This document shows, piece after piece, positions 1 through 64,000 of a stretch of 64,000 bases of DNA. The translations under genes and the position numbers were made by a program. The stretch's first letter is position 1; each line of letters opens with the position of its first letter. Origin of the DNA: an uncultured Eggerthellaceae bacterium (lineage in GTDB: Bacteria > Actinomycetota > Coriobacteriia > Coriobacteriales > Eggerthellaceae); the NCBI GenBank assembly GCA_944321455.1, contig CALULI010000002.1, positions 124,001 to 188,000 of the forward strand, given 5' to 3'. Under the pieces are notes generated by a model. The model had not been told where the DNA came from. It did not search any database and saw nothing but the letters and a program-made list of their open reading frames with translations.

Positions 1-460
1 CATCTTCATCGCAGATTTCCTGGAATGGTGCATAGGATGCAATTTCTTGAGCAATGGTTTCTACCTGCTGAGCATCTTGAAGCTCTACTTCAATAGAAGC
101 AGGGAGTGGGTTTTGCCCATCAAGCTGATCAACAATGTTGGAGTTAGACGTAGTGCTGGAGAAGTCTTCTAATGCCTGATCCTTCGTAGTGAAGGAAACA
201 TTTTGAACATCAGGAAGATTGCGAATGTAGTCCATCACTTCATCAATTTGGTCCTGCTCTGCTTCGTCAGCAACATAGCAGGTGATAGAAACTTGATTTT
301 CTACGGAAGAGACAACGTTGTTAACAACGGCACCACCAACGCAGAAAATACCGATGATCAAAAGCGATAAGAAAATAGTAATGATAGAGCCCAACGTCGT
401 AGAAAGATTACGCGTAAAGCCCGTAAGAGATTCGCGGAAGAAATAGAAAATACTAGACAT
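1..460 (-). CDS. ftsX: Cell division protein FtsX, N-terminal part (runs off the window)
   Basis: Integral membrane partner of the FtsE ATPase; in other bacteria FtsEX activates peptidoglycan hydrolases at the septum. The visible N-terminal ~153 residues start at an ATG at 460 (MSSIFYFF...). They show a short cytoplasmic segment, one hydrophobic helix (about residues 25-50, [16 protein letters not shown] then FCVGG) and the start of the extracellular domain ([15 protein letters not shown]). The start overlaps the ftsE stop by 8 nt (ATGTCTAG), which implies translational coupling. The C-terminal membrane segments lie beyond position 1. The call rests on the ftsE context and the typical FtsX N-terminus. 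Confidence 0.9.
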
Positions 461-1298
461 CGAAACCGTACACCCCCCTGTCCTGGTCACGCATGAGACG
501 ACCGCGATCAAGCGCGATAACACGACGCCTCATGTTGTCAACCATTTCACGGTCATGCGTGGCTACCAAAACGGTAGTGCCCGTACGGTTAATGCGTTCA
601 AGCAAGTCCATAATGCCGCGAGAGTTTTGAGGGTCAAGGTTACCCGTTGGCTCGTCGCAGATCAGCAATGGTGGGCGGTTAACAATAGCACGTGCAATAG
701 AAACACGCTGCTGTTCACCACCTGAAAGCTGATCAGGGCGCTTATCAAGTTTGTCCTGCAAACCAACAAGACGCACTACTTCAGGAACTTGCGTGCGAAT
801 AACGTGACGTGATTTTCCAATTACCTCCAAAGCAAAAGCAACGTTTTCAAAAACGGTTTTGTTTGGAAGCAGCTTAAAGTCCTGGAAAACACAGCCGATA
901 TTGCGGCGAAGATAAGGTACACGCCAATTACGCATGGTGGTCAAATCTTCATCTGCAACATAGATATGACCTTGCGTTGCTTTGATCTCACGGGTGAGAA
1001 GCTTGATGAAGGTCGATTTACCCGAGCCAGAATGGCCTACCAAGAAGACGAATTCGCCAGGGAAAATGTGAAGCGAAATATCTTCCAATGCAGGCTTGGA
1101 AGGCTGAGCAGCATAGATCTTTGTTACATGATCAAAGGTAATTACAGGATTGCCTGTATTTTGGGCGATGGAATCAACGTTGACGACTGGCAACGATTCC
1201 GAAAGCTGGGAAGCAACGCTTGAATGCGATGGCGCAGGTCTTCTCTGCGCGCGGGCACCGTGCTTACCAAGCACCTCCCTACTATGGTCATTTGTCAC
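453..1298 (-). CDS. ftsE: Cell division ATP-binding protein FtsE
   Basis: ABC-type ATPase that works with FtsX at the division site. Walker A GHSGSGKS at about residues 88-95, signature LSGGEQQR near 191, and Walker [13 protein letters not shown] near 211 are all intact. The core domain ([11 protein letters not shown]) only begins near residue 52. The GTG start at 1298 has a well placed GGAG, so a ~50-residue polar N-terminal extension rich in Ser, Arg and Ala is predicted; typical FtsE is about 225-230 aa. Last but one gene of the secA-prfB-transketolase-ftsEX run. A shorter product from an internal start cannot be excluded. Confidence 0.93.
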
Positions 1299-1343
1299 AG
1301 TATGCTCCGTTCATGTTGTTTATTCTGAGACAAAAAAAGTATA

Positions 1344-2339
1344 TCAGTGTTGCTTGCGTTCCAAAACCCTTTTCACAGCTTGTACAAGTGCTTGTGAATC
1401 TAAGTTGAAATACTCCATCAACTCTTCAAATTCTCCCGACTTGCCAAAACGGTCACGCATGCCCACCAACTCAAGAGGCATTGGGCACTGCTGGGCGCAC
1501 AATTCGCTCACGGCAGAACCAAGACCGCCGTAGATTGAGTGCTCTTCAGCAACAACAGCACATCCCGTTTTTTCAAGCGAAGCAACAATGGTTTCTGCAT
1601 CAAGCGGTTTGATGCTAAAGGCGTCGATCACTTCAGCAGAAATGCCTTCTTCGGCCAAGAGGTCTGCCGCTTTGTTTGCTTCTGCAATTTCAACGCCACA
1701 CGCAATAATTGATACGTCACTGCCTTCACGCAGCACATAGGCGCGTCCCACTTCAAGTTCAACATCAGGCGCATACACGGCAGGAACTGAAGCGCGACCC
1801 ATGCGTACATAGACAGGGCCTGGCGTTTTAGCAGCTAGACGAAGCGCCGAACAGGCTGCGGCGTAGTCTGCAGGAACCAAAACTTTCATGCGAGGAAGAC
1901 CCCTCATCAGCGAAATGTCTTCAAGCATCTGATGCGATCCGCCATCAGGGCCAACCGAAATACCCGCATGCGTTGGGGCAATTTTGACGTTTAAGTTGGA
2001 ATACGCAACGGTGTTGCGGATTTGATCATAGGCGCGGCCCGTACCAAATACGGCAAACGAACCTGTAAAGGCAATGTTGCCCGCAAGGGATAAACCTGCC
2101 GCAACATCAACCATGTTCTGTTCGGCAATGCCAACATTAAACAGACGCTCTTCGTTTTCAGGTGCAGCCTGAGCGAACGCCTTGGTGGTAGTAGAACCAG
2201 TGAGGTCAGCATCAACCGCCACGATAGGCAGACCTTCTGCAGCAAGTTCGGCAAGGGTTTTACCGTATGCGGCGCGTGTTGCCTTTTTTTCTTGAGATTG
2301 TTCAGGACTCGCAAGCTTAACCACGGGATACCTCCCCAT
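1344..2339 (-). CDS. Transketolase, C-terminal subunit (pyrimidine-binding and C-terminal domains)
   Basis: Second half of a split thiamine-diphosphate transketolase of the non-oxidative pentose phosphate pathway. The 331 residues carry the pyrimidine-binding domain with the activating glutamate in the motif FNVGIAEQNM, followed by a transketolase C-terminal domain (GCAVVAEEHSIYGG). Its start overlaps the N-terminal subunit gene by 23 nt, so the two are surely co-translated and should form the active heteromer. It lies between prfB and ftsE, where many actinobacteria have prfB directly followed by ftsE. DXS or another TPP enzyme is less likely because the partner has a typical transketolase N-terminus. 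Confidence 0.92.
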   Translation of the reverse strand: MGRYPVVKLASPEQSQEKKATRAAYGKTLAELAAEGLPIVAVDADLTGSTTTKAFAQAAPENEERLFNVGIAEQNMVDVAAGLSLAGNIAFTGSFAVFGTGRAYDQIRNTVAYSNLNVKIAPTHAGISVGPDGGSHQMLEDISLMRGLPRMKVLVPADYAAACSALRLAAKTPGPVYVRMGRASVPAVYAPDVELEVGRAYVLREGSDVSIIACGVEIAEANKAADLLAEEGISAEVIDAFSIKPLDAETIVASLEKTGCAVVAEEHSIYGGLGSAVSELCAQQCPMPLELVGMRDRFGKSGEFEELMEYFNLDSQALVQAVKRVLERKQH

Positions 2340-3150
2340 TCAATTCTGCCAACGCTTGTTCGGTCTGTTCATCGTTAGGTGCTTTACCGTGCCAGCCGAC
2401 TTGATTTTCCATAAACGAAACACCCTTGCCCTTAACGGTATGAGCAATAACTGCCTTAGGAGCAGGCGTATCGGAATTCTTCAAGGTAGTAAACAGATCA
2501 ATTAAAGCTGCCATGTCATGGCCGTCAACCTCATAGACTTCCCAACCAAAGGAAGCAAACTTATCCTGCAACGTACCGCTTGCACATACCTGATCAACCT
2601 GACCGTCAATCTGTAAGCCGTTCGTATCAACAATAGCAATGAGTGATCCCAGCTTTTCAAACGCGGCAAACGTTGCTGCTTCCCAGACCTGGCCTTCTTC
2701 GCATTCGCCATCACCTAGGACGACAAATACGCGTGCAGGGCTCTTCTGCAGGCGAAGACCTGCTGCAAGACCTGCGCCAATGGACAAACCTTGACCAAGA
2801 GATCCTGTGGAAACTTCAACACCAGGAAGAAGGGTTGAATCAGGATGGCCTTGAAGGCGCGTGCCCAACTTACGCAGCGTTGTAAGCTCTTCTTCGGGGA
2901 AAAAGCCTGCTTGAGCAAGCGCAGCATACAGCGCAGGAGCTGCATGACCTTTTGCCAAGATAAAACGATCACGATTTGGATCATCAGGATTGAGTGGATC
3001 GTAGTTCATAACCCCACCAAAATAGAGGGCAGAAACAATATCCGTACAGGAAAGTGATCCACCAGGGTGGCCACTGCCTGCAGCATGCAGCATCGTAATG
3101 ATGTTTTTGCGCATCTGCAGAGCTTGATCAGTAGCTGCTTGGACGTTCAT
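2317..3150 (-). CDS. Transketolase, N-terminal subunit (TPP pyrophosphate-binding domain)
   Basis: First half of the split transketolase (277 aa). It shows the AAGSGHPGGSLS motif (residues 23-34), KGHAAPALYA, and the TPP/Mg motif GDGECEEG starting near 146 with the second ligand Asn in VDTNGLQ near 177. Length matches archaeal-type and actinobacterial split transketolase N-subunits. The ATG at 3150 is preceded by GAAAGGAAGCC. prfB ends 30 bp upstream, and the downstream subunit starts inside this gene's 3' end. With the 1344-2339 gene it supplies pentose phosphates and erythrose 4-phosphate. Confidence 0.92.
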   Translation of the reverse strand: MNVQAATDQALQMRKNIITMLHAAGSGHPGGSLSCTDIVSALYFGGVMNYDPLNPDDPNRDRFILAKGHAAPALYAALAQAGFFPEEELTTLRKLGTRLQGHPDSTLLPGVEVSTGSLGQGLSIGAGLAAGLRLQKSPARVFVVLGDGECEEGQVWEAATFAAFEKLGSLIAIVDTNGLQIDGQVDQVCASGTLQDKFASFGWEVYEVDGHDMAALIDLFTTLKNSDTPAPKAVIAHTVKGKGVSFMENQVGWHGKAPNDEQTEQALAELNGEVSRG

Positions 3151-3180
3151 GGCTTCCTTTCATCTGAAGCAAATATCGTA

Positions 3181-4263
3181 TTACTGTGATGCCTTCCAGC
3201 GGTGATACCCAATAACAAACTGATCAATATCACCATCAAGAGCAGCATCAACATTGCTACTTTCGATATTACTACGGGTATCCTTGATCAGTCGATACGG
3301 ATAGAGCACATAATTGCGAATTTGGCTGCCAAAGGAGTTTTCCATCTTGGCTCCTTTGAGCTCTGCCAGTTCGGCTTCACGCTTTTGTTCCTCTAGTTCG
3401 TAGAGCTTGCCGCGCAAAACACGGAAGGCTGCTTCTTTGTTTTGCAGCTGAGATTTTTCGTTTTGACAGGTGACCACAATGCCTGTTGGAATGTGCGTCA
3501 GGCGAACAGCGGAGTCGGTGGTGTTAACACTTTGTCCGCCAGGACCGCTGGAACGATACACGTCAACGCGAACATCGTTAGGGTCAATTTCGATTTCAAT
3601 ATCGTCGTCATCAAGCACTGGCACTACCTCGACAGCGGCAAAGGTGGTATGACGGCGCTTTTTATCGTCGGTAGGCGAAATACGCACCAAACGATGCACA
3701 CCCGTTTCACTGCGAAGCATGCCATAGGCATTTTTGCCCTCAACTTGGAAACTCACATGGTCCAGACCAATGCCTTCACCAGGAACAAGATCGAGCACCT
3801 TGTACTTCCAGCCCTTCAGTTCCGCATAGCGGGTATACATGCGATAGAGCATTTCCGTCCAGTCCTGAGCCTCAAGTCCGCCGCTGCCAGGATTGATAGA
3901 AATAATGGCGTCGGCTGAATCGTAGCGGCCCGTAAACCAGGATTCCAGCTCAAAGGCATCAAGGGTTTGTGAAAGCGTCTTAAGATCACTGTCAAGCTCG
4001 TGCGCAAACGATTCATCTTCTTCGGCAAGCTCTGCTGCCGTTTTGATGTCATCAAGCAGCGAGCAGGCTTTGTCGTAGCGATCAATTACATCGCGCAGAT
4101 CAGAAGCCTGCTTTGAAATGCGCTGTGCCTGGTCGGTGTTATTCCAGAAATCAGGAGAGGCAATCTGGCTGTCCAGATCTGCCAGCGTTTGCTGTTTGTC
4201 ATCAATATGCAAATAGACGCGTGCGTCACTAAGACGCTTTTCAGCCTCTTCAATCGTAATCAT
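3181..4263 (-). CDS. prfB: Peptide chain release factor 2
   Basis: Releases nascent peptides at UGA and UAA. The catalytic GGQ is present at about residues 242-244 (SSGPGGQSVN) and the domain order is normal. The reading frame is continuous, so the programmed +1 frameshift that autoregulates E. coli prfB is absent. The stop-codon recognition tripeptide, usually SPF, reads SPT here (VRISPTDDKKRRHTTF, about 196-198). The start is uncertain: ATG at 4263 has AGGA 13 nt upstream, while an in-frame TTG at 4272 has it 4 nt upstream. It follows secA with almost no gap. RF1 is encoded separately at 32478-33536, and PrmC, which modifies the GGQ, at 31509-32444. Confidence 0.96.
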   Translation of the reverse strand: MITIEEAEKRLSDARVYLHIDDKQQTLADLDSQIASPDFWNNTDQAQRISKQASDLRDVIDRYDKACSLLDDIKTAAELAEEDESFAHELDSDLKTLSQTLDAFELESWFTGRYDSADAIISINPGSGGLEAQDWTEMLYRMYTRYAELKGWKYKVLDLVPGEGIGLDHVSFQVEGKNAYGMLRSETGVHRLVRISPTDDKKRRHTTFAAVEVVPVLDDDDIEIEIDPNDVRVDVYRSSGPGGQSVNTTDSAVRLTHIPTGIVVTCQNEKSQLQNKEAAFRVLRGKLYELEEQKREAELAELKGAKMENSFGSQIRNYVLYPYRLIKDTRSNIESSNVDAALDGDIDQFVIGYHRWKASQ

Positions 4264-4278
4264 GATGTGCAAGCTTTC

Positions 4279-7041
4279 CTAATTTCTATGAGCACCGTGG
4301 CACTTTTTGAACTTCTTGCCTGAACCGCAAGGGCAAGGATCATTGCGACCCACATTAGCATAAGGATCATCCTTGTCCTTGACCACCGTCTTTGCCTTTT
4401 CAGGTGCGTTAGTTTGTACCTGCTGAGGCGCTGAAGGAGCTGTTGATGCAGCGGCTTGTGCTGCAGCAGCGGCAGGTGCTGCTGTCGAAGACGTGTTAAG
4501 CGTTTCTTCAGGGTTGGAGTAGCTAACCTTGCCATCCAGCGGATTTTCCTGTTCAGGCAGCGGCTCAACCACAAGAGGAGCACGCAGCAAGAAGCGCAGA
4601 AAGTCTTCGTAGATAGAAGACGTCAGGGCAGCAAAGGAGCGGTGAGCTTCTTCGCGATATTCGGTCAAAGGATCGCGCTGACCATAGGCACGCAGGCCAA
4701 TGGATGACTTCAAGTAGTCCATTTCTTGCAGCTGCGTCATCCAACGTGAGTCAATAAAGCGCAGCATGACTTGGGACTGAATATCATCAAAGATAGGACC
4801 AACCTGGCTTGCCTTTTCGTCATACTTTTCCTGGAAGATAGCGCAAAGCTGATCGATCAACTCATCAACATCATCGTCATGATCAATCTCTTCAGCCTTC
4901 AGTTCGGAGTCTCCCGTCATCTGAGAGAGCCACTGATCCAAGGTTTCAAAATCCCAGTCATCACTTGGCTGCTTAGGAGAACACGACTCAAGAACGTGAG
5001 CAGATACGGCATCAGAAATAATTTCAGGAATGCGATCGCCCATCTTCTTGCCATCTAAGATAGCGTTACGTTCCTCATAGATTGCCTTACGCTGCAAGTT
5101 CATAACGTCGTCGTATTCAAGAACATTTTTACGCAGAGCAAAGTTTGAGGATTCAACCTGACGCTGAGCCGTCTCAATAGCCTTGGTTACCATGGAAGCC
5201 TGAATAGGCATGTCTTCTGGCAACGAGGTCTTTTCCATCATGCGAGAGACCGATTCCATCTTTGCGCCACCAAACAGACGCATCAGATCGTCTTCAAGCG
5301 AAAGATAGAACTGTGTCACGCCCGGGTCACCTTGACGACCAGAACGACCACGGAGCTGGTTATCAATACGTCTACTTTCGTGACGTTCCGTGCCAATAAC
5401 ACACAAACCGCCCGCGGCAAGAACTTCTTTGTTTTCCTTTTTGGTGATGGCTTCTGCCTTAGCAAGCGCCTGTTCTTCCTGTTCGGGTGTGGGCTCTTCA
5501 TCTTCGTCAAGCATGCCGATCAAGAATTCGTGAGCCAATACCTCAGCGTTGCCGCCCAGCAAAATGTCCGTACCACGACCAGCCATGTTGGTTGCAATGG
5601 TAACCGCACCCTTGCGGCCTGCCTGAGCAACAATGGATGCTTCGCGTTCATGGTTTTTAGCGTTCAAGATTTCGTGCTGAATACCACGCTTGGAAAGCAA
5701 ACGGCTCAAGCGCTCTGAACTCTCAATGGAAACGGTACCAACCAACACGGGCTGGCCGTTAGCATGGCGCTCAACAATATCATCAGCAACCGCATTGAAT
5801 TTTGCATCAATGGTGCGATATACCAAGTCGTTTTTGTCATCACGAATAACGGGCTTATTAGGAGGAATTGCCATAACAGGCAGCTTATAAATTTCGCGGA
5901 ATTCCGCGTCTTCTGTCATAGCAGTACCCGTCATGCCAGAAAGCTTGTCATAAAGACGGAAGTAGTTCTGCAAGGTAATGGTTGCCAGCGTCTGGTTTTC
6001 TTCGCGAACACGCAAGCCTTCTTTAGCTTCCAAAGCCTGGTGAAGACCTTCAGAATAGCGACGGCCTTCCATGATACGACCCGTGAATTCGTCAACAATT
6101 TTGACTTCGCCATTCACAACAACGTAGTCAACATCGCGCTTGAACAAGAACTGTGCGCGCAGTGCTTGCTGCAAGTGATTAGGCAGCTGACCGTTAGGGT
6201 CACCGTATAAGTCTTCAATACCCAGCTGGAATTCGATCTTTTCAAGACCTTCTTCCGTTGCGTAGATAGTGCGCTTAGCTTCGTCCATTTCGAAGTCAAC
6301 GCCCTCTTTCAAGGAAGGCATAACGGTAGCGAAGCGCTGATACATATCAGCGGCACGATACCCTGCACCAGAAATAATCAGCGGCGTACGCGCTTCGTCA
6401 ATAAGGATGGAGTCAACTTCGTCTACGACGGCAAACGAATGACCGCGCTGCACACGCCTGTCAGCGCGATTGACCATGTTGTCGCGCAGATAGTCAAAGC
6501 CGAATTCGGAATTGGTACCGTAGGTAACATCAGCCTGGTAAGCAACTCGCTTTTTGTCAGGAAGCATACCGCTTTGCAGAAGGCCTACCTTCATGCCCAA
6601 GAAGCGATAAATCTGACCCATCCACTGGCTGTCGCGCAGTGCCAAGTAATCATTGACCGTAACAATGTGAACGTTGTTGCCAGGCAAGGCATTAAGATAG
6701 CCCGCCAGGGTTGAAACAAGCGTTTTACCTTCGCCCGTTTTCATTTCAGCAATCTTGCCGTCATGTAAGGCCATAGCGCCAATGAGCTGAACGTCAAAGT
6801 GGCGAAGACCAATGGTGCGCCTACTTGCTTCACGAACAACCGCAAATGCTTCGGGAAGCAGATCATCAAGATCTTCCCCGTCTTTGAGGCGAGCACGGAA
6901 TTGGTCGGTCATTCCTGCCAATTCAGCATCAGTTTTTTTCTGGATTTCAGGTTCAAGAGCGTTGATGGTTTCCACAACGCGTTCGTACTTTTTAAGAGGT
7001 CTGTTTTCTCCTACACTTAGCAGTTTTGAAAAAAGTCCCAT
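4279..7041 (-). CDS. secA: Preprotein translocase ATPase SecA
   Basis: Motor ATPase that drives secretory proteins through SecYEG. From the ATG at 7041 (MGLFSKLLS, the usual SecA start) the protein is 920 aa; a GTG 10 codons upstream is less likely. Walker A MKTGEGKT lies near 100-107, a DEVD-type Walker B (VVDEVDSIL) near 205-215, and helicase motif NMAGRGTDI further on. After an Ala/Ser/Thr-rich linker the C-terminus ends in the zinc-binding SEC-C motif CPCGSGKKFKKCHG, which binds SecB or ribosomes in other species. First gene of the secA-prfB-transketolase-ftsEX run. Confidence 0.98.
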   Translation of the reverse strand: MGLFSKLLSVGENRPLKKYERVVETINALEPEIQKKTDAELAGMTDQFRARLKDGEDLDDLLPEAFAVVREASRRTIGLRHFDVQLIGAMALHDGKIAEMKTGEGKTLVSTLAGYLNALPGNNVHIVTVNDYLALRDSQWMGQIYRFLGMKVGLLQSGMLPDKKRVAYQADVTYGTNSEFGFDYLRDNMVNRADRRVQRGHSFAVVDEVDSILIDEARTPLIISGAGYRAADMYQRFATVMPSLKEGVDFEMDEAKRTIYATEEGLEKIEFQLGIEDLYGDPNGQLPNHLQQALRAQFLFKRDVDYVVVNGEVKIVDEFTGRIMEGRRYSEGLHQALEAKEGLRVREENQTLATITLQNYFRLYDKLSGMTGTAMTEDAEFREIYKLPVMAIPPNKPVIRDDKNDLVYRTIDAKFNAVADDIVERHANGQPVLVGTVSIESSERLSRLLSKRGIQHEILNAKNHEREASIVAQAGRKGAVTIATNMAGRGTDILLGGNAEVLAHEFLIGMLDEDEEPTPEQEEQALAKAEAITKKENKEVLAAGGLCVIGTERHESRRIDNQLRGRSGRQGDPGVTQFYLSLEDDLMRLFGGAKMESVSRMMEKTSLPEDMPIQASMVTKAIETAQRQVESSNFALRKNVLEYDDVMNLQRKAIYEERNAILDGKKMGDRIPEIISDAVSAHVLESCSPKQPSDDWDFETLDQWLSQMTGDSELKAEEIDHDDDVDELIDQLCAIFQEKYDEKASQVGPIFDDIQSQVMLRFIDSRWMTQLQEMDYLKSSIGLRAYGQRDPLTEYREEAHRSFAALTSSIYEDFLRFLLRAPLVVEPLPEQENPLDGKVSYSNPEETLNTSSTAAPAAAAAQAAASTAPSAPQQVQTNAPEKAKTVVKDKDDPYANVGRNDPCPCGSGKKFKKCHGAHRN

Positions 7042-7113
7042 GATCTCACTTTCTCTTATGTTGAATCTCACTGTATCACAGACACCCTTATCGGACGTAT
7101 TGCTGCATCCAAA

Positions 7114-9930
7114 TTAAGACACTTCTCCCAAAATCTCTTCATACAAATTGCTCAGCTTCTTGCTTGGATCAATACCGAACTGATCAACGAGCGATTGGCG
7201 ATGGTTAAGAAACGTCATGATTGCGCCACTGCGCTGACCGAGTGCATGCTGAACTTTCATGAACATGAAGCACGTGTCTTCACGCGTGGTGTCAAGCGAA
7301 AACGCCTGGCGCGCCACACGCTCTGCCGAAAGTGTTTGGCCTAGCTTGTTTAAGCGCTGCGCTGCGTCATGGAGAAACGAAATAACCTTGTTGTTATAGG
7401 TTGTGCGATACGTTGCAATCTGGGGCACATTGATGCCAGGAAGCAGCTGGCCCTGATAGAGCTTGTTGACTACATCTACCATCGAAAGCACTTCTTCGGC
7501 ATTAGACGAACTTACCTTGTTTTGTTCCAACACCGCATCCAGATCAACAAGATCACACCTTAAGGCTGACGTGTCCATTCTGATAATTCCGCGCGTAAGG
7601 TCCATGAAGGCATCGTTTATGCCATGGGCGCGCAGGGTGCGCTTGGCATAGCTCCAGATGTTGTAAAAGCTCTGCCGTGCTCCCTGTGGATGCGAAAGTG
7701 ACCAAATGGTGCTCTCCACCCATTCACGCGGTAAATCTCGGTTGCGATGGATCAGCAGAAGGGTCATGAGTGCTTTTGCATGATTGCGAAACTTTTTCTT
7801 GGTGGGAATTTTCATGCCGCCCACCGTCATTTCGAATCCACCAAACACCCGAATGGACAGTTGGGAATCAGCAGCGACCTGCGCGTCGGTTGCGGCGGCC
7901 AGTTCATCAGCTGCATCAGCCTGAACGCACGCAGCGGTCTGCCCCATGGTTGCAGCAATTTGCCGCACAGTCACAGAGGCCTGCTCCGCAGTCTCATTCA
8001 CCTGCGTACCAACCGCAGCTGTCTGAGCGTTAAGCGCAGCTGCCTGAAGGGACGCTTCGCTTGTTTGACCGGGCACCACGCTCGAAGAAGACGGTGCCCC
8101 TCCCGATACAATAAGAGAACGACGAGGCGCTGCCATACTCTCCTGATACATACGAGCCTGGTCTCTCAAGATGGCACAGGTTTCCTGATAGCGCGCCCCA
8201 CAACCTTCAGGAATAAGCTCCAATTCGCTATAGAGTCCGCTTTTGACCAATTGTCGAACGGTTGCTGCTTCATGCCAATTGGCAGGCAAAATCATTCCCA
8301 CCCTTTTAAGCAAACGTTTAACGCTCTTGTGAAACAACTGAGTCCAATCTGCTTCTTGATGAGCAAGCGATTGATCACGCAGATCACGCAAACCCTCAAT
8401 GCTATCGGCATCACGAGCCTGATCAACTGCACCAGACAACGCATGTGCCTGTTCGTTTTGGCAGATGAACCAGCTTAAAGCAGAAAGCAGCCTAACCGAA
8501 CTGTGAAGCGAAATACCTGAAGAGGTAATAGCCTTGCATACTTCAGCACCACGCTCAGGCGATTCAAAACAAGCAGCCAACATTGTACACATAAGAAGCT
8601 GCGTATCCTGATTCATCGGAGAGGACACCACCTTGTTGTTAGCATCAGATACACCAACAAAAACGCTGGTCTGAATGTCGCTACACGTGTTGCAGCATTC
8701 CAAAAAGCACGCGCGGTCTCTATCCTTCAGGCGAGCTCCACTGCGCATAACAATGGAGGCGGCAAACGCTTCCTCAACTGCAGAAAGTTTACCTCGCTTA
8801 CGCTCAAACAACGCGCGACAACGATCTTCATCACGAAGCATGGCATAGGCGGTCATTTCGGCAAGAATCAAGGTGTTCGTTGAAGAATGCGTTTCACTTG
8901 CTTCTTTCAGCAACCGCAAAGCTAAGCACGGCATTCCTTCAAACAAAATATGAGGAACAAGCTCTTGGATTGCGCGTGTTTTCTGATCTCCCATACACAA
9001 ATTAAGCGCCACCAGGCTCATGACTTCCCATTCGCGATGATGCTTTAACACCTGCAGAAGCACGTCAAGAAAATGGGTTCTGTCATGATTAGCCGTAAAC
9101 GAAACCAGATCATCAATATGAGCCTGCAACAGCGAAAACCGCTGAAACGCGCTTAGCTTCAACGCCTTGAACGAAAACAGCGCATTGCCAATACCGCAAT
9201 GAGGATAGTCACGTTTGAGGTTAGCTGCATCGGTGGCTTGAATATCAAACGGGAAGGTGCGAATTTCACTCATGGTGCCTTCGCCAAGGACCAGCATCAA
9301 CCGCGCAATGGCATCCAAACGGCCATGAATGCGCTCAGAAGTGATGACACCCACCAGGCGCTCTTTCATCTCTTCGCTACCGAATCCCCAGGACACAATA
9401 CGATTATCAATTGCCGTATAATCGAGCTCTGCCCCACCAAGGCGGCACATTTCTTCATCACTTAACAGCAAATCCTGTGCATCAACGATCATCTTGTCGT
9501 TCTCATAGGATTCGGCATTCAGACGAAACGACGTTGTGATAATGACTTCCAGATTCAATTCGCACAGCTGCTTTACCAATGCAAGAATGTGCGCCTGGCG
9601 CAACTGATTCAAAAAGGGGACTTCATCAAAAACAACCAGCTTGATAGAGGTGTCAATCTCATCAGGTAATTCAAACGATTGCGCATCAAGGTCGCTGATG
9701 AACGTTGGATCGTATGAATCAACCCACAAAACTTCCGCTGAAGAAAAGGCACAATTGGCATACTGATATGCCAGCAAAGATTTTCCATACCGTTTGGGCG
9801 CACAAATAAAGCGAGGAATAGTGCGATCAGATAACAGCGTTAACAGAAGCGCGGTTCTTTCAATTGTGGAAAAATCTTTGATCTCTTGAGCGTAGTGACT
9901 GTCGTTGCAATGTGACAGATAACGTTTCAT
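7114..9930 (-). CDS. Large ATPase-SARP/BTAD-type transcriptional regulator
   Basis: Predicted DNA-binding regulator of about 938 aa; the target is unknown. The N-terminus has an ATPase domain with a P-loop APKRYGKS (about 44-51) and a Walker B VFDEV (about 100-104), as in MalT/STAND-like regulators. A long helical middle follows, then an Ala/Gln/Thr-rich linker made of irregular QTAA/AQVNE-like units. Near residue 700 comes an OmpR-like winged helix (LSIRVFGGFEMTVGG...) and finally a bacterial transcriptional activator (BTAD) domain. I chose the ATG at 9930 because GAGGAGG precedes it; the upstream GTG lacks such a site. It is monocistronic between secA and the tRNA pair, and no biosynthetic cluster adjoins it. 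Confidence 0.8.
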   Translation of the reverse strand: MKRYLSHCNDSHYAQEIKDFSTIERTALLLTLLSDRTIPRFICAPKRYGKSLLAYQYANCAFSSAEVLWVDSYDPTFISDLDAQSFELPDEIDTSIKLVVFDEVPFLNQLRQAHILALVKQLCELNLEVIITTSFRLNAESYENDKMIVDAQDLLLSDEEMCRLGGAELDYTAIDNRIVSWGFGSEEMKERLVGVITSERIHGRLDAIARLMLVLGEGTMSEIRTFPFDIQATDAANLKRDYPHCGIGNALFSFKALKLSAFQRFSLLQAHIDDLVSFTANHDRTHFLDVLLQVLKHHREWEVMSLVALNLCMGDQKTRAIQELVPHILFEGMPCLALRLLKEASETHSSTNTLILAEMTAYAMLRDEDRCRALFERKRGKLSAVEEAFAASIVMRSGARLKDRDRACFLECCNTCSDIQTSVFVGVSDANNKVVSSPMNQDTQLLMCTMLAACFESPERGAEVCKAITSSGISLHSSVRLLSALSWFICQNEQAHALSGAVDQARDADSIEGLRDLRDQSLAHQEADWTQLFHKSVKRLLKRVGMILPANWHEAATVRQLVKSGLYSELELIPEGCGARYQETCAILRDQARMYQESMAAPRRSLIVSGGAPSSSSVVPGQTSEASLQAAALNAQTAAVGTQVNETAEQASVTVRQIAATMGQTAACVQADAADELAAATDAQVAADSQLSIRVFGGFEMTVGGMKIPTKKKFRNHAKALMTLLLIHRNRDLPREWVESTIWSLSHPQGARQSFYNIWSYAKRTLRAHGINDAFMDLTRGIIRMDTSALRCDLVDLDAVLEQNKVSSSNAEEVLSMVDVVNKLYQGQLLPGINVPQIATYRTTYNNKVISFLHDAAQRLNKLGQTLSAERVARQAFSLDTTREDTCFMFMKVQHALGQRSGAIMTFLNHRQSLVDQFGIDPSKKLSNLYEEILGEVS

Positions 9931-10045
9931 TTGTTCCTCCTCAAAAGGATGAAGAGGCGCCACTCATTATGAAATATACCCTGATCTGCGGTTATATTAG
10001 TCGACAATGCTCCGAGTATGAAAAGGATTAGAATTTTGTTTAACT

Positions 10046-10093
10046 ATTCTTTTGCTTTGCTCTCTCTTAAATCTTTTGCTTTGCCTATTTTTT
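10046..10093. repeat. Two-copy 24-bp tandem repeat
   Basis: The core CTTTTGCTTTGC occurs twice at a 24-bp period (10046-10069 and 10070-10093). It lies between the regulator gene and the tRNA promoter. It belongs to the series of short degenerate tandem duplications seen between genes in this window. Confidence 0.65.
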
Positions 10094-10105
10094 TGTAAAT
10101 TGTTC

Positions 10106-10134
10106 TTGACAAATTCAGTCGGGGAATTTATCAT
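10106..10134 (+). promoter_or_regulatory. Sigma-70 type promoter of the tRNA-Gln/tRNA-Glu unit
   Basis: A perfect -35 TTGACA (10106-10111) and a -10 TATCAT (10129-10134) are separated by 17 bp. The first tRNA base is 40 bp downstream, a normal distance for a processed tRNA leader. Confidence 0.85.
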
Positions 10135-10173
10135 AACTACTCGCGCCAAGATCATCATTGATCGTCGCACCGT

Positions 10174-10247
10174 TGGGGTGTCGTCTAATGGTAGGACAGC
10201 GGTTTCTGGTACCGTATGTGAGGGTTCGACTCCTTCCACCCCAGCCA
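10174..10247 (+). tRNA. tRNA-Gln (CUG anticodon)
   Basis: Full cloverleaf. A 7-bp acceptor stem (TGGGGTG/CACCCCA), an anticodon stem GCGGT/ACCGT with loop TTCTGGT giving anticodon CUG, a T-arm with GGTTCGACTCC, discriminator G and an encoded CCA. It begins with U, as is usual for tRNA-Gln. It is 4 nt upstream of tRNA-Glu and transcribed with it. Confidence 0.95.
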
Positions 10248-10251
10248 ATAT

Positions 10252-10328
10252 GGCCTCGTCGTCTAGCGGTTTAGGACGCCGCCCTCTCAAGGCGGAGATC
10301 GCCGGTTCGAATCCGGTCGAGGCTACCA
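10252..10328 (+). tRNA. tRNA-Glu (CUC anticodon)
   Basis: Full cloverleaf. Acceptor GGCCTCG pairs with CGAGGCT, the anticodon stem CCGCC/GGCGG encloses loop CTCTCAA (anticodon CUC), the T-arm has GGTTCGAATCC, and CCA is encoded. Second gene of the two-tRNA unit, followed by a terminator-like hairpin. Confidence 0.95.
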
Positions 10329-10337
10329 GCACTTAAT

Positions 10338-10363
10338 CACCCGCACCTCGTGCGGGTGTTTCT
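10338..10363 (+). terminator. Hairpin terminator after the tRNA pair
   Basis: A perfect 9-bp stem CACCCGCAC/GTGCGGGTG with a 3-nt loop is followed by TTTCTGT. The U tract is short, so some read-through into nnrE, which starts 17 bp on, is possible. Confidence 0.65.
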
Positions 10364-10379
10364 GTATGAGGAGATTTCT

Positions 10380-11228
10380 ATGAACACTGCCTCCTACCAA
10401 GCCGTCACCAGCGTAGAGCTCATGCGCGATTCCGATGCGTTTACCATCGACACGTATGTTGATGATATTGAATTGATGCGTCGCGCAGGTGAAGCCATCT
10501 TCAACCTGGGTCAATGGAGCGGATCTATTGCTCTTGTCTGCGGTCCTGGCAACAACGGCGGCGATGGCTTTGTATGTGCTCATTATCTTGCGCAGCACCA
10601 CTATTCTGTTGACGTGTTCTACACCAAAGAGCCCTCAAGCGCATCCTCCACCCACTTCTTTAACCAGATTAAAGAAGAAGGCATCAATCTTGTTCCCTTT
10701 GAAGCCACAACCTCTCTTGATGCCTACGACACCATACTTGATTGCTTGTTAGGTACAGGCTTTGCGGGCGAACCATGCGGTTTAGTTGCGAATGCTATTG
10801 ATGCCATCAATCACGCACGAACCACCCACGGTAGCTTTGTTATTGCGGCTGATATCAACAGCGGATGTAACGGCAACACCGGCTGTTATCACAACGCAGT
10901 AATCAGTGACTTAACCATTACCGTTGGCTACCTCAAGCTGGGCATGTTCTTGGATTCGTTTGCAGGTTGCACTCATGCCATCACCAATGCTGATATTGGG
11001 ATTTCGCTTGTGGGTCTTCCCTATCTGCTGCCTGAAGCGGATGTGTTTACCTACCTGTGCAAATCAACCCACGCTGTTGATATTCAAGCTGAACTTACCT
11101 ATGAAACTTTTGTCTCAACCATGAACAAAGCGCTCAACGATCGCTTGTGCTACTGCGTTCACGGCACCTCAAACCAGATACTTTTCACCCCTCAACAGGT
11201 ATATCTAGGCAGACCATCCTGGATGTAA
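10380..11228 (+). CDS. nnrE: NAD(P)H-hydrate epimerase-like protein (YjeF N-terminal domain)
   Basis: The YjeF_N family interconverts the R and S forms of damaged hydrated NAD(P)H for repair. The 282-aa product from ATG 10380 (GAGGAG 7 nt upstream) has the N-terminal MRRAGEAIF segment, the glycine-rich GPGNNGGDGF motif at about 55-64 and the LLGTGFAGE segment near 130. The dehydratase domain (NnrD/CARKD), often fused C-terminally, is absent. An in-frame start at 10350 would put the terminator hairpin inside the gene, so I rejected it. Family is clear; the epimerase activity itself is inferred. Confidence 0.82.
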   Translation: MNTASYQAVTSVELMRDSDAFTIDTYVDDIELMRRAGEAIFNLGQWSGSIALVCGPGNNGGDGFVCAHYLAQHHYSVDVFYTKEPSSASSTHFFNQIKEEGINLVPFEATTSLDAYDTILDCLLGTGFAGEPCGLVANAIDAINHARTTHGSFVIAADINSGCNGNTGCYHNAVISDLTITVGYLKLGMFLDSFAGCTHAITNADIGISLVGLPYLLPEADVFTYLCKSTHAVDIQAELTYETFVSTMNKALNDRLCYCVHGTSNQILFTPQQVYLGRPSWM

Positions 11229-11275
11229 AAACTTCCTTTCAGCACACCATAAACGCCCTCCTTTTTGTATGATTC

Positions 11276-11306
11276 CCCTTCGCTTCGCGCTATGATGGAC
11301 GAAGGG
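11276..11306 (+). promoter_or_regulatory. Inverted repeat around a possible -10 element
   Basis: The 7-bp inverted repeat CCCTTCG (11276-11282) / CGAAGGG (11300-11306) encloses a TATGAT that would fit a -10 box 36 bp before the next gene's start. No good -35 is spaced correctly. It could be an operator, or a weak terminator of nnrE. Confidence 0.35.
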
Positions 11307-11331
11307 AAACATAACTTAAGGAGGGTTTCTT

Positions 11332-12399
11332 ATGAACAGAGAAAAAGTCCGCGTAGTCCAATATGGTTGCGGAAAAATGGCGCGTTACACGCTGCGCTAC
11401 CTCTATGAAAAGGGTGCCGAAATTGTCGGTGCTATTGACACCAACCCTGATATTGTTGGCATGGATGTGGGGACCTATGCTGGCTTAGGTTTTGAATTGG
11501 GTGTCAAAATCTCTGACGATGCCGACAAGGTATTAGACGAATGCGATCCACACATTGCTGTTTTGACGCTGTTCAGCTTCATGGATGACATGCGTCCACA
11601 CATTATGAAATGCGTTGAGCGTGGTATCAATGTAGTAACCACCTGCGAAGAAGCAATCTATTCTTGGACCACCTCTCCTGAAATTACCAACGAAATTGAT
11701 GCGCTGGCTAAGGAAACGGGCTGCACCGTTGTTGGTGCTGGCATGCAGGACATCTACTGGATTTCCTTGATTGGTCACGTTGCAGGCGGCGTACATCGTA
11801 TTGATCGCATCGAAGGCGCAACCAGCTATAACGTCGAAGATTACGGTTTGGCACTTGCTCAGGCTCATGGCTGCGGTTTAACCCCTGATGAATTCGAAGA
11901 GAAGATTGCTCATCCTGAAACGCTTGAACCGAGCTATGTATGGAACTCCAACGAAGCATTGGTCAACACCTTCGGCTGGTCCATCAAGTCTCAAACACAG
12001 AAGTGCGTCCCCTATATTGCAGACCACGATGTTTATTCCGAAACTTTGGGCGAAACCATCCCTGCAGGTAACTGCATTGGCATGAGCGCTGTTGTTACCA
12101 CGGAAACCTTCCAAGGACCTGTTATTGAAACGCAGTGCATTGGCAAGGTATACGAACCAGAAGATGGCGATATGTGCGACTGGAAGATCAAGGGCGAACC
12201 TGATGTAACCTTTAGCGTTGACAAGCCTGCTACGGTTGAACACACCTGCGCAGATATTGTTAACCGCATTCCAAGCGTCATTGCTGCTGAACCTGGTTAT
12301 GTAACCGTAGAAAAGCTGCAGCCCGTAGAATACCTGTCCTACCCTATGCATCTCTATGTTCCTGATGGGTGCTGCGGTGGCGGCTGCCATTGCCACTAG
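11332..12399 (+). CDS. 2,4-diaminopentanoate dehydrogenase (Ord)-like NAD(P)-dependent oxidoreductase
   Basis: Rossmann-fold oxidoreductase of the dihydrodipicolinate-reductase-like group. The N-terminus ([29 protein letters not shown]) closely resembles my memory of Clostridium Ord, which oxidises 2,4-diaminopentanoate in ornithine fermentation. NTCEEA-like [26 protein letters not shown] and a long MSAVVTTET segment continue the resemblance. The last residues form a Cys/Gly/His tail CCGGGCHCH, which I do not recall from the family and which may bind metal. It is preceded by a strong AAGGAGG. No other ornithine pathway gene is near, so the substrate is open. Confidence 0.7.
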
Positions 12400-12411
12400 G
12401 ATTGAGGCATT

Positions 12412-12432
12412 AGCTTGAGCTTGAGCTTGAGC
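12412..12432. repeat. 6-bp tandem repeat (TTGAGC x3)
   Basis: Three exact TTGAGC copies (12415-12432), preceded by a partial unit. They lie 15 bp after the stop codon of the Ord-like gene, in non-coding sequence. Confidence 0.7.
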
Positions 12433-12498
12433 CGTGATAGCCATAGCAGCCTATAGGCCAAGCCATCTGGCTGAACAAGCCTGAGACATTCACAATTC

Positions 12499-12534
12499 AA
12501 AAGGTGCCAACATTCGTTGGCGCCTTTTCTTTTG
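12499..12534. terminator. Bidirectional terminator between the Ord-like gene and uvrB
   Basis: A 13-bp stem (12499-12511 with 12516-12528, core GGTGCC/GGCGCC with one G-U) and tetraloop ATTC are flanked by A runs on one side and T runs on the other. It can end both the plus-strand dehydrogenase and the minus-strand rpsA-uvrB transcript (converging genes). Confidence 0.85.
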
Positions 12535-12589
12535 CCGAAGCGCATCATGCTGTTCGTTGAAGCGCATCAGCTACATTCGTCGAAAAACA

Positions 12590-14716
<2,127 letters not shown>

Positions 14717-14821
14717 ACTGCGTGCATCCTTTACGTAGCGTTTGTTCAACCCTGACAATACCTCAAATTGCAGCATGGGAATAGCGCGAAGGCAACAAAC
14801 TACACGGCTTCATTCGACATG

Positions 14822-15442
14822 TTAGTTTGTTGCAGATGACGAAAGATGGTGTTCGCGTGCAAATGCTTCCCACCATTGATCAATTTGTTCGGAAAATTCC
14901 TCAATCGTGCCATTGTTGGTGAAAACAACATCGGCAATGCTCAAACGCTGAGATTCGGGGGCTTGGCGCGCAAGACGATTACGCGCATCCTCTTCGGTAA
15001 AACCGCGCGACTCCATCAAGCGGCGCACGCGCACTTCAGGTGAGGTGGTAACCGCAATAACAAGATCGGCGTTCTTGTAAAAGTCATCGCGTCCATCAAG
15101 AATTGCCATCTCAAGGACAACCACTTCATGTGTTTTACCCAGCTCTTCAATTTCTTCTAAGCTGCGCTGATACACGTATTTCAGCGTGATGCTATCAAGA
15201 AGTTCGGTAGCCTGCGTGCTGGCAAAGGCTTTTGCCGCAAGTGCTGATCGAATAACTTCGCCCGACTCATCAAAAATATCGTTGCCAAACGCAGCGGCAA
15301 GTTCTGCCTTGACCTGCGGATCAAAGAGATTCTTGTGGCCCACTTCGTCAGCTTCAACGGTAGCAGCACCATGGTTGTTGAGAAAGGAAATGAGTGTTGA
15401 TTTACCTGAACCAACACCACCCGTAACAAATATCTTAATCAT
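14822..15442 (-). CDS. coaE: Dephospho-CoA kinase
   Basis: Last step of coenzyme A synthesis, phosphorylating the 3'-OH of dephospho-CoA. The 206-aa product has the P-loop GGVGSGKS at about 8-15, the family's (V)EADEVGH segment, and a lid region with RLARQAP. It overlaps the mnmA stop by 4 nt (ATGA), implying coupling. In many actinobacteria coaE lies between rpsA and uvrB, as here. Confidence 0.93.
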   Translation of the reverse strand: MIKIFVTGGVGSGKSTLISFLNNHGAATVEADEVGHKNLFDPQVKAELAAAFGNDIFDESGEVIRSALAAKAFASTQATELLDSITLKYVYQRSLEEIEELGKTHEVVVLEMAILDGRDDFYKNADLVIAVTTSPEVRVRRLMESRGFTEEDARNRLARQAPESQRLSIADVVFTNNGTIEEFSEQIDQWWEAFAREHHLSSSATN

Positions 15443-16536
15443 GATCTCATAGTAGCAGCATCGCTGTTCTTTGGCGTAGAAAGATGCTCCACACCAACAA
15501 TTTTTGCGCCACCCAAAAGAATGCTTCCTTCGTAAAGGGCAGCGAATTGCCCAGGAGCCGTAAGGGTTTGGGGCTTATTGAAAACAATGCGGAATCGATT
15601 GTTTTCAAGCGGATAGACCGCACATGGGACCGCACTGCTGCGATAGCGCACTTTTACCGTACAGCACAGTTCATGATCAAGCTGCTCATACGCCATCCAA
15701 TTAGGATCTTCAACCACTACCGCGCTAAGGTAGCAGTCCTCTTCAAATCCCACATAGAGCGTATTGGTGGCACCGTCCTTATCTACCACAAAGCACGGCT
15801 TGCCAAGCGCAACCCCTAAGCCTTTGCGCTGCCCTAACGTGTAGCGATGAAGACCCTGATGGCGCCCAACAACCGTTCCATCGAGCAAGCAAATATCCCC
15901 TTCATTTCCAGTGACGCCCTTATCGGCTAAAAAGTCGCGGTAATCGCCACTGAAGAAACAGAGATCTTGACTGTCAGGGCGTTGTGCAACAGGAATGCCC
16001 AAGCGCTCTGCATGAGAGCGAACTTCCAGCTTGGTATAACCACCAAGCGGCAACACCAGACGGGAAAGATCGTCTTGGTCAAGCAACATAAGCATATAGC
16101 TTTGGTCTTTTTGCACATCAAGCGCCGTTTTAATTGCCTTGCGCTTTTGATCAAGTAAATCTACCACGCGTGCATAGTGACCCGTGGCAATTTTTTCGCA
16201 GCCCAGATCATCAGCAACTGCCAACAAACTAGGAACCTTGCAATCACGGTTGCAAAGGACACAGGGACTGGGTGTTTCGCCCTTTGCATACGATTCGCAA
16301 AACGGCTCAATGACGGTTTTTGAAAAGTAATCACGAAAGTCATAGACCTTATGAGAAATGCCCAAGAATTCGCACACGCGGCGCACGTCTTCTATAGCCT
16401 GATGACTTGCCTGATCATCCACAAAAAAGCAGGTGACACCAATGACGTGGTACCCCTGCGCCATAAGTAAAGCGGCGGAAGTCGCGCTATCGACCCCGCC
16501 GCTTAAACCTAAAATTATGTCTTGCGTGCTATTCAG
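15439..16536 (-). CDS. mnmA: tRNA-specific 2-thiouridylase MnmA with a non-standard start codon
   Basis: Installs the 2-thio group on wobble uridine 34 of tRNA-Lys/Glu/Gln, using ATP and a relayed persulfide. The PP-loop SGGVDS is encoded at 16503-16486. The catalytic Cys (PCVLC, about residue 92) and second Cys (QDLCFF, about 193) are present. The first ATG (16464) lies after the PP-loop and cannot give an active enzyme. Between the upstream in-frame TAG and the PP-loop there is no ATG, GTG or TTG. I take CTG at 16536 (GAGG 6 nt upstream), giving 365 aa, the normal length; ATA or ATT starts nearer the PP-loop are alternatives. The 5' end overlaps the rpsA stop by 8 nt. Sulfur could come from the desulfurase at 60220-61401. 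Confidence 0.88.
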   Translation of the reverse strand: MNSTQDIILGLSGGVDSATSAALLMAQGYHVIGVTCFFVDDQASHQAIEDVRRVCEFLGISHKVYDFRDYFSKTVIEPFCESYAKGETPSPCVLCNRDCKVPSLLAVADDLGCEKIATGHYARVVDLLDQKRKAIKTALDVQKDQSYMLMLLDQDDLSRLVLPLGGYTKLEVRSHAERLGIPVAQRPDSQDLCFFSGDYRDFLADKGVTGNEGDICLLDGTVVGRHQGLHRYTLGQRKGLGVALGKPCFVVDKDGATNTLYVGFEEDCYLSAVVVEDPNWMAYEQLDHELCCTVKVRYRSSAVPCAVYPLENNRFRIVFNKPQTLTAPGQFAALYEGSILLGGAKIVGVEHLSTPKNSDAATMRS

Positions 16537-17695
16537 CTTCGCCCTCAGAATCTTCTTGCTTGGATTCTGGTTCAGCTACGGCAATTTCAATGCCAAGCTC
16601 TTCAGCTGCAGCCTTCATGGACAAGGAAATGCGACGACGCTCAACGTTTACGTCCATAACCTTAACCTTAACAACATCGCCCACATGAACAACCTGAGCA
16701 GGTGAATCAATGTGCTTCAGAGCCATTTCGGAGATGTGTACCAGACCCTCAACGTTAGCACCAAGTTCAATAAATGCACCAAATGGAACAATCTTGGTTA
16801 CCTTGCCATCAACGATGGTGCCTACAGGATAGGTCTCAACAAGCTTCGTCCAAGGATCTTCGGTGGTCTGCTTGAGGCCCAAGGAGATGCGCTCGCGCTG
16901 AAGATCAACGTCGAGAACCTCAACATCAACTTCTTCGCCAACCTTAACAACCTCGGAAGGATGATTTACGTGGCTCCAAGAAAGCTCGGAGATGTGGATG
17001 AGACCGTCAATACCGCCAAGGTCAACGAATGCACCGAAGTCAACGATAGAAGAAACGGTACCCTTCAGGCGCATGCCCTTAGACAGCTTCTCGAGGATTT
17101 CAGCACGTTCATTCTTGCGGCCTTCTTCAAGAAGAACACGACGAGAAAGAACAACGTTGTTGCGGTTGCGGTCCATCTCGATAACGCGAGCTTCAAGCTC
17201 GGTACCAAGATAAGCAGAAAGATCTTTAACACGACGAAGATCAACCAGTGAAGCAGGAAGGAAGCCACGCAGGCCGATGTCAAGAATCAAGCCGCCCTTA
17301 ACAACTTCGATAACTTCGCCAGTAACATTTTCGCCAGCCTTGAACTTCTCTTCAACGCGGATCCAAGCACGTTCGTACTCAGCACGCTTCTTGGAAAGAA
17401 TCAAGCGACCGTCTTTGTCTTCTTTCTGAAGTACGAGAGCTTCAATCTTGTCGCCCAAGTTTACTACCTCAGAAGGATCAGCATCCTTGCGGATAGACAG
17501 CTCGCGAGCTGGGATAACACCTTCGCTCTTGAATCCGATGTCTACGAGCACTTCGTCATGTTCGATCTTAACAATAGTGCCGTCAATCAGGTCACCTTCG
17601 TCAAAATCGGTCAGCGTGCCGTCGATCATTTGGTTCATTTCCTCATCGGAAATATCATCGAATTCGATGACGGACGTGTTTTTAATTTCGGTCAA
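16529..17695 (-). CDS. rpsA: 30S ribosomal protein S1
   Basis: Binds mRNA and helps initiation. The 388-aa protein has four S1 RNA-binding repeats at about 35-103, 121-186, 207-274 and 291-361 (for example VDFGAFVDLGGIDGLIHISELSW), fewer than the six of E. coli and as in many Gram-positives. It has an acidic N-terminal arm and an acidic tail. The start is TTG at 17695 with AAAGGGG upstream. First gene of the rpsA-mnmA-coaE-uvrB run. Confidence 0.93.
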   Translation of the reverse strand: MTEIKNTSVIEFDDISDEEMNQMIDGTLTDFDEGDLIDGTIVKIEHDEVLVDIGFKSEGVIPARELSIRKDADPSEVVNLGDKIEALVLQKEDKDGRLILSKKRAEYERAWIRVEEKFKAGENVTGEVIEVVKGGLILDIGLRGFLPASLVDLRRVKDLSAYLGTELEARVIEMDRNRNNVVLSRRVLLEEGRKNERAEILEKLSKGMRLKGTVSSIVDFGAFVDLGGIDGLIHISELSWSHVNHPSEVVKVGEEVDVEVLDVDLQRERISLGLKQTTEDPWTKLVETYPVGTIVDGKVTKIVPFGAFIELGANVEGLVHISEMALKHIDSPAQVVHVGDVVKVKVMDVNVERRRISLSMKAAAEELGIEIAVAEPESKQEDSEGEAE

Positions 17696-17918
17696 AACGG
17701 ACCCCTTTCAAGTATTTCGGGGACCCTTCGTACGTGTTTGTAGTTTACATTTACCATGCATGTCGTGCTATTTGAGCACTTCCAACAAACATGTCTCGGG
17801 GGCCAACAGTTACTAATCCGCCCGTAAAGGCAGACGATTGGAATTGTAGCACAGGAACACAAAGAAACTGCCAGGAAACAACTATTTTGCACAGTATTGC
17901 AAGTATTTAATATTTTGC

Positions 17919-17970
17919 GTTTTGCACTGCAGTTCTGCACTACTGTTTTGCACTGCAATTGTTCGTAATG
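17919..17970. repeat. Two-copy 26-bp tandem repeat
   Basis: Units start with GTTTTGCACTGCA at 17919 and 17945. A further TTTTGCAC lies upstream at 17884. It sits between rpsA and the serA terminator. Confidence 0.65.
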
Positions 17971-17998
17971 AAAAGCAGAGGCACCAAAAGGTACCTCT
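17971..17998 (-). terminator. Terminator of serA
   Basis: On the minus strand AGAGGTACC, loop TTTT and GGTGCCTCT form a 9-bp stem with one G-U pair. A short T-rich stretch (GCTTTTC) follows. It lies about 140 bp after the serA stop. Confidence 0.6.
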
Positions 17999-18078
17999 GA
18001 TCAAGAACTTACGATGACACGCTTAACCGTAGCATTGACTGCAACAGCTTCACGGTAATAGATACACTGTGACAAATT

Positions 18079-18107
18079 CACTGCTACAGATCCACTGCTA
18101 CAGATCC
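18079..18107. repeat. Two-copy 14-bp direct repeat downstream of serA
   Basis: The unit CACTGCTACAGATC occurs twice back to back just beyond the serA stop codon (minus strand). Confidence 0.6.
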
Positions 18108-18137
18108 ACGGTATCACCTTCGCTGCGGCAGAAAACC

Positions 18138-19721
18138 TTACAGGTTAATAAACCACATGTTTTCGAAGTCAATCTTTTCACGCAACTCAGCCAAGACTTC
18201 TTCGGTAATGCCAGCGTCAACATTCATGAACATGATTGCTTCGCCTTCTTCGGTCTTAGCAGAAATCTGCATCGTAGAAATGTTCACGCCTGCTTCACCA
18301 AGGATAGAGCCAATTTCACCAACACGGCCAGGACGGTCTTTGTATTCGAAGATCAGAACGTTCTTGCCAGGGGTGATATCGCATGGATAACCAAGGAAGG
18401 AAACAATGCGAGGATTCTGAGCAATGCCCGACAACGTGCATGCCAGCTCACGACCATCAGCATTCAGAGAAACGATGGAAGCGTATTCGCCCGCATCGCT
18501 TTCAGAAGCAGTTTCAATCTTGATGCCGTGGCGCTGAGCAACTGCCGTTGCATTAACAGGCGTGACGTTTGTCATGGTGTTGCGATAAGACAGGAAGCCA
18601 TCAAGTGCACCTGCAATCAGGATGCCCAGATCGCTACCAGCAAGGGAGCCATATGCCTTGATTTGCAAACGGGAAGGAATGTCGCGGTTGGAAATCTGAG
18701 ACAGAATAGAGCCCATAAGCTGGCAAGCAGGAATGTAAGGACCAACAGAATCCATAACCTCTGGAGGAACAGGAGCCATGTTAACTGCCGTTGGAACAAT
18801 GGAGCCCTCAAGACCTGCTGCAACAAATTCGGCAATCTGCGTACCTGCGCGCAGCTGAGCTTCCTTGGTGGAAGCACCCAAGTGTGGGGTCAGGGTTGCG
18901 TTATCAAAGCAGTGGAGTGGGCTTTCCGTGCATGGTTCACTTTCCCAAACGTCAATGCCGCAAGCACCAATCTTGCCTGCTGCAATAAAGTCAGACAGAC
19001 TCTTAATATCGTAAATGCCACCACGAGCAGCGTTAACCAAAATAACGCCGTCTTTCATCTTGGCATACTGTTCAGGACCAAACATACCAATGGTTTCTTT
19101 GGTCTTGGGCAGATGAACCGTAATGAAGTCAGCCAAAGGACAAATTTCATCGATGCTGTCATAAAGCTTAACGCCCAGTGATTCAGCGCGCTCCATTGAG
19201 CAGTAAGGGTCATAGCCAATAAGGTTCATGCCGAAAGCACGTGCGCGCTTAGCAACCAAACCACCGATACGACCAAGACCAAAGATTGCAAGTGTCTTGT
19301 TATAGAGTTCAACACCTGTGAAGTTGCTGCGCTCCCACTTGCCTTCCTTCATGGAGTGATCTGCAGCGGCAATGTTACGTGCTGCTGAAAGAAGAAGTGC
19401 CATGGTGTGTTCAGCTGCGGAAATGATGTTTGATGTAGGTGCATTGCAAACAACAATGCCCTTTTCTGATGCGGCATCAACATCAACATTGTCCACGCCA
19501 ACGCCTGCGCGTCCGATGATACGAAGCTTGGTTGCAGCAGCAATCACATCGGCAGTAACCTTGGTTGCTGAACGAATAATCAAAGCATCGTAATCAGGAA
19601 TGGTAGCGATAAGTTCTTCTGGAGAAAGATTGAGCTTTACATCAATCTCATAACCTTCCCCGCGCAGGATTTCCAAGCCTGCTTCGGCCAGTTTTTCAGT
19701 GACCAAAACCTTTTTTGCCAT
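18138..19721 (-). CDS. serA: D-3-phosphoglycerate dehydrogenase (long form)
   Basis: First step of serine synthesis, oxidising 3-phosphoglycerate with NAD. The 527-aa product from ATG 19721 (AGGAAGGAAGAG upstream) has the NAD-binding GLGRIG at about 148-153, catalytic Arg in VNAARGG, the HLGAST histidine region, an ASB-type intervening domain and a C-terminal ACT domain (about the last 75 residues, RPGRVGEIGSILGE). This is the type that serine can inhibit in mycobacteria. serC lies just upstream on the same strand; a 158-bp gap may hold a separate promoter. Confidence 0.95.
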   Translation of the reverse strand: MAKKVLVTEKLAEAGLEILRGEGYEIDVKLNLSPEELIATIPDYDALIIRSATKVTADVIAAATKLRIIGRAGVGVDNVDVDAASEKGIVVCNAPTSNIISAAEHTMALLLSAARNIAAADHSMKEGKWERSNFTGVELYNKTLAIFGLGRIGGLVAKRARAFGMNLIGYDPYCSMERAESLGVKLYDSIDEICPLADFITVHLPKTKETIGMFGPEQYAKMKDGVILVNAARGGIYDIKSLSDFIAAGKIGACGIDVWESEPCTESPLHCFDNATLTPHLGASTKEAQLRAGTQIAEFVAAGLEGSIVPTAVNMAPVPPEVMDSVGPYIPACQLMGSILSQISNRDIPSRLQIKAYGSLAGSDLGILIAGALDGFLSYRNTMTNVTPVNATAVAQRHGIKIETASESDAGEYASIVSLNADGRELACTLSGIAQNPRIVSFLGYPCDITPGKNVLIFEYKDRPGRVGEIGSILGEAGVNISTMQISAKTEEGEAIMFMNVDAGITEEVLAELREKIDFENMWFINL

Positions 19722-19879
19722 AGCAACTCTTCCTTCCTTTAGCTGCATACGTTTTGTTTATAAGCATTGCGAATAAAGCACCGACTAAAAGCATTCTGTG
19801 CTTTGTCTAATACTAGCGCAGTGCTGGTATAAACCTATTTTTTGGTGGCCTAATTTTTTTCAATACCTATTGCAATTTT

Positions 19880-20962
19880 TTAAGAATGAGCCTTTTCGAA
19901 CTCTTTCATGTAATCAACCAGAGCCTGTACGCCTTCAACAGGCATTGCGTTATAGATGCTTGCACGCATGCCGCCTACCGTACGATGACCCTTGATGTTT
20001 TCAATACCAACCTTCTTGGCACCTGCTACAAATTTCGCATCCAGATCAGCGTTACCCGTCACGAAAGGAACATTCATGATAGAGCGATCTTCTTTGCGTG
20101 CCGTTGCGGTATAGAAGTCGGTCGAATCAAGGTAGTCATACAGAATAGCTGCCTTTTCTTCGTTGCGCTTCTTCATGGCCTCAAGACCACCCTGAGCCTT
20201 AAGCCACTTGAATACCTTGCCGCAAATATAAATACCATAGCAAGGAGGCGTGTTAGACATGCTGCCTGCATCTACCTGAGTCTTATAGCGCATGATGGTT
20301 GGGGTGTTAGGAAGCCATTCTTCCTTAACCAAATCATCACGAACAATAACAATAACCACGCCTGCTGGGCCAATGTTTTTCTGAACGCCGCCATAAACCA
20401 GGCCGTACTTCGAAACATCAATTGGCTCCGACAAGAAGCATGAAGAAACATCGCTTACCAAAGGCACATCGCCCGTATCAGGCAATTTGTGGTAGTGCGT
20501 GCCGTAGATAGTTTCGTTTTCGCAGATATAGACATAGTCTGCTTCTGGATCAAATTCAAGTTCGTCTACATTGGGGATGTAGGAGAAGTTTTCGTCTTCG
20601 CTTGAAGCAACAAGACGGGCATCGCCAAAAATCTGAGCTTCTTTATAGGCTTTCTTGGACCATGAACCGGAAACGATGTAATCAGCCTTTCCTGAAAGCA
20701 TAAGATTCATTGGAATTGCAGCAAATTGCTGAGTTGCGCCACCCTGCAAGAACAACACGTGATAGTTGTCTGGGATGTTCATGAGCTCACGCAGATCTGC
20801 TTCAGCTTCTTCAATGATGCCCTTAAATGCTGCTGAACGATGACTCATCTCCATTACTGACATGCCAGTGCCCTTGTAATCGAGCATTTCATCAGCAGCC
20901 TCTTGCAATACTTCTTCAGGAAGCACGGCAGGGCCTGCAGAAAAGTTGTACACCCTTCCCAT
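19880..20962 (-). CDS. serC: Phosphoserine aminotransferase
   Basis: PLP enzyme forming 3-phosphoserine from 3-phosphohydroxypyruvate and glutamate. From ATG 20962 (AAAGGA 8 nt upstream) the protein is 360 aa, the usual length, and begins MGRVYNFSAGPA. It has the FLQGGATQQF phosphate-binding segment and the PLP lysine in YGGVQKNIGPAG near residue 195. Upstream in-frame starts would add ~29 residues without family support. No serB was seen in the window. Confidence 0.95.
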   Translation of the reverse strand: MGRVYNFSAGPAVLPEEVLQEAADEMLDYKGTGMSVMEMSHRSAAFKGIIEEAEADLRELMNIPDNYHVLFLQGGATQQFAAIPMNLMLSGKADYIVSGSWSKKAYKEAQIFGDARLVASSEDENFSYIPNVDELEFDPEADYVYICENETIYGTHYHKLPDTGDVPLVSDVSSCFLSEPIDVSKYGLVYGGVQKNIGPAGVVIVIVRDDLVKEEWLPNTPTIMRYKTQVDAGSMSNTPPCYGIYICGKVFKWLKAQGGLEAMKKRNEEKAAILYDYLDSTDFYTATARKEDRSIMNVPFVTGNADLDAKFVAGAKKVGIENIKGHRTVGGMRASIYNAMPVEGVQALVDYMKEFEKAHS

Positions 20963-21195
20963 AAAGCCAAGTCCTTTCTGTTTACGCTCGTGTGTGATGA
21001 AAAGGTGCGCCGTCATGAAACCGTGCAAATAATTGCTGCACACCTGCAATAAGCACTACCCCACCACTACACCGAAAGGCGCCTCAACGGCACCTACGAA
21101 TAAAGTTCCTGACACTTTATCACGATAGAGAGAAAAACATTCGTTAAACCTTTGTGTATTACGTAGACGAACATCTAGAGCAGGTAAACAGCAAA

Positions 21196-21220
21196 ACAGC
21201 TCGCACAGAATGCGAGCTGT
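21196..21220 (-). terminator. Terminator of the acyl-CoA ligase gene
   Basis: A perfect 10-bp stem ACAGCTCGCA/TGCGAGCTGT with a 5-nt loop is followed on the minus strand by TTTGCTGTTT. It begins 29 bp after the ligase stop codon. Confidence 0.75.
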
Positions 21221-21248
21221 CTAGTAATTCGTTTCGTTTTAAAGCTGC

Positions 21249-22880
21249 CTATTGGGCAGCCAAGCGACGCTTAAGTTCTTCCGATAACAAGTTACGTTTA
21301 ATTTTACCTGAATCGGTCATAGGAATAGCGTCAATAAATTCGATTCGTTCAGGACGCAAACGCTTTGCAATACCTTTTGAATCCAGATACGCTGCCACCA
21401 ATTCAACGGTTGGGGTAACGTCGCCCGTCTTAACCACAAACGTACAGATACGCTCGCCTAAGCGCTTATCAGGCAAGCCAACCGTTGCGTGATCACCAAC
21501 GCCTGGGCAGCCTTTAATGTTCTGGTCAACTTCAACAACAGAAATGTTTTCGCCGCCGCGAATAATAATCTCTTTCTTGCGGCCAACAATCTTGATACGA
21601 CCTAATTCGTCCTGCGTGCATAAGTCGCCCGAATAAAACCAGCCGTCTTCGGTTAATTCCTTAGCCGTTGCTTCAGGCTGCTTGTAGTAGCCGTTAAACA
21701 TCTGAGGACCACGCGAAACTTCTTCACCTTGCTTGCCTGGTGCAACTTTGTTGCCAAATACGTCAACAACCTTGACCTCAATACCATCACACGCAATGCC
21801 TGAATACTGACCGTCCCATTCAAGGTATTTATCAGGCGGAACAATAACGTGAGGACTGCTTTCGGTTGAGCCGTAGCATTCACACAAGGTAACGCCGTGA
21901 GAATCCGCACGCTTTACCATGACACTTGGAACGGCAGCGCCACCGCACACGTAGAGCTTAAGTGATTCAAACGACAGGTCGTTGGCTTCGGCGCAATCAA
22001 ACAGGTCATACAAAAACGGTGTTGCACCCATTGACCATGTAACGCCTTCTTCTTTAATCAGGTCAAACGCCTGTCGTGAATCAAATTCGTGCTGATAAAC
22101 CACTTTGCCGCCCAACAACATAGGCGTAATCAATCCATACTTAAAGCCCGTTGCATGATTGAGCGGTGCAGGCATAAGCATGATGTCAGTATGTTCAAGG
22201 CACAAGCGCTGAATAAACGTGCGCACCGAAAAGATAAGCGAATTGTGGGTAAACAAAACTGCTTTGGGACGACCTGTGGTACCTGACGTTAGCAAAATGA
22301 GCGCAATCTGATCTGCATCAGTTTTAGGAGCTTCTTCAAGCGGCTCATACGTTTCGAAAACTTCGCTCATAGTTTTCAGGGTATGAGCAGGCTTGAGCTT
22401 GTCTTGAACCAAGAGCGCATCCTGCGACAGGGTTGAGATGCGACCAACCGTGTCTAAGATCTGTGCCTCAAAGTCGGTTTTGTGATGAAAGGTAGGACAG
22501 ATAAAGGCTTTTGACTCAACCAGATTGAGTGCGTAATCCATATCTTCTGCATTAAAGGTCACAGGAATTGGATGACAGACTGCGCCAAGCTTCATGCAGG
22601 CGATAAACACCACGTAGAATTCAGCCCATGGCGGCAGCTGGAGCGAAACAACATCGCCTTCTTTGATGCCCACATCTTTGAGCCAATGAGCAAGGCGCGC
22701 TGCTCTGTCATCAAGCTGCGCATAGGTGTAGTGCTGCCCTAAGTTATCACTGGTGCATTCAGTATCACCATAGGTTGCCACTTGCTCATTCCAGCAATCA
22801 AGCAGGGTTTTGTCTGACCAATAACCCTTGCGATAGTATTCGTCTTTACGTTCAAGATCGATAACAAAATCGGTAATCAT
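21249..22880 (-). CDS. AMP-forming acyl-CoA ligase (CaiC/AliA-like)
   Basis: Activates a carboxylic acid to an acyl-adenylate and then a CoA thioester. The 543-aa product from ATG 22880 (AAGGGA upstream) has the AMP-binding motif LTSGTTGRPKA, the YGSTES adenine motif, YSGDL, and the GRKKEIIIRGGENIS hinge with a C-terminal lysine region (SGKIKRN). The nearest families I recall are carnitine/crotonobetaine-CoA ligase and cyclohexanecarboxylate-CoA ligase. It is monocistronic between two terminators, so the context does not reveal the substrate. I discarded the upstream in-frame starts to 23057, which run through the ilvC terminator. Confidence 0.85.
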   Translation of the reverse strand: MITDFVIDLERKDEYYRKGYWSDKTLLDCWNEQVATYGDTECTSDNLGQHYTYAQLDDRAARLAHWLKDVGIKEGDVVSLQLPPWAEFYVVFIACMKLGAVCHPIPVTFNAEDMDYALNLVESKAFICPTFHHKTDFEAQILDTVGRISTLSQDALLVQDKLKPAHTLKTMSEVFETYEPLEEAPKTDADQIALILLTSGTTGRPKAVLFTHNSLIFSVRTFIQRLCLEHTDIMLMPAPLNHATGFKYGLITPMLLGGKVVYQHEFDSRQAFDLIKEEGVTWSMGATPFLYDLFDCAEANDLSFESLKLYVCGGAAVPSVMVKRADSHGVTLCECYGSTESSPHVIVPPDKYLEWDGQYSGIACDGIEVKVVDVFGNKVAPGKQGEEVSRGPQMFNGYYKQPEATAKELTEDGWFYSGDLCTQDELGRIKIVGRKKEIIIRGGENISVVEVDQNIKGCPGVGDHATVGLPDKRLGERICTFVVKTGDVTPTVELVAAYLDSKGIAKRLRPERIEFIDAIPMTDSGKIKRNLLSEELKRRLAAQ

Positions 22881-22969
22881 AGTCCCTTCATTCTGGCGTG
22901 AGTTTGTCGAGCCGTCGATAATCTGTTTCACTCCCCTCTGGTATTGTAGCGGCTTACCAGCACAAATAA

Positions 22970-22999
22970 ACAAAAATGGCTGCATCTTTCGATGCAGCC
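22970..22999 (-). terminator. Terminator of the ilv operon
   Basis: On the minus strand GGCTGCATC, loop GAAA and GATGCAGCC form a perfect 9-bp stem. ATTTTTGTTTATTTG follows. It lies about 97 bp after the ilvC stop. Confidence 0.88.
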
Positions 23000-23096
23000 A
23001 AGATGTTAACAAGCTCTTTACGCTTAAACCAGGCTCAAAATCACGCAAGCTAAGCATTCAAACGCTTATCTTGTTTCGCTTAACTTGTCTGGATGT

Positions 23097-24092
23097 TTAC
23101 GCCTTGATCCAAGAGAACATGGAGCGAATCTGTTCGCCCGTCTTTTCGATCTGATGCTCGTTGATAGCCTCACGCTGTTCAAGGAGCCACTTGTGGCCAT
23201 TGTTGCAGTCAGCAACAAAGTCCTTAGCGAATTCGCCATTCTGAATGCGCTTCAGGATTTCCTTCATAGCCTCACGAGACTGTTCATTAATTACCTTAGG
23301 ACCAGCATAGTATTCGCCGTATTCAGCGGTGTTGGAGATAGAGTAATTCATGAAGTGGATGCCAGATTCGTACATCAAGTCTACGATCATCTTCATTTCG
23401 TGATAGCACTCGAAGTATGCAAGCTCTGGAGGATAACCAGCATCAACCAAGGTCTCAAAGCCAGCCTTTACCAGCTCTACCAAGCCACCGCAGAGAACTG
23501 CCTGCTCGCCGAAGAGGTCTTCTTCAGTTTCCTGAGCAAAGGTTGCCTTGATGATGCCTGAACGAGCGCCGCCCATACCCCAGCAGTAAGACAGAGCGAT
23601 ATCCCATGCATTGCCCGTAGCGTCCTGAGCAACACATGCCAGATCAGGTACACCAGAACCTTCAACATACTGACGACGTACGATATGGCCAGGGCCCTTA
23701 GGAGCGCACATGATTACGTTAACGTTTTCAGGAGCCTTGATATAGCCATAATGAATGTTGAAGCCATGAGCGAATGCAAGCGTATTGCCTTCCTTCAGGT
23801 GAGAAGCAATGTGCTGTTCGTATACTTCTGCCTGCTTTTCGTCAGGAACCAACATCATGATAAGGTCAGCTTCTTCAGCAGCGTCATCCATGGTCATTAC
23901 CTTCAGGCCCATTTCTTCAGCCTTAGCCCAAGAGGAAGAACCTTCACGAAGACCAACGCGAACATCAACACCAGAATCCTTGAGGTTCAAAGCGTGTGCG
24001 TGACCCTGAGAACCGTAACCAATAATGGCTACCTTCATGTTCTGGATAACTGATGGATCGACGTCCTGTTCGTAATAAATAGTTACAGCCAT
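23097..24092 (-). CDS. ilvC: Ketol-acid reductoisomerase (class I)
   Basis: Isomerises and reduces acetolactate or acetohydroxybutyrate in valine/isoleucine synthesis. The 331-aa length is that of class I enzymes. The cofactor motif [12 protein letters not shown] is at about 23-34, with RxGxxS after it ([10 protein letters not shown]) suggesting NADPH. The [10 protein letters not shown] metal and substrate segment and the C-terminal knotted domain are present. Last gene of ilvDBHC; its GAAGGGA site is clear. Confidence 0.96.
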
Positions 24093-24130
24093 CTTTTGTC
24101 CCTTCTTTACTTAACATGGCCAGTACTTAC

Positions 24131-24159
24131 ATTATAGAAAGCTTGCACGCGGTTATGTT
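24131..24159 (-). promoter_or_regulatory. Possible internal promoter before ilvC
   Basis: A perfect TATAAT on the minus strand (24131-24136) lies ~40 bp before ilvC, but the -35 region is poor. This may give extra ilvC transcription independent of the leader upstream of ilvD. Confidence 0.3.
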
Positions 24160-24188
24160 TCTAATAGATTACGTTTCTAACAGATTAC
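24157..24188. repeat. Two-copy 16-bp tandem repeat containing the ilvH stop
   Basis: GTTTCTAATAGATTAC and GTTTCTAACAGATTAC lie back to back with one mismatch. The copy at 24173-24188 contains the ilvH stop codon, and the copy at 24157-24172 repeats it downstream. Confidence 0.75.
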
Positions 24189-24670
24189 GAAACCTTAGAA
24201 CCACGAGACATAGCAATAATGCCGGTGCGAATGATTTCCTTGATGCCATAGGCACGAAGCAAATCTTCAATACCTGAAAGCTTCGATTCGGTACCCGTTA
24301 CCTCAATGGTGAGTGAGGTCTTGCCCACATCAACAATCTTGGCGCGGAATACGTTAGCAATCTCAATAATTTCATTGCGCTTTTCAGGAAGAGCATGAAC
24401 CTTAAACAAAACCAGTTCGCGCTCGACTGCCGCTTCTTGCGTCAAGTCAGTGATCTTGTGAACACTGATGAGTTTGTGGAGCTGCTTGGTAATCTGTTCG
24501 TAAGCAACATCATCAGCAATCATAACGATGGTCAAGCGTGACAGCGTTGGATCTTCGGTAGGTCCTACTGAAAGCGATTCAATGTTGAAGCCACGGCGAG
24601 AAATCAAGCCCGTTACACGGCTTAACACACCAGGCTTGTTCTCCACGAGAACGGAAAGAATGTGCCTCAT
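24185..24670 (-). CDS. ilvH: Acetolactate synthase small (regulatory) subunit
   Basis: 161-aa regulatory subunit with an N-terminal ACT domain (ILSVLVENKPGVLSRVTGLI, RRGFNIESLSVG) that binds valine for feedback inhibition, and a second ACT-like C-terminal domain. It starts one base after the ilvB stop with GGAGG overlapping that stop region, so the subunits are coupled. Confidence 0.95.
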   Translation of the reverse strand: MRHILSVLVENKPGVLSRVTGLISRRGFNIESLSVGPTEDPTLSRLTIVMIADDVAYEQITKQLHKLISVHKITDLTQEAAVERELVLFKVHALPEKRNEIIEIANVFRAKIVDVGKTSLTIEVTGTESKLSGIEDLLRAYGIKEIIRTGIIAMSRGSKVS

Positions 24671-24671
24671 G

Positions 24672-26483
24672 TTATCGCCCTCCTACTTCATGTTCATCAA
24701 TCATTTCCGAAATAGGTCCCACATTGACCGCGCCAATCATGTCATCTAATGGAGCACCTGGTGCAACCATGGGGTAGACGTTTTCATCGCGGTCGATGCG
24801 CATATCAAGCAAAGCGGGCCTATCAGCATCAAGCAGACGCTTCATAGCAGCTTCAAGCTCTGCAGGATCGCTCACGCGTTCTGCCTGCCAGTTATATGCC
24901 TCTGCCAGTTTAACGAAATCAGGAATATCAGGAAGGAGCGTTTCGCTGTAGCGCTGATTGTAGAAGAGGTTTTGCCACTGGTGAACCATACCCAATGCCG
25001 AATTGTTCACGATCAACACTTTGACGTTGATACCTTCAATGGCAGCTGTTGCCAATTCCTGGATATTCATCTGAACAGAACCGTCACCTGCGATGCAAAC
25101 AACCTGTTTTTCAGGGCATGCAACCTTTGCACCAATTGCAGCTGGCAGACCAAAGCCCATCGTACCTAAGCCACCGCTTGATAAGAAGGAGCGTGGTTCT
25201 TCGGTCTGAATGTGCTGAGCAGCCCACATCTGATGCTGACCAACTTCGGTGGTAACAATGGAGTTTTCTTGATCAAGCATGCTTGAGAGCAAGTCAAGCG
25301 CACCTTCAGGTGAAATGGAACCTGACGTAGCAGCCAGACCAGGACTGTAGAATGGATATTCTTTGCGCCATTCTTCAATTTGGTCAAGCCATTCCTTAGT
25401 CTGAGGTTCGCACGGTTCCTGTTTCAACTGCTCTTCAAGGCCAGCCAAAACAACGCGTGCATCACCAACAATAGGAATCTGTGGGTTGCGGTTCTTGCCA
25501 ATTTCAGCAGGATCAATATCAACATGCACAACCTTTGCATGAGGAGCAAAGTCAGCCAAACGACCCGTAACGCGGTCAGAGAAGCGGGCCCCAACAACGA
25601 ACAGCAAGTCAGAGTTCGTAACCGCATAGTTTGCGAAGCGCGAACCGTGCATACCAACCAAGCCCAGATTCAGCGGATGAGATGCAGGGAAAGCACCCTT
25701 GCCCATCAGCGTTGCAACCACCGGAATCTGAAGCATTTCAGCCACTTCGCGCAATTCGCGTTCTGCATGAGAAGAAATGATGCCGCCACCAATGTAGAGA
25801 ATAGGGCGCTTTGCATTGCGCAACATACCTGCTGCCTGACGAATCTGACGCGCATTACCCTTCACCGTTGGCTTATAGGAAGGCAGATTAACGTCAGATG
25901 GGTATTCGAATACCATATCTGCGCCAGCAAGGTCTGATGGTACGTCAATAAGCACAGGGCCTGGACGTCCCGAATTAGCAATATAGAATGCTTCACGGAA
26001 GGTCTTGGTCATATCTTCGCAGCTTTGCAAGAGATAGCTGTGCTTAACAATAGGCATCGTGATACCTACGATGTCAGATTCCTGGAACGCATCCGTACCA
26101 ATAACGCTGCGTGGTACCTGACCCGTAATAACAACCAAAGGAACACTATCCATGTAGGCTGTTGCAATACCCGTAACGGTGTTTGTTGCACCAGGACCGC
26201 TGGTTACAATAACAACGCCCGTCTTGCCCGTTGCGCGTGCATAACCGTCCGCTTCGTGCGTTGCGCCCTGTTCGTGACGAGCAAGCACGTGACGAATCTT
26301 CTTTGAGTCATACAGTGCGTCATAAATTTTAATTGCCTGACCTCCAGGGTAACCAAAAACGGTATCCACCCCTTCAGCTTCAAGGCAAGCAATGATGGCC
26401 TGAGCACCCGTCATGGTCTTGCCTTGTTTTTCTGTGAACGGACCTAAGCCGTTCTTTTCTTCGTATTCCCTATCAATAATCAT
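24672..26483 (-). CDS. ilvB: Acetolactate synthase large (catalytic) subunit
   Basis: TPP enzyme condensing pyruvate with pyruvate or 2-oxobutyrate. The catalytic Glu in [16 protein letters not shown] is at about residue 71. The FAD region, LMGKGAFP, and the TPP/Mg motif [12 protein letters not shown] near 450 are present. The start ATG at 26483 overlaps the ilvD stop (ATGA); an internal ATG 23 codons later (MTGAQAII) would give a more typical N-terminus. It is 603 aa from the first start. Confidence 0.96.
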
Positions 26484-28144
26484 CCAAAATACGCCCCCTT
26501 GTCGGCGCTCGATACAAGTTTTGCATAGCGCGCAAGAACGCCTGTCTTGTACTTAGGTTCAGGCTTTTGCCAACGTTCACGACGAGCCTGAAGTTCTTCA
26601 TCAGAAACTTCAAGTGTTAAACGACCCTCATCAATATCGATATCAATAATGTCGCCCTCTTCAACCAGAGCAATAGGACCGCCTGCAGCAGCTTCTGGGC
26701 TTACATGACCAATTGCAGGGCCCTTCGTTGCGCCAGAGAAACGGCCATCAGTAATAAGAGCAACATCGTGATCAAGACCCATGCCGCAAATTGCAGAGGT
26801 TGGGGTCAGCATTTCACGCATGCCAGGGCCACCTGCAGGACCTTCGTAGCGAATTACCACGACATCGCCCGCGTTAATCTTGCCACCAAAAATAGCTTCG
26901 CATGCTTCTTCTTCGCTACCGAATACGCGTGCAGGACCACGATGCTGGCGCATGTCAGGAGCAACAGCAGACTGCTTAACAACGCCACAGTTAGGAGCAA
27001 GGTTACCGCGCATAACGCGAAGACCGCCTACCTGGCTGTAAGCGTTTTCTACCGTACGAACAACTTCGCCATCAGCAGCAGGGCATTCTTCAAGCCACTG
27101 AGCCATGGTGCCGTGGCAGGTCAGTGCTTCAGTTTCCAGCAATCCCGCACGACCAAGTTCGCCCAAAATAGCAGGAATGCCACCAACTGCATTGAGGTCT
27201 TCAATATGCAGCGGACCAGCAGGAGCAATGCGCGTCAAATTAGGAGTCTTCTGGCAAACTTCATCCCAGTCATCAAGCGTAACAGGACAACCAGCTGCTT
27301 GAGCAATGGCGGTTAAGTGCAACATGGTGTTGGTGGAACCACCGAAAGCCATGTCCAAAACCATGCCGTTATGAACTGACTTTTCGTTGATAAGGTCAAG
27401 CGCGGTAATGCCCTGTTCAAGCAATTCCATAACCTTCATGCCCGCATGCTTAGCCAAGCGAATGCGCTCGGAATAAACAGCAGGAATGGTACCGTTACCA
27501 GGTAAAGCAATGCCTAATGCCTCAGACAAGCAACAAATTGAGTTAGCCGTAAACATACCTGAGCAGCTGCCACAGGTAGGACATGCGGTGTTTTCAAACC
27601 AGGTGCACTCTTCTTCAGTCATGGTGCCTGCCGTTACTTGGCCAACAGCATCAAAGAGCGTGTTCAGATCGGTTTCGTTGCCGCACTTGTCACGACCAGC
27701 AAGCATAGGACCACCCGATACCAAAACGGTTGGGATGTTCAAACGACATGCTGCAATTAACATGCCAGGAACAATTTTGTCGCATGAAGGAATAAGAACC
27801 ATTGCATCAAACTGATGGCCCTGAACAGCACACTCAACCGAGTCGGCAATAACTTCACGGCTGGTAAGAGAGTAATGCATGCCTTCATGGTTCATAGCAA
27901 TACCATCGCATACACCAATGGTGGTCATCTGAACAGGGGTGCCACCCGCCATGCGAATGCCCGCCTTAACCGCATCAGCAATAGATTGCAGATGGATGTG
28001 ACCAGGAATGATTTCATTTTGGGAAGAAATTACCGCGACTAAAGGACGATCGAGTTCTTCATCGGTAAATCCATCCGCCTTCAAAAGGCTTCTGTGCGGC
28101 GCACGCGCGAGACCCTTTTTTATAGAGTCACTTCGTAATTGCAT
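26480..28144 (-). CDS. ilvD: Dihydroxy-acid dehydratase
   Basis: Fe-S enzyme that dehydrates dihydroxy acids to 2-oxo acids, shared by valine, leucine and isoleucine synthesis. The 554-aa product from ATG 28144 (AGAGGT upstream) carries cluster-binding cysteines in [10 protein letters not shown] and [11 protein letters not shown], and the [12 protein letters not shown] segment. First gene of ilvDBHC. Its 5' leader contains a T-box-like structure and an attenuator, so control at transcription elongation is likely. Confidence 0.96.
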
Positions 28145-28176
28145 AAATACCTCTTTTCTTCTGCTTCGCGGCACAT

Positions 28177-28208
28177 AAAAAAATCCTGTACAGTAAGCTG
28201 TATCAGGA
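28177..28208 (-). terminator. Attenuator hairpin in the ilvD leader
   Basis: On the minus strand TCCTG-A-TACAG, loop CTTA and CTGTACAGGA form a 10-bp stem with one bulge. Seven U follow directly. It lies about 32 bp before the ilvD start codon and so must be overcome for operon expression. Confidence 0.85.
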
Positions 28209-28210
28209 CC

Positions 28211-28425
28211 TCAAAAGCAAGCGTAAGTATGCAATACGACCTTTGACGGAGTCACCGATTCAACTTACTGATCAATTGCCTTGTTGGAGATCGTCCACGC
28301 AAGAACAATGATGTTCGGATTGAATAGCTCGGAGGGGGCTTTCAGACCGTCCAACGTCGATTTTCACCAACCATCGACTCTCTGTGGGAAGGATTCGTCC
28401 CTACTTTTCCTCTTCATAGCCTTTA
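28211..28425 (-). promoter_or_regulatory. T-box-like leader of the ilvDBHC operon
   Basis: The minus-strand leader has the landmarks of a T-box stem I: AGTAGGGACGAA (28406-28395), AGAGAG with a TCGAT/ATCGA distal stem enclosing GGTTGGTGAAA, then TCTGAAAGCC...CTCCGAGCTATTC. A strong hairpin follows (ATTG/CAAT, CTTG/CAAG, TGGA/TCCA around 28280-28314). At 28211-28245 lies an antiterminator-shaped helix TCAAAG...CTTTTGA with an internal bulge. In known T-boxes this bulge carries UGGN to pair with the tRNA NCCA end; here the aligned bases are UCGU. The specifier triplet is not clear (GCC or AGC by position). T-box origin is likely; normal function is uncertain. Confidence 0.62.
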
Positions 28426-28437
28426 TTTAATGCAGCT

Positions 28438-28465
28438 ATTATAACGCGCACATTCTAAAGTGAAA
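28438..28465 (-). promoter_or_regulatory. Probable promoter of ilvDBHC
   Basis: A perfect -10 TATAAT (28438-28443) lies 16 bp from a -35-like TTTCAC (28460-28465) on the minus strand. Transcription would begin just upstream of the T-box-like stem I. Confidence 0.6.
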
Positions 28466-28540
28466 CCATTTTTCTCGTTAAATAATTGATAATCCGATAA
28501 TCTTCAAATTCCAGCCACGTTTGCAATGCATCGCCTTTGG

Positions 28541-28645
28541 TTGCGCGTATTTTTCATGTGACACACAAGCTGCTAGAGCATTGCATTTTTCATGAGGCGC
28601 ACGAGTTGCTGACCCGTTGCATTTTTCATTTGACGCGTTGCTTGG
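28541..28645. repeat. Three-copy degenerate repeat upstream of lysR
   Basis: Units of about 40, 36 and 29 bp begin at 28541, 28581 and 28617. They share TTGC...TTTTTCAT, a G(A/C)C(A/G)CAC-like middle and a TTGCT end. They lie just before the lysR promoter region and could bind the regulator or be a decayed tandem duplication. Confidence 0.6.
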
Positions 28646-28740
28646 TATTATACGGATTTAACACATGCCGTCCCCCATTTGTGGCATGTGCTTGTTCTAC
28701 ACAATCGAATCCCCCCGATGTATGAGGAGTTCATTTCCCC

Positions 28741-29643
28741 ATGAACCTTGCCCATTTACGCTACTTCGAAACCTTAGTGCAAACAAAAAGCTATCAAGAA
28801 ACAGCACGTATTGAATCGGTTTCTCAACCAACGCTTTCCCAGGCCATCAATGGACTTGAAAAAGAGCTGGGTGCGCCGCTTTTCATTCGTAAAAAAGGCA
28901 GTGTTGAGCTCACACGTGAAGGACGTGCCTTCTCAAATTACGTGCGGGCTTCATTGCGCTTTTTGGATAATGGGATTGATTACGTACAGAGCACATCGGG
29001 TAGAGCACGTAAGGAAATTTCGATTGGCTCAATTTATTCCGCCCAGAGTAAAGACTGGTCCAATCTCATTTATGAATACCGCTGCTTAATGCAGGGAAAT
29101 ATCAAGATCAACATTGAACAGTCAACAACGCAAGATCTTCTTCGACGCGTTAAAGATGGTCGTGTCGACGTTGTCTTCTGCGGCAAAATGGACGTCGATA
29201 GCGACCTTGCGTTTTACCCCTGCTGGACACAAGAGGCCGCGCTGGTTGTTAATCGCCTGCATCCCTTGAGCAAGCGCTCAGAAGTTTCACTGGAAGAACT
29301 GGGGCACCACTATCTTATCTCGTATCGCCTCAACAGTCCCCTCTCCCACGAGATAACCCAACTGACCCGCGGCTACAACCTACGTTGCAACTATGGGTTT
29401 AACGACGAAATTACCTTGGCCTCCATTGTGGCAGCCAATCCTGATGTTATGGCCATTGCTTGCAATTCATGGCTGCTCCATTCGTTTGATAACGAAGTTA
29501 CGCGCGTCAAGATTACCGAAGCACCACAAGAGTTCAGGCAGATCTACTTGTGCTATCGAGCAGATATTGAAAAGCCACAAGTGGTGGAATCCTTTATTGA
29601 GCTGACGAAGAAAATGTTTCCCGAAAAAGAAGCTAGGCTATAA
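28741..29643 (+). CDS. LysR-family transcriptional regulator
   Basis: 300-aa regulator. The winged helix-turn-helix occupies about residues 1-60 (LRYFETLVQTKSYQETARIE, SQPTLSQAINGLEKELG). A periplasmic-binding-like effector domain follows with the EISIGS-type start and SLEELGHHYLISYR. It is divergent from ilvD, so ilv control is a fair guess, but it does not clearly match IlvY. A GAGGAG site precedes the ATG. Confidence 0.88.
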   Translation: MNLAHLRYFETLVQTKSYQETARIESVSQPTLSQAINGLEKELGAPLFIRKKGSVELTREGRAFSNYVRASLRFLDNGIDYVQSTSGRARKEISIGSIYSAQSKDWSNLIYEYRCLMQGNIKINIEQSTTQDLLRRVKDGRVDVVFCGKMDVDSDLAFYPCWTQEAALVVNRLHPLSKRSEVSLEELGHHYLISYRLNSPLSHEITQLTRGYNLRCNYGFNDEITLASIVAANPDVMAIACNSWLLHSFDNEVTRVKITEAPQEFRQIYLCYRADIEKPQVVESFIELTKKMFPEKEARL

Positions 29644-30063
29644 AACAACAATTACCCCGTAAGGAGCGCGTTCAAAACATTCGCTAAAGCTGAATGTGCA
29701 GACCGTAAGAATTAGGCATATAGGACAAAATTACGGCAAAAAAATAACTCTTTCTGGTAGTTGTCCCCAATAACAAGCACCAGAAAGAGAACCCCTCCCC
29801 AATTTACTCACGTCCTTGCGACCTCGAATCCCTCGGACCAATCGGTTTCCCCAAACCGTGAACGTGTTCAATTGGTCTGTAATAGTTTTATCATGCTGCC
29901 CTCTATAAATAAAGTAGATTATTTTGAACCGATTCGGCGTATTTTAATTTTTTCAAAAGAAGCGCTCACAGAGCCCTTTCTTTTACCCATTTTTGAAATA
30001 TTGTGGGTCTAGCGTCAACAAACCCCTAGAATATGATTCAACAAATATGAAAGGCATAAACCC
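29644..30063. other. Intergenic region with a structured RNA candidate
   Basis: 420 bp between lysR and the gamma carbonic anhydrase gene. No protein-like frame. Most of 29738-29880 can fold strongly (see the ncRNA entry). The inverted repeat CCGTAA/TTACGG spans 29703-29736. The sequence from ~29900 to 30060 is AT-rich and shows little beyond a weak ACCCA/TGGGT repeat near 29988-30005. Confidence 0.6.
29738..29880 (-). ncRNA. Candidate structured small RNA of unknown type
   Basis: Read on the minus strand, GACCAAT (29877-29871) pairs with ATTGGTC (29842-29836). The closed interval is filled exactly by two hairpins, TGAA-CACG-TTCA and CGGTTT-GGGG-AAACCG, giving a three-way junction without unpaired linkers. 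A G-rich single-stranded stretch follows. Last comes an 11-bp perfect stem CTCTTTCTGGT/ACCAGAAAGAG (29789-29779 with 29758-29748), topped by a TTGT/ACAA stem and followed by TTATTTTTTT, a textbook terminator. No minus-strand gene precedes it, so it would end a stand-alone transcript. It does not match SRP, RNase P, 6S or tmRNA as I know them. A promoter is not obvious (TATAGA near 29906 is one option). Confidence 0.4.
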
Positions 30064-30615
30064 ATGACTCTCTTCAATGTTGAACTTCATCCACGCTGCA
30101 TTATTTCTCCCACCGCTGTCTTGCTTGGTGATATTACGATTGGCGAAGATGCTTCGGTATTTCCTGGGGTGGTTATGCGCGGTGACTGCAAAGCTATCTC
30201 TATTGGCAAACGCACCAACATCCAAGATGGCGTCCTTGTTCACATGAACTACGAACACGATACCGTGGTCGGTGACGATGTTACCGTCGGGCACGGTGCC
30301 ATACTTCATGGCTGCACCATTGGAGACAGAACCATTGTTGGAATGGGCGCAACCATTATGGATGGCGCAACGGTTGGATCGGATTGTCTTATTGGTGCTG
30401 GAGCCTTAATCCCCCAAGGAGTCACCATTCCTGATGGGTCATTGGTAATGGGTCTTCCCGGCAAAGTAATACGACCCTTAACCAACAAAGAGAAGGCTGA
30501 ATGCCTTGATTCAGCGAGGCGCTACCTCAAGCATGCGCATGACTATGTAGAGGAAGGTATATTCCTTTTAGGAAGCGCTATCGAAAAAGATCCGTATCGC
30601 TTTGCCTTAAAGTAG
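30064..30615 (+). CDS. Gamma carbonic anhydrase-family hexapeptide protein
   Basis: 183-aa left-handed beta-helix protein. Hexapeptide repeats (ISPTAVLLGDITIGEDASVFPG..., IGDRTIVGMGATIMDGATVG) run through residues ~12-150, ending in a C-terminal helix. The three zinc-ligand histidines of the family fit H60 (VHMNYEH), H79 and H84 (VGHGAILHGC). Proteins of this YrdA/PaaY type are trimeric; many lack proven anhydrase activity. It converges on punA. Confidence 0.85.
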   Translation: MTLFNVELHPRCIISPTAVLLGDITIGEDASVFPGVVMRGDCKAISIGKRTNIQDGVLVHMNYEHDTVVGDDVTVGHGAILHGCTIGDRTIVGMGATIMDGATVGSDCLIGAGALIPQGVTIPDGSLVMGLPGKVIRPLTNKEKAECLDSARRYLKHAHDYVEEGIFLLGSAIEKDPYRFALK

Positions 30616-30629
30616 CTACTCGTGTGAAA

Positions 30630-31475
30630 CTACTCGCATGAGAGCTTCTGCAAAAACGCATCCATCAAAGCGGTGAAATCCTGCTCAACAGCGCGCGCAA
30701 CATCCATAACCTCATCAGAGGTTGGATCGCCGCCTTCGACCCCGCATGCCATATTGGAGAGCAACGACATACCGACCACGCGCATGCCGCAGTGACGAGC
30801 AGCAATCACTTCTTCAACAACACTCATGGCTACCGTGTCAGCACCCCAGGTAGCAAACGCACGAATTTCTGCAGGTGTTTCAAAGCTTGGTCCTAATACG
30901 CTTAAGTACACGCCATCTTCGAGCGTGACCTGAGTCTGTTGCGCTGCTTCATGCATACGTGCACGCAGCGAAGGATCATACGCATCCATCATGGGAACAA
31001 AGCGCTGAGCCATACGCGCAGGCTCTTGACCAACCAAAGGATTACGACCCGTCGCGTTGATGTGGTCGGTCATCAGACAAAACGTTCCAACCTTAAAGGC
31101 AGGATTGATAGCACCTGCAGCATTGGTCGTAATAAGAATATCAATGCCACAAGCCTGCATCACCCACACAGGAAAGGCCACCTCAGCAGCTGAATAGCCT
31201 TCGTAGCCATGAAGACGTCCTTGCATGCACAGCACCCACGTATCCGTTTTGGCAACCTTACCCAGCACAAAACATCCGCGATGACCCTCTGCCGTTGAAA
31301 CGCCCATGCGGGGAACATCACCGAACGGAAGAGTTTGTGCTTGCTCAAGCGTATCGGCGTAGCAATTAAGGCCACTGCCTAAAATAAGACCTGCAACAGG
31401 CTTTCGTTGATCCAAAAAACGGGTCAGCACCACTGCTGCTTCATCAATTGCTTGGCGAAGAGACGTTTCTTCCAT
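30630..31475 (-). CDS. punA: Purine nucleoside phosphorylase (trimeric, PunA type)
   Basis: Phosphorolysis of purine nucleosides for salvage. The 281-aa product from ATG 31475 (AAAGGA upstream) has the GSGLNCYAD phosphate loop, AEGHRG, MQGRLHGYEGY, NAAGAIN, MTDHIN, GPSFETPAEIR and GADTVAMS motifs. The Asn that selects 6-oxopurines in this class fits LLSNMACG. Last gene of prfA-prmC-punA. Confidence 0.92.
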   Translation of the reverse strand: MEETSLRQAIDEAAVVLTRFLDQRKPVAGLILGSGLNCYADTLEQAQTLPFGDVPRMGVSTAEGHRGCFVLGKVAKTDTWVLCMQGRLHGYEGYSAAEVAFPVWVMQACGIDILITTNAAGAINPAFKVGTFCLMTDHINATGRNPLVGQEPARMAQRFVPMMDAYDPSLRARMHEAAQQTQVTLEDGVYLSVLGPSFETPAEIRAFATWGADTVAMSVVEEVIAARHCGMRVVGMSLLSNMACGVEGGDPTSDEVMDVARAVEQDFTALMDAFLQKLSCE

Positions 31476-31508
31476 TGGTGGTCCTTTCACACGGAATAGA
31501 GCTTTATT

Positions 31509-32444
31509 CTATTGGGGACGATGCGCAATAAGTATACGATCACGCCCTGCAAGATCTTTCACAATGCGCGCCTGATCAAAGCCCGCTTCGCACACCAGCT
31601 GACATGCTTGATCAAGGCAGTCTTCGTGCAGCTCAACCGCCAAGACACCACCAGGCTTCAAGCACTGAAGAGCAGGCGTGATCATGCGGCGAAAAAGATC
31701 CAAGCCGTCTTCTCCACCATCAAGGGCAAGCGTTGGTTCAAAATCAACCACTTCCCTATCAAGTCCTGCAAGAATAGCGGTAGGAATGTAGGGCGGATTA
31801 GAAACAATCAGATCGAAACGATCCTGGGACGAAGCACTAATCGCATCAAAAAGGTCACTTTCGATAACCTCTATGCGCTCATCAAGACCAAGAAGGTTCG
31901 CGTTTTTCTGAGCAAGCGCCAACGCTTCTGGCGCAATGTCGGTTGCCAGAACATGAGCGGCAGGATATTCATGGGCAATTGAGCACGCAATGCAACCTGT
32001 TCCCGTGCACATATCAAGCACGTCTATCGCAGGCAGATCAGGCTCTACAATGCAATCGGTTCCGTCATCGCTCGATTCAACGCGGTCAGCAACACGAGGC
32101 AAATTCAGCTCAGCAAGCGCTTCGCTTACCAGCACTTCAGTCTCAGGGCGCGGAATAAGCACCCCTGGCTCCACCTTGACCGTAATATAGCGAAAGCCCA
32201 CTTCACCCGTGATATATTGCAGGGGTTCACCTGCCCCACGACGCGAAACGGCCACACGCAGCACGTCGCGTTCCTCCATGGTGAGCGGCTTATCGAAGTT
32301 GGTGTAGAGCTCAATACGCGAAAGGCCCGTAGCATCGCATAAAAGCCACTGAGCCGAAAGAAGGGGATTTTCATCCCCTTTTCGTTCAAGATAACCCACC
32401 GTCCAATCAAGGGTGGATTTAATTGTCCAAACTGTTTCAGTCAT
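31509..32444 (-). CDS. prmC: Release factor glutamine methyltransferase
   Basis: Methylates the Gln of the GGQ motif in RF1 and RF2 with S-adenosylmethionine. It has an N-terminal helical domain (1-90), IPRPETE near 97-103, a SAM-binding motif DMCTGTGCIA near 144-153, and the NPPY catalytic motif at 216-219. The linker at about 118-140 is longer and more acidic than usual. It sits directly after prfA, its substrate gene, a common arrangement. Confidence 0.94.
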   Translation of the reverse strand: MTETVWTIKSTLDWTVGYLERKGDENPLLSAQWLLCDATGLSRIELYTNFDKPLTMEERDVLRVAVSRRGAGEPLQYITGEVGFRYITVKVEPGVLIPRPETEVLVSEALAELNLPRVADRVESSDDGTDCIVEPDLPAIDVLDMCTGTGCIACSIAHEYPAAHVLATDIAPEALALAQKNANLLGLDERIEVIESDLFDAISASSQDRFDLIVSNPPYIPTAILAGLDREVVDFEPTLALDGGEDGLDLFRRMITPALQCLKPGGVLAVELHEDCLDQACQLVCEAGFDQARIVKDLAGRDRILIAHRPQ

Positions 32445-32477
32445 TTCGAACTATCAGTACCAAAGAGCGCTGTTAGC

Positions 32478-33536
32478 TTAGACCGCTTGTTCAAGCTTGC
32501 GCGCACGATCTGCTGCCTGCAACGCCGTAATAACTTCGCCTAAACCATCGCCCAGCAAAACACTGTTGTAGGTAGAGTTAAAGCCAATGCGATGATCCGT
32601 TACGCGGTCCTGAGGTCCGTTGTAGGTACGAATCTTTTCAGCACGGTCACCCGTACCAATCTGAGCAAGACGCTCAGCACCTTCAGCTGCCTGCTGTTCG
32701 GCAAGCATCTTTTCATACAGACGCGCACGCAAAACGCTCATAGCAGCAATCTTGTTTTGCAACTGAGACTTCTGGTCCTGCGACTGCACAACCAAGCCCG
32801 TTGGCAAGTGAGTAATGCGAACAGCAGAGTCAGTCGTGTTAACACACTGACCACCAGGGCCACCTGCGCGATAAACGTCAATGCGCAAATCGTTTGGGTT
32901 GATGTCAATTTCTACTTCGTCAGCTTCAGGAAGCACGGCAACCGTAGCCGTAGAGGTATGAATGCGTCCCTGGCTTTCTGTCTTAGGAACACGCTGAACA
33001 CGATGTACGCCCGATTCGAATTTCATAACGGAATACACCTTGTCGCCTAGCACCTTAAACTGAATTTCCTTGTAGCCGCCTGCTTCTGAAGGATGAACGT
33101 CAAGCGTTTCGCATTTCCAACCATTGCTTGAAGCAAAGCGCGTGTACATGTTGTATAAGTCTCCCGCGAAAATAGCAGCTTCGTCACCACCCGCTGCAGC
33201 GCGAATTTCAACGATAATGTCCTTTTCGTCCGCAGGATCAGTGGGGATGAGCATAAACTTGATGTCTTCTTCAAGCTGAGGGAGCTTAGCTTCCAGTGAT
33301 GAAATTTCCTCCTGGGCAAATTCCTTCATGTCAGGATCGGTAAGCATCTCCTTGGCGGCTGCCAAATCGTCCAAGCACTGAATGTACTCACGTGACTTAG
33401 CAACCAAAGGACCCTGATCCGAATAGTCCTTCGCAAGCTTGTTGTATTCATGCTGATTAGCAACAACAGCAGGATCGCCCAGCTTTGCTTCCAGTTCTTT
33501 ATATGCTTCGATAATCTTTTCGAGTTTTTCGCGCAT
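32478..33536 (-). CDS. prfA: Peptide chain release factor 1
   Basis: Terminates at UAG and UAA. 352 aa, with the RF1 PxT recognition tripeptide as PKT (184-186, QRVPKTESQGRIHTS) and the catalytic GGQ at 228-230. The ATG at 33536 follows AAAAGG. It forms a prfA-prmC-punA unit. Confidence 0.97.
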   Translation of the reverse strand: MREKLEKIIEAYKELEAKLGDPAVVANQHEYNKLAKDYSDQGPLVAKSREYIQCLDDLAAAKEMLTDPDMKEFAQEEISSLEAKLPQLEEDIKFMLIPTDPADEKDIIVEIRAAAGGDEAAIFAGDLYNMYTRFASSNGWKCETLDVHPSEAGGYKEIQFKVLGDKVYSVMKFESGVHRVQRVPKTESQGRIHTSTATVAVLPEADEVEIDINPNDLRIDVYRAGGPGGQCVNTTDSAVRITHLPTGLVVQSQDQKSQLQNKIAAMSVLRARLYEKMLAEQQAAEGAERLAQIGTGDRAEKIRTYNGPQDRVTDHRIGFNSTYNSVLLGDGLGEVITALQAADRARKLEQAV

Positions 33537-33623
33537 GTACCTTTTCCTTAGTCATCAATGAAACACGAAAACAGGCAACAAACCATTTGTCTATCGCCTG
33601 AATACTTGCAACGTCATATCTTA

Positions 33624-34535
33624 TCACGAAGCAAGGTATTTCACACAAGCCTCCGCAGCAAGAGCACCATCTGATGTTGCCGTAACCACCTGACGAAGCG
33701 GTGTTGAGCGTACATCACCTGCAACAAAAAGTCCCTCAACGTTTGTTTTACCGCCCTCAGAGGCAATAATGTAGCCGTTTTCATCACAATCAACCAGCGA
33801 AGAGAGCCAGGCCGTGTCAGGGTTGGTACCAATAGCAACAAAAAGGCCTGCGCAATCAAGCGTCGTTTTATCGTGCGTGTTGACGTCTTCAATCACCACG
33901 CCTGCCAACGACCCATCTGCTGTTACCACGTCGTCTAAAACGCTGTTCCAATGAATGACCACGTTTGGAAGCGATTCGACCTTTTGTGCATACCAATGAT
34001 GTGCGCGAAGCTGATCGCGGCGATGAACCAGGTGGACAGTTGTGCAGATATGTGAGAGATAAATGGCATCAGCACAGGCGGTATCACCGCCACCTACAAT
34101 ACACACATCACGTCCACGGAAGAAATTGCCATCGCAGGTAGCGCAATATGACACCCCGCGGCCTTCGAGCGATGATAAGTCCTTATGAGTGAAGCGCCGT
34201 GGCTTTGCGCCCGTGGCAACAATGACGCTTTTCGCCTCGTAGGTCTGAGATGATCCGGTGAGCACGAAGCCCTCATCAGTCTTTTCCAGAGCAGTAATAG
34301 TGTCACTGACAACCGTTGCCCCGAAGCGTTCAGCTTGTTCGCGCATTTCAAGCGCAATATCAAAGCCGCTGATGCCTTGAGCAAAGCCTGGATAGTTTTC
34401 TAATTGATCAATGGAGGTCAGCTGACCGCCGACTAGCAACCCTTCATACACGGCCGTCGAAAGACCTGCACGAGCTGCATAGATAGCCGCCGTAAGACCA
34501 GCGGGTCCTGCTCCAATAATGGCAACATCGTTCAT
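33624..34535 (-). CDS. trxB: Thioredoxin reductase
   Basis: NADPH-dependent flavoprotein that reduces thioredoxin. The 303-aa product from ATG 34535 (AAAGGGG upstream) has the FAD motif GAGPAG at about 8-13, redox-active CATC (131-134) and the NADPH motif GGGDTACADA. The C-terminal GLFVAGDVR segment is present. It lies 72 bp downstream of trxA, its partner. Upstream starts to 34604 lack a ribosome site and were rejected. Confidence 0.95.
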   Translation of the reverse strand: MNDVAIIGAGPAGLTAAIYAARAGLSTAVYEGLLVGGQLTSIDQLENYPGFAQGISGFDIALEMREQAERFGATVVSDTITALEKTDEGFVLTGSSQTYEAKSVIVATGAKPRRFTHKDLSSLEGRGVSYCATCDGNFFRGRDVCIVGGGDTACADAIYLSHICTTVHLVHRRDQLRAHHWYAQKVESLPNVVIHWNSVLDDVVTADGSLAGVVIEDVNTHDKTTLDCAGLFVAIGTNPDTAWLSSLVDCDENGYIIASEGGKTNVEGLFVAGDVRSTPLRQVVTATSDGALAAEACVKYLAS

Positions 34536-34607
34536 AATTTCCCCTTTAACAGAAAACAGGCGAGCTGTTTTGCAACAATCTCGCCTGGAGTAATGCTTTG
34601 CCATCAG

Positions 34608-34916
34608 TTAAGAAAGCGCATCGATAATAACTTGCTTAGGAACTGCTCCCATAAAGGTATTGACGGGCTGACCGTTCTTGAAAACATAAAACGTTGGAAC
34701 GCTCATGATGTTAAAACGCTGAGCAAGCTCCATTTCGCGGTCAACATCTACCTTGTAGATACGTGCTTTATCACCAAGCTCCTTTGATGCTTCGTCCAAA
34801 ATTGGTGCCATCATCTTGCAAGGGCCGCACCACGTTGCAAAGAAATCCACCAATACTGGAACTGATTCGTCAAGCACCTTGCTCTGGAAATCAGCTGCCG
34901 TGATTTGCGTAGCCAT
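34608..34916 (-). CDS. trxA: Thioredoxin
   Basis: 102-aa classical thioredoxin with WCGPCKM (active cysteines 30 and 33) and the cis-Pro in MSVPTFYVF. The ATG has a perfect AAGGAGG. It is followed by trxB and probably co-transcribed with it. The 247 bp upstream (to ybjQ) are AT-rich with possible promoter elements. Confidence 0.95.
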   Translation of the reverse strand: MATQITAADFQSKVLDESVPVLVDFFATWCGPCKMMAPILDEASKELGDKARIYKVDVDREMELAQRFNIMSVPTFYVFKNGQPVNTFMGAVPKQVIIDALS

Positions 34917-35089
34917 AGTTTCCTCCTTAGAGCCTCTTTGTTTCGATCTCTTGATTGTAATCGTTAGACCTTAATCATTTGATCTTGATCTGTTTGTTGG
35001 TGCTATTTTACCATAATTGTTACTTAAATAGTATCAATTATCGTTTACAGTCGATTAACGGTACCCGCCCAACATTAACAGAGGAACAA

Positions 35090-35199
35090 TTACAGAGCCT
35101 CAAACCTGTCAGCCGAATTGGAAGCCTTAAAAAGCTTCGAATCCAACAGCGGTAGCCGAAACCTTACAGAGCCTCAACCGTAACAGCGGTGCCTGAAGC
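35090..35199. repeat. Three-copy ~37-bp tandem repeat covering the ybjQ 3' end
   Basis: On the minus strand, the last 36 bp of ybjQ with its stop (35199-35164) are followed by two further diverged copies (35163-35127 and 35126-35090), each ending in TAA. The third ends with an exact TTGAGGCTCTGTAA, identical to the gene end. Copies 1 and 2 share ACCGCTGTT. Confidence 0.75.
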
Positions 35200-35487
35200 C
35201 GTCACCATGAGCATGTTACCTTGACCAAGAACCTCATAATCCATGTCTACGCCAACAACTGCATGAGCTCCCAGTTCGCTTGCACGCTGCTCAAGTTCGC
35301 GCAAAGCTTCTTCACGTGCTGCGAGCAATTCATCTTCGTAGCCCTGAGAACGACCGCCAACAATATTGCGGATACCAGCGCCGAAGTCCTTAAAAATGTT
35401 AATACCCGAAATAACTTCGCCAAATACGATGCCGTAATAACCCGTAATACGATAACCCTCAACGGATTGTGTAGTGGTGACAATCAT
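35164..35487 (-). CDS. YbjQ/UPF0145 family protein
   Basis: Small conserved protein of unknown role (107 aa from ATG 35487). It shows the family motifs [25 protein letters not shown], and the [18 protein letters not shown] core. It is thought to form pentameric rings in other species; no function is assigned here. An AAAGGAAAG site precedes the ATG. It follows thrS by 84 bp, with a possible 22-codon frame in between. Confidence 0.85.
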
Positions 35488-35552
35488 GGCTTTCCTTTCT
35501 TTATTGGCTTCATGAACCACAGCACCATGAGCGCCACCGCGAGTGCGCCCAT
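35484..35552 (-). CDS. Possible 22-residue hydrophobic peptide between thrS and ybjQ
   Basis: The frame [22 protein letters not shown] starts at ATG 35552 with AGAGG 11 nt upstream. It ends in TGA overlapping the ybjQ start (ATGA). A hydrophobic stretch with a basic tail would suit a tiny membrane peptide. The coupling to ybjQ and the thrS-adjacent site argue for translation, but the frame is short enough to be chance. Confidence 0.3.
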
Positions 35553-35571
35553 GACACGACTAACCTCTTTT

Positions 35572-37485
35572 TTAAAGAGCAGCTTCCCTGATAACTGAAA
35601 GAAGCTTTTCAACGTCCCAGCTACCCAAGTCGCCCTCATGACGGTCGCGAACCGAAACGGTACCGTTTTCAATTTCCTTGTCGCCCAAAACAACCATGTA
35701 CGGAATCTTTTGGCTTTGAGCCTTTGCAATTTTGACACGCATAGGTTCGTTATGATCGTAGAGCTCTACGCGGCCACCTGCTGCCTTAATCTTTGCAACC
35801 AGTTCTTCACATGCTGGCTTATGACGATCAGCCAAAGGCAGTACGGCAACCTGAACAGGAGCCAACCACAGAGGCAGTGCGCCACCGTAGTGCTCAATCA
35901 AAATGCCCAAGAAACGCTCGATAGAACCAAAGATTGCACGATGCAGCATCCAAGGACGCTCTTCGGTGTTGTCTTCGGTGCGATAGGTCAAGCCAAAGCG
36001 CTCAGGCAAGTTAAAGTCAATCTGCACCGTTGAGCATTGCCAGGTACGACCAAGCGCATCTTTAACCTTAATGTCAATCTTAGGACCGTAGAAAGCGCCA
36101 TCGCCTTCGTTAATGTCATATTCAAGATTGTGACGAGCACATGCCTCACGCAGCGCATCCGTTGCGTGCTCCCACATGTCATCAGTACCAATGGACTTTT
36201 CTGGACGGGTAGAAATTTCTGCTTCGTATTCAAAGCCGAAGGTTTCCATAATGTGGTCAACCAAGTCTAGAATGGCAACTACTTCATCAACAACCTGGTC
36301 GCGAGTGCAGAATACGTGAGCATCGTCCTGGGTAAAGCCACGAGCACGCAAAAGACCATGAACAACGCCGCTCATTTCGTGACGATACACCGTACCAAAC
36401 TCAAAGTAGCGAAGCGGCAGATCACGGTAGGAATGAATGTCTGCCTTGTAGAGCATAACGTGACCAGGACAATTCATAGGTTTTACGCCATATTCGGAAT
36501 AGCGTGGATTCTCTTCGTCACCTTCGTTGATGTTGAAGAAGTACATGTTTTCGCGGTAGTAGCCGTAGTGGCCAGAGGTCTTCCACACGTCAGCATTGTA
36601 GATATGCGGCGTAATGACCTCTTCGTAACCACGATCATAGAGGTCACGGCGCAACCATTCCTGCAGGGTACGAATAACACGAGCACCCTTAGGAAGATAG
36701 AGCGGAAGACCAACGCCTGCCATAGGATCCATGGTATAGATTCCCAGCTCACGGCCAAGTTTGCGATGGTCGCGCTTTTCCGCTTCTTTGATGTTGTAGA
36801 GGTAGGTTTCAAGATCCTTCTTCTTGAAGAACGCAGTGCCATAGATGCGCTGCAGCATTTCGCGCGTAGCGTCACCCTTCCAGTAAGCACCAGCAACCTT
36901 CATCAGCTTAAATGCACCAATGCGGCCCGCTGAAGGAACGTGAGGACCACTACATAAATCAACAAAGCTGCCGTGACGATAGAGTGAAATATCTTCGTCA
37001 GCAGGAAGTTCAGCAATATGTTCAAGCTTAAAGCGCTGGTCAGCGAAAACCTTTTCAGCCTCTTCGCGCGTTACCACTTCGCGAACAAAAGGTTCGTCCG
37101 CAGCAACAATTTCTGCCATCTTTTTCTCAATGGCTTCAAAGCCATCCGTGGAAACTGACTGAGAAAGCTCAAAGTCATAGAAGAAACCATCTTCGGTCGA
37201 TGGACCAAAGGCAATTTGTGCTCCTGGATAGAGCAGCTGAACAGCTTCAGCCATAATATGGGCCGTCGAATGACGCATGATTTCAAGCGCCTCAGGTGAA
37301 CGGTCGGTCACAATCTCAACCAGAGCACCTTCTGTTACCGGAGCGGTCACGTCAACAAGCACACCGTTAACCTTGCCCGCAAGAGCTGCCTTTGCCAGTC
37401 CAGCCCCAATGGAAGCAGCAACATCTTGTACGGTTGCTCCATCTTCCAGCTCCTTGACCGTCTGGTCGGGTAAAACGACTTTCAT
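35572..37485 (-). CDS. thrS: Threonine-tRNA ligase
   Basis: Charges tRNA-Thr. The 637-aa product from ATG 37485 (AGGA 7 nt upstream) has an N-terminal TGS domain (MKVVLPDQTVKELEDG...), the editing domain with HSTAH near 70-75, and class II motifs including MNCPGHVMLYK (zinc Cys) and a GAFYGPKIDI segment. The C-terminal anticodon domain is intact. Its leader contains a CCGCC/GGCGG hairpin followed by TTTT that could attenuate it; no T-box was seen. Confidence 0.97.
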   Translation of the reverse strand: MKVVLPDQTVKELEDGATVQDVAASIGAGLAKAALAGKVNGVLVDVTAPVTEGALVEIVTDRSPEALEIMRHSTAHIMAEAVQLLYPGAQIAFGPSTEDGFFYDFELSQSVSTDGFEAIEKKMAEIVAADEPFVREVVTREEAEKVFADQRFKLEHIAELPADEDISLYRHGSFVDLCSGPHVPSAGRIGAFKLMKVAGAYWKGDATREMLQRIYGTAFFKKKDLETYLYNIKEAEKRDHRKLGRELGIYTMDPMAGVGLPLYLPKGARVIRTLQEWLRRDLYDRGYEEVITPHIYNADVWKTSGHYGYYRENMYFFNINEGDEENPRYSEYGVKPMNCPGHVMLYKADIHSYRDLPLRYFEFGTVYRHEMSGVVHGLLRARGFTQDDAHVFCTRDQVVDEVVAILDLVDHIMETFGFEYEAEISTRPEKSIGTDDMWEHATDALREACARHNLEYDINEGDGAFYGPKIDIKVKDALGRTWQCSTVQIDFNLPERFGLTYRTEDNTEERPWMLHRAIFGSIERFLGILIEHYGGALPLWLAPVQVAVLPLADRHKPACEELVAKIKAAGGRVELYDHNEPMRVKIAKAQSQKIPYMVVLGDKEIENGTVSVRDRHEGDLGSWDVEKLLSVIREAAL

Positions 37486-37544
37486 ACCAAATCCTTTCTG
37501 TGCCGGGTGCGCACAAAGCACCTGCACGAACTCATTTATATATA

Positions 37545-37564
37545 ACAAAACCGCCCAACGGCGG
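37545..37564 (-). terminator. Hairpin with T-run upstream of thrS
   Basis: On the minus strand CCGCC, loop GTTG and GGCGG are followed by TTTTGTT. It may be a second terminator for the zinc-ribbon gene or an attenuator in the thrS leader. Confidence 0.6.
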
Positions 37565-37597
37565 CCCTGTTACTAACACAAGGCGCAACACGGACAA

Positions 37598-37626
37598 GCA
37601 GGGTCCGCATTACGCGGATACCCTGC
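37598..37626 (-). terminator. Terminator overlapping the end of the zinc-ribbon gene
   Basis: A stem GCAGGGT/ACCCTGC (with a further CCGC/GCGG pairing inside) begins at the stop codon of the 37626-38138 gene. The following tract TTGTCCGT is only moderately T-rich. Confidence 0.55.
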
Positions 37627-38138
37627 TAGCGCGTCATTGCTGTTGTATCACCCTGATGGCGTGCACCTGCACCAGGCTGTGCCTGACGATGAGGACGCTG
37701 CTGGCGAGGCTGACCAATAGGGGTGGTGCAATAGGGACATACGGTCCAGGATGGGTTGAGCGCATGATGGCAGGTTGGACAGAGATTCTTCAAACGCTGA
37801 TGGCAGTTAGGGCACATCACGTAGTCTTCTTCAACAGGATAACCACAGTGAGCGCATTCGCCATACTTCATCAATTCGCGCTGCTTGAGAGCTACTTCAA
37901 GTTCCTGTTCATCGCGGTCAATTTGCATCAGCGGAGGACGCATCAAGCAATACGCAATAACACCAACAATAGGGATCAAGGAAACAAGGCCCCATACCCA
38001 CCAGGTAACGCCGCGCTGGTTTGCGTCGCGAATAACCCAGACAATAGAGAGAACGTAGAGCGCAATAAGCATGACCAATAAAACGATCAAAGCCATCTGC
38101 AGTTCAGGTGTCAATATTTGTGATATTAATTCAGTCAT
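37626..38138 (-). CDS. Membrane-anchored double zinc-ribbon protein
   Basis: 170 aa. Two transmembrane helices at about 14-35 and 47-66 (LIVLLVMLIALYVLSIVWVI; WWVWGLVSLIPIVGVIAYCLM) resemble a PLDc_N-type membrane unit. After a charged helix come two zinc ribbons with CxxC pairs: CAHC...CPNC and CPTC...CPYC (about 94-140). The tail is Gln/Arg-rich. Zinc ribbons of this kind often mediate protein or nucleic-acid contacts; no specific role can be given. GAGG precedes the ATG. Confidence 0.75.
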   Translation of the reverse strand: MTELISQILTPELQMALIVLLVMLIALYVLSIVWVIRDANQRGVTWWVWGLVSLIPIVGVIAYCLMRPPLMQIDRDEQELEVALKQRELMKYGECAHCGYPVEEDYVMCPNCHQRLKNLCPTCHHALNPSWTVCPYCTTPIGQPRQQRPHRQAQPGAGARHQGDTTAMTR

Positions 38139-38209
38139 TAATTCCTCTTCCCTCGGGCAATATGAGGATGCTTTTCATTAAAGCATTTTTATTCTATCAA
38201 ATAACAATT

Positions 38210-38237
38210 GACGTGCAGAAAGATTATCCTGCACGTC
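38210..38237 (-). terminator. Terminator after valS
   Basis: A perfect 9-bp stem GACGTGCAG/CTGCACGTC with a 10-nt loop lies 8 bp beyond the valS stop. AATTGTTATTTG follows on the minus strand, so the U tract is modest. Confidence 0.65.
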
Positions 38238-38244
38238 CCGTTCC

Positions 38245-40899
38245 TTAACCAAGTTGATCGAGCTGATCCTGCAAACGCTGCAAGGTATCAACAATGTCTG
38301 CTAACTTTGCGCGGTCCTTTTCAATAATTTCAGGTGCGGCCTTCGAAAGGAAGCCTTGGTTTGAAAGTTTCTTTTCAAACTTCATGCGATCCTTTTCCAA
38401 CGTCTTGCACTGCTTTTCAAGGCGAGCACGTTCGGCCTCAAAATCAACAAGACCTGAAAGCAAAACGTAGACCTCAACACCATCTGAGAGAACCACGCTT
38501 GATTCCTGAGGCTTTTGCACATCTTGAGCAATCTGGTCGATGGTTACCTTACCAAGTGAAGCAATGAGCGTCTGCTGCTCTGCAAAGACAGCGGCAGCCT
38601 GTTCGTTTTCTGGCTTAACAACCACATTGAGTTCAACCTTTGGTGACAGGCCATAGCGCGCACGCGTTGAGCGAATACCCGATACGGTTTGCGTTACCAA
38701 ACCAATAGCGCGTTCTGCTTCGTCGTTTTTGTACATAGCAAGTGCCTCAGCATCAGGCCACGAAGCCATCATCAAGAATTCTGTCTCTTTTTCACCAGGC
38801 AGTTCCTGATAAATCTGCTCGGTGACAAACGGCATGATAGGATGCAGAAGACGAAGCGCCGTGTTCAGTACGAAGACCAGATTGCGCTGACAGATTGCAC
38901 GGTCTTGCCCGCCTGCGTTCAGGCGTGGCTTAGAAAGCTCAATGTACCAGTCACAGAATTCGTTCCAGAAGAAGGCGTAGAGCTCGCGGGTGATTTCGCC
39001 AAATTCGAAACCTTCGTATGCCTTATCAAGCGACTCAACCAAACGAGCCAAGCGGGAGAAAATCCACTGGTCAGCAAGCGTTGCAGGCTGAGGATCTCCT
39101 GGTACGTAATCATCAAGATTGAGCATAACAAAGCGCGCTGCATTGCGAATCTTGTTCGCAAAATTGCGGCTGCTTTCAAGCTTGCTCTCATTAAACTTGA
39201 GGTCCTGAGCGCCCGTTACCTGCAGCAAAAGACCAAACCTCATGCCATCGGCGCCATAGGCTTCCATCAGCTTCAGCGGATCAACACCGTTACCGCGGCT
39301 CTTTGACATTGGCTTGCCATCAGCAGCCATAACCGTTGGGTGAATGATGACATGCTCAAACGGAATTTCGTTGGTGAAATACAGCGACGACATAACCATA
39401 CGAGCAACCCAAAGGCCCATGATGTCGCGTGCTGTTGAGAGAACCTGCGTTGGATAGGTACCATCAAGCTGCTCAGGCGCCTCAGGCCAACCCTGCGTAG
39501 CAAACGGCCACAACTGCGAAGAGAACCAGGTGTCAAGAACATCGGTATCCTGGCGAACAGGAGCGCCACACTTCGGGCACACATCAATGTCCTCCATGCA
39601 AGCATCTTCCCAGCCACAGGTATCGCAGTAGAACATCGGAATACGATGACCCCACCACAGCTGACGGGAAATGCACCAGTCTTTCAAGTTTTCAAGCCAG
39701 TCAAGATAGACCTGCTTCCAGCGTGCAGGATGGAACTGAATTGTTCCATCTTCAACCACCTGAGCGGCCTTTTCCTTCAAGCGATCAACCGCAACAAACC
39801 ACTGCTCAGAAAGCCATGGTTCCAGCTTAGTGTGGCAGCGATAGCACGTCATAACAGAATGGTCATGATCTTCCACGTGATCTAAAAGACCCAGTGCCTC
39901 AAATTCAGCAACTACCGCTTCGCGTGCTTCATCACGCGTCATACCAGAGAACTTGCCGTAGCCTTCAACCACTACCGCATGTTCGTCAAAGATGTTGATC
40001 TGATCCAGGTCATTGCGCTGACCCATGGCGTAGTCATTAGGATCATGAGCAGGCGTGGTTTTAACACAGCCCGTACCAAATTCAGAATCAACGTAATAGT
40101 CAGCAAAAATAGGAATTTCGCGATTAACCAGTGGCAGTTTGATGGTCTTGCCAATCAAGTTCTTATAGCGCTCATCCTTAGGGTTAACCGCAACGCCCGT
40201 GTCACCCAGCATGGTTTCAGGACGCGTAGTTGCTACAACAACATATTCAATGCCATCAACAGGCTCGGTCAAAGGATAGCGAAGATACCACAGGTGGCCT
40301 TTTTCATCCACGTATTCAGCTTCATCATCCGCAATGGCGGTAGTGCACGATGGGCACCAGTTAACAATGCGCTTGCCGCGATAGATCAAGCCATCGTGAT
40401 ACCAGTCACAAAATACCTTGCGAACTGCATGAGCGTATTCAGGAGAGAGCGTGAACTTCTCATCCGAATAATCGCACGAACAGCCCATACCCATAATTTG
40501 GTTGACGATTGTTGTGCCGTATTCAGCACGCCAGTCATAGCATGCCTTGATGAATGCTTCGCGGCCAATCTCAAGGCGAGAAGTGCCTTCTTCGGCAAGC
40601 TTTTTATCAACCTTAGTCTGCGTTGCAATACCTGCGTGGTCGGTGCCTAAAATCCAGCGCGTCTGATAACCCTGCATGCGGGCACGGCGAATGCAGGTGT
40701 CCTGAATGGTGTCATTGAGCGCATGACCCATGTGAAGCATGCCCGTGATATTGGGAGGAGGAATGACGATTGTATAGGTTTGAGAGCCGTTTTTGCCAAA
40801 GCCAGGCGTACGCTCAAAGCAGCCCGATTCCTTCCAGGCGTTAAAAAGGGGCTCTTCCCATTCGTGGTAAGACTGTTCTGTTTTCTTATCAGCTGCCAT
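38245..40899 (-). CDS. valS: Valine-tRNA ligase
   Basis: Class I synthetase, 884 aa from ATG 40899 (AAAGGA upstream). The HIGH motif reads HMGH (about 56-59, PPPNITGMLHMGHAL), the KMSKS motif reads PMSKS (SKSRGNGVDP), and the editing domain contains the ATTRPETMLGDTG segment. The C-terminal coiled-coil arm (EAERARLEKQCKTLEKDRMKF in part) is typical of ValRS. Three CxxC-like pairs suggest zinc binding. It lies between two terminators, so it is probably monocistronic. Confidence 0.97.
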   Translation of the reverse strand: MAADKKTEQSYHEWEEPLFNAWKESGCFERTPGFGKNGSQTYTIVIPPPNITGMLHMGHALNDTIQDTCIRRARMQGYQTRWILGTDHAGIATQTKVDKKLAEEGTSRLEIGREAFIKACYDWRAEYGTTIVNQIMGMGCSCDYSDEKFTLSPEYAHAVRKVFCDWYHDGLIYRGKRIVNWCPSCTTAIADDEAEYVDEKGHLWYLRYPLTEPVDGIEYVVVATTRPETMLGDTGVAVNPKDERYKNLIGKTIKLPLVNREIPIFADYYVDSEFGTGCVKTTPAHDPNDYAMGQRNDLDQINIFDEHAVVVEGYGKFSGMTRDEAREAVVAEFEALGLLDHVEDHDHSVMTCYRCHTKLEPWLSEQWFVAVDRLKEKAAQVVEDGTIQFHPARWKQVYLDWLENLKDWCISRQLWWGHRIPMFYCDTCGWEDACMEDIDVCPKCGAPVRQDTDVLDTWFSSQLWPFATQGWPEAPEQLDGTYPTQVLSTARDIMGLWVARMVMSSLYFTNEIPFEHVIIHPTVMAADGKPMSKSRGNGVDPLKLMEAYGADGMRFGLLLQVTGAQDLKFNESKLESSRNFANKIRNAARFVMLNLDDYVPGDPQPATLADQWIFSRLARLVESLDKAYEGFEFGEITRELYAFFWNEFCDWYIELSKPRLNAGGQDRAICQRNLVFVLNTALRLLHPIMPFVTEQIYQELPGEKETEFLMMASWPDAEALAMYKNDEAERAIGLVTQTVSGIRSTRARYGLSPKVELNVVVKPENEQAAAVFAEQQTLIASLGKVTIDQIAQDVQKPQESSVVLSDGVEVYVLLSGLVDFEAERARLEKQCKTLEKDRMKFEKKLSNQGFLSKAAPEIIEKDRAKLADIVDTLQRLQDQLDQLG

Positions 40900-40941
40900 C
40901 GTCAATCCTTTATCTCATCAGCTTATCTCACAAGCAAGGTT

Positions 40942-40964
40942 AAAAACGCCCCTGGGTCGGGGCG
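40942..40964 (-). terminator. Terminator of clpX
   Basis: On the minus strand CGCCCC, a 6-nt loop and GGGGCG are followed by TTTTT. It lies about 30 bp after the clpX stop. Confidence 0.85.
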
Positions 40965-40992
40965 ATGTGTTTATGGATGTTTGTCTATTGTA

Positions 40993-42357
40993 TTATGCCG
41001 ACTGTTTTTCGTCATCAGTCGAATCAGTTGCATCTTCGCGAGGAACAATTTCAGGTTTAGTGGTTCCTTCAATATCGCTGCGGCGAATAACCACGCGCGT
41101 TGGTCCCTTATGATCAGGCAATTCATACATCAAATCCATGAGTGCCTGTTCGCAGATGCTGCGCAAACCACGCGCACCCGTATTGTGGTTGATTGCCTTT
41201 TCCGCAATGGCCTCTAAGGCCTCATGCTCAAATTCAAGATCAGAATCTTCGTACTTGAACATGAGCTTGTACTGCTTAACAAGCGCGTTCTTAGGCTCGG
41301 TCAAAACGCGAACCAGATCCGCCTTGGAAAGTTCATTCAACGCCGTAACCACAGGAACACGACCGATAAATTCAGGAATCATGCCAAACTTATGCAAGTC
41401 TTCAGGCAAAACCTGAGCCAGCAGTTCTGCATCAGCTTCGCGCTTTGATTCAGGCATTTCCGAACCGAAACCAATGTTGGTTTTACCAATGCGCTGAGCA
41501 ACGATGTCAGGCAGACCAACGAAAGCGCCGCCCAAGATAAACAAGATGTTCGTGGTGTCAATATGGATAAGCTCCTGCTGAGGATGCTTGCGACCACCTT
41601 GAGGAGGCACGCTTGCTTCGCAGCCTTCAACAATCTTGAGCAAAGCCTGCTGAACGCCTTCACCAGAAACGTCACGCGTAATGGAAACGTTTTCTGCTTT
41701 GCGCGCAATCTTGTCAATTTCGTCAATGTAGATAATGCCAATTTCGGCACGCTGGATATCGAAGTCTGCTGCTGTAATCAACTTGAGCAAGATGTTTTCA
41801 ACGTCTTCACCAACGTAACCAGCTTCAGTCAGCGTTGTTGCGTCAGCAATAGCAAACGGAACTTGAAGCGTGCGGGCAAGGGTTTGCGCTAAGAGCGTTT
41901 TACCTGAACCTGTTGGACCTAAAAGCATAATGTTGCTTTTTGCAAGCTCAACATCAGTTGCATGAGCCTGATCGCCTAAGCTGATGCGCTTGTAGTGGTT
42001 GTATACCGCAACCGAAAGAGCGCGCTTAGCTTCTTCCTGCCCCACCACATGCTCAGAGAGCTGGTCAAACAATTCACGAGGCGTTGGAAGATGCATGAGG
42101 GGTGCATCTTCGTCGTGATCAAGGTCTTCTTCCTGAGCTTCTTGATGCATAGCCATCACAGAATTGAGCGCATCGGATTCAAGACCGCGATAGTTCAGAT
42201 CAGTGATCATGGCTTCTGCGCAAACCGAAATACACTCATCACAGATATAAATACCGTTAGGACCCGAGATCATAGCATTAACTTGATCAGGGGTTTTACC
42301 GCAAAATGCGCACGTAATATAGGAATGCCCTTGAGCGCCCTTAGGATGATCCGCCAT
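40993..42357 (-). CDS. clpX: ATP-dependent Clp protease ATP-binding subunit ClpX
   Basis: Unfoldase that feeds ClpP. The N-terminal C4 zinc domain has Cys at 16, 19, 39 and 42. Walker A GPTGSGKT is at 147-154 and Walker [11 protein letters not shown] follows. GYVGEDVE pore and [19 protein letters not shown] segments are intact. An acidic insert at about 72-86 between the zinc domain and AAA core is longer than in E. coli. Its start overlaps the clpP stop by one base (TAATG). Confidence 0.97.
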
Positions 42358-42992
42358 TAGTTATCGGCCTTTTCACTCGAAGCGAAACGGGATACCACAA
42401 TCTTGTCGATAATGCCATACGCAAGCGCTTCTTCAGCGTCCAGCCAGTGGTCGCGTTCAGAATCAGCGTGAACCTTTTCCAAAGGCTGGCCCGTATGCTT
42501 TGCCAAGATACCTTCGAGGCGATCACGCGTCTTGCGCATTTCGTCCGCTAAGATTTCGAAGTCGGTCTGCTGGGTGCGCTCGCCCGATCCGCCCATAGGC
42601 TGATGAATCATAACCTGAGCATTAGGCAGAATAAAGCGCTTACCAGGAGCACCAGCGGTCAAGAGAACCGAACCCATTGATGCTGCCATACCCATGCAGA
42701 TAGTAGATACATCACACTTGATGTAATTCATGGTGTCATAGATAGCAAGACCAGCAGAAACTGACCCGCCAGGAGAATTGATGTAGAGAGAAATATCCTT
42801 ATCAGGATCAGCCGATTCCAAGTGAAGCAGCTGAGCAACAACGGTGTTAGCTACCGCATCGTCAATCGCCTCGCCCAGAAACACAATGCGCTCATTCAGA
42901 AGGCGCGAGTAGATATCGTAGCTCCTCTCACCGCGAGGAGACTGTTCGATAACGTAAGGAATCAATGCGGATTGGAAAGAATCGTAGTGCAT
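42357..42992 (-). CDS. clpP: ATP-dependent Clp protease proteolytic subunit ClpP
   Basis: Serine protease subunit, 211 aa. The catalytic triad fits S105 ([10 protein letters not shown]), H130 (VMIHQPMGG) and an Asp near 179. [11 protein letters not shown] and [12 protein letters not shown] motifs are present. Middle gene of tig-clpP-clpX; GAGG precedes the ATG. Only this clpP copy is in the window, while many actinobacteria have two. Confidence 0.97.
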
Positions 42993-43048
42993 ATTAAAAC
43001 CTCATTTCGTGAAAACCCGCGAGACGACTGACAATACGTCAACGCTAT

Positions 43049-44476
43049 TTATTCAGCGTCAGATTCAGCAGCTTCTTCCTTTTTGGATTCAGACTTTTTT
43101 GAATCTGCCTTCTTCGTAGACTTCTTGGTGGTCTTCTTGGCAGGTTTCTTTTCTTCTTTCTTTTCTTCTTCAACCTCAGTAACCTTGGCGTTTTCCACGA
43201 TGTCAGCCAAAGCCTTGCTGCGTGCAATGCTTTCGCGAATCATAGGAAGACGGCCCGTTGCGCGCCAATCTTCGAGAACACTCTGAGGATCTTCAAGATC
43301 AGACTTAGCGAATTCGTCAAATACTTCTTCTTCGGTAACTTCAATACCTGCATGACGAACCCATGCGTCAAGAGCAAGGTCTTGGCGAACCAAGTCGCTT
43401 GCCTGCTTCTTGGTGTCTTCCTTGAACTGCTCAGGGGTGATTTCCATGGTCTTGAGATAGTGATCAAACGTGATGCCGTTGTCAGTGAGCTGACCATAGA
43501 AGTTCTGCAGCAAATTGGTTTCTTCAACTTCGCACATACCTTGTGGTACGTCACCTTCAAGACGAGCAGCTACTGCCAAGAGGCATTCATTTTCACGGCG
43601 ACGAGGCATGGCCTGCATCTTCTGTTCGTGAATGCTGGTCTTGATCTTTTCGCGCATATCTTCAAGGTTTTCAAAACCAAAGGTGTTAGCAGCCCATTCG
43701 TCAGTCAATTCAGGAAGAATCTTGCGCTTGATAACGTCAACCTTAACGTCGAAGTGGAACATACCCTTGTTTTCAAGCGTGTTAGAAATAATGGAGCCGT
43801 CATCGGTCAAATCAAGATCGAAGGACTTTTCTTCGCCCTTCTTAAGGCCAATGAGTTCAGCATCAAAGGATGCAGGATATACGTTTGAACCCAATTCATA
43901 GAGGCGCTTTTCAGCGGAGAGAGCAGAAACTTCTTCGCCCTTGTCATCGGTGGCCTTGATGGTCAGCTCAACGAATTCCTTTGGCTTAACCTTGGTGTTG
44001 CCAGGAGCATCCTTGAAGTCATGGTAGTAGTTACGCAGCTCTTCCATCTGAGCTTCAACTTCTTCTTCCGATGCCTGAGTGGTAGGAATTTCAATTTCAA
44101 TAGGATCATAGCTGGAAAGTTCCATTGCAGGCTTGAGCTGGATGGTTGCCGTGAAGGTGAAAGGCTTGCCATCTTCTACCAAGTCCTGATCGTAAGCATA
44201 TTCAGGACGATACAGTGGAACAAAGTTATTTTCTTCAAGAGCCAGCGGATACACTTCGTTGACCAAGTCTTCCGTTACGGTTGTACGAACCACATCGGAA
44301 CCCAGCATGTTATCAATAACAGGACGAGGTGCTTTACCAGGGCGGAAGCCTGGGAAGTTATAACGCTTTGCAACGCGCTTGTATTCGCGCTTAATGCGGT
44401 TAGTTACATCTTTGGCGTCAACTTCAAAAGAAAGTTTTACCTTATTGTCGTCCAAAGTCTCTACGGTAGTGTTCAC
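43049..44476 (-). CDS. tig: Trigger factor
   Basis: Ribosome-bound chaperone and prolyl isomerase. The N-terminal signature GFRPGKAPRPVI (ribosome-binding loop) is near residue 43-54. An FKBP-like domain and long helical C-terminal domain follow. The last ~45 residues form a Lys/Glu/Ser-rich tail (KKEEKKPAKKTTKKSTKK-like) beyond the usual fold. The start is GTG at 44476 with GAAGGAG. The PPIase segment is short and diverged at its centre, as is common. Begins tig-clpP-clpX. Confidence 0.96.
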   Translation of the reverse strand: MNTTVETLDDNKVKLSFEVDAKDVTNRIKREYKRVAKRYNFPGFRPGKAPRPVIDNMLGSDVVRTTVTEDLVNEVYPLALEENNFVPLYRPEYAYDQDLVEDGKPFTFTATIQLKPAMELSSYDPIEIEIPTTQASEEEVEAQMEELRNYYHDFKDAPGNTKVKPKEFVELTIKATDDKGEEVSALSAEKRLYELGSNVYPASFDAELIGLKKGEEKSFDLDLTDDGSIISNTLENKGMFHFDVKVDVIKRKILPELTDEWAANTFGFENLEDMREKIKTSIHEQKMQAMPRRRENECLLAVAARLEGDVPQGMCEVEETNLLQNFYGQLTDNGITFDHYLKTMEITPEQFKEDTKKQASDLVRQDLALDAWVRHAGIEVTEEEVFDEFAKSDLEDPQSVLEDWRATGRLPMIRESIARSKALADIVENAKVTEVEEEKKEEKKPAKKTTKKSTKKADSKKSESKKEEAAESDAE

Positions 44477-44511
44477 TCGTTACTCCTTCTAATTATTACA
44501 ACGACCGAAAA

Positions 44512-44597
44512 TGGTGCGGGTGAAAGGACTTGAACCTTCACGGGGGTTGCCCACCAGAACCTAAACCTGGCGCGTCTGCCAATTCCGCCACACCCGC
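44512..44597 (-). tRNA. tRNA-Leu (UAG anticodon)
   Basis: Class II tRNA with a long variable arm (GGGCAACCCCCG region). Acceptor GCGGGTG/CACCCGC is perfect. The anticodon stem CCAGG/TCTGG encloses loop TTTAGGT, anticodon UAG. CCA is encoded. It lies 35 bp upstream of tig on the same strand, so tig may be transcribed through it. Confidence 0.95.
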
Positions 44598-44636
44598 ACA
44601 TGATCGGCATTACCGCCCTAAGACGGCAACTTCGAT

Positions 44637-44664
44637 ATCATAACAAAATGTGAAAGCTTTACAA
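44637..44664 (-). promoter_or_regulatory. Promoter of tRNA-Leu (and possibly tig-clpPX)
   Basis: -35 TTGTAA (44664-44659) and -10 TATGAT (44642-44637) on the minus strand are 16 bp apart. The tRNA starts 39 bp downstream. Confidence 0.7.
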
Positions 44665-44680
44665 CGTCAGAAATGAAAAC

Positions 44681-45493
44681 CTAAAGAGAAGTCACATCTT
44701 TAGCGCTTACGCTGCGCGATGGAGATACCAAAATGGTGCCCACCTGCCCTATCTGGGCAGCATCGTTGACAAAGGTGGATCCCATAACAACGCCCGATGA
44801 GGCAATATCTTCGTTCTTTGTAGAGATGACAATATCAACGCCATCATAATTGGACAACAGCGACAGATCGCTTACCACCGCAACTATCAAATCGGTATTG
44901 AGCTCTTCGTATTCAGCAACGCGCTTGTCAAGGTAATGCGGCACCGCGCTTACCCTATCAAGAGAAATAAAGCCGAATGTTTTGCCGTTGGCGCGCACGA
45001 TGGTTATTTCGTTGTAGGCGCGAGAATTGGTCACATCCACTTCAATAACCGCAGCGTTTTTATCGCGGTAGGAACACATAACACCAAACACCGTTGCCTT
45101 CTGTTGGTCTTCGGCACTCTCGTCAGAATCTGCCACATCAGAAGCGGTAACTTCATCATCAGAGGTGGAAGCTGTCTCAGATTCATACATGCGATAACGA
45201 TACAAGGCACGATCATTGAGAGGCGCAACCGTGCGCATGACAGGATTTAAGTTAGCGGCTTCTTGTTCGGGCGTTTGCGCTTGGGTGGCATCATCGTCGT
45301 CTTCTTCGGCAACGCCTTCGTAGACCAAAGCGGTATACCCTTCAAGATTTCCTGTTGCATCATCGATACTGCTTGCCGTTGCGTTTAAGGAATGGCCAAA
45401 CAGGACAATATACGTGAGGACACAGACCAACCCAAACAAGGCAAGCCCGATAAAAAACACTAAAGCTGCTTTTTCACGCGTTATTTGCTTCAT
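44681..45493 (-). CDS. Membrane-anchored protein of unknown function
   Basis: About 270 aa from ATG 45493 (GAGGGC upstream). One N-terminal transmembrane helix (~10-32, KAALVFFIGLALFGLVCVL) with a short positive cytoplasmic end predicts an extracellular C-terminal part. This has two acidic low-complexity stretches (EEDDDDATQ; SDDEVTASDVADSDESAED) and then a compact beta-rich region (~140-270, with VIEVDVTNSR and DIVISTKN). I do not recognise a family. It follows uvrA by 12 bp and may be transcribed with it. Confidence 0.6.
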   Translation of the reverse strand: MKQITREKAALVFFIGLALFGLVCVLTYIVLFGHSLNATASSIDDATGNLEGYTALVYEGVAEEDDDDATQAQTPEQEAANLNPVMRTVAPLNDRALYRYRMYESETASTSDDEVTASDVADSDESAEDQQKATVFGVMCSYRDKNAAVIEVDVTNSRAYNEITIVRANGKTFGFISLDRVSAVPHYLDKRVAEYEELNTDLIVAVVSDLSLLSNYDGVDIVISTKNEDIASSGVVMGSTFVNDAAQIGQVGTILVSPSRSVSAKDVTSL

Positions 45494-45520
45494 TTCTTGT
45501 GCCCTCAAAACCCATTGCGT

Positions 45521-48361
45521 TTAGCAGGAAGCATCCGCAAGGATACGCTTCAAGAAGCGACCCGTATGGCTTTCTGGTGTTTGCGCAACTTCTTCAGGAG
45601 TGCCACACGCCACAATGCTGCCGCCGCCTGAGCCTCCTTCAGGACCAAGGTCAATCAGATAGTCTGCCGCCTTGATCATGTCCAGATTATGCTCAATAAC
45701 CAACACCGTGTTGCCCGAATCGACCAAACGCTGCAAAACTTCAAGTAATTGGCGAACATCGTCGAAATGCAAGCCTGTAGTTGGCTCGTCAAGAATATAG
45801 AAGGTGCGACCCGTCTGGCGGCGCTGCAGTTCGCTTGCTAACTTGACGCGCTGCGCTTCGCCACCTGACAAGGTGGTTGCTGGCTGACCAAGCCTGATGT
45901 AGCCCAAGCCAACATCGTGAAGTGTTTGAAGCTTGCGCTTGAGCGAAGGAATCTTGCCGAAGAATTCAAGCGCTTCATCAACGGTCATTTCAAGAACGTC
46001 ATAGACGTTCTTGCCGCGATACGTTACCTGCAAGGTTTCGCGATTGTAGCGCTTGCCTTCGCAGACTTCGCAATCAACGTAGACGTCAGGCAGGAAGTGC
46101 ATTTCAATCTTGATTTGGCCATCGCCTTTGCACGCTTCACAACGCCCTCCTGCAACGTTGAAGGAAAAACGTCCTGGCGCATAACCGCGCGCCTTACTTT
46201 CAGGCGTTGATGCAAACAGAGCGCGCACGTCATCCCACAGACCAATATAGGTTGCAGGATTGGAGCGCGGCGTGCGTCCAATAGGGCTCTGGTCAATGTT
46301 GATAACCTTGTCAATCAGATGAGCACCCGTGAGCTTTTTGAACGATCCCGTCTTTCGGTGGGCATGATTAACGGCATTTGCCAAGGCAGGTGCCAGCGTG
46401 TCAGTGACAAGGGACGATTTGCCCGATCCCGAAACGCCCGTCACCAATGTCAGGGTGCCCAGTGGAACCGAAACTGTCACGTTTTGCAAATTGTTTTCCG
46501 TAGCCCCTTTAAGGGTGATCGAACCGCGCGAGGGCTTGCGGCGCTGCTGTGGAATAGGAATACGCTTTTCACCACGGAGATACTGCGCCGTAAGTGATGT
46601 ACCTTTCTGCTCAATTTCTTCAGGGGTGCCTTGCGCAACCACTTCACCACCGTGTTCGCCAGCGCCAGGACCCATATCAATCACATAGTCGGCGCTGCGA
46701 ATGGTGTCTTCGTCGTGTTCAACCACAACAACGGTGTTGCCCAGATCGCGCAGATGTTCAAGTGTTGCAATCAGGCGTTCGTTATCGCGCTGATGAAGAC
46801 CAATGGATGGTTCGTCCAAGATGTAGAGCACGCCCATCAAACCAGCACCAATCTGCGTGGCAAGCCTGATGCGCTGTGCTTCACCTCCAGAAAGCGTTGC
46901 TGTTGCGCGCTCAAGCGTTAAATAATCAAGGCCAACATCCACCAGAAAGCGCAGACGTTGGCGAATTTCTTTCACAATAGGTTCGGCAATGATGCGCTCA
47001 TGGTCATTAAAGGTCAGACTCTCAAAAAAGCGCAGTGAATCATGAGCGCTCATCTCGCAGACCTCATGAATGTTTTTGCCTGCAACCGTAACCGCCAAAA
47101 TCATCGGATTTAAGCGCTTACCACCGCAGGTAGCGCACGGAATGATGGAAAAATAGCGCTCATAGCGCTGGCGCTGACGGTCAGACGATGCTTCCTTGTA
47201 GCGATGCATGACCGCCTCGCAAACGCCTTCCCATTCGATATACCAATAGGTCTCACGACCATCGACCGTCACGTAATCAACGCGGATCTTTTCGTTCTTC
47301 ACGCCATAGAGTAGAGCGCGCTGAACCTTTTTGGGAATGTCATACCAGGGAGTATCAGGATCCACGCCAAAATGAAGCAACACGGCCCTCATGACCTGAG
47401 GATAGTAATTGCCTGTGCGAAACGGCGCTACCGCCCCTTCGGTCAGCGAAAGGCTTTTATCAGGCACAACCAAGTCAGAGTCAACTTCTTCGCGTGATCC
47501 AATACCCAAACAATCAGGGCAGGCACCGTAGGGCGCGTTAAACGAAAAATCACGGGGCTGCAATTCGTTCATAGAAAAGCCGTGCTCAGGACAGGCCAAG
47601 GAAAGCGAATAGCGGTATTCGTGTTCGTTCTTTTCTGCATCAATGGTCTGAACCAACACCATCGAATCAGCCATCTTCGTTGCAAGCTCAACGGCCTCAG
47701 CAATACGACTGGTTGATTCTGCCTTCAAGGTCACACGATCAACTACCACTTCAATGGTGTGCTTAAAGTTCTTATCCAGCTTAAGAGGTTCGCCGCTTAA
47801 ACGCACAATTTCGCCATCAACGCGAACGCGCGAAAAGCCCTCTTTGGTCAAGTCAGCAAACAACTTGGTGAATTCGCCTTTGCGGCCAACGACCACGGGC
47901 GCCATGATAAGCGCGCGAAGCCCTTCACCTAAGGAAAGAATTTCGTCAGTCACCTGGTCAGTGGTTTGCGCTTTGATTTCACGGCCGCACTCAGGACAGT
48001 GAGGCACGCCGATACGCGCAAACAAAAGACGCAGGTAGTCATAGATTTCGGTAACCGTACCCACGGTAGAGCGTGGGTTTTTACTGGTAGTTTTCTGGTC
48101 AATTGAAACCGCAGGAGACAAGCCATCAATCGAATCAAGATCGGGCTTGCTCATCTGGCCTAAAAATTGGCGGGCATAGCTTGAAAGACTCTCAACGTAG
48201 CGCCTCTGCCCTTCTGCATAAATGGTGTCAAAAGCCAGCGAACTTTTGCCGGATCCCGAAAGTCCCGTAATAACCACCAGTTTGTCACGGGGAATATCTA
48301 TATCAACGTTTTTCAGATTATGTTCGCGGGCACCTCTGATAGAGATAGCTGTTTGCGCCAT
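45521..48361 (-). CDS. uvrA: Excinuclease ABC subunit A
   Basis: Damage-sensing ATPase of nucleotide excision repair, 946 aa. Two ABC modules: Walker [15 protein letters not shown] near 33-46 and [14 protein letters not shown] near 640. Two signature motifs [18 protein letters not shown]. Zinc fingers with CPECGREI near 121, CPDCLG and CEACKGDG. Length and order are standard. UvrB is encoded elsewhere in the window. Confidence 0.98.
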
Positions 48362-48553
48362 ACAACCTCACAACCTTTTATTGAAAAATCACAACCTTAG
48401 ATGATAGCTCAGTTTGAAATACTTGGACATTTTGCCAACGTAATTTCATAGACTTGCAAGGATTTTGAAAGGTTTATAAAAGGCGCTGAACCGCACGTGA
48501 GGATATTGATTTGCACGCGGAGGTCCTCCCGCAAGAAGCGCAGATTATACCGC

Positions 48554-49567
48554 CTACCCGCGTGGATGAGTTTGATGATGGACGGTTTTTAAGTGATCAG
48601 GCGTCAAATGCGTATAGATTTGCGTTGTTGATAAGCTGGCATGACCCAACATCTCTTGCACACTACGCATATCAACGCCTCCCGCTAAAAGGTCGGTAGC
48701 AAACGTATGGCGCATCACATGAGGTGTGAGCGATTCGTCTAACCCAGCCCGCCTGAGTGCTTCTTTAAACACAAGACGAATAGCATTAGTGTTCATCTGG
48801 TTACCGCGTGTTGAAAGAAAAACATACGCAGGCGAAGAAGAGTTTGCTAATTGTGGTCGCGCCAGCGTGCAGTACTGTTCCAGCAAAACAACCGCACGAT
48901 CATGAAGAGGAATCATGCGCTCCTTGTCTCCCTTACCAATAACGCGAACAAGAGCTGCCCTAAGATCAAGGCGATCAAGGGTAAGTGTTGAAACTTCTGC
49001 TACACGAAGGCCGCAGGCATAGAGCAACTCAAGCAATGCGGTATTGCGCAGGTCAACCGCGGACGGTTGATCGCTTTCGTTGGTGTTGTCTTCGTTGGTG
49101 CTGTCTTCGTTAGTGTTGCCTTCGTTGTTCGTATTTCCCTTGTTGTCTGGCATGAACGCATTAAGAAGGCGCTCCATATCGTCATGGCCAATTACTCGTG
49201 GAAGGGTCTGCGGGAGCTTTGGACCCTGGATCAATTCGGCAGGGTTAGTGTCACACACCCCTTCAAGATTGAGCCACTGATAGAACGCCCGCAGCGCACT
49301 TAAATGCGTATTGATGGTTCGGCGCGCATAGCCTGCTTGATCAAGGTACCCCATATAGAGGCGGAGCTGATTGTGCTTGAGTGTTAAAGGGTTTTTGTGC
49401 TGATCAACACACCACCGAATAAACGCCTGAAGATTGGTGCGGTAGCCGTGCAGCGTATGAGGCGAATTGTTGCGTTCAACACGACGCATTTCCACAAAGC
49501 CATCAATAAGGTCATATCCCTTTTGAAGTTCTTCGCGTTGCTGTGGTGTTAGGTTTTCTAAATCCAC
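48554..49567 (-). CDS. XerC/XerD-type tyrosine recombinase
   Basis: Site-specific recombinase, probably resolving chromosome dimers. N-terminal SAM-like core-binding domain (about 18-110), then the catalytic domain with R188 (CGLRVAEV), K212 (GKGDKER), H283/R286 (HVMRHTFA), H309 (LGHASLSTTQ) and nucleophile Y318. Between the two domains lies an unusual Asn/Thr/Glu/Asp-rich insert (about 142-168) made of pentapeptide repeats. Start GTG 49567 overlaps the trmFO stop by 10 nt. Context (trmFO, dprA, comM) favours XerC; XerD is possible. Confidence 0.88.
   Translation of the reverse strand: MDLENLTPQQREELQKGYDLIDGFVEMRRVERNNSPHTLHGYRTNLQAFIRWCVDQHKNPLTLKHNQLRLYMGYLDQAGYARRTINTHLSALRAFYQWLNLEGVCDTNPAELIQGPKLPQTLPRVIGHDDMERLLNAFMPDNKGNTNNEGNTNEDSTNEDNTNESDQPSAVDLRNTALLELLYACGLRVAEVSTLTLDRLDLRAALVRVIGKGDKERMIPLHDRAVVLLEQYCTLARPQLANSSSPAYVFLSTRGNQMNTNAIRLVFKEALRRAGLDESLTPHVMRHTFATDLLAGGVDMRSVQEMLGHASLSTTQIYTHLTPDHLKTVHHQTHPRG
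49064..49144 (-). repeat. 15-bp tandem repeats inside the xerC-like gene
   Basis: Imperfect 15-bp units (minus strand, about AACGAAGACAACACC) encode NEGNT, NEDST, NEDNT and NESDQ in a row. The units preserve the frame, so copy number can change without loss of function. Located in the linker between recombinase domains. Confidence 0.75.
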
Positions 49568-50976
49568 GCTGTCCTCCCCTCACTGAGAGGAGCAATTCCT
49601 TGTTTTTCTGCGTATTCATCAATAGCAGCTTTGCCTCGTTGCGCATACGCTGCATAACGCTGCTTTTTGTTGCGAATAGGCGTTTCAAGCGGTTGAGCAA
49701 TACCAAAGTTGACATGCATAGGTTGGTAGTCTGTGGTCTGGGGGTTGGTTGCATAGGCAAGCAAAGACCCCAAAGCTGTTTCAACAGGAAGAGGCTCAAA
49801 CGTTTTGCCTGAAAGCGCTGCGTCTACCCCTAATGAAGCCACTAAACCACTCGCGATTGCTTCCGTATAGCCTTCCGTACCGCTAACCTGCCCTGCCACA
49901 AAAACAGGAACAGCAATCGACGCATCCTTAAGCCGCAAATCAGCCGACAAGAGCACAGGAGCATTAAGAAACGTGTTGCGATGCATAACGCCATAGCGGG
50001 CAAATTCAGCATGCTCCAAACCAGGAATCATGCGAAATACGCGACGTTGCTCTGGAAATGTCAAGTTCGTTTGAAAGCCCACCAAGTTATAACTTTGCTT
50101 GTGAGCATCCTCAGCACGCAATTGCACCACCGCCCAAGGACGACGATAAGTGCGAGGATCAATCAAACCAACCGGCTTTAAAGGACCAAAGCGCGGCGCA
50201 TCCAAACCCTTGCGAGCAATTTCTTCAATGGGCTGACAAGCTTGAAAAAGATCCTTTGTTTCGAAATCTTTTTTGATCACGCATTCAGCATTGATGAGCG
50301 CATCAATAAAGCGCTCGTACTCTTCTTGGTTAAGAGGCGCATTGAGATAGTCACCTTCTGCACCTTGTTCATAGCGGCTCTGCGAAAACACACAATCAAA
50401 ATCAAGAGAGTCGGTATACACAATAGGCGCTGCAGCATCATAAAACGAAAGTTGTTCATGACCCGTCAGGCGTTGCAAACTTTGAGCAAGCGTATCGGAG
50501 GTCAAGGGACCTGATGCCACAATAAGAGCATCTGATGCATCAGAGAGCACCGTTGCCTCTTCATGATCAGGTTCGCGCAGAACAAGCTTTCCTTCGGGCG
50601 TAATATCGCACACTTCCGCAACCACACGATCAATCAAAGGATGATCATCAATTGCTGCGGTAATACGCTCTGAAAAGATCTCTCTATCTACGGCAAGAGC
50701 ACCGCCTGCTGGTACCGCAGCATCGAACGCCTCGCACAAAAGATACGATCCCAATCTCGTAAGTTCATACTTAAGCATTCCTGCAGCACTATCACTCTTG
50801 AGTGATTTGAGCGAATTGGAACACACTAGTTCTGCACAGCGATCACTCACATGAACATCAGTTGACACAAACGGCCGCATCTCAAAAAGACGAACGCGAT
50901 ACCCACGGTGCGCCAGCTGCAACGCCGCTTCCGATCCCGCTAAACCCGCTCCAATAATGTCAACTCGTGCGCTCAA
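49558..50976 (-). CDS. trmFO: Methylenetetrahydrofolate-tRNA-(uracil-5-)-methyltransferase TrmFO
   Basis: Folate-dependent formation of m5U54 in tRNA T-loops. 472 aa with the N-terminal FAD motif IIGAGLAGSEAALQLA, the family segments FEMRP, ELVCSNSLKS, and a C-terminal GQVSGTEGYTE. It starts at TTG 50976 with AAGGAG. It lies between dprA and xerC, as in many Gram-positives. Confidence 0.95.
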   Translation of the reverse strand: MSARVDIIGAGLAGSEAALQLAHRGYRVRLFEMRPFVSTDVHVSDRCAELVCSNSLKSLKSDSAAGMLKYELTRLGSYLLCEAFDAAVPAGGALAVDREIFSERITAAIDDHPLIDRVVAEVCDITPEGKLVLREPDHEEATVLSDASDALIVASGPLTSDTLAQSLQRLTGHEQLSFYDAAAPIVYTDSLDFDCVFSQSRYEQGAEGDYLNAPLNQEEYERFIDALINAECVIKKDFETKDLFQACQPIEEIARKGLDAPRFGPLKPVGLIDPRTYRRPWAVVQLRAEDAHKQSYNLVGFQTNLTFPEQRRVFRMIPGLEHAEFARYGVMHRNTFLNAPVLLSADLRLKDASIAVPVFVAGQVSGTEGYTEAIASGLVASLGVDAALSGKTFEPLPVETALGSLLAYATNPQTTDYQPMHVNFGIAQPLETPIRNKKQRYAAYAQRGKAAIDEYAEKQGIAPLSEGRTAWI

Positions 50977-50988
50977 AGAGGCTCCTTA

Positions 50989-51951
50989 CTATACGCTGTG
51001 CGCTGGACCGTAGCGACCATCAGGATAGCGTTCTACAAGACCAGCCTGCTCAAACTGAGCAATTTTTGTCATTACCCATGGTAGCGTATCCTGATTGTTC
51101 TTTGATGACCACTCATACGTCAGAAGCTCCTCCAAACGCATAGGATTTGCATACAGCGCTTCAAGAACTTCATCGGCCAGAAGAGTTTCGCGGGAGAAAT
51201 CCTGAATTTTCAAGGTTCCAAATAAAGCAGCTACGTTGTCAGCAAATACCTCTTTGTCAATGATGGGAGTTGCGCCCTGATAGATGAGACGATTTGCCCC
51301 TGCCGAAGTGGGCGAAGAAATAGATCCTGGCACTGCCCACACATCGCGGTTGATAGCAAGTGCATCATCAGCAGTTGAAAAGGTTCCTGACGGCAACCCC
51401 GCTTCAACAATGAGTACCGCACGCGCCAAACCCGCAATAATCCTATTGCGCGCCCGAAAGGTATACGGCAGCGGAGGGAAATCCCAATGGCGCTCCGATA
51501 TAACGGCACCATGGTTGTTTATTACCTCCTGAAAAAGATTGCGATTTGCTTCTGGATAGAGCTGATCACAACCCCCGCCCAGCACCACGACTGTCTTGCC
51601 CGATGCTGCAAGCGATCCTCTATGCGCCTGCGCATCGCAACCCAGGGCCCCTCCCGAAATAACAACAACTCCTTGCGCTGCAGCTTCCGAGGCAAACTCA
51701 TACGCTGCTGATTGCCCGTAAGGCGTTGCGCGACGGGCGCCAATAATGGCAAGTCCTCTTTGTGCGAGTGCTTCTTTGTTGCCAATGCCATAAATCACCG
51801 CAGGCGGATGATCTATTTCAGTCAGAGAATCAGGATAGTCACTTGATCCTCTCACAATTTCAAACCGTGGTCCCTCAAGCTTTTCAACTGATAAGGGTTT
51901 GTAGCGTTTCTTGTGAAGCGCTTTTGCTTGTGCGGGCGTAAGATCACTCAC
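50989..51951 (-). CDS. dprA: DNA processing protein DprA/Smf
   Basis: Loads RecA on incoming single-stranded DNA in transformation. 320 aa. The Rossmann-like core has IIGARRATPYG, SGGALGCDAQAHRG and GGGCDQLYP motifs plus SGTFSTADDAL. A winged-helix-like C-terminal domain (~255-320) is present. The N-terminal helical domain is short. Start overlaps the comM stop (ATGA). A full competence set is not visible in this window. Confidence 0.93.
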   Translation of the reverse strand: MSDLTPAQAKALHKKRYKPLSVEKLEGPRFEIVRGSSDYPDSLTEIDHPPAVIYGIGNKEALAQRGLAIIGARRATPYGQSAAYEFASEAAAQGVVVISGGALGCDAQAHRGSLAASGKTVVVLGGGCDQLYPEANRNLFQEVINNHGAVISERHWDFPPLPYTFRARNRIIAGLARAVLIVEAGLPSGTFSTADDALAINRDVWAVPGSISSPTSAGANRLIYQGATPIIDKEVFADNVAALFGTLKIQDFSRETLLADEVLEALYANPMRLEELLTYEWSSKNNQDTLPWVMTKIAQFEQAGLVERYPDGRYGPAHSV

Positions 51952-53444
51952 AGCCCATCACCTCCCCTAAAGCGAAGCAACAATGCTTCCGAAAGATGCT
52001 CAAGGCTGCTTTGGTTTTCTTGGTCAATATCAGCAATAGTCCGCGTAATAGAGAGCACTTTGATGATGGAGCGCGCACTTAAATGGTGCACCTGAGCATA
52101 GCTTTCCAAAAAAGAGGTTGCATCGTGAGCTAACTGACAACAGGCAAGAGCATCACTTAACCGCGATGCACCCTGACCTGGACGTCTACCCTGAGATGCG
52201 GCAAACGCTTGAGCCTTTTGCACACCCTGAGCTAACTCGTCTGAGGTTTTACCTGCCGCTTTCGTAAGCAAGTCATGATGCGATGCGCGGTAAACATCAA
52301 CCTGTATATCAACACGATCAAGCAGCGGCCCACCAATGCGGTTCTGATACGTTTGAATCTGATGGGGCGAACAGCTGCATTCATGATCAGGATCCCCGTA
52401 ATAGCCGCACGGACAGGGATTCATGGCAGCTACCAAAATAAAATGAGCAGGCATTTCATAGGTGCCGTCAGCGCGCGTAATACGCACCACTCCTTCTTCA
52501 AGAGGTTGACGCAGCTGCTGTAGGACAGAGGGCTTGAATTCGGGAAATTCATCAAGCATCAAGACCCCATTGTGCGCAAGAGAAATTTCTCCAGGCCTCA
52601 CGGGGGTTCCACCCCCAATTAAGCCCGCCGAAGAGGCGCTATGGTGTGGCATGCGAAAAGGCCGCCGTCCTGCCAAAATAGCGCTTATTTCGCCGCCCAC
52701 AACCGAATGAATGAGCGCCGCTTCAAGACGTCGTTGTTGCGAAAGCGGCGGCAAAATACTGGCAAAGCAGCGCGCAAGCATTGTTTTGCCCGACCCTGGT
52801 GGTCCTACCATAATGATGCCGTGCTCGCCCGCTGCAGCCACCTGCAGCGCACGCTTGGCACCCTCATGACCATACACATCACCAAAATCAGCGCCATGAG
52901 AAGCGGAAGGGTTGATGTCCTTTTTCACCAGTGTTAGGCCATCGGTATAGCGAAAACGACTTAAACGATCCGCAACAAACGTATCAATTCCCTTCATGGC
53001 AACGAGGCCACCACCATATGATCCCGTTATAAGACGAAGGTTATACTTTTGCGCACAGAACTGGTAGGCAAGCATTCCCGTAACGCTTGATATGGTTCCT
53101 TCCAGCGAAAGCTCACCAATAATGAGGGCATCTTTTACCACCGAAGGATCAATCTGTCCCGTTGCAACCAAGAGCGCAAGCGCAATAGGAAGATCAAACC
53201 CTGATCCTGTTTTGCGAAGTGATCCTGGCGCAAGATTAACCACAATTTTGTCATTGGGCATACGAAACCCGCAGGAGCGCAAGGCTGCCTTTACACGTTC
53301 ACGCGATTCCTGAATGGCTGCATCAGGCATACCAACAATAGAAAATGAAGGAATCCCGCTTGAAATCACCACTTCAACCGTAACAGGAAGCGCAACAACC
53401 CCTCTGATTGTTGCGCTTTGAACCGTACACATTTGATAGGCCAT
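51948..53444 (-). CDS. comM: YifB/ComM family magnesium chelatase-like ATPase
   Basis: Hexameric branch-migration helicase role has been shown for ComM in natural transformation. About 498 aa. An N-terminal Lon-protease-like fold (VEVVISSGIPSFSIVGMPD), an AAA domain with Walker A GPPGSGKT and Walker B LMLDEFPE, the MNPCPCGYYGD cysteine segment, and a C-terminal helical domain. I chose ATG 53444; a TTG just before it is possible. It lies between yraN and dprA, the usual order. Confidence 0.93.
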   Translation of the reverse strand: MAYQMCTVQSATIRGVVALPVTVEVVISSGIPSFSIVGMPDAAIQESRERVKAALRSCGFRMPNDKIVVNLAPGSLRKTGSGFDLPIALALLVATGQIDPSVVKDALIIGELSLEGTISSVTGMLAYQFCAQKYNLRLITGSYGGGLVAMKGIDTFVADRLSRFRYTDGLTLVKKDINPSASHGADFGDVYGHEGAKRALQVAAAGEHGIIMVGPPGSGKTMLARCFASILPPLSQQRRLEAALIHSVVGGEISAILAGRRPFRMPHHSASSAGLIGGGTPVRPGEISLAHNGVLMLDEFPEFKPSVLQQLRQPLEEGVVRITRADGTYEMPAHFILVAAMNPCPCGYYGDPDHECSCSPHQIQTYQNRIGGPLLDRVDIQVDVYRASHHDLLTKAAGKTSDELAQGVQKAQAFAASQGRRPGQGASRLSDALACCQLAHDATSFLESYAQVHHLSARSIIKVLSITRTIADIDQENQSSLEHLSEALLLRFRGGDGL

Positions 53445-53450
53445 CAAAAC

Positions 53451-53942
53451 CTACTCTCCGCCAAATGCGTTGACGTGATAGCGCAAAAAGGCGCGCGTAG
53501 GACTTACCACAAGAATTGAAATAACATCAAAGCGAACACGAAAATCAACATAGTCAGTAGTTTGCAAATAGCACGCTGCTATCTTTTCGTAGCGATCCCG
53601 CTTTGCAGGCGTTATCGCTTCTTCGGGAAAGCCCTTTTCCACCCCACGACGCGTCTTAACCTCAACAAAGCACAGTGTTGATTCATCGCGCGCAATAATG
53701 TCTGCCTCCCCCGCAAAGCAGGTCCAATTTTGTTCCAAAATTTCAAGGCCTTTTCGTTTAAGGAAATTCACGGCGGCCGCTTCGCCCCTGCGCCCCAAAT
53801 CTTTTGGTGAAAGATCTGAAGTTGCGGCCGCCGAAGAAGTTGGATGTTCTGGATTGTTGAGTGGCACCTTTCCATCCGTACCTTCTAATGCCGAAGTGGC
53901 ATGTGATGTGTTCTTTTCTAAAAGAGCAGTAGCGTTTTCCAT
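53451..53942 (-). CDS. YraN/UPF0102 family endonuclease-like protein
   Basis: 163 aa. The core (from about 47) has the family order GRRGEAAAVNFLKRKG, NWTCFAGEADIIARDE, CFVEVKTRRG: the E-x-D...E-x-K pattern of restriction-like nucleases. The first ~45 residues are an added Ser/Thr/Ala-rich extension. The start has GGGGG at a good distance. Function in bacteria is unclear. Confidence 0.88.
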   Translation of the reverse strand: MENATALLEKNTSHATSALEGTDGKVPLNNPEHPTSSAAATSDLSPKDLGRRGEAAAVNFLKRKGLEILEQNWTCFAGEADIIARDESTLCFVEVKTRRGVEKGFPEEAITPAKRDRYEKIAACYLQTTDYVDFRVRFDVISILVVSPTRAFLRYHVNAFGGE

Positions 53943-54040
53943 ACGTAGCCCCCTTTCCTCATACTCAAGATTAAGGAGAGGAGTTGAAACTAAATTGAAC
54001 GCAATTGGAAATTAAGTTGAAAGAAAGTTGAAATGGCACC

Positions 54041-54823
54041 CTAAAAAAGGCGCTCCTGCATGAAGTTGGTACAAAATGACTTGCGATGAATGGGAGTGAG
54101 GCCTTTTTCTTCAATGGCCTTACGATGAGCGGCGCTGCCATATCCTTTTGAAGAGGCAAAATCATACCCAGGGTATTCTTTGTCGTATTCAACCATCATG
54201 GCATCACGGGTTGTTTTAGCAATAAGCGATGCAGCAGCAATGGAGGCACATTTCGCATCACCCTTAACAATGTTGGTTTCGCGCGAATCAAAATGAAGCG
54301 GATTGCCGTCAAGAAGAATGCGCTCAGGAATAATTCCTTGCGCTTCGATCTGTTTGACCACCTCAGAAAATGCCTTTCGCAGACAAGCCGCCATTCCATG
54401 ATCATCAATGCTGGCAGGCTCAATGCTATACACCGCCCATGCACGAGCCACCTTCTTTATTTCTTGTGCAATAGAAGCGCGCTTTGCCTCTGGAACCTGC
54501 TTAGAATCGTTCAATCCTTCAAGATAGGTAACGGAATCATCAAACACTACCGCCGCAACCGTTAAAGGTCCCGCCAGCGGTCCGCGACCCACTTCATCAA
54601 GACCAACCGCGCATGCGCCGTCTATCAGCGAACGTTCAAATGAAAACAAGCCGCATACGCGATCACGTTCAGCCTTTTCCTCATCAAGACGATGGCGGGC
54701 GCTTTTCAGTGCCTGCTGAACACCCTTGCGCGTATCTGCAATAAGAGAGCGCTCAAGCACGGCAAACTCTTCTTCGTCTGCACTGCGCAGGCGCTTTTGT
54801 ATGTCAGCAACGGTCTGCGTCAT
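54041..54823 (-). CDS. rnhB: Ribonuclease HII
   Basis: Removes ribonucleotides from DNA. The catalytic core begins near 70 with CAVGLDEVGRGPLAGP (Asp-Glu pair), then ILLDGNPL and KGDAKCASIAAAS, giving the DEDD set. About 70 residues of helical extension precede the core, as in some Bacillus-type enzymes. I prefer ATG 54823 (GGAG 9 nt upstream) over the TTG at 54838. The 98 bp to yraN are AT-rich with repeated TTTCAAC motifs and no gene. Confidence 0.93.
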   Translation of the reverse strand: MTQTVADIQKRLRSADEEEFAVLERSLIADTRKGVQQALKSARHRLDEEKAERDRVCGLFSFERSLIDGACAVGLDEVGRGPLAGPLTVAAVVFDDSVTYLEGLNDSKQVPEAKRASIAQEIKKVARAWAVYSIEPASIDDHGMAACLRKAFSEVVKQIEAQGIIPERILLDGNPLHFDSRETNIVKGDAKCASIAAASLIAKTTRDAMMVEYDKEYPGYDFASSKGYGSAAHRKAIEEKGLTPIHRKSFCTNFMQERLF

Positions 54824-54870
54824 CCCCATCGTCTCCAAAACAATTCGTTTCTAAAACGGTTTCTAAAAAC

Positions 54871-54899
54871 AAAAAGGGCACGATACAAACCGTGCCCTT
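54871..54899 (-). terminator. Terminator of rplS
   Basis: On the minus strand AAGGGCACG, an 8-nt loop and CGTGCCCTT are followed by TTTGTTTTTAG. It lies about 22 bp after the rplS stop. Confidence 0.88.
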
Positions 54900-54920
54900 G
54901 CGAAGTCATTGTTCAAAAAA

Positions 54921-55265
54921 TTAGAATGCCTTTTCCTTGATCTTAGCAGCCTTGCCCACCTTATCACGGAGATAGTAGAGCTTAGCGCGGTTAACGTCGC
55001 CGCGACGAACTACTTCGATCTTTTCAATCTTTGGTGAATGTACAGGGAAGGTACGCTCTACACCAACGGAGAAGCTGATCTTGCGAACAGTGAAGGTCTC
55101 ACGATTGGAAGCACCATGACGACGGATAACATCGCCCTGGAATACCTGGATACGCTCGCGGTTGCCTTCCTTAATGCGATAGTGCACCTTTACGTTGTCA
55201 CCTACGTTGAAATCGGCAACGTCAGGATTGATTTGCTGTTGTTCAATTGCGCGGATAATATCCAT
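54921..55265 (-). CDS. rplS: 50S ribosomal protein L19
   Basis: 114 aa, full length. Shows [29 protein letters not shown] and the conserved [21 protein letters not shown]. It has its own strong promoter and terminator, so it is monocistronic although followed by rnhB as in many genomes (lepB, often between, is absent). Confidence 0.97.
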
Positions 55266-55332
55266 GGTTCCTGTTCCTTCTATATTCTCAAAACTTAGTT
55301 ATAAGTATCAGATGTCAGAGACACAGCTGGTT

Positions 55333-55361
55333 ATTATACGGTTGCAGAAGGATCAGTGCAA
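55333..55361 (-). promoter_or_regulatory. Promoter of rplS
   Basis: -35 TTGCAC (55361-55356) and a perfect -10 TATAAT (55338-55333) on the minus strand are 17 bp apart. The start codon is 68 bp downstream of the -10. Confidence 0.85.
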
Positions 55362-55388
55362 GGGGTAAAAATAAGTTTCATTCATAAT

Positions 55389-55430
55389 TTGTACAGATTG
55401 TGAATTATCCCCTACGGGATTTCTGTACAA
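55389..55430. other. Palindromic element upstream of the rplS promoter
   Basis: TTGTACAG (55389-55396) and CTGTACAA (55423-55430) form an inverted repeat. Inside lies a second one, ATCCC-CTAC-GGGAT (55407-55420). There is no T-run on either side, so it is not a typical terminator. It could be an operator or a weak azlD 3' hairpin. Confidence 0.5.
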
Positions 55431-55445
55431 CCATTGCTCAAAATT

Positions 55446-55511
55446 TGTGCAGTAGCAGTTTGAACTTCGCTTTGTCTCTGCGCAACCCCTGCTCAACCTT
55501 CGCTTGATCTC
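55446..55511. repeat. Two-copy 33-bp degenerate tandem repeat after azlD
   Basis: Units at 55446-55478 and 55479-55511 share TG(T/C)GCA at the start, CTTCGCTT in the middle and (G)TCTC at the end. They lie just beyond the azlD stop codon. Confidence 0.6.
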
Positions 55512-55524
55512 TCTACAGCCTCTA

Positions 55525-55860
55525 CTAAATCAGCATCAACAATCCGTAGCTGCCTACGCCTGCCACAATGCAGAACACTAACGACTTAGTTTTCAGCGCT
55601 ACGGGTATCACAATGCACGCCGCAACAATTGGCAGCGCTCCTGGCCACAGTCCTGCATCAAACATGCCAGGAGATAAAATGTCGTTTGCAATTAGCGCCG
55701 CAAACGCCGCGGGCGGAATAAAGGTTAAGGCGCGCGAAAGCCAGGAAGGAAGCTCCCTGCCACGCAGTGCGAACAGAGGAACCGTTCTGCAGAGCAAAAT
55801 GGTAATGGCGCAGCTTATACCCACGATGGCAAACTCAGTCCAGCTCATTGCTTCAGGCAT
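55525..55860 (-). CDS. azlD: AzlD family branched-chain amino acid exporter subunit
   Basis: Small membrane partner of AzlC. 111 aa from ATG 55860, with three or four hydrophobic helices (ISCAITILLCRTVPLF; ALTFIPPAAFAALIAND; ALPIVAACIVIPVA; CIVAGVGSYGLLML). The start overlaps the azlC stop by 8 nt. An internal ATG four codons on is possible. The AzlCD pair fits with the ilv operon metabolically but is not near it. Confidence 0.88.
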   Translation of the reverse strand: MPEAMSWTEFAIVGISCAITILLCRTVPLFALRGRELPSWLSRALTFIPPAAFAALIANDILSPGMFDAGLWPGALPIVAACIVIPVALKTKSLVFCIVAGVGSYGLLMLI

Positions 55861-56545
55861 GAGATTCCCCCTTGAGTGCGGCAACAACCATACCCGCTGC
55901 AACGCCAACCAAAGCGCCAATTAAAATAGCAGGCCCCGTCAAGCCAATGAGCTTACAGACAAACACGCCTATAACAGCAAACCCCGCTGCGGCAATATTG
56001 GAAAGCGTGCCCTTCTGAGAAAAGAGCAGGCACAAGAAGATACTGGTCATCGCAAACGATGCAAGTGCGGTGGGCACCGTTAGCAAGCTGCCCAAAATAA
56101 CACCTAACACATTGGCAAGCGCCCAGCACGACTGGGAAAACAAATTAACCATTGTTGCAGCTTTGACCGACCAATTACCCAGCTCAAACTTTGCCAAGTT
56201 AACGGCAAAGCTTTCATCGGTCACCGTTGCACCATAGAGAAACGACAGCGATTTTTTCGTATTGCTGCAAAAGCGCGACAGAGAAGCACCATAGAGAAGC
56301 TGGCGAGAATTCACTAACGTCACCGACGCAATAATGGCTGACAGCGGAGATCCTGCCAGCCACATGTTAGGAATCATGTATTGGCCTGCGCCTGAATAAA
56401 ACAGTGCGCTTAACAAAAAGACTTGAAGTGCATCCATGCCCGCCTGTTGGCATAGCAAGCCACACGGGACACCTAAAAAGATGTACCCGATCATAATAGG
56501 CAAAGCTAGTTTAAATGCTTCTTTAATCGACTGAGAATTATTCAT
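55853..56545 (-). CDS. azlC: AzlC family branched-chain amino acid permease
   Basis: 230 aa with about 6-7 transmembrane segments. Family motifs are ALPIMIGYIFLGVPCGLL, the FSGAGQ-like FYSGAGQYMIPNM, and VNSRQLLYG. Family members export valine/leucine analogues. It is encoded with azlD. Confidence 0.9.
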   Translation of the reverse strand: MNNSQSIKEAFKLALPIMIGYIFLGVPCGLLCQQAGMDALQVFLLSALFYSGAGQYMIPNMWLAGSPLSAIIASVTLVNSRQLLYGASLSRFCSNTKKSLSFLYGATVTDESFAVNLAKFELGNWSVKAATMVNLFSQSCWALANVLGVILGSLLTVPTALASFAMTSIFLCLLFSQKGTLSNIAAAGFAVIGVFVCKLIGLTGPAILIGALVGVAAGMVVAALKGESHA

Positions 56546-56571
56546 AGCCGGCCCAGTATAGACGTTTTACC

Positions 56572-57615
56572 CTAAAGATTCCATGAATGAGGGATAAACA
56601 TATCCTGGAAGAAATTCTTGGCGTAGCGGTCCGTCATACCGGCAACATAGTCGGTTACCGCACGGAGTGGATCGCCGTCTGAAATAGCGTGGAATTCTTC
56701 AGGAACCTGATCGTAGTGGCGCACGAAGTAGTTAAACAAATCTTCCACCAGGTGTTTCGCCTTGTAGACCTGCTCCATAACAGGCTCAGACGTATACACG
56801 TTTTCAAACAGGAACGAACGCAGCTCCATCATGGCATCCCAGATTGGGTCACTCATGACAATATCGTCCTCTTTGGCTGACGTCTCAATCATGTCATGCA
56901 CCAACGTCTGGATACGTGCCGAATGGTTGCAGCCCAAAAGCTTGTGAGTCGAATCAGGCAAATCTGATTCTTCAAGCGCACCTGCTCGAATAGCGTCATC
57001 AATATCGTGATTAACGTACGCAATACGGTCCGCAGTTGCCACGATACGTCCTTCAAGCGTTTCTGCACGCTGCGAACCCGTGTGACACACAATGCCATCG
57101 CGTACTTCAGGAGTCAGATTGAGGCCTTTGCCGTTGTTTTCGATAACCTCTACCACGCGCAAGCTTTGCACGTTGTGACGATAGAGCTTCTTGTTCTCTT
57201 CCAAATCAGGATCAAGACCACGGTGAAGAGCAAGGCAGTGCGAAATTGCCTCTTCGCCCACATGGCCAAAGGGCGTGTGACCTAAATCATGACCAAGCGC
57301 AATAGCTTCGGTTAAGTCTTCGTTAAGACCAAGTGCGCGGGCAATCGTGCGTGCAATCTGGGCAACTTCTAAGGTGTGCGTAAGACGCGTGCGGTAATGA
57401 TCACCCACTGGTGCCAAGAACACCTGAGTCTTATGAGATAAGCGCCTGAACGATTTCGTGTGAAGAATCTTATCGCGATCGCGTTGATATTCGCTGCGAT
57501 ACATATCTGTTTCGCTGGGGAAATCGCGTCCTTCCGTTTCGTCAGAAAAGGAAGCGTCATCGCTTAAGCACATGTGCTCACAATTGATTTGATCATCTCG
57601 AGTAACTAACTTCAC
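56572..57615 (-). CDS. dgt: Deoxyguanosinetriphosphate triphosphohydrolase-like protein
   Basis: 347-aa HD-domain phosphohydrolase. KSFRRLSHKTQVF and the HD pair in AIALGHDLGHTPFGHVGE with the preceding TRLTHTLEV histidine are the family hallmarks. Bacterial relatives hydrolyse dNTPs to nucleosides. The start is GTG 57615 with GAAGGG upstream. dnaG, which often follows, is not in this position. Confidence 0.92.
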   Translation of the reverse strand: MKLVTRDDQINCEHMCLSDDASFSDETEGRDFPSETDMYRSEYQRDRDKILHTKSFRRLSHKTQVFLAPVGDHYRTRLTHTLEVAQIARTIARALGLNEDLTEAIALGHDLGHTPFGHVGEEAISHCLALHRGLDPDLEENKKLYRHNVQSLRVVEVIENNGKGLNLTPEVRDGIVCHTGSQRAETLEGRIVATADRIAYVNHDIDDAIRAGALEESDLPDSTHKLLGCNHSARIQTLVHDMIETSAKEDDIVMSDPIWDAMMELRSFLFENVYTSEPVMEQVYKAKHLVEDLFNYFVRHYDQVPEEFHAISDGDPLRAVTDYVAGMTDRYAKNFFQDMFIPHSWNL

Positions 57616-57647
57616 AAGAATGCCCTTCTCGTTCTATGACTTCTCTG

Positions 57648-57725
57648 CGACTGCCGCCTTACAATACAGCAACCTGACTGCCATCTTACACGCAGCAAGC
57701 CGATTGCCACCGTACACGCAGCAAT
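57648..57725. repeat. Three-copy 26-bp tandem repeat between the zinc-ribbon gene and dgt
   Basis: Units at 57648-57673, 57674-57699 and 57700-57725 share GA(C/T)TGCC, TTACA/GTACA and CAGCAA. The last ends 8 bp from the stop codon of the 57734-58456 gene. They lie in the spacer that precedes dgt. Confidence 0.75.
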
Positions 57726-57733
57726 CATCAACC

Positions 57734-58456
57734 TTATGATTCAACAATCATCAAACGCTTACAGGATGGACAATGGGAAAGCGGTGCTTCTGAGCGAATC
57801 TTAACCAAACGTCCTGGATCAATAGCCGAACGGCAGGTACCGCAATGGGTTCCATCGAGCACCGCGAGTGCTACGCCGCCACCATGACGCATGGCTTCGT
57901 CATATTCACGCAACAGATCACGATTGATCTTTTCAGCAAGCTGAACGTGGGCTTTTTCGCCTTCATGAATGGCAGCTTGCAGCTTCGTACCTGCAGCCTG
58001 GAATGATTCGATCAGTTCCTTTTCTTTTGAGTGAAGCTGAGAGAGCGCTTCGTCAACTTGCTTGAGTACCGCCTGGACGCGTGAAACCTGAGCGCTTACT
58101 TCCTCAAGTTCAACACTGACCTTTTCCTGGCGCTTAGCCACACCATTGAGCTCTTTTGTCTGTGCTTCAACACTGCGGTAGTCACCTTTAACCTCTTGCA
58201 GCTTTTCTTCAATAGCATGCTGCTTGGCATTTAAGCGCTCGTCTTCGCTTACCAGTGCATTGAGAGACGCTTCGGCGTCGTTGAGCATTTCGCGCACTTG
58301 CGCCTGCTTCTTTTTCACATCAGCAATTTTTGTACGTGTTGTTAAGATAGCCTGTCGATGAGGCAATTCGTCAAATTGCTTACGTGCTTTCGCTACGCCT
58401 CGATCAACTGTCTCAAGCTGTTTCAGAAGCGTAATTTCTTCATCGCTTGCATACAT
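57734..58456 (-). CDS. Coiled-coil protein with C4 zinc ribbon
   Basis: 240 aa. A long antiparallel coiled coil (about 5-185) is followed by a C-terminal zinc ribbon with CGTC (near 212) and CPSC (near 230). It matches the widespread zf-RING_7/CT398-CdsZ type. Its function is poorly defined. It follows nif3 by 20 bp, a very common pairing. Confidence 0.82.
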   Translation of the reverse strand: MYASDEEITLLKQLETVDRGVAKARKQFDELPHRQAILTTRTKIADVKKKQAQVREMLNDAEASLNALVSEDERLNAKQHAIEEKLQEVKGDYRSVEAQTKELNGVAKRQEKVSVELEEVSAQVSRVQAVLKQVDEALSQLHSKEKELIESFQAAGTKLQAAIHEGEKAHVQLAEKINRDLLREYDEAMRHGGGVALAVLDGTHCGTCRSAIDPGRLVKIRSEAPLSHCPSCKRLMIVES

Positions 58457-58476
58457 AAGCTTTAACCGCCTCTCAA

Positions 58477-59372
58477 TTAACGACGGGTTGACTCAGGCGT
58501 GAACCAACGCGTCTGTTTATCAACAACAACAATGCAATCCTCCGCAACGCCTGCTTGGGCAACCTTCGAAGCCAGCAGCGCACAGAGAGGCATTTCGGAT
58601 ACGTCATGACCTAACTCAATAATAGCAAGGCCTGACTCAGAAGCGTCGAGTGCTTCATGATATTAACTTCACCACAAATTAAGCAATCAATGCCGCGATC
58701 AATGCAAAGGCGCGCAAAGTCTCCTGCCGAACCCCCGCTGGTAACTACCGTGTTAATGATTGCTTCAGGGTTGCCCCACACGCGCGGCACGGCTTCAAAC
58801 ACCGCCAAGCAGCGTGCCGCAAGATAGGAAAGGTTGATTTGTTCATCAGGAACGCAGATGCGACCAAAACCTTTATCGGTGTGGTCATTAAGAGGATCAA
58901 GCGTAGCACGGGGCTGCAAACGCAAAAGCGCAGGCAACACATTAAGTCCCTCGATCGAAACATCACAAGCAGTGTGGAATGACATGATGCTCATACCATG
59001 GCGCAGCGCCCACTGAATGGTTGATCCTGGTGTTTGGCCAACCACGCTTTGGGGAAGAAAACTAGTTGGTGCATCAATAAAAACAGGATGATGGGTTACC
59101 AACACATTGGCACCTGCGGCATACGCTGCAGAAAGCGCCTTGATGGTCGGATCAAGCGCTACCGCAACCCCTTCGACCGAATCAAGGGGATTGCCAACTA
59201 ACATGCCCGTTCGATCCCACGAGCACGCATCTTCGGCAGGAAACGAAACTAAAAGAGTACGCTCTAAATCACCAACGCACATACCACCTGACTGTGACGC
59301 AAGAATGGTAACTTCTCTTCGAAGCAGCGAATTTGAATCGTTTTGGCTGTATTCCATCTCTTCTTGGGTCAT
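58477..59372 (-). pseudogene. Nif3-like dinuclear metal-centre protein, frameshifted
   Basis: Nif3/YbgI/YqfO family, with metal ligands in VTHHPVF and MSFHTACD and a late ICGEV. The main frame (from ATG 59372 or 59381) stops early at 58611 after a C-terminus that loses family character. Switching frame near 58658-58663 restores a plausible end (EALDASESGLAIIELGHD..., MPLCALLASKV) running to a TAA at 58477. This is a net loss of one base, e.g. AATATCAT where AATTATCAT is expected. Either a real mutation or a sequencing error. Confidence 0.8.
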
Positions 59373-59392
59373 ATGCGCCATCCCCTTCTTGA

Positions 59393-60202
59393 TTATTCAA
59401 GCGTTACCGTCCTGCGATCCCCTCCAGGAACAATGACGGTTACCTCACGATAGCCCGCCTCATACATGTGGCGATACCCTTCAGCAAGATAACGATCAAC
59501 ATGGCAGGGTTCGTGAGCATCAGTACCAATGGCGCACGGAACACCTGCTTTAAAGAATTCACGCAACATTGCTGGTGCGGGATAGAGTTCTTTGCATGCA
59601 TAGGTAAGCCCTGATGTGTTCACCTCTATCATACGGCCGCCCTCTCGCGCCGCTTCAGCCGCAGCGCGATAATACGGCAAAAGATCACATTGCGGATAGC
59701 GGTTGAATTTCTTGGGCAAATCAGGGTGAGACATGGTGGTGTATGGCAATGGCGAAAGGGCCGCTTCGCACCACAGCTCAAAATAGCGATTCCAAATAAA
59801 GTCAGGACCTACTTCATCCCAGTGGCCTGCCTCGGCCGAGCGGTCAAAGGCCCAGCCATCTTCGAAGTGGACCGAACCCAAGACCACATCAAACTGCTCA
59901 AAATCGGCAGGGGTGATGTTTCTATCTTCGCAGTCCCCCAAATAATCAAGTTCGCAACCAAGCAGAATTTCAATGTCGTTATAGCGTTGCTGCTGCTCTT
60001 TCACGTCGCGACAATATTCGTCAAGGCGATCCCACGGCATGGAAATATAGTTGGTAGGATCCACCGCCTGAGAGAGCGGATAATGTTCGGTTATTGCAAT
60101 GTTGCTCATCCCTTTTTTGCGTGCACTCTCAACCACTTCTGCAACACTTCCCTGACCGTGACCAGTAAAGTTGGTGTGATTATGCTGACTGATAAGCTCC
60201 AT
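59393..60202 (-). CDS. PHP-domain phosphatase, histidinol-phosphatase (HisK) type
   Basis: 269 aa. The N-terminal SQHNHTNFTGHG (HxH metal motif), ITEHYPL, LGCELDY, GSVHFEDG, TMSHPDL, and C-terminal IGTDAHEP are the PHP metal ligands in order. Closest to HisJ/HisK histidinol-phosphatases; no other his genes adjoin, so substrate is inferred. Starts at ATG 60202 with AAGGAGAGG. Confidence 0.82.
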   Translation of the reverse strand: MELISQHNHTNFTGHGQGSVAEVVESARKKGMSNIAITEHYPLSQAVDPTNYISMPWDRLDEYCRDVKEQQQRYNDIEILLGCELDYLGDCEDRNITPADFEQFDVVLGSVHFEDGWAFDRSAEAGHWDEVGPDFIWNRYFELWCEAALSPLPYTTMSHPDLPKKFNRYPQCDLLPYYRAAAEAAREGGRMIEVNTSGLTYACKELYPAPAMLREFFKAGVPCAIGTDAHEPCHVDRYLAEGYRHMYEAGYREVTVIVPGGDRRTVTLE

Positions 60203-60219
60203 TACGACTATTCCTCTCC

Positions 60220-61401
60220 TTACAAACGTTGTTGAATAACCTCAGCAAAGGCATCCAAGAATGCCGTGATATCTTCTTTGGTGGTGTCTGGCCCCATGGA
60301 TACACGCAGTGACCCTAAGGCTTTGTCGCGCGGCAATGAAAGCGCGGTTAATACATGCGAAGGATCAAGCGAATGGGACGAACAGGCAGATCCGCCTGAA
60401 ACGCAGAACCCACGCCTATCAAGCTGCAGGATGAGCGTTTCGCTTTCCATTCCTTCAACCATTACATTCACAATGTGAGGCGCATACGCCGTGGAGCCTG
60501 CTTCGCAGGGAACTGTTGGCGCCACGCCCTCATGTTTACGTAAGCCCTCATAGCAGTAATCGCGCAGCGTGCGCATAATGGATGCGTCTTGTTCAGCGTG
60601 GTCAACAAGGCGCTTGGCTGCCGCCGCAAACCCAACGGCACCGCAGACATTTTGCGTGCCACTGCGGCGCTTTGATTCTTGACCGCCACCTACTATCTGA
60701 GCCGAAAAAGGCGTGCGCGCCTTAAGATAGAGCGCCCCCATGCCTTTTGGCCCACCAACTTTATGTGAGGACACGGAAAGCGCATCAACCTTCCAGTCTT
60801 TAACCGAAAGAGGCATCTTACCCCACGCTTGAGTGGCATCAGTATGAAACAGCGCCCCATGACGATGCGCCACGTCAGCTAACGCAGCCACATCCATGAC
60901 GCTTCCTATTTCGTTATTAACCGCCATGATGGAAACCACGATGGCGTCATCGGCAATTACCTGCTCAAGCGCTTCAGGCGTAATGTGACCTGATGCATCA
61001 GGATCTACCAGGGTGACTAAAGCACCCCACTGGTGAAGTGTCTTAGCCGCTTCAAGCACCGCATCGTGTTCGATTGACGACACAATCACCTGAGGAACAC
61101 AGTGATCTCCCGTGTGCTCTGCCTGCATCATACATGCGTCAACCAGGCCAAACAACGCAGCGTTATCGGCCTCTGTTGCCCCTGAGGTGAAGATGATTTC
61201 ATCGGGACGCGCATCAAGTGCTTGCGCCACAAGGCGACGAGATGCTTCAAGGTTGCGAAACGCCTCACGGCCTGCGGTATAGAGCGCATTGGCATTTGCC
61301 TGAAGCGGAAAAGCATGACTGCCTGTTTCAAGGTAGGGACGCATTGCATCAGCAGCTTCTTTGCACAGCGGCGCGGTAGCTGCCCAATCAAGATATATCA
61401 T
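60220..61401 (-). CDS. Cysteine desulfurase (IscS/NifS-like)
   Basis: PLP enzyme that takes sulfur from cysteine. 393 aa, N-terminal YLDWAATAPL, PLP lysine in SSHKVGGPKGMGALYL, and the catalytic Cys in SGGSACSSH. It lies right behind rpe (start 3 bp after the rpe stop). It may supply the persulfide for MnmA and Fe-S clusters such as in IlvD. No iscU is adjacent. Confidence 0.93.
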   Translation of the reverse strand: MIYLDWAATAPLCKEAADAMRPYLETGSHAFPLQANANALYTAGREAFRNLEASRRLVAQALDARPDEIIFTSGATEADNAALFGLVDACMMQAEHTGDHCVPQVIVSSIEHDAVLEAAKTLHQWGALVTLVDPDASGHITPEALEQVIADDAIVVSIMAVNNEIGSVMDVAALADVAHRHGALFHTDATQAWGKMPLSVKDWKVDALSVSSHKVGGPKGMGALYLKARTPFSAQIVGGGQESKRRSGTQNVCGAVGFAAAAKRLVDHAEQDASIMRTLRDYCYEGLRKHEGVAPTVPCEAGSTAYAPHIVNVMVEGMESETLILQLDRRGFCVSGGSACSSHSLDPSHVLTALSLPRDKALGSLRVSMGPDTTKEDITAFLDAFAEVIQQRL

Positions 61402-61404
61402 GCG

Positions 61405-62214
61405 CTAGCATCCTTTCCCGTTGGACTGAGCGGCGTACTCAGACTGGGCAGTGCTTTCATGCTGAACAGCGCTTTCAGACTGCGCAGCGTTCTCGGACTG
61501 TGCGACACCTTCAGACTGCGCGATGTTCTCAGGCTGAGCAGCCTCTCCCGCTGCGCGAATCTCAGAAACCGCCGATGCGGGATTATCACTTGCAAACACG
61601 CCCGATCCAGCCACCAGCACATCAGCACCTTGCGCGCAGATCAAACCTGCCGTACGACCAGCAGAAATTCCGCCGTCCACTTCGATAAGCAAATCAGGAT
61701 TAACGCGTGCCGCCCTCTTGGCAATAGCGCCTACGCGATCTTCACTACCTTCAATATAGGACTGGCCCGAAAAGCCAGGAAAAACGCTCATGACCAGCAC
61801 CATGTCCACCTTATCAAGGTAAGGATACAAAGACTCAATTTCCTTATCAGGCTTTAAGGTAAGCGCAGGATGCTTACCGTAGGAGCGAACCGTATCAATA
61901 AACTGTTCAACCTCATCGGCCGTATTGAACGCCTCAATATGAGCCGAAACATAATCCGCTCCCGCTTCCAAATACCACGTCAGCTGTTCAAGCGGATTAG
62001 AAATCATCAAATGAACGTCAAGCGGCATATCAGTGATCGCGCGAAGCTGAGCAACAAAGGGAACACCGATGGTCAAATTAGGAACAAAGTGACCATCCAT
62101 CACATCAACATGGATAAAATCAGCCTGAGCATCTTCAAGCATGTGAATGTCTCGCTCAAAATTCATGAAGTCAGCTGAAAGAATTGAAGGCGCAATTTTT
62201 ACTTCGCCAAACAT
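61405..62214 (-). CDS. rpe: Ribulose-phosphate 3-epimerase with a repeat tail
   Basis: TIM-barrel enzyme of the pentose phosphate pathway. 269 aa from ATG 62214 (AAGGAG). MFGEVKIAPSILSADF, HVDVMDGHFVPNLTIG, DVHLMI, VMSVFPGFSGQ and EVDGGI motifs complete the active site. The family normally ends near residue 224; here a further ~45 residues follow, built from seven hexapeptides of type xAQSEx. The tail looks disordered and is not needed for the fold. It joins the transketolase subunits metabolically. Confidence 0.93.
   Translation of the reverse strand: MFGEVKIAPSILSADFMNFERDIHMLEDAQADFIHVDVMDGHFVPNLTIGVPFVAQLRAITDMPLDVHLMISNPLEQLTWYLEAGADYVSAHIEAFNTADEVEQFIDTVRSYGKHPALTLKPDKEIESLYPYLDKVDMVLVMSVFPGFSGQSYIEGSEDRVGAIAKRAARVNPDLLIEVDGGISAGRTAGLICAQGADVLVAGSGVFASDNPASAVSEIRAAGEAAQPENIAQSEGVAQSENAAQSESAVQHESTAQSEYAAQSNGKGC
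61417..61542 (-). repeat. Seven 18-bp tandem repeats at the 3' end of rpe
   Basis: 126 bp encode AAQPEN, IAQSEG, VAQSEN, AAQSES, AVQHES, TAQSEY, AAQSNG. The units are imperfect and always 18 bp, so the frame is kept. Confidence 0.85.
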
Positions 62215-62266
62215 GACAACTCCTTTTCGCACCAAGCGTGATTATGCCGTCGGTTTTCTATCATTG

Positions 62267-62752
62267 TTATACCTGCTTTTGGGCATGTTTTGCCTCAAGA
62301 TCAAGCAAAAACCGCTTAATGGGCAGTCCTGCTGCATAGCCAACCAAATTCCCGTTTACCCCAATCACGCGGTGACACGGAATAAGAATAGGCAACGGAT
62401 TTTTATTGTTTGATCCCCCAACAGCGCGTCCTGAGCGCGGATTGCCAACGAGCGCTGCAATTTCGCCATAGGTACGCGTTTGCCCATACGGAATAGTTAA
62501 AAGCGCCTTCCAGACCGCTTTCTGAAACGCCGTACCCTGGGGATTTAACGGAAGATCAAACGACGTGCGCTTGCCAGCAAGATATTCAAGAATTTCTGTT
62601 GAAGCACGATTAGTAAGGGCTGTTGGCTTTTCCACACCAGGAAATTGAGCCACACCAAACGCCAGATGAGTAAGCGCCTGGCCATCGCTTGCTAATGTAA
62701 TGCGACCGAGGGGCGTGTGGTAAACAAAATAAGTTTGTGTGTTTTGATCCAT
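62267..62752 (-). CDS. ogt: Methylated-DNA-protein-cysteine methyltransferase
   Basis: Suicide repair of O6-alkylguanine. 161 aa from ATG 62752. Helix-turn-helix segment (YGQTRTYGEIAALVG), acceptor PCHRV (near residue 130), and the usual SNNKNPLPILI before it. Ribosome site is unusual: AAAGGGGGGGG, with eight G. Lies 16 bp after gpsA. Confidence 0.92.
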   Translation of the reverse strand: MDQNTQTYFVYHTPLGRITLASDGQALTHLAFGVAQFPGVEKPTALTNRASTEILEYLAGKRTSFDLPLNPQGTAFQKAVWKALLTIPYGQTRTYGEIAALVGNPRSGRAVGGSNNKNPLPILIPCHRVIGVNGNLVGYAAGLPIKRFLLDLEAKHAQKQV

Positions 62753-62768
62753 CACCAATCCCCCCCCT

Positions 62769-63782
62769 TTATTTTGACTGTGCGATACCCCAAAATTCCG
62801 TGGTCAGCGGTCGCGAAATAAGCGCCTGAGCAGCACGTGCAATAGAAGCGTTTTCCCAGACAACCGACTTGACCATCTCAGTGATAGGCAACTCTACGCC
62901 GCAGCGCTCAGCCAAGGGCGAAATGGTTTTACACGCAAGCGCACCTTCTACAACCATGTGCGTTTTTTCGCAGAATTCCTCAAGCGATGTGCCCTGAGCA
63001 AGCTGCTTACCAAACGAACGGTTACGCGAATGCTCTGAGGTGCACGTAGCAATAAGGTCACCTGCGCCCGCAAGACCCATAACCGTCATAGCCTGACCGC
63101 CGCGTGCTTCGACCAAGCGGCTCATCTCTGCCATGCCACGCGTCATCAGCATGGCTGCCGTGTTATCGCCAAAACCAATGCCGTAGGAAATGCCTACACC
63201 AATCGCAATGACATTTTTAAACGCAGCGCACAATTCAACACCAACGTAATCATCGGAGGTGTAGCCACGAAAATACGGCGTACTAAAAAGATTGCGGAAA
63301 CGAACGGCGGTTTGTTCAGAGCGCGATGCAATAACCGTTCCCGAAGGAATACGCGCAATAACCTCTTCGGCATGATTAGGTCCCGAAAGCACCGCAAGGC
63401 GATCGGGGTTGCCAATCACATCGCCAAAAATCTCAACAGGCAAATAACCCGTATCTTCTTCGACACCCTTAGAACACACAATCAGGGGAGTGTTTTCTTC
63501 AAGCAGTGGCTTCATTTTTTGCGCGAATTCACGCAACGTCGAAGATGGCGTAACCACCACAACCGCTTCTGCCTCATCCAGACATTCTTCAAGCGAAGAA
63601 GTGCCACTGATCTGAGAAGGCAGCGTGGCATGGCTTAAATAGCGAATGTTTTTGTGGTCGCGATTAATACCTTCGGCAACTTCTCCCTTGCGCGCCCACA
63701 GCGAAACCGTATTGCCCGCATCTGCTAAGACTTGAGCAAGAGCTGTTCCCCATGAACCAGCGCCAACAACAGCTACCTTCAT
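62769..63782 (-). CDS. gpsA: Glycerol-3-phosphate dehydrogenase (NAD(P)+)
   Basis: Makes sn-glycerol 3-phosphate for phospholipids. 337 aa with VVGAGSWGTALAQVLAD at 5-21, SGPNHAEEV, and the catalytic Lys in AFKNVIAIGVGI. Starts at ATG 63782, overlapping the plsY stop (ATGA). plsY uses its product, a common gene pair. Confidence 0.96.
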   Translation of the reverse strand: MKVAVVGAGSWGTALAQVLADAGNTVSLWARKGEVAEGINRDHKNIRYLSHATLPSQISGTSSLEECLDEAEAVVVVTPSSTLREFAQKMKPLLEENTPLIVCSKGVEEDTGYLPVEIFGDVIGNPDRLAVLSGPNHAEEVIARIPSGTVIASRSEQTAVRFRNLFSTPYFRGYTSDDYVGVELCAAFKNVIAIGVGISYGIGFGDNTAAMLMTRGMAEMSRLVEARGGQAMTVMGLAGAGDLIATCTSEHSRNRSFGKQLAQGTSLEEFCEKTHMVVEGALACKTISPLAERCGVELPITEMVKSVVWENASIARAAQALISRPLTTEFWGIAQSK

Positions 63783-64000
63783 GATGTCTTCTCCTTTTTT
63801 GAGCCGACACGGCTTTCAGTGCCTGACAAAAGACGTGAAATATTGGAGCGATGAGCCCAAATAACGGTAAGAGCAGCAAGGGTGCAACACACAACGCCTA
63901 CCCAGTCGCCCCAATAAAAGTACAGCGACAGGAAGGGGCAGATGGCAGCAGCGGCAATTGAGCCAACTGAGACATAGCGCGTCACAATAACCAGAAGAGC
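63779..64000 (-). CDS. plsY: Glycerol-3-phosphate acyltransferase PlsY, C-terminal part (runs off the window)
   Basis: The last 73 residues are visible: LLVIVTRYVSVGSIAA, a hydrophobic helix, then IWAHRSNISRLLSGTESRVG, typical for the PlsY C-terminus (membrane enzyme using acyl-phosphate). The frame is open to the window edge. The stop overlaps the gpsA start. Confidence 0.9.
   Translation of the reverse strand, partial: ALLVIVTRYVSVGSIAAAAICPFLSLYFYWGDWVGVVCCTLAALTVIWAHRSNISRLLSGTESRVGSKKEKTS

Follow-up and report, generated by a model that had tools for sequence, protein, structure and literature searches.

A T-box-derived ilvD leader without UGGN in Eggerthellaceae and its predicted Stem II switch

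The leader that precedes ilvD-ilvB-ilvN-ilvC on the minus strand of the window (the whole stretch of 64,000 nucleotides analysed, from an uncultured member of the Eggerthellaceae) is one that we would call a T-box derivative and not a T-box, as it descends from T-boxes and shares their tRNA-reading half, but fails the feature from which they take their name. Comparison of related leaders makes it very probable that its architecture combines T-box ancestry, the absence of UGGN, and a long helix between two strands, B and D (Table 1), that excludes Stem II and Stem IIA. The original prediction, of a T-box-like ilvD leader with UCGU in the place of UGGN, is right in substance and wrong in its base assignment. 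In the published accounts used here, T-box mechanisms rest on the contact between UGGN and the NCCA of the tRNA. If the present reading is true, a lineage-wide reader in which a Stem II switch replaces the discriminator would demonstrate that each half of a T-box is able to evolve without the other, and would offer a natural experiment on how much Stem I/II binding can report by itself. It would also link alanine, unexpectedly, to branched-chain synthesis in common gut bacteria (Eggerthella, Gordonibacter, Paraeggerthella, Adlercreutzia and relatives).

The operon and the limits of the leader

The four genes of the operon were named from NCBIfam models matched above cut-off (Table 1). The leader had been placed at 28211-28425, where it does lie, but the feature runs further, to the terminator at 28208-28177. 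A terminator scanner did not report this hairpin, probably because of the bulge in its stem, and the output of a promoter scan did not include the TATAAT-like -10 hexamer. An ATTTTTCATGTGAC-like sequence occurs three times, at an exact spacing of 36 nt, between the leader promoter and a divergent LysR-type gene (28741-29643); these three copies (28549-28634) are possibly regulator sites.

Table 1. Features of the ilvD leader and its operon, in window coordinates
Feature	Position	Strand	Basis or remark
ilvC	23097..24092	-	TIGR00465, above cut-off
ilvN (acetolactate synthase small subunit)	24185..24670	-	TIGR00119, above cut-off
ilvB (acetolactate synthase large subunit)	24672..26483	-	TIGR00118, above cut-off
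ilvD, operon gene 1	26480..28144	-	TIGR00110, 758.5 bits, above cut-off
Intrinsic terminator, UCCUG(A)UACAG-CUUA-CUGUACAGGA + U7	28177..28208	-	Direct reading; hairpin -12.5 kcal/mol
Strand D, the other possible partner of B: 5' strand and loop of the terminator (GGUCCUGAUACAGCUUACUG)	28191..28210	-	Minimum-energy fold; covariation
Stem IIB 3' strand GUC, containing the U and C of UCGU	28238..28240	-	Family count; loop covariation
Stem IIA 3' strand CCG	28247..28249	-	RF00230 and family alignments
Strand B: Stem II 3' strand, IIA 5' strand and IIB loop (CAGUAAGUUGAAUCGGUGAC)	28251..28270	-	Partner: Stem II/IIA/IIB or strand D
Stem II 5' strand (A)	28319..28325	-	Pairing possible with UUGAAU 28263-28258
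T-box Stem I (base, specifier loop, distal T-loop module)	28327..28420	-	RF00230 and family alignments
Specifier GCC (alanine codon)	28337..28339	-	Register from ileS and ilvD leaders and TBDB rule (PMC7778990)
AGAGAG, T-loop module binding the tRNA elbow	28378..28383	-	RF00230 and family alignments
AGUA, specifier-loop S-turn, opposite GAA 28343-28341	28402..28405	-	RF00230 and family alignments
Leader promoter -10, TATAAT-like	28438..28443	-	By eye; TATACT-like hexamers at the equivalent place in relatives

T-box ancestry

The check originally suggested, Infernal with RF00230, was run and gave a match over the whole model (28426-28224 on the minus strand, model positions 1-219 of 219, 73.4 bits, E 5.1e-16), with GCC as the specifier and no UGGN after Stem II; cmscan of the leader region against all of Rfam found no other family. 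The Stem I landmarks noticed at first sight (AGUA, AGAGAG, GGUUGGUGAAA and CUCCGAGC) are all there, so that the leader has a Stem I with the AGUA/GAA specifier loop and the distal T-loop module. The RF00230 alignment and counts in the family also give a Stem II with an S-turn and a IIA/B pseudoknot. In 55 of the 63 leaders a helix equivalent to Stem II has 5 or all 6 of its pairs (register at shift -1), a count that, like that of B:D pairs, takes the best register in each leader and is biased towards pairing. Inside Stem II, a small hairpin with an GGACGAUCUCC-like sequence (28286-28296, minus strand) is conserved across ilvD leaders.

The match stays below the RF00230 gathering score of 93 bits. 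This cut-off says little here, since the trpB-like and pheS T-boxes of the same genome, which carry UGGN, also fall short of it, at 89.6 and 35.2 bits; these two contain GGUGGCACC and GGUGGUACC, and the ilvD leader has no such sequence.

Absence of UGGN across the family

Searched at the DNA level, 15 of 59 relatives showed the leader. So that leaders would not be chosen for their similarity, IlvD was searched for in 109 genomes of the family (75 positive) and the upstream DNA was then read. Such DNA was available for 74 of the 75, one genome being excluded for a 5'-truncated match (G063); 72 leaders were read, those of two genomes (G062 and G120) failing the start motif, and 63 of the 72 could be anchored on the end of Stem I, IIA/B and the U-tract. 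The comparison with related ilvD leaders that had been proposed found the UGGN-less state in all 63 anchored leaders, with UGGNACC in none; GGUGGN occurs in one (G072), without ACC. The nine unanchored leaders, five of them Stem-I-like, have no GGUGGNACC in their last 350 nt. The control was 28 non-ilvD T-boxes (2 from the same genome, 26 from relatives of the family and order), of which 28 carry GGUGGN, although this set leans to good ones, being mostly the best match per genome and restricted to fetched loci.

The absence of UGGN after Stem II was therefore borne out, and the anchored ilvD leaders of the family do not present UGGN to the tRNA NCCA in a 7-nt antiterminator bulge. The proposal that U-C-G-U replaces U-G-G-U base for base did not hold, because UCGU (28239-28236) overlaps a strand of the IIB pseudoknot. 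U28239 and C28238 are the final two bases of GUC 28240-28238, which is able to pair with GAC 28253-28251 as Stem IIB; the window's IIA/B reads CGG-UGACU-CCG ... GUC. GUC stands at the IIB 3' position in 58 of the 63 leaders, and in some relatives the IIB loop and the downstream strand change together (GACAA/UUGUC, GGCC/GGUC). No antiterminator of strict shape (5 bp, then a 7-nt bulge, then 3 bp) begins at UCGU in the window; 2 of the 63 leaders have one at this place.

The observations named at the outset as fatal to the prediction, an intact UGGN elsewhere or a base in error, were both considered, and either now seems extremely improbable. UGG triplets are present in the window's Stem I and Stem II, and many relatives have UGGU in the terminator (GUCCUGGUGCAG); the three leaders of the window's genus, however, read UGAU, UGAU and UGAA at that position, and elsewhere pairing with CCGG explains the UGGU. 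The loss is common to 63 of 63 leaders and so is not a sequencing error. As a new contact for the tRNA 3' end, the terminator UGGU was rejected on the same two grounds, its absence from the window's genus and its pairing with CCGG. Another candidate discriminator, [AU]GGU right before the terminator, was set aside as variable and explained by the GAC:GUC pairing.

A pattern scan for the GCC specifier loop in a collection of genome contigs returned 64 stretches, 40 of them with a T-box-like continuation, of which 38 are titled Coriobacteriia and 2 have other titles (probably chance). Taxa with the GCC leader include Eggerthella sinensis, Gordonibacter pamelaeae, Paraeggerthella, Enteroscipio and Adlercreutzia, among others. 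The same GCC leader precedes ilvB in G028 (L254), a genome in which no IlvD match was found. In another genome (G132, L067) most of the distal Stem I is deleted, the terminator/antiterminator pair is kept, and B:D reaches -33 kcal/mol.

A helix in place of the discriminator

In the window, B reads CAGUAAGUUG-A-AUCGG-U-GAC and D reads GUC-CUGAU-A-CAGCUUACUG, and the two form 18 pairs in the minimum-energy fold of the leader. Across the 63 leaders, cognate B:D duplexes average -25.1 kcal/mol against -20.7 with D permuted (0/10000), one genome being wrongly anchored in this permutation and in both genus-level scans (G026) and a second in the permutation and the scan against D (G023). When whole leaders were scanned against D, with one genome per genus (31), the B windows stood out at z -5.0 and -7.4 (0/2000); one further window, near the terminator, reached z -2.7, and only B was strong. 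In the reverse scan, against B, the partner peak lay 30 to about 4 nt before the U-tract, which is D (z -7.7 and -8.6, 0/2000); a lesser peak adjoined B (z -3.8), and the signal at the 5' strand of Stem II was weak (z -2.1). Six leaders outside the 63 gave -24.7 against -20.1 kcal/mol (26/10000); they are eight T-box-like rows less two (L204 and L218) that have no U-tract and titles other than Coriobacteriia. Inner positions of B:D read UA, CG, UG and GC, with six pair types at one position. Canonical T-boxes as a control for B:D gave z -1.05 (16 of 29 loci anchored, some of the anchors rough).

These leaders accordingly show the mutually exclusive, covarying helices of a terminator/antiterminator switch. 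As B is shared by Stem II/IIA and D, there are two exclusive folds, and the tRNA-binding fold excludes read-through.

The question first raised, whether the element has decayed or has come to sense something different, was the right one, but decay of a single copy is refuted by the UGGN-less state of 63 of 63 leaders, the conserved Stem I and the covarying replacement helix. Judged from these leaders, the loss of UGGN is ancestral and not local decay. It is very unlikely that the leader is a decayed T-box with no regulatory role: the missing UGGN, an RF00230 score below the curated cut-off and the leaders of G105 and G124, with no U-tract and altered motifs, would suit decay, but the form is common to 31 genera, the replacement helix covaries strongly and Stem I is conserved.

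Ensemble folding, run without the pseudoknot on 60 of the 63 leaders (three with a long insert were excluded), counted more expected pairs for B:D than for the terminator in 22 of 60 and favoured the terminator in most of the remaining 38. In this model the mixed equilibria show a balanced switch and fix no default state.

The specifier and the tRNA

The specifier had been described as not an Ile, Leu or Val codon, and by position as GCC or AGC. The GCC register is confirmed by ileS leaders of the order, which read GAA-N-AUC-A-CC (the ileS genes being named by eye), and by the canonical ilvD leader of G042, which reads GAA-A-CUC-A-CC. The TBDB article, in the part used here, gives nucleotides 2 to 4 before the end of the specifier bulge as the first-priority specifier (PMC7778990). 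The pattern GAA-N-GCC-N-CC occurs in 49 of the 63 ilvD leaders, and the genome of the window has a tRNA-Ala(GGC) gene (L194). A proline reading (+1 frame, CCN, all CCN being Pro) was rejected, because a conserved G would go unexplained and the frame would lie directly against the helix.

AGAGA and AGUA are both present in all 49 leaders with GCC and in 4 of the 14 others, which indicates that the parts expected to serve tRNA binding are kept or lost together; the Fisher value of 8e-9 is a guide only, since it counts leaders, which do not represent independent events (one genus supplies four of the 14). These 14 have other triplets or loop lengths (GGC, AAG, CAA and others) and mostly keep B:D, which means that the switch can outlast the tRNA landmarks. 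On this evidence the leader probably binds tRNA-Ala.

The specifier does not match the regulated pathway, GCC being an alanine codon before ilvD, and the same scaffold might serve another ligand, with a metabolite or protein sensed and Stem I kept as structure. Several features are in line with this: contact with the 3' end is missing, alanine is a poor match to ilv, some lineages have lost the specifier and retained the switch, and the extra hairpin within Stem II is conserved among ilvD leaders. We nevertheless consider it unlikely, as the elbow module and S-turn are intact in 49 of 49 GCC leaders and mostly lost together with GCC, which points towards a reading of anticodon and elbow, and as cmscan matched no further RNA family.

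Proposed mechanism

In the mechanism that we favour, Stem I, the Stem II S-turn and the IIA/B pseudoknot would keep reading the anticodon and elbow of the tRNA, and its 3' end could not be tested by the known pairing, since the UGGN antiterminator is lost. In the OFF state, B would be paired inside the tRNA-binding fold, with Stem I docked on Stem II and IIA/B formed, and the terminator would be free. In the ON state, B would pair with D as a new antiterminator of up to 18 bp. Binding of tRNA-Ala(GGC) to Stem I/II would then favour termination, the opposite of a classical T-box, because the tRNA-binding fold and the antiterminator need the same strand B.

In the published work drawn on here, deletion of IIA/B weakens the binding of tRNA about 1,200-fold, and a bound tRNA promotes the docking of Stem I on Stem II (PMC7583486, PMC10651847). 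As IIA/B and docking matter for binding and B:D removes both, we infer that a bound tRNA would lead to the fold that leaves the terminator free. The conventional direction, in which tRNA-Ala promotes read-through by stabilising B:D or slowing the folding of the terminator, would agree with the way T-boxes work in the published accounts used here, and a terminator that is stronger in most of the 38 of 60 leaders in which B:D loses is what a default-OFF element needs. It is improbable in our view, because B:D removes Stem II and IIA/B, which those accounts find important for tRNA binding, and because no conserved UGG is left to hold the 3' end.

An inverted T-box derivative, with tRNA-Ala on Stem I/II favouring termination through the Stem II switch, is on the sequence evidence a credible reading, to which we give not quite an even chance. 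The direction itself, that tRNA favours termination, is graded just as cautiously; the binding of tRNA-Ala, the lowering of expression by it and the rationale are our inferences. Pyruvate is the substrate both of acetolactate synthase and of alanine. A possible rationale is that pyruvate would be spared when free tRNA-Ala accumulates, by lowering ilvD-ilvB-ilvN-ilvC. EF-Tu holds charged tRNA, and in this way charged and free tRNA might still be told apart.

More tentative is the full account, which would make the leader an aminoacylation-blind inverted T-box in which tRNA-Ala locks Stem II, terminates the ilv operon and protects pyruvate. In that account the class would have evolved from a Leu T-box that lost its discriminator, with translational versions in other families of the order. 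Against the inverted model, one would not expect an ilv operon to answer to alanine; by analogy with glycine T-boxes, a long Stem I that holds the tRNA without Stem II may also weaken the coupling.

Relation to known systems and other families

Class I T-boxes (RF00230) share with the ilvD leader the S-turn specifier loop, the T-loop module, the Stem II S-turn, IIA/B, a terminator and an amino-acid operon. The leader differs from them in having no UGGN antiterminator, in pairing the Stem II 3' strand and IIA with the terminator as a long antiterminator helix, and in its GCC specifier before ilvD. The Leu T-box before ilvD in G042 (L097), which belongs to another family of the order, has the same gene and the same Stem I/II/IIA/B layout, but contains GGGUGGUACCGCGG (UGGUACC) and has CUC as its specifier. 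Ribosome-stalling attenuators of ilv and leu operons use a 1:2, 2:3, 3:4 strand logic. The ilvD leader shares this logic; unlike them, it has no conserved leader-peptide reading frame visible by eye across Stem I/II, and its 1:2 helix is part of the tRNA-binding fold. In the class II T-boxes of Mycobacterium and Nocardia ileS, as far as the sources used here describe them, Stem II and IIA/B also clamp the anticodon, but UGGN is kept and the ribosome-binding site is controlled (PMC7583486, PMC10651847).

A description of this UGGN-less ilvD leader was looked for among open-access PMC papers and none was found. The TBDB article, in the part used, gives 48 sequences with a predicted specifier in which no UGGN was found (PMC7778990), and these may include the ilvD leader group.

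Two further families of the order (f4 and f10) have 27 ilvD leaders with a T-box-like end of Stem I, mostly with no U-tract before the gene; none of the 27 has GGUGGNACC at the place of the antiterminator, as judged by eye. With such UGGN-less leaders in f4 and f10, loss of the discriminator seems to predate these families or to have happened repeatedly. Many of these leaders have, by eye, a pyrimidine-rich strand complementary to the ribosome-binding region. Complementarity of the B strand to the anti-SD region in the translational leaders was not significant (535/10000 permutations, 26 of the 27 leaders). A pyrimidine tract in 19 transcriptional leaders, tested for pairing to the ribosome-binding region, reached uncorrected z values of -2.1 to -3.0 in 4 of the 12 windows and is no more than a lead. 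Several f4/f10 ilvD leaders, L141 and L143 among them, look like translational versions, with CCUCGCAUUUCUC facing an GAGAAAGCGAGG-like ribosome-binding-site sequence, and some have an upstream CGAGG...CCUCG hairpin that could compete.

Finally, a canonical T-box with GGGUGGUACCGCGG was seen before a membrane transporter-like gene, named by eye, in G004 (C9:1127176-1127408, L101) and in L102. The G004 copy lies about 1.3 kb upstream of ilvD, and the Stem I of this T-box is without the usual AGUA/GAA loop.

Follow-up and report, generated by a model that had tools for sequence, protein, structure and literature searches.

A candidate GGGG-loop small RNA beside a lysR gene of an Eggerthellaceae bacterium and its possible pairing with the lysR leader

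A minus-strand RNA candidate next to lysR

According to our analysis of a 64,000-nucleotide stretch of DNA from an uncultured Eggerthellaceae bacterium (the window), the intergenic region between a lysR-type regulator gene and a carbonic anhydrase-like gene likely harbors a real minus-strand RNA, as judged from its sequence. We tentatively propose, with somewhat less than even confidence, that it is a base-pairing small RNA whose G-loops act on C-rich mRNA leaders, in the first place on that of lysR (Table 1). The RNA would be roughly 140 to 175 nt long, would end at the terminator at position 29738, and would show GGGG in hairpin loops together with one G-rich stretch ahead of the terminator. 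We infer that it is transcribed and that it base-pairs in the cell with mRNAs at their C-rich loops or leaders. The likeliest target here is the mRNA of the adjacent lysR: UGGGGAAA would bind to UUUCCCCA at the start codon, block translation, and thereby repress the gene. The GAACGTGTTC palindrome, for its part, may be an operator through which a LysR-type protein regulates either the RNA or the carbonic anhydrase gene. This lysR pairing model is a specific, testable, and as yet unproven proposal.

Table 1. Features of the window in and around the proposed small RNA gene
Feature	Position	Strand	Remarks
lysR leader hairpin 1, CACATGCCGT-CCCCCATTT-GTGGCATGTG	28662..28690	+	GUCCCC complements GGGGAC of the RNA
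lysR leader hairpin 2, ATCG-AATCCCCC-CGAT	28704..28719	+	Complement GGGAUUCGA in the RNA
lysR leader hairpin 3, GTTCAT-TTCCCC-ATGAAC	28729..28746	+	lysR ATG in stem; UUUCCCCA complements UGGGGAAA of the G-loop hairpin, 8/8
lysR-type regulator gene	28741..29643	+	Pfam HTH_1 and LysR_substrate; convergent with the RNA; G015 orthologue adjoins ilvD
Degenerate second palindrome GAGCGCGTTC	29664..29673		Directly after the lysR stop
Proposed small RNA gene	29738..29912	-	3' end is the terminator; putative 5' end placed by the weak promoter-like site
Intrinsic terminator	29738..29789	-	UUGGGGAC in loop region, tail UUAUUUUUUU
G-rich segment UUGGGGAGGGG	29792..29802	-	Precedes the terminator; UUGGGAGGG at the same place in the G015 RNA
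Segment GGGAUUCGA	29824..29832	-	9-nt complement of lysR leader hairpin 2; direct repeat D6
Linker-free three-way junction	29836..29877	-	Seen in the sequence; pair probability about 0.08
G-loop hairpin CGGTTT-GGGG-AAACCG	29843..29858	-	Pair probability 0.86-0.88; G015 and G016 RNAs also have GGGG-loop hairpins
Palindrome TGAACGTGTTCA (first junction hairpin)	29859..29870		Probable operator of a LysR-type regulator
Weak promoter-like site TTAAAA-18-AATAAT	29918..29947	-	Matches 9/12
Gamma carbonic anhydrase-like gene	30064..30615	+	Hexapep family; CarbAnhydGPos match below cut-off; downstream of the palindrome

Both the terminator and the G-loop cluster of the proposed RNA can be read directly from the sequence. 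The strong minus-strand terminator described in an earlier note on this DNA is present (29789 to 29738), running CTCTTTCTGGT...ACCAGAAAGAG and then TTATTTTTTT, 46 nt downstream of the junction, with arms at 29748 to 29764 and 29773 to 29789 that are 88% complementary over 17 nt. We likewise found no minus-strand gene between position 30630 and the motif, as that note had held, and its statement that the RNA belongs to no recognized class agrees with an Rfam covariance-model search of the window RNA, which returned no family matches. The RNA motif is single copy, and 151 nt of the minus strand fold with an energy of -48.7 kcal/mol (z = -3.1 versus dinucleotide shuffles). Promoter-like sites in the region are no commoner than in shuffles. 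Two short minus-strand open reading frames were also seen: one of 23 codons (MGKRKGSVSASFEKIKIRRIGSK, 29919 to 29990) lies directly upstream of the window RNA, is basic, and is probably a product of chance, while one of 8 codons (MIKLLQTN, 29868 to 29894), with a ribosome-binding-like GAGGG, lies at the start of the proposed RNA and may be a leader peptide or chance.

The three-way junction and the predicted fold

The 7-bp helix enclosing two hairpins without spare bases, on which the earlier note had built its reading, is indeed found on the minus strand (29877 to 29836) as GACCAAT-TGAACACGTTCA-CGGTTTGGGGAAACCG-ATTGGTC, where the hairpins TGAA-CACG-TTCA and CGGTTT-GGGG-AAACCG follow each other without unpaired linkers. 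A search for perfect Watson-Crick linker-free junctions of 7, 4, and 6 bp, devised after the motif was seen, gave no second case in 928 kb of strand sampled from the genome, so that chance alone is unlikely to account for it. However, the weight placed on the junction is not borne out by the predicted ensemble, in which the pair probabilities are about 0.08 for the enclosing helix P1 and about 0.07 for the TGAA/TTCA hairpin, and 0.86 to 0.88 for the GGGG hairpin; moreover, a likely DNA operator occupies the site of the first hairpin. The junction is the minimum free energy (MFE) structure for the first 60 nt only, and over the RNA it lies 2.6 kcal/mol above the MFE fold, a gap that is within the usual prediction error. 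The three-way junction is probably not what matters.

Apart from the emphasis on the junction, the idea of a stand-alone small RNA is the best reading of the locus, given that comparable GGGG-loop RNAs with terminators lie near lysR in two relatives. The window RNA contains one strict G-loop hairpin, a count that 33 of 1,000 shuffles (3.3%) match, and its second and third GGGG are largely paired in the predicted fold. In 464 kb of the genome, TTGGGGA occurs twice within 120 nt in the window RNA only, and across all loci compared this holds for the window RNA and the G015 RNA only. As far as folding predictions indicate, GGGG in hairpin loops is the durable feature of the RNA and is common to the RNAs of the relatives.

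Comparable RNAs in related genomes

Two genomes of the same genus, G015 and G016, carry RNAs comparable to the window RNA by synteny and architecture. In G015, the lysR orthologue (54% identity) is divergent from ilvD as in the window, and the RNA lies downstream of it on the opposite strand, with the hairpins CATTGGGGAATG, ATCGTTGGGGAACGAT, and CTGACGAGAGGGGAATTTCGTCAG followed by the segment TTGGGAGGG, a short stretch of N in the contig, and a terminator whose loop contains GGGG. The G016 RNA is found roughly 700 to 800 nt upstream of a different lysR, on the same strand, and has a terminator and the hairpins CTTGCTT-GGGG-AAGTAAG, ACGTGCT-GGGG-GGCACGT, and CTTGC-AGGGGA-GTGAG. The number of GGGG-loop hairpins was equaled by 1 of 1,000 shuffles for the G015 RNA and by none of 1,000 for the G016 RNA, whose fold has z = -7.6. 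The three RNAs are mutually not alignable and the genomic context of the G016 RNA differs, so that their homology rests on position and architecture. A low-complexity, repeat-like stretch (5602 to 6300 of locus L111) separates the G016 RNA from its lysR.

A blastn search of the window RNA against 140 genomes of the family returned no homologue, only chance-level matches of 24 to 28 bp, and no match was found in phages, plasmids, or viral contigs. The G015 and G016 RNAs used as queries revealed no further members and reached no gathering score with the Rfam covariance models, and the other lysR loci examined held no further G-loop RNA. A covariance model of a single hairpin (R1) was too small, and its genome search missed known members. 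A more far-reaching proposal, which we consider doubtful, is that the window RNA belongs to a genus-specific class of GGGG-loop RNAs encoded beside lysR genes under LysR-type operators and silencing C-loop leaders by multiple loop-loop contacts; the window RNA, encoded antisense at the lysR 3' end, would then repress the 5' leader of that same lysR.

The palindrome as a candidate operator

A DNA operator, presumably bound by a LysR-type regulator, may account better for the first junction hairpin, TGAACACGTTCA. In stretches of G014, G015, and G016 (about 152 kb), many of them selected for holding lysR genes, the palindrome GAACRYGTTC was found 15 times versus 0.56 expected; these copies are mostly intergenic, often beside lysR, and several stand 100 to 200 nt upstream of the neighboring gene. 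The genome of the window itself shows no enrichment (3 in 485 kb versus 1.8 expected). The window copy is separated by 224 nt from the end of lysR and by 200 nt from the carbonic anhydrase-like gene that follows, a possible LysR target. A perfect copy in G016 comes 13 nt behind the stop codon of a lysR, a position like that of the degenerate second palindrome of the window. When searched against the genome contigs, the carbonic anhydrase protein gave matches in distant phyla only. The sequence AATTGAACACGTTCATGG, upstream of a hydrolase gene in G016 (locus L110, 7037), matches the window palindrome plus its flanks and is a further candidate site of the same regulator.

Alternative explanations

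If these features acted as DNA, the palindrome being a LysR operator that controls the carbonic anhydrase gene while the G/C tracts were sites of a DNA-binding protein around lysR, the RNA hairpins would be meaningless. The recurrence of GAACRYGTTC beside the lysR genes of relatives and the placing of the window copy speak for such an explanation; however, each G tract caps a hairpin, and the stems of these hairpins are unlike one another in sequence, a pattern to be expected of RNA loops rather than of a DNA site; a strong terminator then follows. An operator and an RNA can, moreover, coexist, and we deem the pure DNA explanation unlikely. It is quite unlikely, too, that the terminator merely ends a long minus-strand transcript, in which case transcription of the operon ending with the purine nucleoside phosphorylase gene would run on, antisense across the carbonic anhydrase gene, as far as 29738, the upstream hairpins being incidental. 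No strong terminator directly follows the phosphorylase gene, the only candidates being weak ones inside the carbonic anhydrase gene near 30500, and the promoter-like site proposed for the RNA is weak, such sites being no commoner than in shuffles, but about 750 nt would have to be crossed. A comparable RNA at the same place in G015 also argues against read-through; the 463 nt of contig beyond lysR, a length too short to judge further upstream, carry no minus-strand gene there.

The RNA could instead, though we rate this as improbable, titrate an RNA-binding protein as CsrB does, by way of GGA or GGGGA loops, and five segments containing GGA in the window RNA, with more in the RNAs of the relatives, would suit such a role. 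CsrA, however, is absent from this genome and from all 140 family genomes searched, with positive controls, which makes CsrA titration unlikely; titration of another protein is conceivable. There is only a slight chance that the RNA serves as a sponge for C-rich small RNAs instead of regulating mRNAs: the exposed GGGG motifs of RsaI of Staphylococcus aureus pair with the UCCCC seeds of RsaE (PMC9217828) and provide a precedent, whereas our scan of 464 kb of the genome picked up no C-rich small RNA bearing a terminator, and 6C RNA is missing from the genome.

The lysR leader as a candidate target

For the proposed pairing with mRNA leaders, the lysR leader is the clearest C-rich counterpart within the sampled 464 kb of the genome. 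It holds three C-loop hairpins, of which the third encloses the start codon, an observation made after the fact. Among 385 leaders (the window plus twenty 20-kb stretches of the genome), lysR alone has at least two TCCCC, and it has three; non-coding sites with two TCCCC within 90 nt are, throughout the 464 kb, the lysR leader, one site in locus L186, and the strand opposite the RNA itself. All three C-loops have complements in the RNA, of 9, 8, and 6 bp, and the summed score places lysR at rank 2 to 4 of 385. Shuffled RNAs attained this score in 4 to 11% of trials, and by a single-site score that includes accessibility lysR ranks only 19 to 25 of 385, such that these statistics on targets are no more than suggestive. 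Comparable C-loop clusters are missing from the lysR leaders of G015 and G016, which implies that the lysR target is not conserved. The RNA might also act in antisense on the 3' end of lysR; pairing with the C-rich 5' leader looks likelier. Just upstream of the lysR promoter-like site, the ilvD-lysR intergenic region (28549 to 28634) contains three imperfect tandem copies of ATTTTTCATGTGAC... with 36 bp spacing.

Relation to known regulatory RNAs

The window RNA and those of its relatives resemble CsrB and RsmZ in their series of hairpins with GGA in loops, from which they differ in that the loops here are GGGG and that CsrA is missing across the family sample. 6C RNA was rejected, as the genome has no RF01066 match and the loops of the window RNA are G-rich and not C-rich. 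GcvA is a LysR-type regulator. The gene of the non-coding RNA GcvB adjoins the transcriptional regulator gene gcvA (PMC9409037), as the window RNA lies beside a regulator gene, and the amino-acid transporter targets of GcvB are weakly echoed by the agcS match in G015 described below. Unlike gcvB, which is divergent from gcvA, the window RNA is convergent with lysR and has no Rfam match; any control of its expression by a LysR protein is hinted at by the operator-like palindrome only. With RsaI it shares the exposed GGGG, differing in its lack of an Rfam match, in its proposed partner, an mRNA leader, and in the position of its gene beside lysR.

The C-rich loops of sX13 of Xanthomonas and GsrN of Caulobacter pair with G tracts located close to the translation start or at the 5' end of the mRNA (PMC3771888, PMC5869019), and GsrN homologues lie near regulator genes, the loop being their most conserved part (PMC5869019). 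A short single-base tract in loops that pairs with complementary tracts is common to these RNAs and the proposed one, but the polarity is inverted, with C-rich loops and G-tract targets there and G-loops here. If true, our proposal would amount to a base-swapped counterpart of the C-rich seeds used by other bacteria, tied to a LysR-type regulator, and loop motif plus gene neighborhood could find such RNAs where sequence alignment fails. Our search of the literature on small RNAs in this bacterial group found nothing relevant, which makes a testable candidate with a proposed target useful.

Other candidate targets

In G015, one hairpin of the RNA matches a C-loop hairpin in an agcS leader by perfect complementarity over 17 nt. 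We rejected agcS as a conserved target: the agcS leaders of G014 to G016 have C tracts, whereas the agcS-like leaders of this genome are without a matching hairpin. The second agcS-like gene here (locus L128) is preceded by a sequence which we take to resemble a glycine riboswitch. The energetically top-ranked match of the RNA is to the leader of an ATPase-like gene (locus L192, 18704, minus strand), to whose segment ACCCCTCCCCA it is perfectly complementary over 11 nt; this target was likewise set aside, as by our estimate chance alone would yield one or two 11-mer matches in a set of leaders this large. The promoter region of this ATPase-like gene carries repeated TGTGTTAGACACA-like copies.
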